Positions 1-41,907 of a stretch of 41,907 nucleotides of DNA are shown one piece after another (position 1 is the first letter of the stretch; every line of letters begins with the position of its first letter). Origin of the DNA: Gloeomargaritaceae cyanobacterium C42_A2020_066. Its GTDB lineage: Bacteria > Cyanobacteriota > Cyanobacteriia > Gloeomargaritales > Gloeomargaritaceae. A program made the position numbers and the translations under genes. The notes under the pieces are model-generated. The model saw only the letters and a program-made list of their open reading frames with translations, had not been told where the DNA came from and searched no databases. Where the stretch lies: the NCBI GenBank assembly GCA_015272465.1, contig JACYLR010000113.1:1-41907 (forward strand), written 5' to 3'.

Positions 1-81
1 TGCCCCTTATTCTGTATCACGATAAGCTCACGCAAGGCATAAATAGAGGTGCCCAATAGTCATTTCACTACATCTTTATTA

Positions 82-273
82 CTACCCATCAATGATCATC
101 ACGGCCTTAGCAGCTAGCAAGGCTGTGACAATGACCCGCATGAAAGCATAGGTATTAACCTCATAACTCTCTAGAAAGAGTGTTGCCAAAAGGACGATGT
201 AGCCAAAACCGATCAGGAAAAATATAAACAGAGATGAGAGCTTTCTGATTTCATGAGCGACTGCCTTGATCAT
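82..273 (-). CDS. Hypothetical small membrane protein (63 aa)
   Basis: ORF with two hydrophobic segments (SSLFIFFLIGFGYIVLLATLFL; VIVTALLAAKAVMII); no family recognised. Confidence 0.4.
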   Translation of the reverse strand: MIKAVAHEIRKLSSLFIFFLIGFGYIVLLATLFLESYEVNTYAFMRVIVTALLAAKAVMIIDG

Positions 274-645
274 GTGTAATCCTCCCTAAAGATATTGCGT
301 CTATGTTGGATTCCGAATCGTCCGATTTACACAACTATTCAATCTGAAGACTTTGGTAAAGAGTACCCAAATGTCCAGGAATGAGAGTATTGCAGAACTT
401 CCTGTCCCGTTGGCTTAGCACTCATTAGGCGAGGGTATAAGGTCTCTGGTGACCTCCTGCTGTGTAAAGATTTATATCCGACTAGACACTTTTGGATCAC
501 GGGAATAGCTTTCTGCATCGGCTGTTTCCTTGGGAAGATTGAGGTGCCTGAGCCTAGCGTCCATCCTAATATCTAAAAATGATGCTATCCAGCCATGTGG
601 ATTTTTTCGTTATAGCTTTGGGTATAGTAAGCGCCTCCCCCATCT

Positions 646-822
646 GTGTTGCCCCGTCAACCCAAATATCTTCTGCGCTACAGCCGTCCCCCGACCCGGC
701 CGGCCGCCGATACCCGCTGGCTAGCTGTGATTGCCTTAGCTGTAACAAGCCTCTGTTTGGGGATTGCCATGGCCAGTCTCCACAACCTCCTCGTGTTACC
801 CCCGCCCCCGCAACAGGACTGA
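646..822 (+). CDS. Possible small single-TM protein (58 aa), below ORF-track length cutoff
   Basis: GTG start; my translation MLPRQPKYLLRYSRPPTRPAADTRWLAVIALAVTSLCLGIAMASLHNLLVLPPPPQQD*, basic N-terminus then one clear TM segment; contains GGCCGGCC at 698-705. Confidence 0.4.
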   Translation: MLPRQPKYLLRYSRPPTRPAADTRWLAVIALAVTSLCLGIAMASLHNLLVLPPPPQQD

Positions 823-890
823 ACCCTAGCTGACCCCTAGGGGTCTAAACCTGTGTATTCAGTCAACCCAACTCCTTTACGGACTACAGG

Positions 891-1517
891 ATGGCAACCA
901 TGCGTCATCTCCTGCTCTCTGTCGCGTGCCTAACCAGCCTTGGTCTGGCACCGCCTGTGTTGGCCAGGGAAACGGTGATCACCGGCGAGAACGGTCGTGC
1001 GGCTACCGTCAAGACCCAGCGTACACGGGACAATCTAACCTGGACGCGCGCCCGTCAAGTTGAGGGGAGCCAAGGTCGCACAAGCAGCCGGACGCGCAGC
1101 CTCACCCGTACCGGGGATCAAAGTTGGAACAGCCAGGGACAGTGGGTCGGTTCCCAGGGGCGTACCACCTTCAGTACAGGCACCTGGACGACGAATGGCC
1201 AGGGGGGCTACACCGGCACCAGCACCGTGACAGGGCCACAGGGGATCAGCCGCGATTACCAGGTTGAAGGCCAATTCAGCCGTGACCCGGCCGGCCGCAG
1301 TTGGCGCAACACAGCTACGGTCACGAGGTCCCAAGGCCAAACTCGCACCTACAGTAGGGCTACAGATTGCGGCAATGGTCAATGCACCCGTGTCCGCACC
1401 GGAAGTACGGGCGCAACCCGCACGACAACTGCAACCGGCACCCGCCAGAGTGGCAGCCTGAGTGTCACGGGTCGCCAGGGCCAAACTCGCGCTGGAACCT
1501 ACCAACGAACACACTAG
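891..1517 (+). CDS. Secreted Gly/Ser/Thr/Gln-rich repetitive protein
   Basis: Signal peptide (MRHLLLSVACLTSLGLAPPVLA) followed by repeated QGRT / TGPQG / RTYS-like motifs. Confidence 0.65.
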   Translation: MATMRHLLLSVACLTSLGLAPPVLARETVITGENGRAATVKTQRTRDNLTWTRARQVEGSQGRTSSRTRSLTRTGDQSWNSQGQWVGSQGRTTFSTGTWTTNGQGGYTGTSTVTGPQGISRDYQVEGQFSRDPAGRSWRNTATVTRSQGQTRTYSRATDCGNGQCTRVRTGSTGATRTTTATGTRQSGSLSVTGRQGQTRAGTYQRTH

Positions 1518-1594
1518 ACCCCGTCTGACGGCGCGGGCGATTCCTCTTGAATCTTCCAGAGACCTTTCCACGTCAATACCCCTAGAGAGATTCG

Positions 1595-2092
1595 GTGAAC
1601 ACCATGAACATGAATCGGTATAGCAACGCCATCGCTTTCGCCCTGATTATCGGCCTGAGTGCGGGGAGTCTCCCGGCTTTAGCTCAAGCAACTCCCGCAG
1701 GGCCGCCGCCAGAGATGGTCAAAGCCCGCGGCCCGCTGCGGGGCATTGATCTCTCCCCGGAACAACAGGCCCGTCTGCGCCAAATCCATCAGGAAACCCG
1801 CACCCAGATCAGTGGGGTGCTAACCCCGGAACAGCGCCAGCAAACGGAGAGCCGCAGCCAGCGCTGGGACAGTTCAGCGCCCCGTGAGGGTATGCTCTGG
1901 CCCCGGATGGGGATGCGTAATCTGAACCTCAGTGAGGCCCAACGGGATCAGATCAAAACAATCATGGAGCGCTCCCGTAGCCAAGTCCAAAACCTGCTCA
2001 CCCCGGAGCAGCGCCAACAATACGAGGCAAATATTCAGTCCATGCGGCAACGGTGGGAAAACCGCAAGTCCCAGCCGCCCATGCCGCAGTAG
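1595..2092 (+). CDS. Spy/CpxP-like periplasmic protein
   Basis: Signal peptide and two LxxxQ-type repeats (LSPEQQARLRQI...LTPEQRQQ; LSEAQRDQIKTIMERSRSQVQNLLTPEQRQQYE). Confidence 0.65.
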   Translation: MNTMNMNRYSNAIAFALIIGLSAGSLPALAQATPAGPPPEMVKARGPLRGIDLSPEQQARLRQIHQETRTQISGVLTPEQRQQTESRSQRWDSSAPREGMLWPRMGMRNLNLSEAQRDQIKTIMERSRSQVQNLLTPEQRQQYEANIQSMRQRWENRKSQPPMPQ

Positions 2093-2165
2093 GATAAGCC
2101 CCGACCGGCTGAGTAAAGCGGTGACTCCAGGGTTGAGGCCACAGCCTTGGAGTACCGCAGGACAG

Positions 2166-3038
2166 CTAACCCGGAAAGACCAGAATCGGATGGAGGCTGC
2201 GCCGCAACAGTTCTCCGCTCTGGGTGGGAAAGGAGAGTTCCCAAATGCTTCCTAGATTCTTGGCGGAAATGACAATGGCACTGGCACTGACTTGACAGGC
2301 CGTATGTAGGACTTGGGTCACCGGGCTGCCCTCCCGCACCAACGTGTGCAGAGTCACGGCTGGCAGGGGCCACGCTTGGCGGATGCGGTCGAGGGCTGCC
2401 TCATTGGCGGCCCGCAACTCCTGACTGACGGCGGCCACTTCCCGCCGACTCGGTTCATCCATCACCCAAACGAGCGTGCAGATTTCCAGGGAGGGTTCAG
2501 GGGACTGCTGAGCTTGACTGAGAAACCGGGTGAGAAGGGCTTGCCCGGCCGGCCGGCCGTCGTAGGGAATCAGTAGGGAACGAAAGAGGTGCTGGCAACG
2601 GAGGGCCAGTTCATCCTGGGTAAACGTAAACAACAACTGGGGCCGGAGCACCAGAATCGGGAGCTTGACCCGCGGAGCCAAAGCTAAGGTGGTGCTACCG
2701 CCTAACTTCTCCGCCAGTAAGCTGCGTTGGGCAGCCCCCACCACCAGCAAGTCGGGTTTGACTTCCTGCACCACTTCCTGAATCACCATCTCCGGCCGGC
2801 CGGAACGAATCACCCGCTGCACCTCTAGCCCTGCCGTGTCTTCGGGCAGGCGGAGGCTATGCTCAACTTGCGCCAGGCGTTTCGTATCTTCCCGGCAGAC
2901 ACCCTCCGACTCCCAGAGGGGAACACCGTGGACAACCGTCACCTTACGTACCCCGGCGGCCCCTAGACTGGGCAGGCAGGTCAGTAAGCGAGGGAGGCCG
3001 TCCTCCAAATCCGTCGCAATTAATAGATTGTGGAACAC
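2166..3038 (-). CDS. Universal stress protein, tandem UspA-like domains
   Basis: Starts MFHNLLIATDLEDG; LLVVGAAQRSLLAEKLGGSTT; second domain RSLLIPYDGRPAGQALL. Confidence 0.75.
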   Translation of the reverse strand: MFHNLLIATDLEDGLPRLLTCLPSLGAAGVRKVTVVHGVPLWESEGVCREDTKRLAQVEHSLRLPEDTAGLEVQRVIRSGRPEMVIQEVVQEVKPDLLVVGAAQRSLLAEKLGGSTTLALAPRVKLPILVLRPQLLFTFTQDELALRCQHLFRSLLIPYDGRPAGQALLTRFLSQAQQSPEPSLEICTLVWVMDEPSRREVAAVSQELRAANEAALDRIRQAWPLPAVTLHTLVREGSPVTQVLHTACQVSASAIVISAKNLGSIWELSFPTQSGELLRRSLHPILVFPG

Positions 3039-3305
3039 GGTCTAGGCAAGCACTGTAGGGGTTTGTCTAACCAGTTGGGCGCACTCGCGTCGCTTCCCGG
3101 CGCTCTTCCAGTATCTCTTAAATAGCCCTTAGAACTGAGGGTTGCCTCTTTTTGCCCTATACCCCCGCCCCACTTGTTTCCCAGACTGAGGTTACCTTGT
3201 CGCGCCCTGTTCAAAATCCCTGGGGAGCTGCCCCCACCCCCAGATCCATTCCCGCTGGAATCCATCTGGAGACGCAGGCTGTGCGCCACCGGGGTCTTGG
3301 GGAAC

Positions 3306-3494
3306 TTACATCCCCGGCTCGAGGCCCCACTCGAACTTGAGAAAATGTTGGTACATCTTCTCGCGCATCATCATCTGCTGATAGAGCTTGACCAGGAATT
3401 CCTGGGCCTGCTCCCGGCTCATCTGCCGTACCTGATTTTCAAAGGAACGCAGGCTAAATTCCTGCTCCAGGGATAACTTGATTGACTCCTCCAT
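3306..3494 (-). CDS. nblA: NblA family phycobilisome degradation protein
   Basis: LSLEQEFSLRSFENQVRQMSREQAQEFLVKLYQQMMMREKMYQHFLKFEWGLEP matches the NblA signature. Confidence 0.92.
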   Translation of the reverse strand: MEESIKLSLEQEFSLRSFENQVRQMSREQAQEFLVKLYQQMMMREKMYQHFLKFEWGLEPGM

Positions 3495-3689
3495 GCAGTC
3501 CTCCTTGGGACGTAGGGTTCAGATGGTGCCCCCATTGTAGCAATCTGTAACAAATCATCAAGATGGCTTGACACCAGACACCTTTTGGCAGGGGTGTTGA
3601 GGGATGGGGAAAACCCGCACCCCAGGTTCCTGGGGCGGAGGAGCGTTGTGTTAGCCGTAGTTTTAACAGCCCCCCCAGGGTCGGACTGC

Positions 3690-4442
3690 TTACAACGAAC
3701 AATCCTCTGGGGTTGACCACGTCGGGGCCACCACCAGGACGGTGATGTTGTCCCGCCCTCCCTGGCTGCGGGCCGCGTCCACCAAGCTCTGGCTTGCTTC
3801 TTCTGGGGTCAGGGCGGTGGTCAGCAGATGGGCAATATCCTCATCGGTGAGTTCTTCGGTGAGGCCGTCGCTACAGAGGAGAAACCAATCCCCAGGCGCT
3901 GCGTCCAGGGCCTGAACCTTGATAGCTTCCAGATCCGGCCGGCCGAGGCACTGGGTGAGCAGGTGGCGCCAGGGATGCCAGCGCACTTGGTCGGCTTCCA
4001 GCAGACCCCGGCTGACAGCCTGGGCCACCCAGGTGTGATCCGTGGTCAGTTGCTGCAAGTGTTGGGCCTGCCAGCGGTAGAGTCGCGAGTCCCCCACATG
4101 AGCAAACCAGGCCCGGTGCTGGGTGTCAAACAGTAAAACCACAAGGGTGGTGCCCATATCCGCCATCGCGGGATAGCGCCGCTGGGTCTCTAAAATCCGG
4201 CCATTGGCCCGATAGATAGCCTGGTGTAGCCGCTCAATCGGGTCGGGTTCAGCGTCCCAGAGATGATCTAGGGTGTGGCGGGTTTCCAGCACCGCCAGTT
4301 GGCTGGCCATTTCCCCACCGGCGTGACCGCCCATTCCATCGGCGACGATAAAGTACCGGCCGGCCGGGTCGATGTAGTAGGCGTCCTCATTGTGATCCCG
4401 CACAAGACCTGTGTCAGTCAGGCCACACCAGCCAGTCACCAT
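3690..4442 (-). CDS. PP2C-type serine/threonine protein phosphatase
   Basis: RDHNEDAYYID, VADGMGGHAGGEMAS, GDSRLYRW, LLCSDGLTEELTDEDI, GRDNITVLVV motifs. Confidence 0.93.
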   Translation of the reverse strand: MVTGWCGLTDTGLVRDHNEDAYYIDPAGRYFIVADGMGGHAGGEMASQLAVLETRHTLDHLWDAEPDPIERLHQAIYRANGRILETQRRYPAMADMGTTLVVLLFDTQHRAWFAHVGDSRLYRWQAQHLQQLTTDHTWVAQAVSRGLLEADQVRWHPWRHLLTQCLGRPDLEAIKVQALDAAPGDWFLLCSDGLTEELTDEDIAHLLTTALTPEEASQSLVDAARSQGGRDNITVLVVAPTWSTPEDCSL

Positions 4443-4478
4443 GACCCCATGCCTTGAGAGAGTGAACGTGAACGCATA

Positions 4479-6161
4479 TCAAAAAAGTCGCTCTAGGGCT
4501 TCTAGGCGGCGCAGCCCCCGCCAGCCTCGCCACACTGCCAGCACAGCTAGACCCAAGGCCACAAGAGCCACCCAAGCATAGCCTCCCACCAACAAAATGG
4601 CGGCGGTGATCAGCAGGCAGCCCCCCAGCACCGCCCAGGTGGTGGCCATTTGCTGCACGCTCAGGCGTCGCATAAGCCGTTCGGTCTCTAGAGAACGGGT
4701 GCGCAACCGCAGATCGCCCCGCTCCAGCTTGGCCAGGCTGTCGTCCAGCCGCCGGGGCAAACTGAGGGCGGAATTGCTCATCTGGGCTGCTTGGCGACCG
4801 AGTTGGCCGAGGAAATCTCCCTCGGTTCCAGGGCGAGTGTCCATGAGTTGGAGAGCGAAGGGAGTAGCCACTTCGACGAAATTGAAATCTTGATCCAAGC
4901 CACGGCCAAGCCCCTCCAGGGTGGAGAAGGCTCGCATGACAAAGGTGAAGGTGGCTGGAAACCGAAAGGGTTGATCAAAGGCGATGGCATAGAGGTCTTC
5001 GCTGATCGCCGCCACGGACTGTTTGTCGAAGGGTTGCTCCAGGACGTTGTCCAGCAGGTACTGCACAGAGCGGCGCACCGGATCGAGATCCCCTTGAGGT
5101 ACGAGGGCACCTAACTCCACTAGGGCCTCGATCACCCGATCGCTGTCCCGGTCGACGATGGCAAACAGGGTGCCCAGCAGTTTGTCCCGGGTCAGGGGTT
5201 GAATCCGCCCCATCATGCCGAAGTCGTAGAAAATCAGCGCTCCCTGTGGGTCTACCGCGAGGTTGCCGGGGTGGGGATCAGCATGGAAAAAGCCGTGGTT
5301 GAGGACTTGTTCTAGGTAGGCTTGGGCACTGAGGCGCGCCAGTCGCTTCCGATCCAGGCCAGCCGCATCCAGAGCCTCGTAGTGGCTGATCTTGATGCCC
5401 GGTGCGTATTCCAGGGTAAGCACTCGCCCAGCGGAGTAGCGCCAGTAGACACGAGGCACCCGCAACCAGTCGGCATCTCGAAAGTTACGGCGAAAGGTGT
5501 CGGCGTTGCGGCCCTCATTCAGGTAGTCGATCTCTTCGTAGAGAATCCGTTGGCATTCCTCGTAGACCCCCAGCCAGTCCCGGCCCGGCCCCCAACGGGG
5601 ATGGTTCTGGAAGTAGCGGGCGATGTCCTTGACGATGGCGAGGTCAATGTCGAACAGTTGGCGCAGGCCGGGGCGCTGCACCTTGACCACCACCTCCTCA
5701 CCGCTGTGGAGTTGGGCCTTGTGCACTTGGCCGAGGCTGGCGGCAGCCAGGGGAATCGGGTCGAAGCTGCGAAAGAGTTCGGGAATCGGCCGGCCGAGGT
5801 CGGCTACCAGGATAGTCTCCACCTGGTCGTAGCTAAAGGCGGGCACCCGATCCTGAAGTTTGGCGAGTTCTTCAACGTACTCTGCTGGGAACAGGTCGGC
5901 GCGGGTGGAGAACAGTTGTCCCACCTTGATGAACGTCGGCCCCAGATCTAAGAGGGTATCGCGCACCCAGATGGCGATGCGGCGGCGGCGCTGACTCTTG
6001 CGCTCTGGGGTCGGCCGGCCGCCATAACTCCAGGACTGCTCGTAGAGCCACTGAACCGTCAGAAAGCGGAGGACAAACCCCCAGATATCAAAAGCCCGCC
6101 GCCGGCGTGAGTAGCGTTCCTGGTTCCAGCGATAAGTTTTGGCGGCGACGGGAACGGACAC
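4479..6161 (-). CDS. ABC1/AarF/UbiB family atypical kinase
   Basis: GPTFIKVGQLFSTRADLFPAEYVEEL, AAASLGQVHKAQL, GFFHADPHPGNL, FYDFGMMG. Confidence 0.93.
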   Translation of the reverse strand: MSVPVAAKTYRWNQERYSRRRRAFDIWGFVLRFLTVQWLYEQSWSYGGRPTPERKSQRRRRIAIWVRDTLLDLGPTFIKVGQLFSTRADLFPAEYVEELAKLQDRVPAFSYDQVETILVADLGRPIPELFRSFDPIPLAAASLGQVHKAQLHSGEEVVVKVQRPGLRQLFDIDLAIVKDIARYFQNHPRWGPGRDWLGVYEECQRILYEEIDYLNEGRNADTFRRNFRDADWLRVPRVYWRYSAGRVLTLEYAPGIKISHYEALDAAGLDRKRLARLSAQAYLEQVLNHGFFHADPHPGNLAVDPQGALIFYDFGMMGRIQPLTRDKLLGTLFAIVDRDSDRVIEALVELGALVPQGDLDPVRRSVQYLLDNVLEQPFDKQSVAAISEDLYAIAFDQPFRFPATFTFVMRAFSTLEGLGRGLDQDFNFVEVATPFALQLMDTRPGTEGDFLGQLGRQAAQMSNSALSLPRRLDDSLAKLERGDLRLRTRSLETERLMRRLSVQQMATTWAVLGGCLLITAAILLVGGYAWVALVALGLAVLAVWRGWRGLRRLEALERLF

Positions 6162-6172
6162 TCGGGTCGGGG

Positions 6173-6487
6173 TCAGGATAGACGATAGGTTTTCAACGTA
6201 GCCCGGAGGCGGGCCATCTCGGCTCTGAGTTCATCCAGGGCTGCCTGTAAGTCTTCCGGTCGGCCGCTTGGCGTAGGCATGGGAGCCTCGCCCTGACGGA
6301 GTTGTTGCTCCTCCCGTTCCGCTCGCTCAACCACCGTCTGACTCAGGGTACGGATGCGTTCCCGCTGTTCCGCATCCCACTTGCCGGCCGTGCTCAGGGC
6401 CTCTCCCAGGAGTTGGCTAGCTTGCTCGTAGAGGGCCTCGGCGGCAGCGCGGCCGATAAAAAAAGCTCGGAGGACGGAGTCGCTCAT
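6173..6487 (-). CDS. Conserved cyanobacterial protein, coiled-coil C-terminus (DUF6825-like)
   Basis: Within the longer track ORF; start at MSDSVLRAFFIGRAAAEALYEQASQLLGEAL, adjacent to the ABC1 kinase. Confidence 0.65.
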   Translation of the reverse strand: MSDSVLRAFFIGRAAAEALYEQASQLLGEALSTAGKWDAEQRERIRTLSQTVVERAEREEQQLRQGEAPMPTPSGRPEDLQAALDELRAEMARLRATLKTYRLS

Positions 6488-6530
6488 CGGGGTGACAGCG
6501 GACGGACAGACCGCCCAAATTATAGCTTGC

Positions 6531-9500
6531 CTATCCAGGGAAGCGGCCGGCCGGCAGTTGGGCAATGCAGGTAAAAACCTCTTGAATCGCGCGTTGCAGG
6601 GTTTCCACCAATGGCGTACAGGTCGCCCGGCTGGGGTTGGTACGGGCCAGGGTTTCCAAGTCGCGGGCCACGGCAAAGACCTGGTCGGCCCCCACGTTGG
6701 CACTGGCCCCTTTCACCTGGTGGGCTTCTTGCGCTAGGCGCGCCCAGTTTTCACTGTGGAGTGCCGTTTCCAGAGCTTGGAGCCGCGCCTCCATATCGAC
6801 CTGGTAGACCTCCAGTAACTCCGCCAGAAACTCAGGGTCAAGGCCGAGAGTGGCCTCTAGGTGCTCGAAATTAAGGGGCAGGGACGACGACATGGGAGTC
6901 TCCAGGTAGGTTTCCCAGCGGGCCAGAACGGTGGCCAGTTGATTGCGGTTGAGGGGTTTGCTCAGGTAATCGTCCATACCCACGGCCAGGCAACGGTCGC
7001 GGTCGTGGCTCATGGCGTTGGCGGTCAGGGCGATGATCACGGGGCGGCGGGGCCGGCCGGGCGGGGTGGCCTCCAGCTCCCGAATCCGCTGAGTGGTGGC
7101 ATAGCCATCCAGGATCGGCATCTGGCAGTCCATCAGAATCAGATCGATGTCCTGGGCTGCCAAATAAGCCAGCACTTCCTCGCCGTCTGTTGCTAGGGCG
7201 GCATCATAGCCCAGACTACGCAATTGACCGAGGGCCACCTTTCGGTTGGTGGGGTTGTCCTCTGCCAGGAGAATCCGCAGTGGCCGAGGGGTAGGGGGTG
7301 ACTCTGGTGGGAGCCGTTCGGAACTCGCGAGAGATGGTGCCTGCCAGAGACGCTGGAGAACGTCCTGGAGGCGATCCCGCCGCAGGGGCTTGAGGACGGC
7401 GGCGGCACAACTTGGGCAGGCATCGGTGCTGAGGGGATGGGTGAGTAGTCCCACCGCTGGCAGGGGCAGGCTATCCGTCAGCAGGACTTGCCCCTGTGGC
7501 AGGGCGACCAGGAGGGCATCGTAGCGGCCGGCCGCGAGGCGCACGCGAGCCTCTTCCACCGTCGGCACCCAGTCTCCCCGCACCTGGAGGCGGGTTAGGA
7601 GGTTGAGCACCATGCGACCACTGGAGGCATGGGGTTCCAGCACCAGCAAACGCCGGCCGACCCAGGCCAGGGTCGGTGGGGGGGCAGCACTGCTGGATTC
7701 TAGGGGTAGGGTGAACCAGAAACAGGAGCCTTGACCGGGGGTGCTCTCGACCCCAATGTAGCCGTCCATGAGGGTGACCAGTTGGCGACAGATGGCCAAA
7801 CCCAAGCCTGTACCCCCGTAACGGCGGGCTGCGGAGGCATCCACCTGGGAAAAAGGCTGAAACAGCCGCCGTTGATCGGCTACAGCAATCCCGATGCCCG
7901 TATCCTGGACGCGAAACCGGAGGACGGGGCCGGCCGGCCGCATCGCCTCAACCTGGACACTGACCTGTACCTCTCCCGTGGGCGAAAACTTAATGGCATT
8001 GCCAATCAGATTGGTAAGCACTTGACGGAGGCGGCCCCGGTCGCCGCGCACCCAAAGGGGCACCTCCGGCGGATAGTCCAGGCTGAGCGCGAGGCCCTTG
8101 CTGTGGGCACTGGGGGCCAGTAAGTCGAGGACATCTTCCAGGCAGAGGAGCAGATCAAACGCCTCTGGGGCGAGCACCATCTGCCCGGCCTCCAGTTTAG
8201 AGAGGTCGAGGATCTCGTTGATCAGCCCCAGGAGGGCCTCACCGCTGGTGATCAGGGTGTCCACAAAATCCCGTTGCTCAGGGGTCAGGGTGGTTTCCTG
8301 CAACAGGCCCGCCATCCCCAAAATGCCGTTCATTGGGGTGCGAATCTCGTGGCTGACATTGGCCAGAAACAGGGACTTGGCCTGGTTGGCCCGCTCAGCT
8401 GCTTGGCGAGCCTCCTCGAGGGCCTGGTTTTGCTCGGCCAGTTGTTGGCGTTGGAACCGCTCCTGTTCCAACAAATGGGCCTGGGCGAGGGCAATGCCCA
8501 CCTGGGCCGCCACTTCCTCCAAAAGGCTCACTTCGGCCGGCGTCCAGTCGCGACGGCTGGTTTGGTGCAGGCCGATCACGCCGTTGGTTTCCCCCTGGTA
8601 GGAGGTGCGAATCGCCATCATCGCCTTGACGTTGAGGGCGGCATAGATATGGATCACCGGATTGAGCAGGGGTTCCTGGCAGGTGTCGGAGGTAACGACC
8701 GCCTGGTTGTGGGCCAGAACAAATTGAACGTGGGGATTGCCAGTGACAGGAATGGTGTAGTGCAAGACCGACTGGCTACAGCCGCCCTCGCAATACTCGG
8801 CTACCCAGGGCAACCGCGGTGGTGGGCCGGGATCGTAGCGGTGGATGACGCAGCGACTGACCCCGAGCGCCTTGCCCAGTTGGTAGGCGGCGGTCTCGAA
8901 AATTTCCTGACTCTCTAGGCTCTGGCGAATCTGCTCCGTGATGTTTTTCAGTAAAAGGGCGCGCTGGAGGGCCTGCTGAAGTTGGTGCTCGGCTTCCTTG
9001 CGGGCGGTTATGTCGGTGAGGAGACCTCGAAAGCCTAAATAGGTTCCCTGACTATCGAAGATGGGCGTGCCACTGACCTCAACAAACACCGGCCGGCCGT
9101 CTCGGTGGTAGAGGACGGTTTCGAGGCGGGTAAAGGGAATGCGGCCGTCCAGGTAGGTCTGGAATTGGCTGTTGAGGTCATCCCCGGCCTGGGTTTTCAT
9201 CAGTCCGGCAAGGGTTTGCCCCTCAATGTCTGCTGGCCGATAGCCCAACAGCAGACGACACCCAGGACTGACGTAGGTAAACCGGCCGGCCGGGTTCCAA
9301 TCCCACACAATGTCACTGGTCAGTTCGACGAGGGCACGAAACTTGGCTTCGCTGGCCTGGAGGGTGGCTTCTGCCTGTTTGCGGGCCGTGATATCAGTCT
9401 GAGAACCGGCCATCCGGTAGGCTTGCCCATCGCCGTCACACACCGCCAGTCCCCGACAGAGCATCCATCGCCAGGTGCCATCGGCATGGGCCAGCCGGTA

Positions 9501-10574
9501 CTCGCTCTCGAAAAAGGGAATCTGGCCCTGGAGATGAGCAGTGACCTGAAGCCGCACCGTCTCCCGATCCTGGGGATGCATCCGCTCAAACCAGCAATCG
9601 GGATCAACGGGGGTTTGACAGGGATCGAGGCCGATCATGGCCCACCAGCGGGGTGAAAAGTAGAGGGTGTTGGCCTCCAAGTCCCAGTCCCAGAGGCCAT
9701 CGTTGGCACCTTCCACAGCCAGGGTGTAGCGTTCCTGGCTCAGCCGGCCGGCCTCCTCCGCCTGTTTGCGGGCGGTGATGTCGCTCAGGGTGCAGACGAC
9801 ACCTGTCACTTGGCCGCTGGAATCCACCTGGGGTTCAGCCCCCACCAGCAGCCACACCCGATCTCCACTGCTGGCTCGGTAGACCCCCATCACCACGTCG
9901 GTTACCGGCTGGCCGGTGATCAGGGCCAGATGGGCGGGATGCTGGGTAATTGTAAAGGGTGTACTGTCCTCGCCAATCGCATTCCAGGTCAGGTCGCAGT
10001 GGGTCTGGCGCAGCACCTGCCGCCCCGTCCAGCCCAAGAGGTTGAGGGCTACGGGGTTGATCAGCCGTAATTCCAACTGCGGCCCCAACACCAACACGCC
10101 CACCTGCAAATCGTGGAGGAGGATCTCCCAGTCCTGGGGAGCGGCCGGCCGCTGGGGTGGCCCCCAGTTCAAGCCCTGGAGGGCCTGGGGTAGCTGCTCA
10201 AGCTGGGTCACTGCCAAGTAGGTACTGGCCCCCGCCCGCAGACATTGGTTGGCGGCAGCAGCCCTGTCCTCGCTACCAATTGCCACCACCGGCAGTTGAG
10301 GCTGGTGATACTGTACCTGGCGAATTAGCGTCGGCAACGCGTCGGCCGGCCCACAGAGGAGCACTGCGTTTAGGGTGGCATCCACCCCAAGGCCATTCAT
10401 TTCCATCGGCCGGCCGGCCCAGCCCGCTTGCTGGAGGTGCCGATGCAGGTCAGGCAGTGGTGTGACCGGGGGATCCACCGTCAGAATGCCGGCCACCGGG
10501 AAGGAACTGGCGGAACCACCCATAACCCTTGAGCTTGTGGCGTCAGGGGCGCGACAACACCTTGCCTCCGACAC
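6531..10574 (-). CDS. Hybrid sensor histidine kinase (PAS x3, GAF, HisKA, HATPase, REC, HPt)
   Basis: LANVSHEIRTPMNGILGMAG (H-box), NLIGNAIKFSPTGEV (N-box), GTGLGLAICRQL (G2), REC ILLAEDNPTNRKVALGQL...LILMDCQMPILDGYATT, HPt AHQVKGASANVGA; true start may be 10523. Confidence 0.93.
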   Translation of the reverse strand: MSEARCCRAPDATSSRVMGGSASSFPVAGILTVDPPVTPLPDLHRHLQQAGWAGRPMEMNGLGVDATLNAVLLCGPADALPTLIRQVQYHQPQLPVVAIGSEDRAAAANQCLRAGASTYLAVTQLEQLPQALQGLNWGPPQRPAAPQDWEILLHDLQVGVLVLGPQLELRLINPVALNLLGWTGRQVLRQTHCDLTWNAIGEDSTPFTITQHPAHLALITGQPVTDVVMGVYRASSGDRVWLLVGAEPQVDSSGQVTGVVCTLSDITARKQAEEAGRLSQERYTLAVEGANDGLWDWDLEANTLYFSPRWWAMIGLDPCQTPVDPDCWFERMHPQDRETVRLQVTAHLQGQIPFFESEYRLAHADGTWRWMLCRGLAVCDGDGQAYRMAGSQTDITARKQAEATLQASEAKFRALVELTSDIVWDWNPAGRFTYVSPGCRLLLGYRPADIEGQTLAGLMKTQAGDDLNSQFQTYLDGRIPFTRLETVLYHRDGRPVFVEVSGTPIFDSQGTYLGFRGLLTDITARKEAEHQLQQALQRALLLKNITEQIRQSLESQEIFETAAYQLGKALGVSRCVIHRYDPGPPPRLPWVAEYCEGGCSQSVLHYTIPVTGNPHVQFVLAHNQAVVTSDTCQEPLLNPVIHIYAALNVKAMMAIRTSYQGETNGVIGLHQTSRRDWTPAEVSLLEEVAAQVGIALAQAHLLEQERFQRQQLAEQNQALEEARQAAERANQAKSLFLANVSHEIRTPMNGILGMAGLLQETTLTPEQRDFVDTLITSGEALLGLINEILDLSKLEAGQMVLAPEAFDLLLCLEDVLDLLAPSAHSKGLALSLDYPPEVPLWVRGDRGRLRQVLTNLIGNAIKFSPTGEVQVSVQVEAMRPAGPVLRFRVQDTGIGIAVADQRRLFQPFSQVDASAARRYGGTGLGLAICRQLVTLMDGYIGVESTPGQGSCFWFTLPLESSSAAPPPTLAWVGRRLLVLEPHASSGRMVLNLLTRLQVRGDWVPTVEEARVRLAAGRYDALLVALPQGQVLLTDSLPLPAVGLLTHPLSTDACPSCAAAVLKPLRRDRLQDVLQRLWQAPSLASSERLPPESPPTPRPLRILLAEDNPTNRKVALGQLRSLGYDAALATDGEEVLAYLAAQDIDLILMDCQMPILDGYATTQRIRELEATPPGRPRRPVIIALTANAMSHDRDRCLAVGMDDYLSKPLNRNQLATVLARWETYLETPMSSSLPLNFEHLEATLGLDPEFLAELLEVYQVDMEARLQALETALHSENWARLAQEAHQVKGASANVGADQVFAVARDLETLARTNPSRATCTPLVETLQRAIQEVFTCIAQLPAGRFPG

Positions 10575-10614
10575 ACGGGAATGACACTACTATACCTGAC
10601 CGCCCCCGGATAAG

Positions 10615-12147
10615 ATGGAGGCCATTGCTCCCGAGGCAGCCGTGCTGGAAGTTGACGTACATCACCACCTGCGCGACCTGTTGCGCCGTGGCCTGCTGCC
10701 CCCTTGGCCCCACCACCTCACCCTGGCCCGGCTGGTGATGCGCGCCCTGCGAACTGGACAAGGTGCCCTGATCCAGGTGGAAGGTCACGGCTGGCACCAG
10801 GGTCACTACCGCCTCGCCTACCTGGCGGCGGCCCTCCTCTGGCCTGGCCCCGTGGTGATTGTGGCGCCGCCGGCCGGCCGTCAAATCCTGCTGCACCGAG
10901 ACTTGCCCCGGCTGCAAGCGGTCTTTCCAGTCACCAAGCCCATCTACTGCTGGGAGCAAGGGTTGCGGCCGGCCGGAGATGGAATCGTGTGTGTCTCTCC
11001 CCAGGACTGGCTCCAAGACGCCCAAGCTGACTCACCCCAATTGGCCGGCCGGCCGGTGATTATCGAAGGGGCTGATGACTTGGAAACCTGGCTCCAGGAT
11101 ACCCTCACCGTTACCCTCCACCCCCAGGACTGGGATGCCCTGGTGTGGGCCGTGCCCGACCATGCTGAAAGCATTCGCCACGTCCAGCTTGGCCTTGAAC
11201 AGGCTCTGCTGTCCCACCCCCCCAACCCCCTAGAAGCCTGGCAACTGGCGGAGCACGAGGCTACTCTCCTCCAGCATCTGCGGGGCCTTGGGCCGGCCGG
11301 TTCTCCCTGGGCTGCCCTGGAGGCCCGCCTGGTAGACCCTGATGTGTGTCTGTGGGCTACCCTAGAGCGCCGCACCGGGGCCATGACGCTGCGGGCCACC
11401 CCCCTTGACCTCGCAGCCCACTGGGCACCCCGGTGGCCGGGCCAACCCCTCGTGCTGCTGGGGGAAGCCTTGGGGCTGGAGCGCGACCCGAACCACCTCC
11501 GCCAACGCTTGGGCTTGCCCCCCCTCACCCCGGTTCGCTTTGCCGCCGCCACCCCCATTGATGGTCTGCACCTCTACCTGCCCGACACGGTGCCCTCCCC
11601 TAACACCCCCCAGTTTGGTGCTGCCCTGCGCCAAGAGCTTTACCGCCTACTCAGCCTGTCCTGGACAGGTCCCGTCGTGCTTCTTGTCAGCGACCGGCCC
11701 CTCCAGGGCCAACTAGCGGCCAGTCTCGCGGCGGAATTTGGATCGCGGGTGCAGCGGGAAAAAACCTGTCTGGAAGAAAACACCATCCTGGTAAGTAGTT
11801 GGGCATTTTGGCTGGCCCACCATCCAGTCTTGACCCATCCAGCCCTCTTGGTGATCCCGACTCTGCCGCTGCCCACCCTGGAGGACCCTGGTGTCGCTGC
11901 TCAGGTGGTGCGCCTGAAGCGCCTGCGCCGAGATTGGTTCCATCAATTGCTGCTGCCCGTCGCCCTGCAAACCCTGCAACGGGCGGTCAGTCCCCTCCGC
12001 CCGCACCAAGGCTGGGTGGCTCTCCTCGACCGTCGGGTGCTCCACCGCAGCTACGGTACCCAAGTGCTAGCAACCCTTGAACCCCTGATTACGACCCACC
12101 GCCAGTTGCCCCAGGAGGAGATGTGGGATTCCCATGCCTTGTCCTAG
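10615..12147 (+). CDS. DinG/XPD-like helicase-related protein with degenerate ATPase motifs
   Basis: Overall layout resembles cyanobacterial DinG-like proteins (HHLTLARLVMRALRTGQGALIQVEGHG...AALLWPGPVVIVAPP...GWVALLDRRVLHRSYGTQVLATLEP); Walker A/B residues not canonical. Confidence 0.55.
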   Translation: MEAIAPEAAVLEVDVHHHLRDLLRRGLLPPWPHHLTLARLVMRALRTGQGALIQVEGHGWHQGHYRLAYLAAALLWPGPVVIVAPPAGRQILLHRDLPRLQAVFPVTKPIYCWEQGLRPAGDGIVCVSPQDWLQDAQADSPQLAGRPVIIEGADDLETWLQDTLTVTLHPQDWDALVWAVPDHAESIRHVQLGLEQALLSHPPNPLEAWQLAEHEATLLQHLRGLGPAGSPWAALEARLVDPDVCLWATLERRTGAMTLRATPLDLAAHWAPRWPGQPLVLLGEALGLERDPNHLRQRLGLPPLTPVRFAAATPIDGLHLYLPDTVPSPNTPQFGAALRQELYRLLSLSWTGPVVLLVSDRPLQGQLAASLAAEFGSRVQREKTCLEENTILVSSWAFWLAHHPVLTHPALLVIPTLPLPTLEDPGVAAQVVRLKRLRRDWFHQLLLPVALQTLQRAVSPLRPHQGWVALLDRRVLHRSYGTQVLATLEPLITTHRQLPQEEMWDSHALS

Positions 12148-12274
12148 AAAGGCTCCGGCCCCCCCTGTTACAGTGATGGATGGTAAGGGATGTGGGTCAA
12201 CCAGGAATTGCGGTCCCTCCACCCACCCGGCCGGCCGGGCTTCCCCCAGGCAAGTAGGTGCCCTCCCCCCCACT

Positions 12275-13150
12275 ATGGAAGCCGAAGACCTGCGCCGCCG
12301 GTATGAAGCCGGGCAACGTGACTTTGCTCGCACAGACCTGAGTGAGGTGGTGTTCATTCAGGGTGATTTGACCGATTGCAATCTGCACGGCAGTGACCTG
12401 ACCCGCGCCAATTTAAGTGGCACCCAACTTGACAACGCCAACCTGACCGTCGCCACGCTCACCGAGGCCCGCCTGATCCAGGCCAAGCTGCGGGGGGCCT
12501 GTCTGCGGGGGGCCTGTCTGACGGGTGCAGATTTGAGTTGGGCAGACCTGCATCGGGGGGATTTGCAGGGTGCGGATTTGGAACGGGCCAACCTCAGTCA
12601 AGCCACCCTGGTGGGGGCCAACTTTAGTCGGGCTAACCTGCAAGGGGCCAATTTACGCAACACGAACCTGGCGGGGGCGGATCTTCGCCAGACCATCCTA
12701 GGGCGGGCCGTTCTGCGGGGTAGTATCCTCTCGGAAGCCGTCTTCCACCGCGCCCTGATGACGGCTGCTACCCTCAGCAGTGCCCAGATGGCCGATGCTA
12801 TTCTCACCCGTGCCACCCTGACTCGCGCCATCCTCACCCGCGCTGACCTGCGGGGCGTCAGTCCGTCGCAGAATGCTCTGCGTACGGTGACTTGGGATCA
12901 GCCGCGGGCCATTCTGGTGGGGGCCTATCTGGAGGGGGCAGATTTGAGCGGCGCCAACCTCAGCCAGGCGGATTTGAGTGGGGCGGATTTGAGTGGGGCG
13001 GATTTGAGCGGCGCTAACCTCAGCCAGGCCGACTTGAGTGGGGCGGATTTGAGCGGCGCCAATCTCAGCCAGGCGGATCTGCGGCGGGCGATCATGGCCT
13101 CCACAGACTTAAGTGGGGCTCGGATGCCGGATGGCTCGATACGCACCTGA
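12275..13150 (+). CDS. Pentapeptide repeat protein
   Basis: Extensive A(D/N)LSG/ADLxxA repeats; ATG at 12275 (MEAEDLRRRYEAGQRDF) preferred over the longer track start. Confidence 0.92.
   Translation: MEAEDLRRRYEAGQRDFARTDLSEVVFIQGDLTDCNLHGSDLTRANLSGTQLDNANLTVATLTEARLIQAKLRGACLRGACLTGADLSWADLHRGDLQGADLERANLSQATLVGANFSRANLQGANLRNTNLAGADLRQTILGRAVLRGSILSEAVFHRALMTAATLSSAQMADAILTRATLTRAILTRADLRGVSPSQNALRTVTWDQPRAILVGAYLEGADLSGANLSQADLSGADLSGADLSGANLSQADLSGADLSGANLSQADLRRAIMASTDLSGARMPDGSIRT
12940..13090 (+). repeat. Internal near-identical 15-bp repeat block in the pentapeptide repeat gene
   Basis: Repeated units such as gatttgagyggngcn and aacctcagccaggcg, near-identical at nucleotide level. 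Confidence 0.8.
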
Positions 13151-14396
13151 TCCCCGCCTGGCCTCCCTGGCGACTGCTCTGGGGGTCGGGGTGATCGTGG
13201 GATGTCTAGGCATCATCCTGCGTCTGAGCCTACGCAGTACCTTGGCCTTGCGCGTCGCGTGGGCCAGCCAGTACCCCCTCCTGTGGATTGTCCTGACGAC
13301 TGTGGCCTGTGGTGTGGCGGTGCGACTGACCCAGACTTGGGCACCGGAAGCGGCGGGGAGTGGTTTCCCGACACTCTCTGCTGCTGTCCATGACGGGAAA
13401 CCCATGCGCTGGCGCCGGGTGTTGCCGGTGACTCTGGGAGGCGCTTGGCTAGCCATCAGTAGTGGTTTGCTCGTCGGCCCTGAGGCTCCCATGGTGCTGG
13501 TGGGGGCAGCCCTGGGCCAGGGGTTGGGGCGGCCGGCCGAGCGGGTGACGCTGATCGCGGCGGGGGCAGGCGCCGGTTTGGCCGCCGTGTTTAGTGCCCC
13601 TTTGGCGGGGATTTTATTTGTCTTTGAGGAACTGGGCTTTGGGTTTACGCCGGCCCTGCTCACCAGCACCTTTACGGCAACTATCACGGCCACCGTGGTC
13701 GTGCAACTGGCGTTGGGCCAGCAACCGGCCTTCCCCACAGGGCCTTGGGGTGCCACGCCATTGATTCAGTTGCCGGTGATCGCACTCCTCGGGGGATGCA
13801 TCGGGATTCTGGGGGTAGGCTGTAACGCTGTTCTATTGGGCGTGTTGACTCAGGTACAACGCTGGCAGGTGCGGCCGGCCGGCCTGCGGGGCATCTTCCT
13901 AGGGGCAGGCATTGGGCTGGTCGCTTGGGGACTGCCCTGGGCCGCCGGGGAGGGTGATCGGATTACGACCCACCTGCTGACCGCGGACTTGCCCCTAGGG
14001 GAGAGTCTTCTGCTAGTGCCCCTGCGGATGGTCTTGATGGCCCTGTCCTACGGTTGTGGGGTGCCGGGAGGTCTCTACGCTCCCCTGCTGGCTCTGGGGG
14101 CCGAGGCCGGCCGGGTCGGCAGTCAACTGCTCAGTCTAGGGGCCTTGCTGCCCACGCCCTCCCCGCAGACTTTAACGGTGATTGGCATGGCAGCCCTATT
14201 TACAGCGGTCAAGCGCGCCCCGGTCATCGGCATCGTCATGGTCATGGAAATTACCGGCAGCTACACCCTGCTGGTGGAACTGGCTCTGGGTAGCCTCTGT
14301 GCCTACCTCACAGCCCATGCCCTCGGCAATCACCCGATGCATGAGAAGATACAGCACCAGGATCGCCACCGCCATCGAGTCGGGACACCCGCCTAA
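13131..14396 (+). CDS. ClC family chloride channel/antiporter
   Basis: GSGFPTLSAAVHDGK, GPEAPMVLVGAALGQG, FSAPLAGILFVFEEL, GVPGGLYAPLLALGAEAG; ATG at 13131 overlaps the end of the upstream gene. Confidence 0.9.
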   Translation: MARYAPDPRLASLATALGVGVIVGCLGIILRLSLRSTLALRVAWASQYPLLWIVLTTVACGVAVRLTQTWAPEAAGSGFPTLSAAVHDGKPMRWRRVLPVTLGGAWLAISSGLLVGPEAPMVLVGAALGQGLGRPAERVTLIAAGAGAGLAAVFSAPLAGILFVFEELGFGFTPALLTSTFTATITATVVVQLALGQQPAFPTGPWGATPLIQLPVIALLGGCIGILGVGCNAVLLGVLTQVQRWQVRPAGLRGIFLGAGIGLVAWGLPWAAGEGDRITTHLLTADLPLGESLLLVPLRMVLMALSYGCGVPGGLYAPLLALGAEAGRVGSQLLSLGALLPTPSPQTLTVIGMAALFTAVKRAPVIGIVMVMEITGSYTLLVELALGSLCAYLTAHALGNHPMHEKIQHQDRHRHRVGTPA

Positions 14397-14409
14397 GTCG
14401 GTCTCGTAC

Positions 14410-15120
14410 CTAGTCTCCTGGGGGCGGGGCTCCCTCGGAACCTTGCCACCGCCGCCACAAATCCGGTCGGCGGGCTTGGGTTCGAATCCGTTGCTGGTGA
14501 GCGCGCCACTGGGCAATCGCCTCGTGATTCCCAGACAGTAAGACCTCCGGCACCCGCCATCCCCGAAACTCGGCCGGCCGGGTGTACTGGGGATACTCCA
14601 ACAGGCCCTGACTGAAACTCTCCGCCTCCAGAGAGGCCGGTTTGCCCACCGTACCCGGTACAAGGCGCAGCACCCCATTCAGGATGGCTAGGGCCGGAAT
14701 CTCGCCCCCCGTCAGCACAAAATCCCCCAGGGACACCTCATCCGTAGCGAGATGGCGGATGCGTTCATCGAAACCCTCGTAATGGCCACAGATCAGAACA
14801 ACCTGGGCTAGCCGAGACCAAGTGTGCAGCAGGTTTTGCGTCAGCGGCTGGCCTTGGGGTGTCATCAGGATTACGGCCCGCGGTTCCAGTGCTGGCAGGG
14901 ACTCTACGGCTGCAAACATCGGTTCGGGTTTCAGCACCATCCCGACGCCCCCGCCGTAGGGTTCATCATCCACCCGGTGATGCTTGTCTAGGGCAAACTC
15001 CCGTGGATTGGTGAGATGCACCGTCGCCAAACCCCGTCCCAAGGCCCTGCCCACCAGGCCGGCCGCCAAAGGGGAGGCAAAGAACTCTGGAAACAGCGTG
15101 ACAATATCAAACCGCATCAT
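14410..15120 (-). CDS. trmD: tRNA (guanine-N1)-methyltransferase TrmD
   Basis: MRFDIVTLFPEFF, DDEPYGGGVGMVLKPEPMF, CGHYEGFDERI, SLGDFVLTGGEIPAL, YTRPAEFRGWRVPEVLLSGNH. Confidence 0.97.
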   Translation of the reverse strand: MMRFDIVTLFPEFFASPLAAGLVGRALGRGLATVHLTNPREFALDKHHRVDDEPYGGGVGMVLKPEPMFAAVESLPALEPRAVILMTPQGQPLTQNLLHTWSRLAQVVLICGHYEGFDERIRHLATDEVSLGDFVLTGGEIPALAILNGVLRLVPGTVGKPASLEAESFSQGLLEYPQYTRPAEFRGWRVPEVLLSGNHEAIAQWRAHQQRIRTQARRPDLWRRWQGSEGAPPPGD

Positions 15121-15198
15121 CCCGCATCTCCCAAAAGAAGGTCTTGGCCGGCCTAAAATTGGGTAGCCTTCAGTCCACTCGGCCTGTCAGGAGCGCGG

Positions 15199-15540
15199 AT
15201 GAGTACTGGTTGGGAACCCGATTGGGACGCGTTCTGGCAGGCGGCAGCCCAAACCGCCGAACAGGTTCTGGTTGAGCTAGAGGCTCGAGTAGACGAGGCA
15301 TTGCAGTCCTGGGAAGAGCCGCTCCTCGACCTCTTGATCTGGCTAGACGGCACCACTGAAGCCGTGACCCAACCCCTGCACCAAACGTTGGACCCAATCC
15401 TGGAGGAGCGGCCGGCCTGCGTAGGGTGCCGCAACTACCATGGGCAGATTTACGGCGACACCCTGCTGGTCTGTGCCATGCACCCCTACGGCTGGTCAGA
15501 AGGGGAGTGCCCCGACTGGGAGTCAGCCTGGACGAACTAA
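15199..15540 (+). CDS. Conserved cyanobacterial protein with CxxC...C...C motif, unknown function
   Basis: PACVGCRNYHGQIYGDTLLVCAMHPYGWSEGECPDWESA C-terminal motif. Confidence 0.75.
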   Translation: MSTGWEPDWDAFWQAAAQTAEQVLVELEARVDEALQSWEEPLLDLLIWLDGTTEAVTQPLHQTLDPILEERPACVGCRNYHGQIYGDTLLVCAMHPYGWSEGECPDWESAWTN

Positions 15541-15561
15541 AGCCCCCCCGGCCTTACGAGC

Positions 15562-15684
15562 CTAGGCTTTGCGATTCATTTGCTGGAGTTGAGCTAGCGC
15601 TGCCGCCGCAATGTTAAACGCCGCCCAAGCGGCCGCAGCTATCACCGGCCCCAGCACCACAACCACTCGCCAATCGAGATCCAT
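15562..15684 (-). CDS. psbY: Photosystem II protein Y (PsbY), 40 aa
   Basis: Hand translation [40 protein letters not shown]; below ORF-track cutoff; resembles PsbY (MDWR...GPV..A..WA.FNI..AAL.Q). Confidence 0.85.
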
Positions 15685-16166
15685 AGCGATTCTTCCCTGA
15701 AGCGTGACATTCCTAGTCTACCGGTAGGACGGACACCTTCCTAGGCCGCAGTCGAGAGAGGTCGCCCTAAATCAGGCAAACTCGGTGATCTACCATTGCG
15801 ACACAACTCAGCAACGCTTTCCCTAGGCACTCCGATGGCTGTAAGCGTCATGCCTGTTTCACCCCCACTGGGTTGACTACATGTTCAGCTTGGCTGCTGA
15901 CAACGCTTCATGCTGCGGGTTGCCAACCCTCCTCTCCCTTTTTCCGTCAAACCCTGAAAGTGCCCTATTGGATCGAGGGCATTAGACGCGTATGGATGCA
16001 CATCACCCCCTGCCCTCGCGGACGTGTGGCAGCGGACTATGGGATTCAGGTGATGGGTGTTTCAGGGGCCTGACGATGACTGACAGTGCCCACGGTGCCT
16101 TATTGGGCTTGACTCTCTAGCTGACAGGAGCCTTTAGGGTGAAAACGAGTAGCCTGCGAGGAAACC

Positions 16167-16580
16167 ATGTCCAACGCCCCTCCGACCCTCCTCAAAATTG
16201 GTGACGTGGCCAATCAAAGTGGTGTGCCGATCAAGACGATCCGTTACTACGAGGAACTGGGGCTGCTCAAGGCCACTGCCCGTACCGAAGGCCATTTTCG
16301 CCTGTTCCATCCCAGCACCACCCAGCGCTTAGCGTTTATTAAGCGCCTGCAAAGTTTGGGTCTAAGTCTCCAAGAGATTGGGGACTGTCTGCAAATCTAT
16401 GACCACGGCCATCTACCCTGTGCGGATATTGAAGCCAAGCTGAGCCGCCACGTCCTAGAAATTGACCGCCAGATTGCTGAACTACAACAGTTACGCCGGG
16501 AGTTGACCGACATCCTAGATCGATGGTCGCCTACCCCAGCAATCCAGCCGGGTGCGATCTGTCCGAACCTGCGTGTCTAG
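16167..16580 (+). CDS. MerR family transcriptional regulator, metal-responsive-like
   Basis: LKIGDVANQSGVPIKTIRYYEELGLLKATARTEGHFRLF; LPCADIEAKL and AICPNL cysteines. Confidence 0.9.
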   Translation: MSNAPPTLLKIGDVANQSGVPIKTIRYYEELGLLKATARTEGHFRLFHPSTTQRLAFIKRLQSLGLSLQEIGDCLQIYDHGHLPCADIEAKLSRHVLEIDRQIAELQQLRRELTDILDRWSPTPAIQPGAICPNLRV

Positions 16581-16672
16581 TGAGTGACTAGCCTCACTCA
16601 GCCGGCCAAATCTGGCTTCATATACCCACCTGCCGCGTTGAATTCAGCCGTCTAATTCACTGGTAATAATCC

Positions 16673-17332
16673 ATGCTAAAGCGATTTGTTTTGCGTCCGT
16701 TAGTGCCCTTTGCCCTCTGGATGCTTCCGGTTTTAGGGTTGGGGGGCTGCGCGAATCTGCTGCCCTCACGTACCTCAACCCCGCCCACAGCCCTTGCCAC
16801 CCTCCCCTCCGCCGCCCATATCCACACTATGGATTTGGGGCCGGCCGGCCGGGAGTACGACCTGCGGTTTTTGGATGCGATGGTGCCCCACCATGAAGGC
16901 GCGGTGGTGATGGCTGAGGATGCTCTGCAAAAAACGCAGCGCGCAGAAGTGCGGCAACTGGCTCAGGCGATTGTACGTGCCCAGGCTGAGGAAATAGCTC
17001 AAATGAAGCGTTGGCGAGCCGCCTGGTATCCCCAAGCTCCTGCGAATCTAGTGGCCTGGCATGGGGCAACGGGCCACAGTATGCCCATGTCGGACGAGCA
17101 GATACAGGCGATGCGTATGGACGAGGATCTGGGGCCGGCCGATGCCACCTACGATCCGCGGTTTCTGGATGGGATGATTCTGCATCATGAAGCTGCGGTG
17201 GTCATGGCCAAAGATGTGCTGCAAAAGTCCCAGCGTCCCGAAGTCCGGCAACTTGCCCAAGCCATCTTGGCGTCCCAGACGGCAGAAGTGAACCAAATGA
17301 AGGCTTGGCGACAGCAGTGGTATGGCCAGTAG
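16673..17332 (+). CDS. DUF305 protein, two tandem DUF305 units, lipoprotein-like signal
   Basis: YDLRFLDAMVPHHEGAVVMAEDALQKTQRAEVRQLAQAIV and YDPRFLDGMILHHEAAVVMAKDVLQKSQRPEVRQLAQAIL; lipobox-like LGGC. Confidence 0.9.
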   Translation: MLKRFVLRPLVPFALWMLPVLGLGGCANLLPSRTSTPPTALATLPSAAHIHTMDLGPAGREYDLRFLDAMVPHHEGAVVMAEDALQKTQRAEVRQLAQAIVRAQAEEIAQMKRWRAAWYPQAPANLVAWHGATGHSMPMSDEQIQAMRMDEDLGPADATYDPRFLDGMILHHEAAVVMAKDVLQKSQRPEVRQLAQAILASQTAEVNQMKAWRQQWYGQ

Positions 17333-17472
17333 CTGCCCTCAGGAAACCCGACTCAGCAGGCTGGTTAATGACCTGGATCTTTAGATAAGAGGTTAGTCGG
17401 CCCTATCCTCCCGTCCTTGCACAGGGAACCGATGGCCAGGCTATAGTGGAGTCAGCCGTGAGGGTATCAGCC

Positions 17473-17859
17473 ATGAAACGCCTCCTCCTGCTTGGCTTGG
17501 CCTGCGCTGGTTTTCTGGGGTTTCACAATCTGCAAGCTGCTCAAACCCGTTCCACTGCTCGCGCCCAAGGCATTACCGTTTACGCCGTTTCCAGCCAGTC
17601 CTGTAGTCTGGAACAGGCCAAGGCTGACAACATGGTGCAGGCGCTAGAAGCCCAGAAACTGCCCTACACCCTGCACTACATCGACCAAGACACAACGGCC
17701 AAACAGGAATTGGATAGTAAGGTCAAGACCCTGTTGGAGGAGCGGGTGGCCCAGGGCAACACCTCCAACTTGACCGTGCGTTTTCCCGTCGTTGATGTTA
17801 ATGGCACCCTGTTACTGGGAAACCCCTCGGTTGAGACCATTGAGCAGGCCCAACGATAG
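17473..17859 (+). CDS. Exported glutaredoxin-fold-like protein
   Basis: Signal peptide MKRLLLLGLACAGFLGF; ITVYAVSSQSCSLEQAKADNMVQALEAQKLPYTLHYID...TVRFPVVDVNGTLLLGNPSVETIEQA resembles a glutaredoxin-like layout without CxxC. Confidence 0.5.
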   Translation: MKRLLLLGLACAGFLGFHNLQAAQTRSTARAQGITVYAVSSQSCSLEQAKADNMVQALEAQKLPYTLHYIDQDTTAKQELDSKVKTLLEERVAQGNTSNLTVRFPVVDVNGTLLLGNPSVETIEQAQR

Positions 17860-17969
17860 CTAGCCTCACAGATCATCCCCCATCTGTGTTTGTGTGCTTG
17901 TGTAACAGCCCCCTCCGGCCGGCCGGAACGACCGTGTTACCATGCACCAGGCATTTTAGCGTCAAGATT

Positions 17970-19193
17970 ATGACACTTCGAGTTGCAGTTGTCGGGGGAG
18001 GGCCGGCCGGTTCCTCCGCAGCAGAAACCCTGGTGAAAGCGGGCATTGAAACCTATCTTTTTGAGCGCAGGCTCGACAATGCCAAACCCTGCGGCGGGGC
18101 AATTCCCCTGTGCATGATCAGTGAATTCGATCTGCCGCCCGAAATTATTGACCGGCAGGTGCGGCGGATGAAAATGATCTCGCCCTCCAACATTGAGGTC
18201 AACATTGGCAGCACCCTCAAGGCCGATGAATATATCGGTATGTGTCGCCGGGAAGTTCTAGATGGCTTCCTGCGGAACCGGGCAGCCCAGTTGGGAGCTA
18301 CGCTCATTAATGGTGTCGTCCAAGACATTACCTTCCCCCAGGAAGCCACCAAGCCTTACATTCTCCACTACATGGATCTTTCGGAGGGTGGGCCAGAGGG
18401 GACACCCCGTACCCTGGAAGTGGATGCCATTATCGGAGCCGATGGGGCCAACTCCCGGATTGCCAAGGCGATCAAGGCCGGTGATTACAACTATGCCATT
18501 GCCTTCCAGGAGCGCATTCGACTGCCCCAGGACAAGATGGACTACTACGAAGACTTAGCGGAGATGTACGTGGGGGATGACGTGTCTCCCGACTTTTACG
18601 CCTGGGTATTTCCGAAGTACGACCACGTGGCGGTGGGTACGGGCACGATGCGGGTCAATCAGGCCCGGATCAAGCAGCTCCAGGCAGGAATTCGGGCGCG
18701 AGCAGCCCATCGCCTCGAAGGGGGCAAGATCATCAAAGTGGAGGCCCATCCTATCCCTGAGCATCCCCGGCCGCGGCGAGTGGTGGGTCGGGTTGCCTTG
18801 GTGGGGGATGCGGCAGGTTACGTCACCAAGTCTTCCGGCGAGGGTATCTATTTTGCCGCCAAATCGGGTCGGATGTGTGCCGAAACCCTGGTGGAGGTTT
18901 CCCGTTCCGGCCAAAAGCTGCCCACGGAAGCTGAGATTAAGCAATACCTGAAGCGGTGGGATCGAACCTACGGGGCCACCTACTTGGTGCTTGACCTGCT
19001 GCAACGGGTGTTTTACCGCTCGGATGCCACCCGCGAAGCCTTTGTGGAGATGTGCGCTGACCGGGATGTGCAGCGCCTTACCTTCGATAGCTACCTCTAC
19101 AAGACCGTCGTTCCTGCCAATCCCCTTGTGCAGATGAAGATCACGGCCAAAACCGTTGGTAGCTTGCTGCGTGGCCATGCCTTGGCCCCCTAG
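17970..19193 (+). CDS. chlP: Geranylgeranyl reductase ChlP
   Basis: MTLRVAVVGGGPAGSSAAETLVKAGIETYLFERRLDNAKPCGGAIPLCMISEFDLP; C-terminal VFYRSDATREAFVEMCADRDVQRLTFDSYLYK. Confidence 0.96.
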   Translation: MTLRVAVVGGGPAGSSAAETLVKAGIETYLFERRLDNAKPCGGAIPLCMISEFDLPPEIIDRQVRRMKMISPSNIEVNIGSTLKADEYIGMCRREVLDGFLRNRAAQLGATLINGVVQDITFPQEATKPYILHYMDLSEGGPEGTPRTLEVDAIIGADGANSRIAKAIKAGDYNYAIAFQERIRLPQDKMDYYEDLAEMYVGDDVSPDFYAWVFPKYDHVAVGTGTMRVNQARIKQLQAGIRARAAHRLEGGKIIKVEAHPIPEHPRPRRVVGRVALVGDAAGYVTKSSGEGIYFAAKSGRMCAETLVEVSRSGQKLPTEAEIKQYLKRWDRTYGATYLVLDLLQRVFYRSDATREAFVEMCADRDVQRLTFDSYLYKTVVPANPLVQMKITAKTVGSLLRGHALAP

Positions 19194-19247
19194 TTAGGGA
19201 TATGGCAGGCAAGATTCTCTAGTCACTTCCCTGGCTTCCCGTTATCT

Positions 19248-19271
19248 CCCCCGGCCGGCCGGGGGTTTTTT
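19248..19271 (+). terminator. Rho-independent terminator downstream of chlP, stem built on GGCCGGCC
   Basis: Perfect palindrome CCCCCGGCCGGCCGGGGG followed by TTTTTT, ~55 nt after the chlP stop. Confidence 0.8.
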
Positions 19272-20111
19272 GTCGTTCTGTGGTCCCTACACCTGTGCTC
19301 CTCAGCCGACTCAGTCATCTGCAACACAGCAGACATGGACGGGATTTTGGGGCCAGAACAACACCCTCAACCTTGCTCGCGGGTTGGCATTCTGGGCACC
19401 TGTTGTCACCCCTTGTGGGTTGAAGAACTCGGGCCAACCGACGGCACCTCAAGCCACAACTCGGTCATCCTCCCCCATCCTGCAAAAGGCCCACCGGATC
19501 AGAGGGCCTGCCCCAGAGACCGCAGGACTCATCTGAACCAAATGTCGACCCTAGGCCAGACAATCTGCTCCCAGAAACCCCAGAGAAGTCAGGCTTAGGG
19601 GGTGGCCCAATCCACCCATGCTTCCAGGTGTTCGGGATGGGTAAGCCGCCAACTCGGCCACTGCCCACCTGGCATGAACCCTGGAGAAGTAATGCCTCGC
19701 ACAATCCGCGTTCCCTGTGACCTGCGCCCCTAGTAATCCAGGCAAGCCCAGCCTCTCAAAGTAGGTTTGAATCGGTGCCCCTGCCACCGTGGCTGGCTTG
19801 GGCCTAACCCTCAAAGACCCTAGAGAATTTGGGTGGTTCATAGGGGGATCAGGGCCTTCGTTATCTTTTTCCCTCAGGGCTTCCAACCCAACTTGGCCCC
19901 CTGGACAGGCTCGAATGGGTGTCAGGCTGACGGATGCAATCGCCCTTTTGACCCGGAAGACAGATCTGCGGAGTTTCCGAACCCCGCCGCCGATCTCCCC
20001 AATATTCGCCCATTCTGATCTGACAAATTGTGACCTGTGGGAGATATTGATGCCGGGAGTTTCCCAGATGATCCATTCCTGTTATTGTAATAGTTGAGTC
20101 TTTTACCTTCC

Positions 20112-20519
20112 ATGAACATGGCTGACAATTTAATGGAACTCCCGACCACTCCACTAACAGGAAAAGTCCTCCTCAAGCGGATCGAGGATCTCACTCACCT
20201 CTCACGCCGGGAGAAGGCCAAGCATTGTGGCTACTACAGCCGCACTAAAAATAATAAGGTGCGGGTTAATCTGGCGGACTTTATGGATGCCTTGCTGCTG
20301 GCCAAGGGGATTCCCTTGGATCCAGGCACCTCACGGGATGGCCGGGGCCGTGAACCCACATTTCGAGTGAGTGTCCACAAAAACGGTCAGATTGTGATTG
20401 GCGCCGCGTACACGGTGAAAATGGGCCTTAAGCCGGGGGATGAATTCGAGATCAAAACTGGCTACAAGCACATCCATCTCAATCAGGTGGAGCGGAGTAG
20501 CGAATTACTATCGGCCTGA
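20112..20519 (+). CDS. cyAbrB family transcriptional regulator
   Basis: PLTGKVLLKRIEDLTHLSRREKAKHCGYYSRTKNNKVRVNLADFMDALLLAKGI and C-terminal AbrB-like domain. Confidence 0.92.
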   Translation: MNMADNLMELPTTPLTGKVLLKRIEDLTHLSRREKAKHCGYYSRTKNNKVRVNLADFMDALLLAKGIPLDPGTSRDGRGREPTFRVSVHKNGQIVIGAAYTVKMGLKPGDEFEIKTGYKHIHLNQVERSSELLSA

Positions 20520-20537
20520 GGTCTCCGGGTTGTTCTG

Positions 20538-21593
20538 ATGACCCGCAGCACCGGCCGGCCGGCCCTCGCTTTGACCTTGGGGGACCCGGCGGGAATTGGC
20601 CCCGAAATCCTGCTCAAAAGCCTAGCGGATCCCCAAATTACGGCCCAAGCTCACCTGACGGTGGTCGCTCCACCGGAACTCTTAGCCGTGGCTTGGCGGC
20701 GTTTGACCCACCAGGGTGGCCCTGTGCCCGACTGGTCGGACATCTCCATCCTGCCTGTACCGATGGAACCGACCTGGTTCGAGTCTGTGCGACCGGGTCA
20801 GGGGACGGGCGTAACGGGGGCGATCAGCCTGGCCTGCTTGGAAACGGCCGGCCGGGCGGCTCTGGAGGGTCAATTCGATGGGGTGGTCACTGCGCCTATT
20901 GCCAAGGCGGCGTGGTGGGCGGCCGGCCGGTGCTACCCAGGTCAGACGGAATGCCTAGCCGAGATGGCGGGGGGCATGCCCGTCGGTATGGCCTTTGTAG
21001 CTCGTTCTCCCCACACCGGCTGGGATCTGCGGGTGCTGCTGGCGACGGTGCATGTTCCCCTCAAGGACGTGCCGCGTTTGTTGACCGCGGAGCGCTTAAC
21101 CACCCAGGCTGAGCTACTGGTGGACTGGCTGCGCCATAGCCTGGACATCTCTTGCCCGCGGCTGGCGGTGGCTGGCCTCAATCCCCATAGCGGGGAGCAG
21201 GGCCACCTCGGCACCGAGGAGCAGGTTGCGCTAATCCCTTGGATGCAAGCTTTCCAGGAGCGGCACCCTGATGTCATCCTGGAAGGTCCCGTGCCCCCTG
21301 ACACGCTCTGGGTGAGGCCGGCTCAGGCTTGGCACCACCCGAACGCTAGGCCGAGTCACGATGCCTACCTGGCTCTCTACCACGACCAAGGGTTAATTCC
21401 CGTCAAGGTTCTGGCCTTTGACCAAGCAGTCAATACAACCTTGGGGTTGCCTTTCGTGCGCACATCCCCAGACCACGGCACCGCCTTTGATATTGCCGGG
21501 CAGGGCATCGCCAATCCCGCCAGCTTTAAGGCTGCCATTACCTGGGCGGCCCGCTTGGCCCAACGCCGCTTTGCTTCAGACCCCTCGCCCTAG
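20538..21593 (+). CDS. pdxA: 4-hydroxythreonine-4-phosphate dehydrogenase
   Basis: LTLGDPAGIGPEI, VTAPIAKAAW, HTECLAE-like GQTECLAEMAG, AGLNPHSGEQG, YHDQGLIPVKVLAFDQAVNTTLGLPFVRTSPDHGTAFDIAG. Confidence 0.96.
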   Translation: MTRSTGRPALALTLGDPAGIGPEILLKSLADPQITAQAHLTVVAPPELLAVAWRRLTHQGGPVPDWSDISILPVPMEPTWFESVRPGQGTGVTGAISLACLETAGRAALEGQFDGVVTAPIAKAAWWAAGRCYPGQTECLAEMAGGMPVGMAFVARSPHTGWDLRVLLATVHVPLKDVPRLLTAERLTTQAELLVDWLRHSLDISCPRLAVAGLNPHSGEQGHLGTEEQVALIPWMQAFQERHPDVILEGPVPPDTLWVRPAQAWHHPNARPSHDAYLALYHDQGLIPVKVLAFDQAVNTTLGLPFVRTSPDHGTAFDIAGQGIANPASFKAAITWAARLAQRRFASDPSP

Positions 21594-21967
21594 GATTTCG
21601 CCTGCTCCAGGTTCTGCCGCAGGGTGGCAATCTCGGCGGTCAGGGTCGTGAGTTCACTGACGGGAGATGGACTGGTGACAAGGGTAGCCTCGACGACGGG
21701 TTCCGTCGGGGTCGGTGCCGGGGCAGCGGGGGGCGGTGTGGGCACCAGGTTGGGGAACAGGGTCGAGACAAACCGCCGGGCTTCTTGCTCGGTCTGCTCG
21801 CCGCGCTGGGCTAAATCGCTGAGGACTTGACGAGTCTCCTGGGTTACTTGGGCCAACCCTTCAGCTCGTTTCTGCGGATCCTGGATCAGGTCGAGGGCAA
21901 CTCCTGTAGCCCCTAGGGCGACCCGCATTCCGGCTTGGAGCCACTGCTCCGGGTTTGAAAAGGACAT
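21590..21967 (-). CDS. Conserved hypothetical protein, phasin-like amphipathic helices
   Basis: SNPEQWLQAGMRVALGATGVALDLIQDPQKRAEGLAQVTQETRQVLSDLAQRGEQTEQEARRFV; C-terminal helix; convergent overlap with pdxA stop. Confidence 0.6.
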   Translation of the reverse strand: MSFSNPEQWLQAGMRVALGATGVALDLIQDPQKRAEGLAQVTQETRQVLSDLAQRGEQTEQEARRFVSTLFPNLVPTPPPAAPAPTPTEPVVEATLVTSPSPVSELTTLTAEIATLRQNLEQAKS

Positions 21968-22089
21968 GACAATCACACCAAGCTCTGTCCACAGCTTAGC
22001 GCAGATGCTCAGGCAGCCCGGCGGCCGGCCGGGGGGTCTCCTACAATCAGATCAGCGCCCTGATTAGACCCTCCTGCCAGTCTCATCCC

Positions 22090-24456
22090 TTGACCGAACC
22101 GATCCAGGCCGAAACCTTGACCCTCCTGGAGTGGTCTCGCCTCTGTCAGCATTTGGCCACCTTCACATCGACGAAAGCTGGCGCTTTGCGGGCCGCTGAC
22201 TGGCGGCCGGCCGAGGATCAAGCTGAGGCACAGCGCTGGCAGGCCGAAACCCAGGAAGCGGCGACTTTAGAGCAGTTCCAATCCACGGGGCTGAGTTTTG
22301 CGGGGGTGGTGGATCTGCGGCCCCTGGGTCAGCGGGCCAGCTTGGGGGGCCTGTTGCAGGGAGAGGATTTCCTGGCCATTGCCGCCACGCTGAGTGCCGC
22401 CCGCCTCCTCCGCCGTCAGGTGCAACAGGTGCCGGATGTGCCCACCCTGAATGGCCTTGTGGAACCTCTGCGTACCCACCCGCCCCTGGAGCAGTCTATC
22501 CACCACTGCATTGATGACCAAGGTGAGGTGACCGACCGGGCCAGCCCCACTTTGGCTGCCATACGGCAACGGCGCCGCCAAGTCCAGCAGCAGATTGAAC
22601 ACACCCTGCAAAGCTTGCTCCAGCGCCATAGCCAAGCGATCCAGGAACCCCTGATTACCCAGCGGGCCGGCCGGTACGTGATTCCTGTCAAGGCCAACCA
22701 GCGGGAGGCCATTCCAGGTATCCTCCACGACCAATCCACCAGCGGAGCAACGGCCTACATTGAACCCCAGGCGATTGTGCCCTTGGGTAATCAATGGCGA
22801 CGCCTCTGTCAGGAGGAAACGGCAGCCGCGGAAGCCGTGCTTTGGGACTTGAGCCAGCAAGTACAGGCTGTGGCGGCGGATTTGGCAACCCTGACCGCTA
22901 TTCTGATTGACCTGGATCTGGCGGTGGCCCGTGCCCGCTATGGTTGCTGGCTAGACGGCCGGCCGCCCCAGTGGATCACAGCAGACCAGGCCCTAGAAGC
23001 CCGACAACTCCGCCATCCCCTTTTGGTCTGGCAGGCCCGCCACGAAAGCGGCCGGCCGGTGGTACCCATCGATGTGGTGATGCCCCACCATCTGCGCGCT
23101 CTTGTGATCACTGGCCCCAACACTGGAGGGAAAACCGTTACCCTCAAGACCCTGGGCCTCGCGGTGCTCATGGCCCAAGCGGGCCTCTGGGTGGCGGCAG
23201 CCGATCCCGTCTATTTACCCTGGTTCGACCAGGTACTGGCGGATATTGGCGATGAGCAGTCCCTCAGCCAAAATCTCTCCACCTTCTCCGGGCACATTCG
23301 TCGCATCAGTCGCATCCTGGAGGCCGCCACCCCACACTCCCTCGTCCTTTTGGATGAGGTAGGGGCGGGCACTGACCCCAGTGAGGGCACAGCCCTAGCG
23401 GCAGCCCTGCTGCAACACCTGGCTGATCGGGTGCGGCTTACCCTGGCCACCACCCACTTTGGTGAACTGAAGGCCCTCAAGTATCAACGACCGGACTTTG
23501 AGAACGCCTCGGTGGAGTTTGATGACCAGACCCTCAGGCCCACCTATCGCCTGCTCTGGGGGATTCCCGGCCGGTCTAATGCCCTGACTATTGCCCGCAG
23601 CCTGGGATTGGCCGAGGTGGTGATTGACCAGGCCAGTCAGTGCTTGGGGGGGCTTTCCCTCGACCTCAACCAGGTGATTGCCGACTTGGAAATGCAACGG
23701 CGGCAACAGGCGAGCAAGCTCCAAGCGGCCGCGACACTGCTGGCTGAGACCGAGCGGCTGCACCGGGAACTGAACGAAAAATATCATCTGTTGCAGCAGC
23801 AGCAGGCGGCCCGTCAGCAGGCGCACGTCCAGGCTCTCCAGGCGGAACTGACAACAGCGCGATCCGAGATTGCCCAGGTGATCCGCAAGCTCCAGCAGGG
23901 GCCTGTCACAGCCCATGCCGCCCAGCGCGCCAGCGAGGGACTGGATCAGATCGCGGCGCGTGCCCGGCCGGCCGGCCCACCGCCCCCTCCTCCAGGATTT
24001 CTGCCCAAGGTTGGGGATCGGGTACGCCTGACCCGCTTTGACCAAGTGGGCGAAGTGCTGGGTGAGGTGAATGACGCGAAGGAAGTCACCGTTCGGCTAG
24101 GTCAACTGCGGATGACAGTGCCCTTGGCGGAAATCACTGCCCTCGACGGCCGGCCGGCCCAGTTACCGCCACCCCCGCCGCCGCCATTACCCACAGCTCC
24201 CACCGAACCCCAGGTACGCACCCCCCGCCGCACCCTGGATCTGCGGGGGCATCGAGCTGAGGATGCAGAAGTCCTGCTAGAGGAAGCCCTCAGTCGGGGG
24301 CACGGGACGCTCTGGGTGGTTCATGGCAAGGGCACGGGCCGGTTGCGGCAGGCGGTACATGCCTATCTTGCCGACCATCCCTTGGTGCAAGACTTTACCT
24401 TGGCGGCTACGGAGGAGGGGGGCGCGGGGGTTACCGTGATTCAGTTGATCCACTGA
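22090..24456 (+). CDS. mutS2: MutS2 family protein
   Basis: VITGPNTGGKTVTLKTLGL, LVLLDEVGAGTDPSEGTALAAALL, STFSGHIRRI, C-terminal Smr domain (LDLRGHRAEDAEVLLEEAL...VVHGKGTGRLR); TTG start. Confidence 0.96.
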   Translation: MTEPIQAETLTLLEWSRLCQHLATFTSTKAGALRAADWRPAEDQAEAQRWQAETQEAATLEQFQSTGLSFAGVVDLRPLGQRASLGGLLQGEDFLAIAATLSAARLLRRQVQQVPDVPTLNGLVEPLRTHPPLEQSIHHCIDDQGEVTDRASPTLAAIRQRRRQVQQQIEHTLQSLLQRHSQAIQEPLITQRAGRYVIPVKANQREAIPGILHDQSTSGATAYIEPQAIVPLGNQWRRLCQEETAAAEAVLWDLSQQVQAVAADLATLTAILIDLDLAVARARYGCWLDGRPPQWITADQALEARQLRHPLLVWQARHESGRPVVPIDVVMPHHLRALVITGPNTGGKTVTLKTLGLAVLMAQAGLWVAAADPVYLPWFDQVLADIGDEQSLSQNLSTFSGHIRRISRILEAATPHSLVLLDEVGAGTDPSEGTALAAALLQHLADRVRLTLATTHFGELKALKYQRPDFENASVEFDDQTLRPTYRLLWGIPGRSNALTIARSLGLAEVVIDQASQCLGGLSLDLNQVIADLEMQRRQQASKLQAAATLLAETERLHRELNEKYHLLQQQQAARQQAHVQALQAELTTARSEIAQVIRKLQQGPVTAHAAQRASEGLDQIAARARPAGPPPPPPGFLPKVGDRVRLTRFDQVGEVLGEVNDAKEVTVRLGQLRMTVPLAEITALDGRPAQLPPPPPPPLPTAPTEPQVRTPRRTLDLRGHRAEDAEVLLEEALSRGHGTLWVVHGKGTGRLRQAVHAYLADHPLVQDFTLAATEEGGAGVTVIQLIH

Positions 24457-24618
24457 TCCACTAGGTCAGGGCATCTGGGGGTTTCCGAGGTCAAATTGTT
24501 GGTTGATGCCCATCGCCGGAGCGGGCGTGGGGCGCGGCACCCAAGGCTTGCACCACAGAATACCCGGGCCATTACGGAAGCCGCCGCCTAGAATGGAGGG
24601 TGTTCTTAACTGCCGCCC

Positions 24619-24897
24619 ATGCCTCCTCGCTGGCCCCGCAAACCTGACCGCGCCGACCCGGCCTACCGCAAGCTGGCCGACCGTATAAACTTAGCTGTCC
24701 ACGTTGCCGCCTTTGCCGCCGTTAATTCCGGTCTCTGGTTTGGGGCGCAACTGCTGACCCAGCCGGGGGAGTCTCTGGTGTGGCCCTGGTTGCCTTGGAT
24801 AACAGGGGTTTGGTTAGGTTTCCTGGTGATTCATGGGGCCTACGTGCTCTGGGCCACGCCCGCCCCAACCGATCAGCCCAGTCCTCCAGAACCATGA
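24619..24897 (+). CDS. 2TM domain-containing small membrane protein
   Basis: Short protein with two predicted TM segments (AVHVAAFAAVNSGLWFG; WLPWITGVWLGFLVIHGAYVLW). Confidence 0.6.
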   Translation: MPPRWPRKPDRADPAYRKLADRINLAVHVAAFAAVNSGLWFGAQLLTQPGESLVWPWLPWITGVWLGFLVIHGAYVLWATPAPTDQPSPPEP

Positions 24898-25211
24898 GCC
24901 AGTCCCGATCTACCGAAGAAACAGAAGCTATCGAAGCCCTAGCGGCCGATATTGGCGACCGGGTCTACCTGGATATTGCCCGCTGGCATCTCTATCTCAA
25001 GGATGCCCGGCTCCATACCCAGGTGGCCCAGCAAGCCTATGACCTTGTACGCAAAGGCCCCCCAATTGAAGCCGAAGCTCTAGACATTCTGCGGCAAATT
25101 GCGGTGGAGGTGGGTGGCGGCCGACGTCAGATTCCCCTGCTGGATCTGATTCCCCTCCAGGGCCAAGTGGCCTTCCTCGACGTTCTTGAAGCCTTTCAGC
25201 GGCGTCTTTAG
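24894..25211 (+). CDS. DUF3181 family cyanobacterial protein
   Basis: [39 protein letters not shown]...[21 protein letters not shown] overlap with upstream gene. Confidence 0.75.
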
Positions 25212-25224
25212 GGGTGTGCTTCCC

Positions 25225-26058
25225 ATGCTAACCGTGGATAGTCCCTCAGTTTCCCAGCTTGATGATCCCCTGAGGATCGCCGGCCGGCCGTTTCGCTCCC
25301 GGCTGATGACGGGCACCGGTAAATACCGCACGCTGCCAGAGATGCAGGCCAGTGTGGCGGCCAGTGGCTGCGAGATCATCACCGTGGCAGTGCGGCGGGT
25401 TCAGACCCAGGCCCCAGGGCATGGGGGCTTGGTGGAGGCCCTCGACTGGTCTCGCTACTGGCTGCTACCCAATACGGCAGGCTGTCAGACGGCCGAGGAA
25501 GCGGTGCGTGTTGCCCGCCTGGGACGGGAAATGGCCAAACTTCTGGGTCAAGAGGACAACACCTTTGTCAAGCTGGAGGTGATTCCCGACAGTCAGTACC
25601 TGCTCCCCGATCCCCTAGAGACCCTGCGCGCTGCCGAGCAGTTAGTGGCTGAGGGGTTTGCTGTTCTGCCCTACATCAATGCCGATCCCCTGCTGGCCCG
25701 CCGTTTGGAGGAGGCTGGCTGTGTAACTGTGATGCCCCTGGGGTCACCGATCGGCTCCGGCCAGGGCATCCGCAACGCCGCTAACATCCAAATCATCATT
25801 GAGCAGGCCCGGGTGCCGGTGGTCGTAGATGCCGGAATTGGCACCCCCAGCGAAGCGGCCCAGGCGATGGAAATGGGGGCGGATGCACTGCTGATCAACA
25901 CAGCCATTGCCCAGGCCCAAAACCCCGTGTCCATGGCTACCGCCATGAGCCTGGCAACGACGGCCGGCCGCCTCGCCTACCAGGCCGGTCGAATTCCGGT
26001 GCGGCCCACGGGACAGGCCAGTTCTCCCACCCAGGGCCAGGTCGGCCGGCCGGCCTAA
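25225..26058 (+). CDS. thiG: Thiazole synthase ThiG
   Basis: [85 protein letters not shown]. Confidence 0.96.
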
Positions 26059-26155
26059 GGGACGGGACTGCGGCAGGGAGTGTGTCCTAGATTGCATTTT
26101 GGCAAGTCTAAGAGTTACGTTATGTGAGATAAACACCTGGATAGGTGGGGGAGTA

Positions 26156-26617
26156 ATGGAAATGATGCGTACACCCATGGTCTCCAGTCGCACCACGCTT
26201 TTGCGGTCGATTGCGGTTCATCGACAGCAAACCCTGAAGACGGCGGCCGACCTCCCCTCCAGTTTCCGGTATGCCTGGGATGGGGTACGGTATGCCACGT
26301 TCACTCAGCGCAATTTCCGGATTCATCTGGTGATCGGAACGATAGCCTTGGGGGGTGGGTTGCTCTTGGGGGTTTCTCCCTTGGGCTTGGCGGTGATCAC
26401 CCTCAACGTGGCCTTGGTGTTGGTGCTGGAACTGATCAATACCGCACTGGAAGCCTCTGTCGATCTCACGGTTGGTCAGACCTACCATCAACTCGCTAAA
26501 ATCGCCAAGGACTGTGCAGCCGGAGCCGTGCTGGTGGCCTCTGGAGCAGCGGTGGTCACGGCGAGTTTGCTGTTGCTGCCTCCCCTCGCCCAGCACCTAG
26601 CTCCCCTGCTGCGTTAA
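26156..26617 (+). CDS. dgkA: Diacylglycerol/undecaprenol kinase (DgkA family)
   Basis: SFRYAWDGVRYATFTQRNFRIHL...ALVLVLELINTALEASVDLTVGQTYHQLAKIAKDCAAGAVLVAS. Confidence 0.88.
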   Translation: MEMMRTPMVSSRTTLLRSIAVHRQQTLKTAADLPSSFRYAWDGVRYATFTQRNFRIHLVIGTIALGGGLLLGVSPLGLAVITLNVALVLVLELINTALEASVDLTVGQTYHQLAKIAKDCAAGAVLVASGAAVVTASLLLLPPLAQHLAPLLR

Positions 26618-26636
26618 TTCAGCGAGGGGCCGGCCG

Positions 26637-27227
26637 TTGATCCTGGTCATTGATAACTACGACAGTTTTACCTACAACCTGGTGCAGTACCTGGGTGAAC
26701 TGGGGGAGGTTCCCACGGTTTTCCGCAACGACCAGATCGATGTGGCGGGGGTGCGTGCCCTCAAGCCGCAGGGAATTGTGATTTCCCCTGGCCCCGGCCG
26801 GCCGGAGGATGCAGGCATTTCTATGGATCTGCTGCGGGAACTTGGCCCTGAGATTCCGACTCTAGGCGTTTGTCTGGGACACCAGAGCCTGGGTCAGGTC
26901 TATGGGGGTCAGGTGGTCGGGGCTCCCGAATTGATGCACGGCAAAACCTCGGAAATTCACCATACGGGTGTTGGTGTCTTCCAGGGGCTACCGGAGCCGT
27001 TCATCGCCACCCGCTACCACAGCCTTGTGATCGACCGGGAAACCTGCCCGGATGTGCTCGAAATTACCGCCTGGACGGCAGATGGGGTGATCATGGGCGT
27101 GCGCCACCGGGACTATCCCCACCTCCAGGGAGTACAATTCCATCCGGAAAGTATCCTGACCACCGCTGGCAAAGCGCTCCTACAAAACTTTCTGGAGCAG
27201 GCGGCCGGCCGAGTTCCCCAGCCATGA
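26637..27227 (+). CDS. trpG: Anthranilate/aminodeoxychorismate synthase glutamine amidotransferase subunit
   Basis: TTG start; MILVIDNYDSFTYNLVQYLGELG, ISPGPGRPEDAGIS, GVCLGHQ, GVQFHPESILT. Confidence 0.93.
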   Translation: MILVIDNYDSFTYNLVQYLGELGEVPTVFRNDQIDVAGVRALKPQGIVISPGPGRPEDAGISMDLLRELGPEIPTLGVCLGHQSLGQVYGGQVVGAPELMHGKTSEIHHTGVGVFQGLPEPFIATRYHSLVIDRETCPDVLEITAWTADGVIMGVRHRDYPHLQGVQFHPESILTTAGKALLQNFLEQAAGRVPQP

Positions 27228-28015
27228 AACGACGCCAACTGCTTCGCCACGCCCAAACCGCTGCGCTGGTGGCCCTAGGATCTGAACTTGGGGTTAGCTT
27301 GTGTTCAACCCCATCAGCCCGTGCCCAGGCCAAACCCGACCTGACCATCACCTGGTTGGGCCACACCTGCTTCCTGGTGAGTGGGGCCGGCCGGCGGCTG
27401 CTGCTCAACCCCTTCTTGCCGGGTGGCTGCACAGCGGGTTATCGGCCCCCGCGGGTCAAAGCCGACCTAGTGCTCGTCAGCAGCCTGCTTCTCGATGAGG
27501 GCTACGTCCAGAACCTAGAGGGTGACCCTCGTGTCTTGGCCGACCCCGGTGACTTCCAGTTGGCCAGCGGCTTTAAGATCACGGGCTTGCGTACCCTCCA
27601 CGACCGTGAGGGCGGCCGGCGGTTTGGCACCAACATTTGTTGGAAATGGGAGCAAGGGGGCGTGCGCTTCCTCAGCCTTGGGGGCACTGCCGCGCCCATT
27701 ACCGTTGAGCAGCAAATTTTAATGGGCCGGCCGGATGTGCTATTTATCCCAGTCGGCAATGGCCTCAAGGCATACGGCCCTCAAGATGCCAAAACCGCCA
27801 TTGAAACCCTCAAACCCAAATGGGTGTTTCCCAGTCACTTCCGCACCTCAGCCGCCCAGGATCCCTGTGATCTTGTGCCTCTCCAGGAATTCCTGGATCT
27901 GATGAGTGGTGTTCTCATCCAGCGGGCAACCACCAACCAGATTGCGGTGAATGCGGCCGGCCTGCCCAAGGAAGGGCCGGTGATCCAGGTTCTCGCGCCT
28001 CCTCCCCTTGCCTAG
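27224..28015 (+). CDS. MBL-fold metal-dependent hydrolase-like, exported (Tat/Sec signal)
   Basis: MKRRQLLRHAQTAALVALGSELG signal; ITWLGHTCFLVSGAGRRLLLNPF; ATGA overlap with trpG. Confidence 0.7.
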   Translation: MKRRQLLRHAQTAALVALGSELGVSLCSTPSARAQAKPDLTITWLGHTCFLVSGAGRRLLLNPFLPGGCTAGYRPPRVKADLVLVSSLLLDEGYVQNLEGDPRVLADPGDFQLASGFKITGLRTLHDREGGRRFGTNICWKWEQGGVRFLSLGGTAAPITVEQQILMGRPDVLFIPVGNGLKAYGPQDAKTAIETLKPKWVFPSHFRTSAAQDPCDLVPLQEFLDLMSGVLIQRATTNQIAVNAAGLPKEGPVIQVLAPPPLA

Positions 28016-28027
28016 ACCCTACGCCCA

Positions 28028-29386
28028 ATGATCACCTTATCCCCGCCGCAGTTAACTATTTCGGCCGAAGAGTATCGCCAGCGCCGTCAACGGTTTCTGG
28101 CCCAACTGGGTCAAGGTACGGCCATTCTCCGCAGTGCCCCCCAGGCGGTGATGCACAACGATGTGGAGTACACCTTCCGCCAGGACAGCAACTTTTACTA
28201 CCTGACCGGGTTTAATGAACCCAACACCGTGGCGGTGTTGACCACCCAGCACACCGAACACCAGTTCATCCTCTTCGTCCAACCCAAGGATCGCACTCAA
28301 GAAATGTGGACGGGCTATCGGGTTGGGCCAGAAGCTGCGGTCACCCAGTTCGGGGCCGATGCGGCCTATCCCATCAGCGAACTGGACAGCCAACTCCCTC
28401 AGTACTGCGAAAAGGCTGATCGCCTCTACTACCACTTGGGGCTGGATGAACCCTTTAACGATTGCATCCTCAAGCTTTGGCGGCGATTGCTAGCCCAGTA
28501 TCCCCGGCGCGGCATGGGTCCCCTGGCTTTGGAAGACCCGAACCCGATCTTGGCGCGACTACGGTTGACCAAATCCCCGGCCGAACTGGCCCTGCTGCGG
28601 CGAGCAGCGGACATTGCGGCCCAGGCTCACAACCAGGCTCGAGAGGTGGCCCACCCGGGGGTGTACGAATACCAGGTTCAGGCGGAGATGGAGGCGACGT
28701 TCCGTCGCGAGGGTGCTATGGGGCCGGCCTATCCCTCAATTGTGGCGGCAGGGCCGAATGCCTGCATTCTCCACTACACCGAAAACAGTCGCCGCTTGAT
28801 GCCAGATGATCTCTTGCTGATCGATGCGGGCTGCGCCCTGGACTACTACAACTCGGATATTACCCGCACGTTCCCGGCGGCCGGCCGATTTACACCGCCC
28901 CAGCAGGCTATTTACGAAGCCGTGCTGGCTGCCCAAGAAGCTGCCATTGCCGCAGTCCGTCCGGGCATCACCCTGGTGGATATTCACACCACGGCCCTGC
29001 GGGTGTTGGTGAGCGGCTTAGTGGATTTGGGGCTGTTGGTGGGGAATGTGGATGACCTAGTCGGAGAAACTGAGGAGGCCAAACAAGCCTACCGCCCGTA
29101 CTTTATGCACCGTACCAGCCATTGGTTGGGCCTGGATGTCCACGATGCTGGCCCCTACCGCACCCCCAGCGGTGAGCCGGTTGCCCTTGAACCGGGCTAT
29201 GTGTTTACGGTGGAGCCAGGATTGTACATTGGCCCGGACACGGAACCCCGGGAGGGCCAGCCGGCCATTGCTGACCATTGGCGCGGCATTGGGGTGCGGA
29301 TCGAAGATGATGTGTTGGTCACTGAAACGGGCTGTGAAGTTCTGACGGCGGCGGTACCCAAGTCGGTAATGGCAATGGAGCGCTAG
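28028..29386 (+). CDS. pepP: Xaa-Pro aminopeptidase (M24B)
   Basis: YRQRRQRFLAQLGQGTAIL, FYYLTGFNEPNTVAVL, GAMGPAYPSIVAAGPNACILHY, LIDAGCALDYYNSDITRTFP, HRTSHWLGLDVHD, GYVFTVEPGLYI. Confidence 0.94.
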   Translation: MITLSPPQLTISAEEYRQRRQRFLAQLGQGTAILRSAPQAVMHNDVEYTFRQDSNFYYLTGFNEPNTVAVLTTQHTEHQFILFVQPKDRTQEMWTGYRVGPEAAVTQFGADAAYPISELDSQLPQYCEKADRLYYHLGLDEPFNDCILKLWRRLLAQYPRRGMGPLALEDPNPILARLRLTKSPAELALLRRAADIAAQAHNQAREVAHPGVYEYQVQAEMEATFRREGAMGPAYPSIVAAGPNACILHYTENSRRLMPDDLLLIDAGCALDYYNSDITRTFPAAGRFTPPQQAIYEAVLAAQEAAIAAVRPGITLVDIHTTALRVLVSGLVDLGLLVGNVDDLVGETEEAKQAYRPYFMHRTSHWLGLDVHDAGPYRTPSGEPVALEPGYVFTVEPGLYIGPDTEPREGQPAIADHWRGIGVRIEDDVLVTETGCEVLTAAVPKSVMAMER

Positions 29387-29429
29387 GCTAGCGGAAGCCT
29401 CGTTGTTCAGACCGCACCCTTTTCTTACC

Positions 29430-29822
29430 ATGAGCGAGCTATCAGCCCTGACAGAGACTCCCAAATACGGTGAGCGGCAGATCCAGGAAGGTCAACTGAT
29501 CACCTTCCCCAACCCCCGCTCCGGCCGGCCGTATCAGATTCACATTACGCTGCCGGAGTTCACCTGCAAATGTCCCTTTTCGGGCTACCCAGACTTTGCG
29601 ACACTCCACCTCACCTATACGCCCCAAGATAAGGTGGTGGAACTGAAGGCCCTGAAGCTCTATATCAACAGCTACCGGGATCGGTATATCTCCCACGAGG
29701 AAGTGGTTAACCAAATCCTGGATGATTTTGTGGCAGCCTGTTCTCCCCAAGCAGCCCACCTGAAGGGGGACTTCAATCCCCGTGGCAATGTCCACACGGT
29801 GGTTGAGGTGCACTACCCATAG
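29430..29822 (+). CDS. queF: NADPH-dependent 7-cyano-7-deazaguanine reductase QueF
   Basis: ITLPEFTCKCPFSGYPDFATLHLTYTPQDKVVELKALKLYINSYRDRYISHEEVVNQILDDF...GDFNPRGNVHTVVEV. Confidence 0.96.
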   Translation: MSELSALTETPKYGERQIQEGQLITFPNPRSGRPYQIHITLPEFTCKCPFSGYPDFATLHLTYTPQDKVVELKALKLYINSYRDRYISHEEVVNQILDDFVAACSPQAAHLKGDFNPRGNVHTVVEVHYP

Positions 29823-30006
29823 GCCCAAAGAGTCAACTAACTGGCAGGGTTCCAAGGGTTGCCTAGTGGTCGCCGTTTACCCTCAGTTCTATTTCAGCCC
29901 CAATTGGGGCCTACGTTGAAGTGGCGAGTCATGCCTGAGTCGGCAAGGATTCATCCCACGCATGCCCCAGGAAATCAGCTTTATTTTCCCCTCTGCGGAA
30001 CTGAAG

Positions 30007-30033
30007 AAAAAAAGACCCGATGGGGCTCGGGTC
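30007..30033 (-). terminator. Rho-independent terminator for the minus-strand hli operon
   Basis: Plus-strand AAAAAAA GACCCGA tggggc TCGGGTC; on minus strand a 7-bp stem followed by a T tract. Confidence 0.8.
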
Positions 30034-30076
30034 GAGGTGAGTCTGTGACTGAAGCGGAAAGAAATCGAGGAGGGAA

Positions 30077-30268
30077 CTAGGCAGTCAGAACGACTTCCAA
30101 GATCCCGGCGATGATGGCAGCGAACAGGGCAATGGTCAGATAACGACCCACGGAGCGCCCCTCACCCAGCACCTTTTCGGTGTTGCTGGCGGTGAAGAAC
30201 AGCGACCAGGCTTGGGTGGCCGTGATCTGGCGGAACTTGTTGAAATCAGAGGCAAAAACGGTAGGCAT
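30077..30268 (-). CDS. Small single-TM protein of unknown function downstream of hli
   Basis: MPTVFASDFNKFRQITATQAWSLFFTASNTEKVLGEGRSVGRYLTIALFAAIIAGILEVVLTA; internal ATG at 30268 in the longer track ORF. Confidence 0.65.
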   Translation of the reverse strand: MPTVFASDFNKFRQITATQAWSLFFTASNTEKVLGEGRSVGRYLTIALFAAIIAGILEVVLTA

Positions 30269-30319
30269 GAGTGGCGCCTCCAAAAGGGGAGCGAGGGTAG
30301 CGACAGAATTCAAAGAGAC

Positions 30320-30463
30320 TTACATCAGGCCCAGTTGCGACAGGATGCCCTTGCCGGTCAGTAGTTCGGTGGCAATCCCAACCACAAAACCGAGCATAGC
30401 CAGGCGACCATTCCAGGTTTCGGCAAAGTTGGTGAATCCAAACTTGGTGTCTTGCTTTTCCAT
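30320..30463 (-). CDS. hli: High-light-inducible protein (Hlip/SCP), 47 aa
   Basis: Hand translation MEKQDTKFGFTNFAETWNGRLAMLGFVVGIATELLTGKGILSQLGLM*; ExxNGRLAMxGF chlorophyll-binding motif; below ORF-track cutoff. Confidence 0.92.
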   Translation of the reverse strand: MEKQDTKFGFTNFAETWNGRLAMLGFVVGIATELLTGKGILSQLGLM

Positions 30464-30766
30464 GATGACGTGACTCCGGGTAGTCAAGCTTATGTCACTA
30501 AAGTTAACGCAGTATTCCTAAACCTGCAACAAAGCTTAAGGATTGCCGGAAACGGCGGCCGGCCGCCCCTTCCCAGCGCCCTGGTCTGTAACGGAGTGTG
30601 TCGAAGCGACTCTGAATCCCAACTTGTCACCCTTTTTTACAATCCACCCCCAGGAAGCGGCCGGCCGGCCGGGAAACGCACCCGGTGCTACCCCGCCCAA
30701 GGTCTGTCACACGGGACTTCCAGGCTTGTCAGCAATCGACAGGTCGAGAATATTTTGTTTTTGTAA

Positions 30767-30793
30767 TTGGTTTTATAAAAAAAGTAAAACCAA
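30767..30793. promoter_or_regulatory. AT-rich inverted repeat upstream of chlL
   Basis: TTGGTTTTA-taaaaaaag-TAAAACCAA, 9-bp perfect arms, ~190 nt before the chlL start. Confidence 0.45.
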
Positions 30794-30984
30794 ATTTATT
30801 GTGGTGCCTTGGTAGGCTTCTGAGTGCCTCCAGGGAGAATTATCTGCCCTATTCACATCTGAATTTACTGCTCAATACTGGAGAAACCCTGATCAACTCC
30901 GCCATGCCCTTGCACCATCGCCCATAATCGCCAGTGGGACAGGGCAGCCCGGCCGGCCCCATCAGCAGTTCAGGAGCAGTCACT

Positions 30985-31818
30985 GTGAAAATTGCGGTCT
31001 ACGGCAAAGGTGGCATCGGCAAATCCACTACTAGTTGCAACATCTCCACGGCCCTCGCGCGCCGGGGCAAGAAGGTGCTCCAGATTGGCTGTGACCCGAA
31101 GCACGACAGCACCTTCACCCTCACCGGCTTTTTGATCCCGACGATCATCGACACCCTCCAGGAGAAGGACTACCACTACGAGGATGTCTGGCCCGAAGAC
31201 GTGATCTACCAGGGCTACGGCGGTGTCAACTGCGTCGAAGCGGGTGGCCCCCCAGCGGGAGCGGGTTGTGGCGGCTACGTGGTGGGCGAAACCGTCAAGC
31301 TGCTCAAGGAACTGAACGCCTTTGATGAATTTGATGTCATCCTCTTCGACGTGCTGGGAGATGTGGTCTGTGGCGGCTTTGCGGCTCCCCTCAACTACGC
31401 CGACTATTGCGTGATCGTCACCGATAACGGCTTTGACGCCCTGTTTGCCGCCAACCGGATTGCAGCTTCCGTGCGCGAAAAAGCCCGCACCCATCCCCTG
31501 CGCCTCGCCGGCCTGATCGGCAACCGCACCAGCAAACGCGACCTGATTGACAAGTACGTCAGTGCGGTGCCGATGCCGGTTTTGGAGGTTCTTCCCCTGA
31601 TTGAGGACATTCGCGTCTCGCGGGTGAAGGGCAAGACCCTGTTTGAAATGGCCGAATCCGACCCTTCCCTCAGCTACGTCTGCGACTACTACCTCAACAT
31701 CGCCGACCAACTGCTGGCTCTCCCCGAAGGTGTCGTACCCCAGGACACCCCCGATCGGGAGTTGTTTGGCCTACTCTCCGATTTTTACCTCAACCCACCC
31801 CAAGCGGTGGCCGCCTAA
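30985..31818 (+). CDS. chlL: Light-independent protochlorophyllide reductase ATP-binding subunit ChlL
   Basis: [62 protein letters not shown] start. Confidence 0.97.
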
Positions 31819-31874
31819 TCCCCCTCCGTACGACCCAGCCAGGTCAGCGTCTGCTTGTCCTTCTAAGGTAGTGA

Positions 31875-33275
<1,401 letters not shown>

Positions 33276-33299
33276 GCCATGCGGCCGGCCGAATCCTTT

Positions 33300-33327
33300 A
33301 GGATTGTTTACAATCTAAACAAATCCT
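33300..33327. promoter_or_regulatory. AT-rich inverted repeat upstream of the ferredoxin gene
   Basis: AGGATTGTTTA-caatc-TAAACAAATCCT, arms match except one extra A; 29 nt before the start codon. Confidence 0.5.
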
Positions 33328-33355
33328 TAGCCTGGTTCAGCCAGCCCCACCCAAC

Positions 33356-33670
33356 ATGACGACTGCCCGCACGACCACCGCGATTCAGTTCATCAAGGAA
33401 GGGAAAGAGGTCATTGTCGCCGATGGTGCTAACCTGCGACAAAAAGCCCTTGATGCAGGGGTTGACCTCTACACCCTCGGGGGTAAGTTGATGAACTGCG
33501 GTGGTTACGGCCAGTGTGGCACCTGCCTGGTGGAGGTGGTGGAGGGGATGGAAAACCTCTCACCCCGCACAGCCTTTGAGGAGCGCAAGTTGCGCCGCAA
33601 ACCTGCTAGCTACCGCCTAGCCTGCCAAACCCTGGTCAATGGCTCGGTCGTGATTAAAACCAAGCCGTAG
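33356..33670 (+). CDS. 2Fe-2S ferredoxin
   Basis: [20 protein letters not shown]...[17 protein letters not shown]5CX2CXnC ligand pattern. Confidence 0.88.
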
Positions 33671-33751
33671 GATGTGACCGAGTCCCAGGAATAGGGCGTC
33701 CCCTCCTCCGGTAAAGTGGAAGTGTTGTCCGGTTGAGAGGGGCTTTTTCCT

Positions 33752-33859
33752 ATGGAAGTGAACATCCTGGCACTGATCGGCACCGCCTTGTTGGTGATTG
33801 TGCCGACCGCTTTTCTGATCATCCTCTACGTGCAAACCGCCAGCCGAGGTGAGGGTTAG
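33752..33859 (+). CDS. psbM: Photosystem II protein M (PsbM), 35 aa
   Basis: Hand translation [35 protein letters not shown]; below ORF-track cutoff; strong match to PsbM. Confidence 0.95.
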
Positions 33860-33875
33860 GCTGCCCTGCGCGCAC

Positions 33876-34763
33876 TTACTCGCTGGGCGTTCGGGTGAGC
33901 AGTACAGGGCAATCGGCGTGAACCCGCACGTAGTCAGAGATTGAGTTCCCCAGCAGCCGATCAAGATCCACCAAGCTGCGAGCGATCGTCGGCCGGCGGT
34001 CGGGAGAACCGAGGAGGAGCAGATCGGCTCCACAGTCTGCGGCCAACCGGCAGATGGCTTCTCCCACCTTACCGGTGCTGACTTTACACCGATAGGCAAT
34101 GCCTTGCCGCCGGATTTGCACCACGGCTTGGGCCAGAACCGGATCTTTCTCGGGGTTGGCTTGTAGTTGCTCCGCTGTGACCCCATCCAGATTGGGGTTG
34201 ACATGGGCCAGAATCAGTTCGCCCCCTTTGAGGCCCTGGAGTAGAAAAAGGGCCAACTCTAGGGAGCGGCCGGCCGGCCGAGAGCCATCATAGGCCACCA
34301 TGATTCGGTTGATCCGCTCCACATAGGTGTCATCCTTGACCAGCAGCATAGGGCGATTGGCCAGTTGAAACACGTACTGGCTGACGGAGTTTTCCAGAAT
34401 CGACCGCAGCCGTCCCAGCCCGCGAGAACCCATAATCATCAGGTCTGCATCCATGTCCTCCGCCACCCGGGGCACAATATCCTTCGGGTCGCCCTCCCGC
34501 AGCAGGGTGGTCACCTGGCTGGGTTTGAGGCAAGCATTTTTGTCATCGGCGGTGCGGCAGATATGGATTTTTTGCAGGGCGGCGGCCAAGACCCGCTCCC
34601 CTTCCTGGCGCAGCTCGACCATGGCATCAGCCGATGCCTGGGGCGCAATCACATGCAGGATGGTGATATCTGCGGTGGCAATGCAGGGTAAGTCTACGAG
34701 GGCGTTCAACATTTCTTCGGTGTGGCCAGTGCCCGACACGGCCAGTAAAATCTTTTTCAGCAT
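33876..34763 (-). CDS. Universal stress protein, tandem UspA domains
   Basis: MLKKILLAVSGTGHTEEMLNALVDLP; ADLMIMGSRGLGRLRSILENSVSQYV; second domain IMVAYDGSRPAGRSLELAL. Confidence 0.88.
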   Translation of the reverse strand: MLKKILLAVSGTGHTEEMLNALVDLPCIATADITILHVIAPQASADAMVELRQEGERVLAAALQKIHICRTADDKNACLKPSQVTTLLREGDPKDIVPRVAEDMDADLMIMGSRGLGRLRSILENSVSQYVFQLANRPMLLVKDDTYVERINRIMVAYDGSRPAGRSLELALFLLQGLKGGELILAHVNPNLDGVTAEQLQANPEKDPVLAQAVVQIRRQGIAYRCKVSTGKVGEAICRLAADCGADLLLLGSPDRRPTIARSLVDLDRLLGNSISDYVRVHADCPVLLTRTPSE

Positions 34764-34821
34764 GGTTTCTCCATCCTCCTGGGGTCTAGGTGTGCCTTCT
34801 ATAGCCATAGACCAGAACCCC

Positions 34822-34833
34822 TGACCTAGGTCA
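34822..34833. promoter_or_regulatory. 12-bp perfect palindrome TGACCTAGGTCA between divergent genes
   Basis: Located between the usp start (34763, minus) and the thioesterase start (34860, plus). Confidence 0.4.
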
Positions 34834-34859
34834 CGTTTGTATACCTTTCTTCACTGCCC

Positions 34860-35330
34860 ATGGCTGAGCAACTCCCAGACTCTGGTGCGTTAGTGCCCGT
34901 ATGCGACAGTGCCAGCCCAGATTGGTTCATCTATCGCGTCAAAGTCCATCCCCACCACACTGACTATGGTGGTATTGCCTGGCATGGCAGCTACCTAACC
35001 TGGATGGAGGCCGCACGGGTGGAGTGCCTCCGTTCCCTGGGTGTGGAGTTTGCCGAACTGGTGACCCTGGGATGCGACTTGCCAGTGGTCACCTTAAACC
35101 TGCGCTACCATCGGCCGGCCCGGTTGGGGGAGTCCCTGGTGATCAAGACCCGCATGACTGGTGTGGATGGGGTACGGATTCCCTGGGACTACGAGATCGT
35201 CAGTCTGGAGACCCAGGAATTGTGCCTGAGCGGTCAAGTGATCTTGGTGGCGGTGGATCGGGAGAAGGGGCGGATCTTGCGGCAACTGCCCCCGGTGGTG
35301 CAGGCGGCTCTGACTCGCTTGGCGCAGTAG
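34860..35330 (+). CDS. 4-hydroxybenzoyl-CoA/DHNA-CoA thioesterase-like hotdog protein
   Basis: FIYRVKVHPHHTDYGGIAWHGSYLTWMEAARVECLRSLGVEF...LRYHRPARLGESLVI. Confidence 0.85.
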   Translation: MAEQLPDSGALVPVCDSASPDWFIYRVKVHPHHTDYGGIAWHGSYLTWMEAARVECLRSLGVEFAELVTLGCDLPVVTLNLRYHRPARLGESLVIKTRMTGVDGVRIPWDYEIVSLETQELCLSGQVILVAVDREKGRILRQLPPVVQAALTRLAQ

Positions 35331-35365
35331 GTTCCTTTCCAGGTTTCTTGAGAGGCCCGGGCTCT

Positions 35366-36454
35366 TCAGGGATGGGACATCTTGAGGTAGCCCTGGATTA
35401 AACAGTCAGGCCCAATAGCGTCCACCCTGACTTGCTCCAGCGGCAGGGCATCGTTCATGGCCGTAAGGCCAAGGTCGGCAACGGGAGACGGGGCCTGCTG
35501 CCCGCCAATGATTTTGGGGGCGATGAAGGCAAATACCTTTTGAATGGCTCGGTCTTGAATGGCCTGGGCCGTGAGGATGCCCCCACATTCCCACAATACG
35601 GATAGGAAGCCTCGCTGGTGGAAATAGGCCATGGCAGCGGCCGGCCGCAATTCCGGGAGTTCAACCACGTCTACCCCTCGCTGGCGTAGGGCATCCTGGC
35701 GTTGGGGATCTGTGCCCTCCTGGGTTAGTACCAGGGTGGGGGCGCAATCGGTTTTCCAAAGATGGGCCTCTTCTGGCAGGTTCAGAGTCCGACTCATGAC
35801 GACGCGTAGGGGTTGGTGGCCATCGGCTTGGCGAGTCGTCAGATGGGGGTCGTCCCGCCGCAGGGTGTTGCCCCCAATCACCACAGCATCGCAACTGGCC
35901 CGCAGGTGGTGTACCCAGGTGCGGGCCTCTGGCCCCGTGATCCAGGCACTGTGTCCGGCACTGGTGGCGATTTTGCCGTCCAGGGTCATGGCGTATTTGA
36001 GTAGCCCCAGCGGCCGGCCGTTGATCACCCGAAAGCTAAAGGCTTCATTAAGGGTTTGGCAGTCGGCCTCCTCTACCCCAACAGTAACCTCCAGTCCTGC
36101 CTGCTGCAAACGCGCGACCCCACTTCCTTGCACCCGTTGATCCGGGTCGATCATCCCCACCACGACCCGTTGAATGCCCGCTGCAATCACCGCCTCGGTG
36201 CAGGGGGGGGTGCGGCCGTGGTGGTTACAGGGTTCCAGGTTGACGTAGAGGGTCGCGCCCCTCGCCCGTTCTCCTGCTGTGGCTAGGGCAAAGACTTCTG
36301 CGTGGGGCTGGCCAGCCTGGGGATGGAATCCCTCGCCGACAATTTCCCCATCCCGCACGACTACAGCACCAACCAGAGGATTGGGCGCAGTCCGCCCCAG
36401 GGCACGACGAGCCAAGTCCAGGCAGCGCTGCATGTAGACCTGGTCCGGGTGCAT
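35366..36454 (-). CDS. ribD: Bifunctional diaminohydroxyphosphoribosylaminopyrimidine deaminase / 5-amino-6-(5-phosphoribosylamino)uracil reductase
   Basis: MQRCLDLARRALGRTAPNPLVGAVVVRDGEIVGEGFHPQAGQPHAEVFAL, LYVNLEPCNHHGRTPPCTEAVI; reductase domain RPLGLLKYAMTLDGKIAT. Confidence 0.95.
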   Translation of the reverse strand: MHPDQVYMQRCLDLARRALGRTAPNPLVGAVVVRDGEIVGEGFHPQAGQPHAEVFALATAGERARGATLYVNLEPCNHHGRTPPCTEAVIAAGIQRVVVGMIDPDQRVQGSGVARLQQAGLEVTVGVEEADCQTLNEAFSFRVINGRPLGLLKYAMTLDGKIATSAGHSAWITGPEARTWVHHLRASCDAVVIGGNTLRRDDPHLTTRQADGHQPLRVVMSRTLNLPEEAHLWKTDCAPTLVLTQEGTDPQRQDALRQRGVDVVELPELRPAAAMAYFHQRGFLSVLWECGGILTAQAIQDRAIQKVFAFIAPKIIGGQQAPSPVADLGLTAMNDALPLEQVRVDAIGPDCLIQGYLKMSHP

Positions 36455-36532
36455 GGGCAGTTGGGCCGACAACGGTAGACTACACAAGGGGTGAGACCTC
36501 TTCCCCATTATGGTGGTCACGTTACGGAAAGG

Positions 36533-38089
36533 ATGGTGACGAAGCGATTCCGGCGACAAGTGTTGGGGGCAGGTATCGGCTTGATCGGGGCCTTCTGGGG
36601 GGCAGGGATGGAAACTGCCCAGAGCCAGATCCCGCTCCCCAATTCACCCAATCTGCCCGCGAGTCAGCGCCGTTCCTGGGTACGCCTCGACGGCCGGCCG
36701 CTGTTTCCCCTGGCGGCTGGGGATAATCCGGAGCGGGTCACCATTGTCCAGAATCGGCTAAACCGTATCCAGGCTCATTTCCTTCAGGGACAAAACCCGC
36801 AGCCCCAGGTGGACATCCGTCGCCAAGGGGGATCGGATGTGATTTACGTCAATGATCAGTACCTACTGACCATTACCCACGAAGATGCTCAAGCCCGTGC
36901 GATGGAAGTCCAAGAGTGGGCTGAGGAACTGCAAGCCAGACTGGAAGTCGGACTGGCCCAGAGTTGGGAAGAGCACCAACCCCAGTACCTTTCCCGGATG
37001 CTGCCCCAGGCAGCTGGGATCGCAGCCCTGACCCTGTTCACGAGCGGGGGGCTGTACCTCTGGCACCAGCGCCGCCACCGGCCGGCCGGAACAGAATCCG
37101 GGGCTAGCCACGACCCGATGACCACGGAGGTGCGCGTCCGCAACCGCCAAAGCCTGCGGGCTGTGGAAGGGATTATTCATGGCCATCTTCAGGCTGGCCT
37201 GTGGTGGGCAGCCCTATTTAGCATCTCTGGTTTTTTCCCCCAAACCCGCTGGCTTCAGGGCATTCTCTTCACCAACCTGCTGGTACTGCTGGTCATTCCC
37301 TTCGGCATGTATGCCCTGGTACGGGCCAGTTACATCCTGATCGATCGGTTTGCGGCTGCCCTGGCACTGGGCGTGTCTCTGACCACTGACCCCTCTCGTG
37401 TGGAATTACGGTTCCGCACCTTGTCGAACGTGACAAAAGGCTTCGTGGCCCTAGTGGGGGTTGCGGTGGGTATTGCCCTAGCGCTGGCGGTGGTGGGGCT
37501 GAGCAGCGCTCCCCTGTTGGCGGGGGCAGGATTGATTGGGGTGGGGATTTCCCTGGCGGCTCAAAATATCATTCGCGATCACATCAATGGGCTGCTGATC
37601 ATTGTCGAGGATCAATTTGGGGTGGGGGATGTCATTGCCGTGGGCACCTATAGCGGCGTCGTAGAGCGGCTCAACCTGCGGATTACCCAGTTGCGAGATG
37701 CAGAGGGGCGATTGATTACCTTGCCCAACAGTGAGATTCGGGCCGTGGCCAATCTTTCCAGTCAGTGGTCCCGCGCCGATATCCAGGTTCTGATTCCCCA
37801 TCGGGTGGCAGTCGCTCAGGCTCTGAAGGTTGTGCGCGATACGGTGGCCCAGTTCTACGATGAGGTGCCCTGGCAGGAGTTGATTCTGGAAGCGCCCCAG
37901 GTGCTGGGGGTGGATGCTGTCCTAGAACGAGGCTCCTTGATTCGAGTTTGGATCAAGACCCTCCCCCTCAAGCAGTGGGAGGTGAAGCGGGAGGTGCAGC
38001 GGCGGCTGAAACTGGCGTTTGAGGCGGCCGGCCTGGATTTGACGCCCTTTCCCCTGTCCTACGAAAACGCAGATCAGGCCCAGGGATGA
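36533..38089 (+). CDS. Mechanosensitive ion channel protein, MscS family
   Basis: GAGLIGVGISLAAQNIIRDHINGLLIIVEDQFGVGDVIAVGTYSGVVERLNLRITQLRDAEGRLITLPNSEIRAVANLS. Confidence 0.92.
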   Translation: MVTKRFRRQVLGAGIGLIGAFWGAGMETAQSQIPLPNSPNLPASQRRSWVRLDGRPLFPLAAGDNPERVTIVQNRLNRIQAHFLQGQNPQPQVDIRRQGGSDVIYVNDQYLLTITHEDAQARAMEVQEWAEELQARLEVGLAQSWEEHQPQYLSRMLPQAAGIAALTLFTSGGLYLWHQRRHRPAGTESGASHDPMTTEVRVRNRQSLRAVEGIIHGHLQAGLWWAALFSISGFFPQTRWLQGILFTNLLVLLVIPFGMYALVRASYILIDRFAAALALGVSLTTDPSRVELRFRTLSNVTKGFVALVGVAVGIALALAVVGLSSAPLLAGAGLIGVGISLAAQNIIRDHINGLLIIVEDQFGVGDVIAVGTYSGVVERLNLRITQLRDAEGRLITLPNSEIRAVANLSSQWSRADIQVLIPHRVAVAQALKVVRDTVAQFYDEVPWQELILEAPQVLGVDAVLERGSLIRVWIKTLPLKQWEVKREVQRRLKLAFEAAGLDLTPFPLSYENADQAQG

Positions 38090-38883
38090 GGCGTTGTGTC
38101 ACCCTACTAACCGACTTCGGCCAAGCTGACACCTATGTGGGGGTGCTGAAGGGGGTGCTGCTCAGCCTCAATCCCGACCTCCAAATCGTTGACCTGACCC
38201 ACACCATTCCGCCCCAGGCGATTGCCCTTGCGGGTTTTCACTTGGCGCAAGCCTGGCCCTACTTTCCGGCGGATACGATCCACATAGCTGTTGTGGATCC
38301 GGGGGTGGGCAGTGCCCGGCGGGCCATCGCTGCCCAGTGGATCAACGGTTGCTTCATCGGGCCAGACAATGGTCTGCTGACCCATGTGCTCCAAGGAGGG
38401 TGGCCACAGCAAGTGGTAGAACTCACTAACCCAGCCTACGGACACCCGGCCGGCCGCAGCGCCACGTTCCACGGCCGGGATGTGTTTGCCCCGGCGGCCG
38501 CCCACCTCAGCCTGGGGGTTCCGCTGACAGACCTCGGCCGGCCGGTGGACGTCTCAACCCTGTGTCAGTTGCCCCTGGCCGGATATGAATCCATCGGGAA
38601 CGGCTGGCGGGGCACGGTGCAGCAGGTGGATCACTTTGGCAACCTGGTGACCACCCTCCCTAGCTCGCTCCTGGTACAGTGTCATCCCGCCTCGTCCTGG
38701 AGCCTGTGGGCGGCCGGCCGGCGGATTCCGCTCGGCCTCACCTACAGTTCGGTACCTCCCCAAGCTCTCGTCGCAGTGGTCGGCAGTCACGGTTATTGGG
38801 AGATTGCCGTCAATCAAGGCCATGCCCAGGCGATGTTACAGCTTGGGATCGGTGATCCTGTGGAGTTGCGGCCGGCTCCCTAG
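38086..38883 (+). CDS. SAM hydroxide adenosyltransferase family (DUF62)
   Basis: VTLLTDFGQADTYVGVLKGVLLSLNP, VVDPGVGSARRAIA, GPDNGLLTHVL, FHGRDVFAPAAAHLSLG. Confidence 0.9.
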   Translation: MRRCVTLLTDFGQADTYVGVLKGVLLSLNPDLQIVDLTHTIPPQAIALAGFHLAQAWPYFPADTIHIAVVDPGVGSARRAIAAQWINGCFIGPDNGLLTHVLQGGWPQQVVELTNPAYGHPAGRSATFHGRDVFAPAAAHLSLGVPLTDLGRPVDVSTLCQLPLAGYESIGNGWRGTVQQVDHFGNLVTTLPSSLLVQCHPASSWSLWAAGRRIPLGLTYSSVPPQALVAVVGSHGYWEIAVNQGHAQAMLQLGIGDPVELRPAP

Positions 38884-39968
38884 GGCGTCACTCCAGCCCA
38901 GACCACCTGGTTCCGTCCCAGATTTTTGGCCTGGTAAAGCGCCTGGTCGGCCCGATCAAACAGGTCTTGTCGGCTTTCGGCCGGCCGGTGCTGGGCCACC
39001 CCAAAAGAGGCTGTTACCCGTCCCACGGTTCCGATCGGTTCTCCCCCAATCACTTGGCGCAACCGTTCTGCCAACACCTTCAAGCTATCCACCCCTTTTC
39101 CCGTCACGACCACTACAAATTCTTCACCGCCCCAGCGAATGAGGACATCACCCTGGCGCAGATGGGCCTGAAAACGAGAGGCCACCTCGCGCAACACTTG
39201 GTCACCCTGAGCATGGCCATGGGTATCGTTGATCCGTTTGAAATGGTCAATATCACACAGAATAATTCCGAAGGGTTCGTCCGGCCGACTCTCCAGAGCT
39301 TGGAGTAATTGTTCCCCGGCCCGCCGGTTAAAAACCCCCGTCAAGACATCTCGTTCGGAGGACTCCTTGAGGTAAATCCGCTCTAGAGCGAGCCGATCCA
39401 AAGTATCCTGTAGGCGGGTGTAAAACAGCACGAAACAGATATTGACAGCCATTGCCGGCCCCAGAGCAAACATGAGATCTTGGCCCCGTGGCGACTGTAA
39501 TTCCAATGGATGGAGCAAGAGGTAGACCACCACGGGTGCAGCCGTTACCAGCCAGAGGAGGAAACTGAGGCGAACCAGTTGGCGAGGTCGGAGAAAAACA
39601 ATCATGCCCGTGGTCAACAGGAACAGCCCGGAGGAAATGGGGGGCAGGGTTTCAATCAACTGTTTATCAGGACTGAGGGCCGCTTCTAGGGTGAAGAAGT
39701 ACTCTGGGAACAGCATGATGAGGCTTACCCATCCCAGGCTCAGGCCAATGACCTGTCGGGTACGTCCCGGCCGGCCGAACAAATAGGCAAACTGACCCAA
39801 GGCCGCTGCCACCGTTAAGGGTGGAATGACTAGGGAGATGGGGTGAGTCCATCTCTCCAAGCCATGCAGGGCTGTCGCAACCAAACCTCCGAACGCAATC
39901 ACCCCTAGACTGAGGAGAACCGTTTGGTACCGCAGATCCTCTGTGGCATCATCAGGTGTGCATTGCAT
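38880..39968 (-). CDS. Membrane-anchored GGDEF-domain protein (diguanylate cyclase)
   Basis: Several N-terminal TM segments; ERDVLTGVFNRRAGEQLL, GIILCDIDHFKRINDTHGHAQGDQVL, RWGGEEFVVVV. Confidence 0.92.
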   Translation of the reverse strand: MQCTPDDATEDLRYQTVLLSLGVIAFGGLVATALHGLERWTHPISLVIPPLTVAAALGQFAYLFGRPGRTRQVIGLSLGWVSLIMLFPEYFFTLEAALSPDKQLIETLPPISSGLFLLTTGMIVFLRPRQLVRLSFLLWLVTAAPVVVYLLLHPLELQSPRGQDLMFALGPAMAVNICFVLFYTRLQDTLDRLALERIYLKESSERDVLTGVFNRRAGEQLLQALESRPDEPFGIILCDIDHFKRINDTHGHAQGDQVLREVASRFQAHLRQGDVLIRWGGEEFVVVVTGKGVDSLKVLAERLRQVIGGEPIGTVGRVTASFGVAQHRPAESRQDLFDRADQALYQAKNLGRNQVVWAGVTP

Positions 39969-40141
39969 AAAGGCATCCTGGGCAGGTTCCCCAGAATCCT
40001 ACCGTTCCACCGGAGTCAATGGGATTCTTAGCAACTGAGGGGCACGACGGTGCCCCCTGAACCCGTAATCGCAGCCGACACGCTAAAGAGGACGCACCTG
40101 GGTCACAATAGGCCAGGGCTGATCACCTGCCAATAGCCTTC

Positions 40142-41527
40142 ATGCAACCCATCCCGCACTTTCTTTTCAGGTTAGGTGGCAAACTGAGGTCACTTGACCG
40201 CCCCAACTTGGCCATTTGGGTCTATCGTCTTGCAGCTCTGCTTTCACCTCAGCATGTCCAGGTGCGCCTAATCCTAGGACAACTCCATCAGGAGAACCAA
40301 TCCTGGAATGCGGCTGAAACGTGCTTCCATCAAGTCTTGAACTTAGAGCCACGTCACTACCAAGCAACCTGTCAACTAGGTATTCTCGCTAACGCTCAAC
40401 AAAAGTACGCTGAAGCTCTCCCCTATCTATCGATTACGCAAGCTGAAAATCCTCCTTGCCAAGGCGCTGAACAGGCTATGTACGTTCGGCACTACCGAGA
40501 TGCTCTCCATAATCAGTCTTTACCCAAGGACACCCCCCGCATTCTAGTCCTGCGTCACCCCTATTGCCAAACGAACTTTTACCAAATCGTCCTTGACTGG
40601 GCCAAACTGAATTGCCCTGAGATCCTATATCACTTCGAGTTGCGTATCTTGCCTTGTGAGACGCATACTTGGCCTGAAGTCTCACTACATATTCCCTGGT
40701 TACAAGACCCAGTGCAACAGTGGTCTACTAAAGCCTATGCTAAGGCTCAAGCCATTGCTGAACAGTGTCGCAGCCGAAATATACCCATCATTAATCCTGT
40801 TGACAAGCTTCTGAATGCAACCAAGTTGGCTGGCTCCTGTAGAATTGCCCAGGCTGGTCTCCGTACGCCCAAAATGGTGGCCATTACCAACTTAAGTCAG
40901 TTCAAACAGGATTTAGGGAACCTCAAACTACCACTCTTTATCCGAGAGGACTGGGGCCATGGAGGCAAGATTACACAATTGGATACGGAAGATGAGGTGA
41001 GCACCTTAACTCTAGAAGGGTTTGTGCGGCCCATTGCTGTAGAGCGGGTCGATGCTCAAAGTAAAGATGGCTTATATCGGAAGTATCGCTATATTGTCGC
41101 AGGGCAGCGAGGTATCAGCCATCATTTAATGATCACCCCCAACTGGATTACCCGCGGAGAGGATCGGCTTTTCACAGAGGAAACCCGTGCGGAGGAACTT
41201 GCCTATATCCAAGCTCCAGATCCCAACCACAGCCGATTCCAAGCAGCCCTAGAGAAACTAGAGTTAGACTTTGTCGCCTTTGATTATGGTTATGATAAGA
41301 ACGGGGATGTGATAGTCTGGGAGGCAAATCCCTTCCCATTCATCCACTTTTCAGGTCCTGATGGACTGCTACTTTACCGTCAGACAGCTATTCACCGTAC
41401 GCTAGCAGCCATGCTCGCACTCTACTTGGAGCGTGCGGGACTGGCTGTACCGGAACCCATAAGAGTCCTTCTGTCGGAAGACCCCAGTACAATTCAATCT
41501 GAACTTGATCAATTGCAGAGACCCTAG
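40142..41527 (+). CDS. TPR domain plus ATP-grasp-like protein
   Basis: N-terminal TPR-like helices (LILGQLHQENQSWNAAETCFHQVLNLEPRHYQATCQLGILANAQQKYAEALPYLS); C-terminal ATP-grasp-like region (KLPLFIREDWGHGGK...DFVAFDYGYDKNGDVIVWEANPFPFIHF). Confidence 0.65.
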   Translation: MQPIPHFLFRLGGKLRSLDRPNLAIWVYRLAALLSPQHVQVRLILGQLHQENQSWNAAETCFHQVLNLEPRHYQATCQLGILANAQQKYAEALPYLSITQAENPPCQGAEQAMYVRHYRDALHNQSLPKDTPRILVLRHPYCQTNFYQIVLDWAKLNCPEILYHFELRILPCETHTWPEVSLHIPWLQDPVQQWSTKAYAKAQAIAEQCRSRNIPIINPVDKLLNATKLAGSCRIAQAGLRTPKMVAITNLSQFKQDLGNLKLPLFIREDWGHGGKITQLDTEDEVSTLTLEGFVRPIAVERVDAQSKDGLYRKYRYIVAGQRGISHHLMITPNWITRGEDRLFTEETRAEELAYIQAPDPNHSRFQAALEKLELDFVAFDYGYDKNGDVIVWEANPFPFIHFSGPDGLLLYRQTAIHRTLAAMLALYLERAGLAVPEPIRVLLSEDPSTIQSELDQLQRP

Positions 41528-41531
41528 CAGC

Positions 41532-41907
41532 ATGAGTGACCTTCAAGATTGGATTGCCCAGATTTACACCTATCCTGAACTTTTGGGTATGGGACACGCC
41601 CAGCGCCTTGAGGATCTGAATCTAGGACTGGGTTGGTTGTACTATGCCCTGCCACGCATTCTTCGGTGTCAAACAGTTGTCGTAATAGGCTCCTATCGTG
41701 GCTTTGTCCCCCTTGTCCTTGGCCGGGCGCTCCAGGATAATAAGGTCAGCAGTCAAGTCATCTTCATAGACCCCTCGTTCGTGGATGAATTCTGGAATGA
41801 ACCTGAAAAAGTTAAGTCATATTTTCTTCAATTTGAAGTAGAGAACATTCGTCATTTTCGATGCACGACCCAAGAGTTTGTCCGGACTGATGCTTATCAA
41901 TGCCTTC
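41532..41907 (+). CDS. Class I SAM methyltransferase-like protein, truncated by window end
   Basis: Hand translation MSDLQDWIAQIYTYPELLGMGHAQRLEDLNLGLGWLYYALPRILRCQTVVVIGSYRGFVPLVLGRALQDNKVSSQVIFIDPSFVDEFWNEPEKV..., open to the window edge. Confidence 0.5.
   Translation, partial: MSDLQDWIAQIYTYPELLGMGHAQRLEDLNLGLGWLYYALPRILRCQTVVVIGSYRGFVPLVLGRALQDNKVSSQVIFIDPSFVDEFWNEPEKVKSYFLQFEVENIRHFRCTTQEFVRTDAYQCL

Follow-up and report, generated by a model that had tools for sequence, protein, structure and literature searches.

The chlP transcript in the window, i.e., in the 41,907-nt stretch of DNA analysed as a whole, most probably ends at a canonical one-way intrinsic (Rho-independent) terminator. 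The centre of its stem-loop is one copy of GGCCGGCC, a palindromic octamer that is repeated thousands of times in the same genome. We assign a probability of about 0.85 to this reading, in which the recruitment of an abundant palindrome at chlP is an isolated event, and not an instance of genome-wide use. The features on which the argument turns are as follows.

17964..19193, + strand: chlP, geranylgeranyl reductase (TIGR02028 equivalog, E 1.2e-226; ORF list); the transcript being terminated
19194..19247, + strand: 3' untranslated spacer of 54 nt, from the chlP stop to the hairpin (sequence)
19248..19265, + strand: predicted terminator hairpin, stem CCCCCGG/CCGGGGG (7 GC pairs), loop CCGG, a perfect 18-bp palindrome (fold, -14.4 kcal/mol; terminator scan)
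19253..19260, no strand: GGCCGGCC octamer, the dominant iterated palindrome of the genome, here in its common 10-base form C-GGCCGGCC-G (octamer counts)
19266..19271, + strand: T6 tract, the putative U-tract of the terminator (sequence, terminator scan, fold)

The hairpin downstream of chlP

A sequence-only reading of the window had placed a palindrome followed by six T about 55 nt past the chlP stop. An exact check of the window confirms this arrangement: CCCCCGGCCGGCCGGGGG occupies 19248-19265 and T6 occupies 19266-19271, with 54 nt between the TAG stop codon, which ends at 19193, and the stem. The palindrome consists of C5 (19248-19252), GGCCGGCC (19253-19260) and G5 (19261-19265), and T6 directly abuts the stem. 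The identity of chlP is given by its TIGR02028 match (E = 1.2e-226); according to the ORF list, its open frame reaches upstream to 17886.

The RNA is predicted to fold into a 7-bp all-GC stem closed by a CCGG tetraloop, with an energy of -14.4 kcal/mol. Owing to the high GC content of the region, the z-score of this energy is modest (-1.3 to -1.7). Nevertheless, a terminator scan ranks the site as the best of its kind within 15000-25000, and when the 150 nt after chlP were shuffled with preservation of dinucleotides, none of 5,000 sequences contained an equal or better perfect hairpin with T6 behind it; with a relaxed tail (5 T in 6), 2 of 5,000 reached this hairpin score. No T tract follows the hairpin on the - strand, and thus the terminator would act in one direction only.

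The distribution of similar structures was assessed in a 1.37-Mb sample, about half of the 2.73-Mb genome, in which a simple hexamer model called 1,014 genes and 78% of the sequence as coding. Strong perfect hairpins with at least 5 T in 6 were found downstream of genes in 17 cases, one of them the chlP site, elsewhere between genes in 3, at an unassignable position in 1, and in coding DNA in none. That is, strong T-tailed hairpins lie mostly at gene 3' ends and never inside genes, which makes it very probable that the chlP site functions as a one-way intrinsic terminator. The proposal that the octamer sits in the stem-loop of such a terminator is therefore well supported, namely by the fold, the T6 tract, the shuffles and the distribution of the hairpin class.

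Similar structures recur after chlP in other cyanobacteria. Within about 150 nt of the gene, a T-tailed hairpin is present at 89 of 125 distinct cyanobacterial 3' ends, versus 18 on the antisense control. These hairpins lie at a median of 38 nt past the stop, and their stems are unrelated and vary by lineage. Cyanobacteria lack Rho, and in S. elongatus mapped 3' ends fall at predicted intrinsic terminators (PMC3219970). A mapping study of 2026 found that read-through declines as the number of consecutive U increases, and also that just 22% of cyanobacterial transcription units end in a hairpin with a U-tract (PMC13289151). Since such ends are a minority, a predicted site need not be the dominant 3' end.

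From these features we infer that termination takes place at the chlP site in vivo. RNA polymerase would pause at U6 during folding of the 7-bp all-GC hairpin. Release of the RNA there would insulate the co-directional genes downstream, i.e., an AbrB-type gene at 20094 and pdxA at 20538. The GGCCGGCC copy would provide the CCGG loop and the stem pairs next to it, and the C5 and G5 flanks together with T6 would be what turns this copy into a terminator.

In the approximately 820 nt from the terminator to the AbrB-type gene (19272-20093), no gene was called and there is no Rfam match at the gathering threshold; the window as a whole likewise has no Rfam match at gathering thresholds. Weak, sub-threshold matches to NsiR1 and anti-hemB over the hairpin were taken as chance. 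The 18-mer CCCCCGGCCGGCCGGGGG has a second copy in the genome, at C123:10287-10304, which was set aside; it has no T tract, and its place is not comparable.

The octamer and the order of events at chlP

The sequence-only reading had also described GGCCGGCC as iterated, and the counts bear this out. The window contains 86 copies versus 3 expected, and the 1.37-Mb sample contains 2,761, i.e., 2,021 per Mb, or 47-fold over the expectation from base composition; the total for the genome is roughly 5,500. A C precedes about 81% of the copies and a G follows about 81%. The extended form CGGCCGGCCG occurs 3,623 times in this genome versus 0-3 times in seven genomes of the same family. Owing to this near-absence in relatives, we consider the octamer nearly private to this genome, and hence recent.

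HIP1 (GCGATCGC), by comparison, has just 21 copies in the 1.37-Mb sample. An extreme excess of a GC-rich palindrome is thus found where HIP1 is depleted, as is typical of alternate HIPs, and on sequence grounds GGCCGGCC fits the role of an alternate HIP that replaces HIP1 in this genome. Like HIP1 and the alternate HIPs, it is GC-rich, palindromic and strongly over-represented, with about 2,000 copies per Mb, but it is absent from the alternate HIPs that Elhai names (PMC4390886). The text of that paper does not mention terminators. As to where the octamer lies, head-to-head gaps are the richest in the 1.37-Mb sample, with 2,414 copies per Mb, and tail-to-tail gaps the poorest, with 1,096, a difference to which missed small genes could contribute.

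Whether the octamer or the terminator came first concerns the past of the site, and either history is compatible with the reading of the site as an intrinsic terminator. We put somewhat below even the chance that an existing C5-loop-G5-T6 terminator of chlP gained its central octamer through the general process that installs octamers in this genome. Such a history would accord with the recency of the octamer and with the wide spread and ever-changing stems of chlP terminators. Moreover, octamer-free terminators with the same scaffold exist in this genome, for example CCCCCTCTGCGGAGGGGG/TTTTTCGC in L247, where CCCCCTCTGCGGAGGGGG is followed by TTTTT, and GGGGGAGGCTGCGGCTTCCCCC/TTTTTCCG in L189. 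It is on account of these C5...G5 and G5...C5 terminators that the earlier suggestion of terminators seeding octamers keeps its place. However, no relative was found with the same downstream arrangement minus the octamer; the sequence after chlP differs in the same-family genomes examined, and a further chlP search around G024 yielded one genome only. The data are equally compatible with the opposite order, in which the octamer came first and point mutations then added the flanks and the T tract; the abundance of the octamer fits this order.

It is far less probable that the palindrome is a DNA-level element, i.e., a methylation or protein-binding site, with an incidental T tract and no termination. 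Nearly all other octamer copies are indeed devoid of a T tract and located inside genes (2,372 of 2,761). Yet the joint occurrence of the hairpin and T6 is improbable by chance, as reflected in the shuffles (0 of 5,000), and the class to which the structure belongs is confined to non-coding DNA, chiefly gene 3' ends. Among all octamer contexts, furthermore, only that of chlP has a 7-bp stem that directly abuts T6.

With regard to a cognate enzyme of the octamer, a PF00145 m5C methylase was considered and rejected, as the family is absent from the genome. The locus L293:1261-2187 (G000:C85) encodes a DNA methyltransferase that carries an SPPY motif and matches PDB entries of N4-cytosine methyltransferases (8s9m, 2e-19); no restriction enzyme is recognisable in the next ORF. 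This methyltransferase is a candidate cognate enzyme.

Octamers and terminators across the genome

The sequence-only reading had proposed that the iterated palindrome has been co-opted as a terminator. At chlP the octamer very probably does form part of a terminator, but in this genome the proposal fails for the octamers as a class. The enrichment of T tracts expected after intergenic octamers is not significant: of the octamers that face outwards at gene ends, 3 of 290 have a T5 within the next 8 nt, versus 2 of 440 intergenic octamers with other orientations (Fisher P = 0.39), in a sample whose later part was picked partly from contigs with octamer-plus-T5 matches and is thus biased towards a T-tract association, not against it. 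Of the three, only the octamer at chlP has a stem. For T4 in co-directional gaps the result is likewise flat, with 5 sense versus 3 antisense of 173. In the whole genome, T5 after the octamer does exceed A5 (41 versus 21 sites, P = 0.015, with overlaps removed by hand), but the excess lies mostly within genes (28 T5 versus 13 A5 in the sampled half), and it is therefore no argument for termination.

Viewed from the side of the terminators, the octamer is present in 1 of the 17 strong ones in the 1.37-Mb sample and in 2 of 31 looser ones, versus roughly 0.6 expected (P = 0.13). Apart from chlP itself, systematic use could draw on a site in L171, GGCCGGCCGCCAAACCGGCC/TTTTTGGT, which lies 49 nt past a stop and has the octamer as its 5' arm. 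It could also draw on octamer palindromes with at least 5 extra pairs, which are 7 times commoner outside genes (9 of 386) than inside (8 of 2370); their number outside genes, however, is not above the flank-shuffle expectation (9 versus 5.35), and we rejected this excess as a signal. Pairs of octamers are too few to account for hairpin arms: in the 1.37 Mb none is separated by less than 11 nt, and only four lie at gaps of 3-20 nt.

Because the T-tract test is flat, only 1 of the 17 strong terminators carries the octamer, and octamer density is lowest tail-to-tail (1,096/Mb, against 2,414/Mb head-to-head), we conclude that chlP is a single, isolated recruitment, and that the data do not support use of the octamer for termination throughout this genome. 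Systematic co-option as a terminator stem, in the manner of uptake sequences in Neisseria and Haemophilus, is largely refuted by these counts and is improbable. The negative result is a useful control: a density of 2,000 copies per Mb is not enough on its own to turn an octamer into a terminator system.

Inside genes, octamer palindromes with at least 5 extra pairs are scarce relative to a flank shuffle (8 versus 36). This scarcity perhaps reflects avoidance of strong hairpins in mRNA, or else an effect of GGCC runs or codons.

Putative HIP1-bearing terminators and comparison with known systems

HIP1 lies inside 8 of the 89 chlP terminators of other cyanobacteria, mostly as inverted pairs, versus about 1.9 expected from average HIP1 density. 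Two pairs of loci are near-duplicates (L030/L031 and L018/L087), which leaves about six independent HIP1-bearing chlP terminators (Poisson P = 0.015). The chlP terminators made of two inverted HIP1 copies and a T tract are those at L018:7271, L030:3190, L031:2181 and L074:7243 (pair starts), and also those in L087 and L307.

A scan of 194 cyanobacterial genomes for HIP1 pairs with a spacing of 3-16 nt gave 174 raw matches with a T5 behind the pair, in 47 genomes, versus 51 with an A5, in 27 genomes. The ratio, about three to one, is approximate, as raw matches count long T runs repeatedly and include repeated elements. Single HIP1 copies at sampled loci have no such bias (22 T5 versus 22 A5 overall, and 19 versus 22 for unpaired copies). 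The pattern of HIP1-pair terminators was not planned for beforehand and rests on predicted terminators; we regard it as a lead. In the literature searched, no description of HIP-based terminators was found.

We tentatively propose, at a little less than even odds, that HIP palindromes of Rho-less cyanobacteria have repeatedly been drafted as terminator stems. Most of these would be inverted pairs, and the one here a single flank-extended copy. The HIP population would thus form a reservoir of terminators, as uptake sequences do in Neisseria, and at chlP this would have happened in several lineages, each time independently, and with two kinds of HIP. The wider question is whether abundant palindromes of unknown function feed the evolution of terminators in bacteria without Rho.

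The chlP terminator itself is ordinary. Like other cyanobacterial intrinsic terminators, it consists of a GC-rich hairpin and an abutting U tract, is located a few tens of nt downstream of a stop codon, at a gene end, and belongs to a class excluded from coding DNA. It shares this architecture with the octamer-free terminators of the same genome and with the chlP terminators of other cyanobacteria; it differs from them in that the centre of its stem-loop is an iterated octamer, and in nothing else.

Compared with the HIP1-pair terminators of chlP (L018, L030, L031, L074, L087 and L307), the site similarly combines an iterated palindrome with a T tail, and theirs lie 20-50 nt past the stop. There, however, two HIP1 copies make up the two arms, whereas here one octamer would make up the inner stem and the loop.

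The HIP1-bearing terminators resemble the uptake-sequence terminators of Neisseria and Haemophilus. In Neisseria and the Pasteurellaceae, as at chlP, a motif with thousands of copies supplies the hairpin (PMC1852404). The motif share is large in those bacteria, i.e., about 55% of confident terminators in Neisseria and 17-29% in the Pasteurellaceae (PMC1852404), whereas it is 1 of 17 strong and 2 of 31 looser terminators here. Uptake-signal terminators are made of two inverted motif copies and are enriched in tail-to-tail gaps (PMC1852404); the chlP site, in contrast, uses a single palindromic copy lengthened by the flanking bases, and in this genome octamers are sparse in tail-to-tail gaps, the reverse of Neisseria. 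The route proposed for the uptake-signal terminators, namely an abundant motif that acquires a T tail by point mutation (PMC1852404), would fit the chlP site as well.
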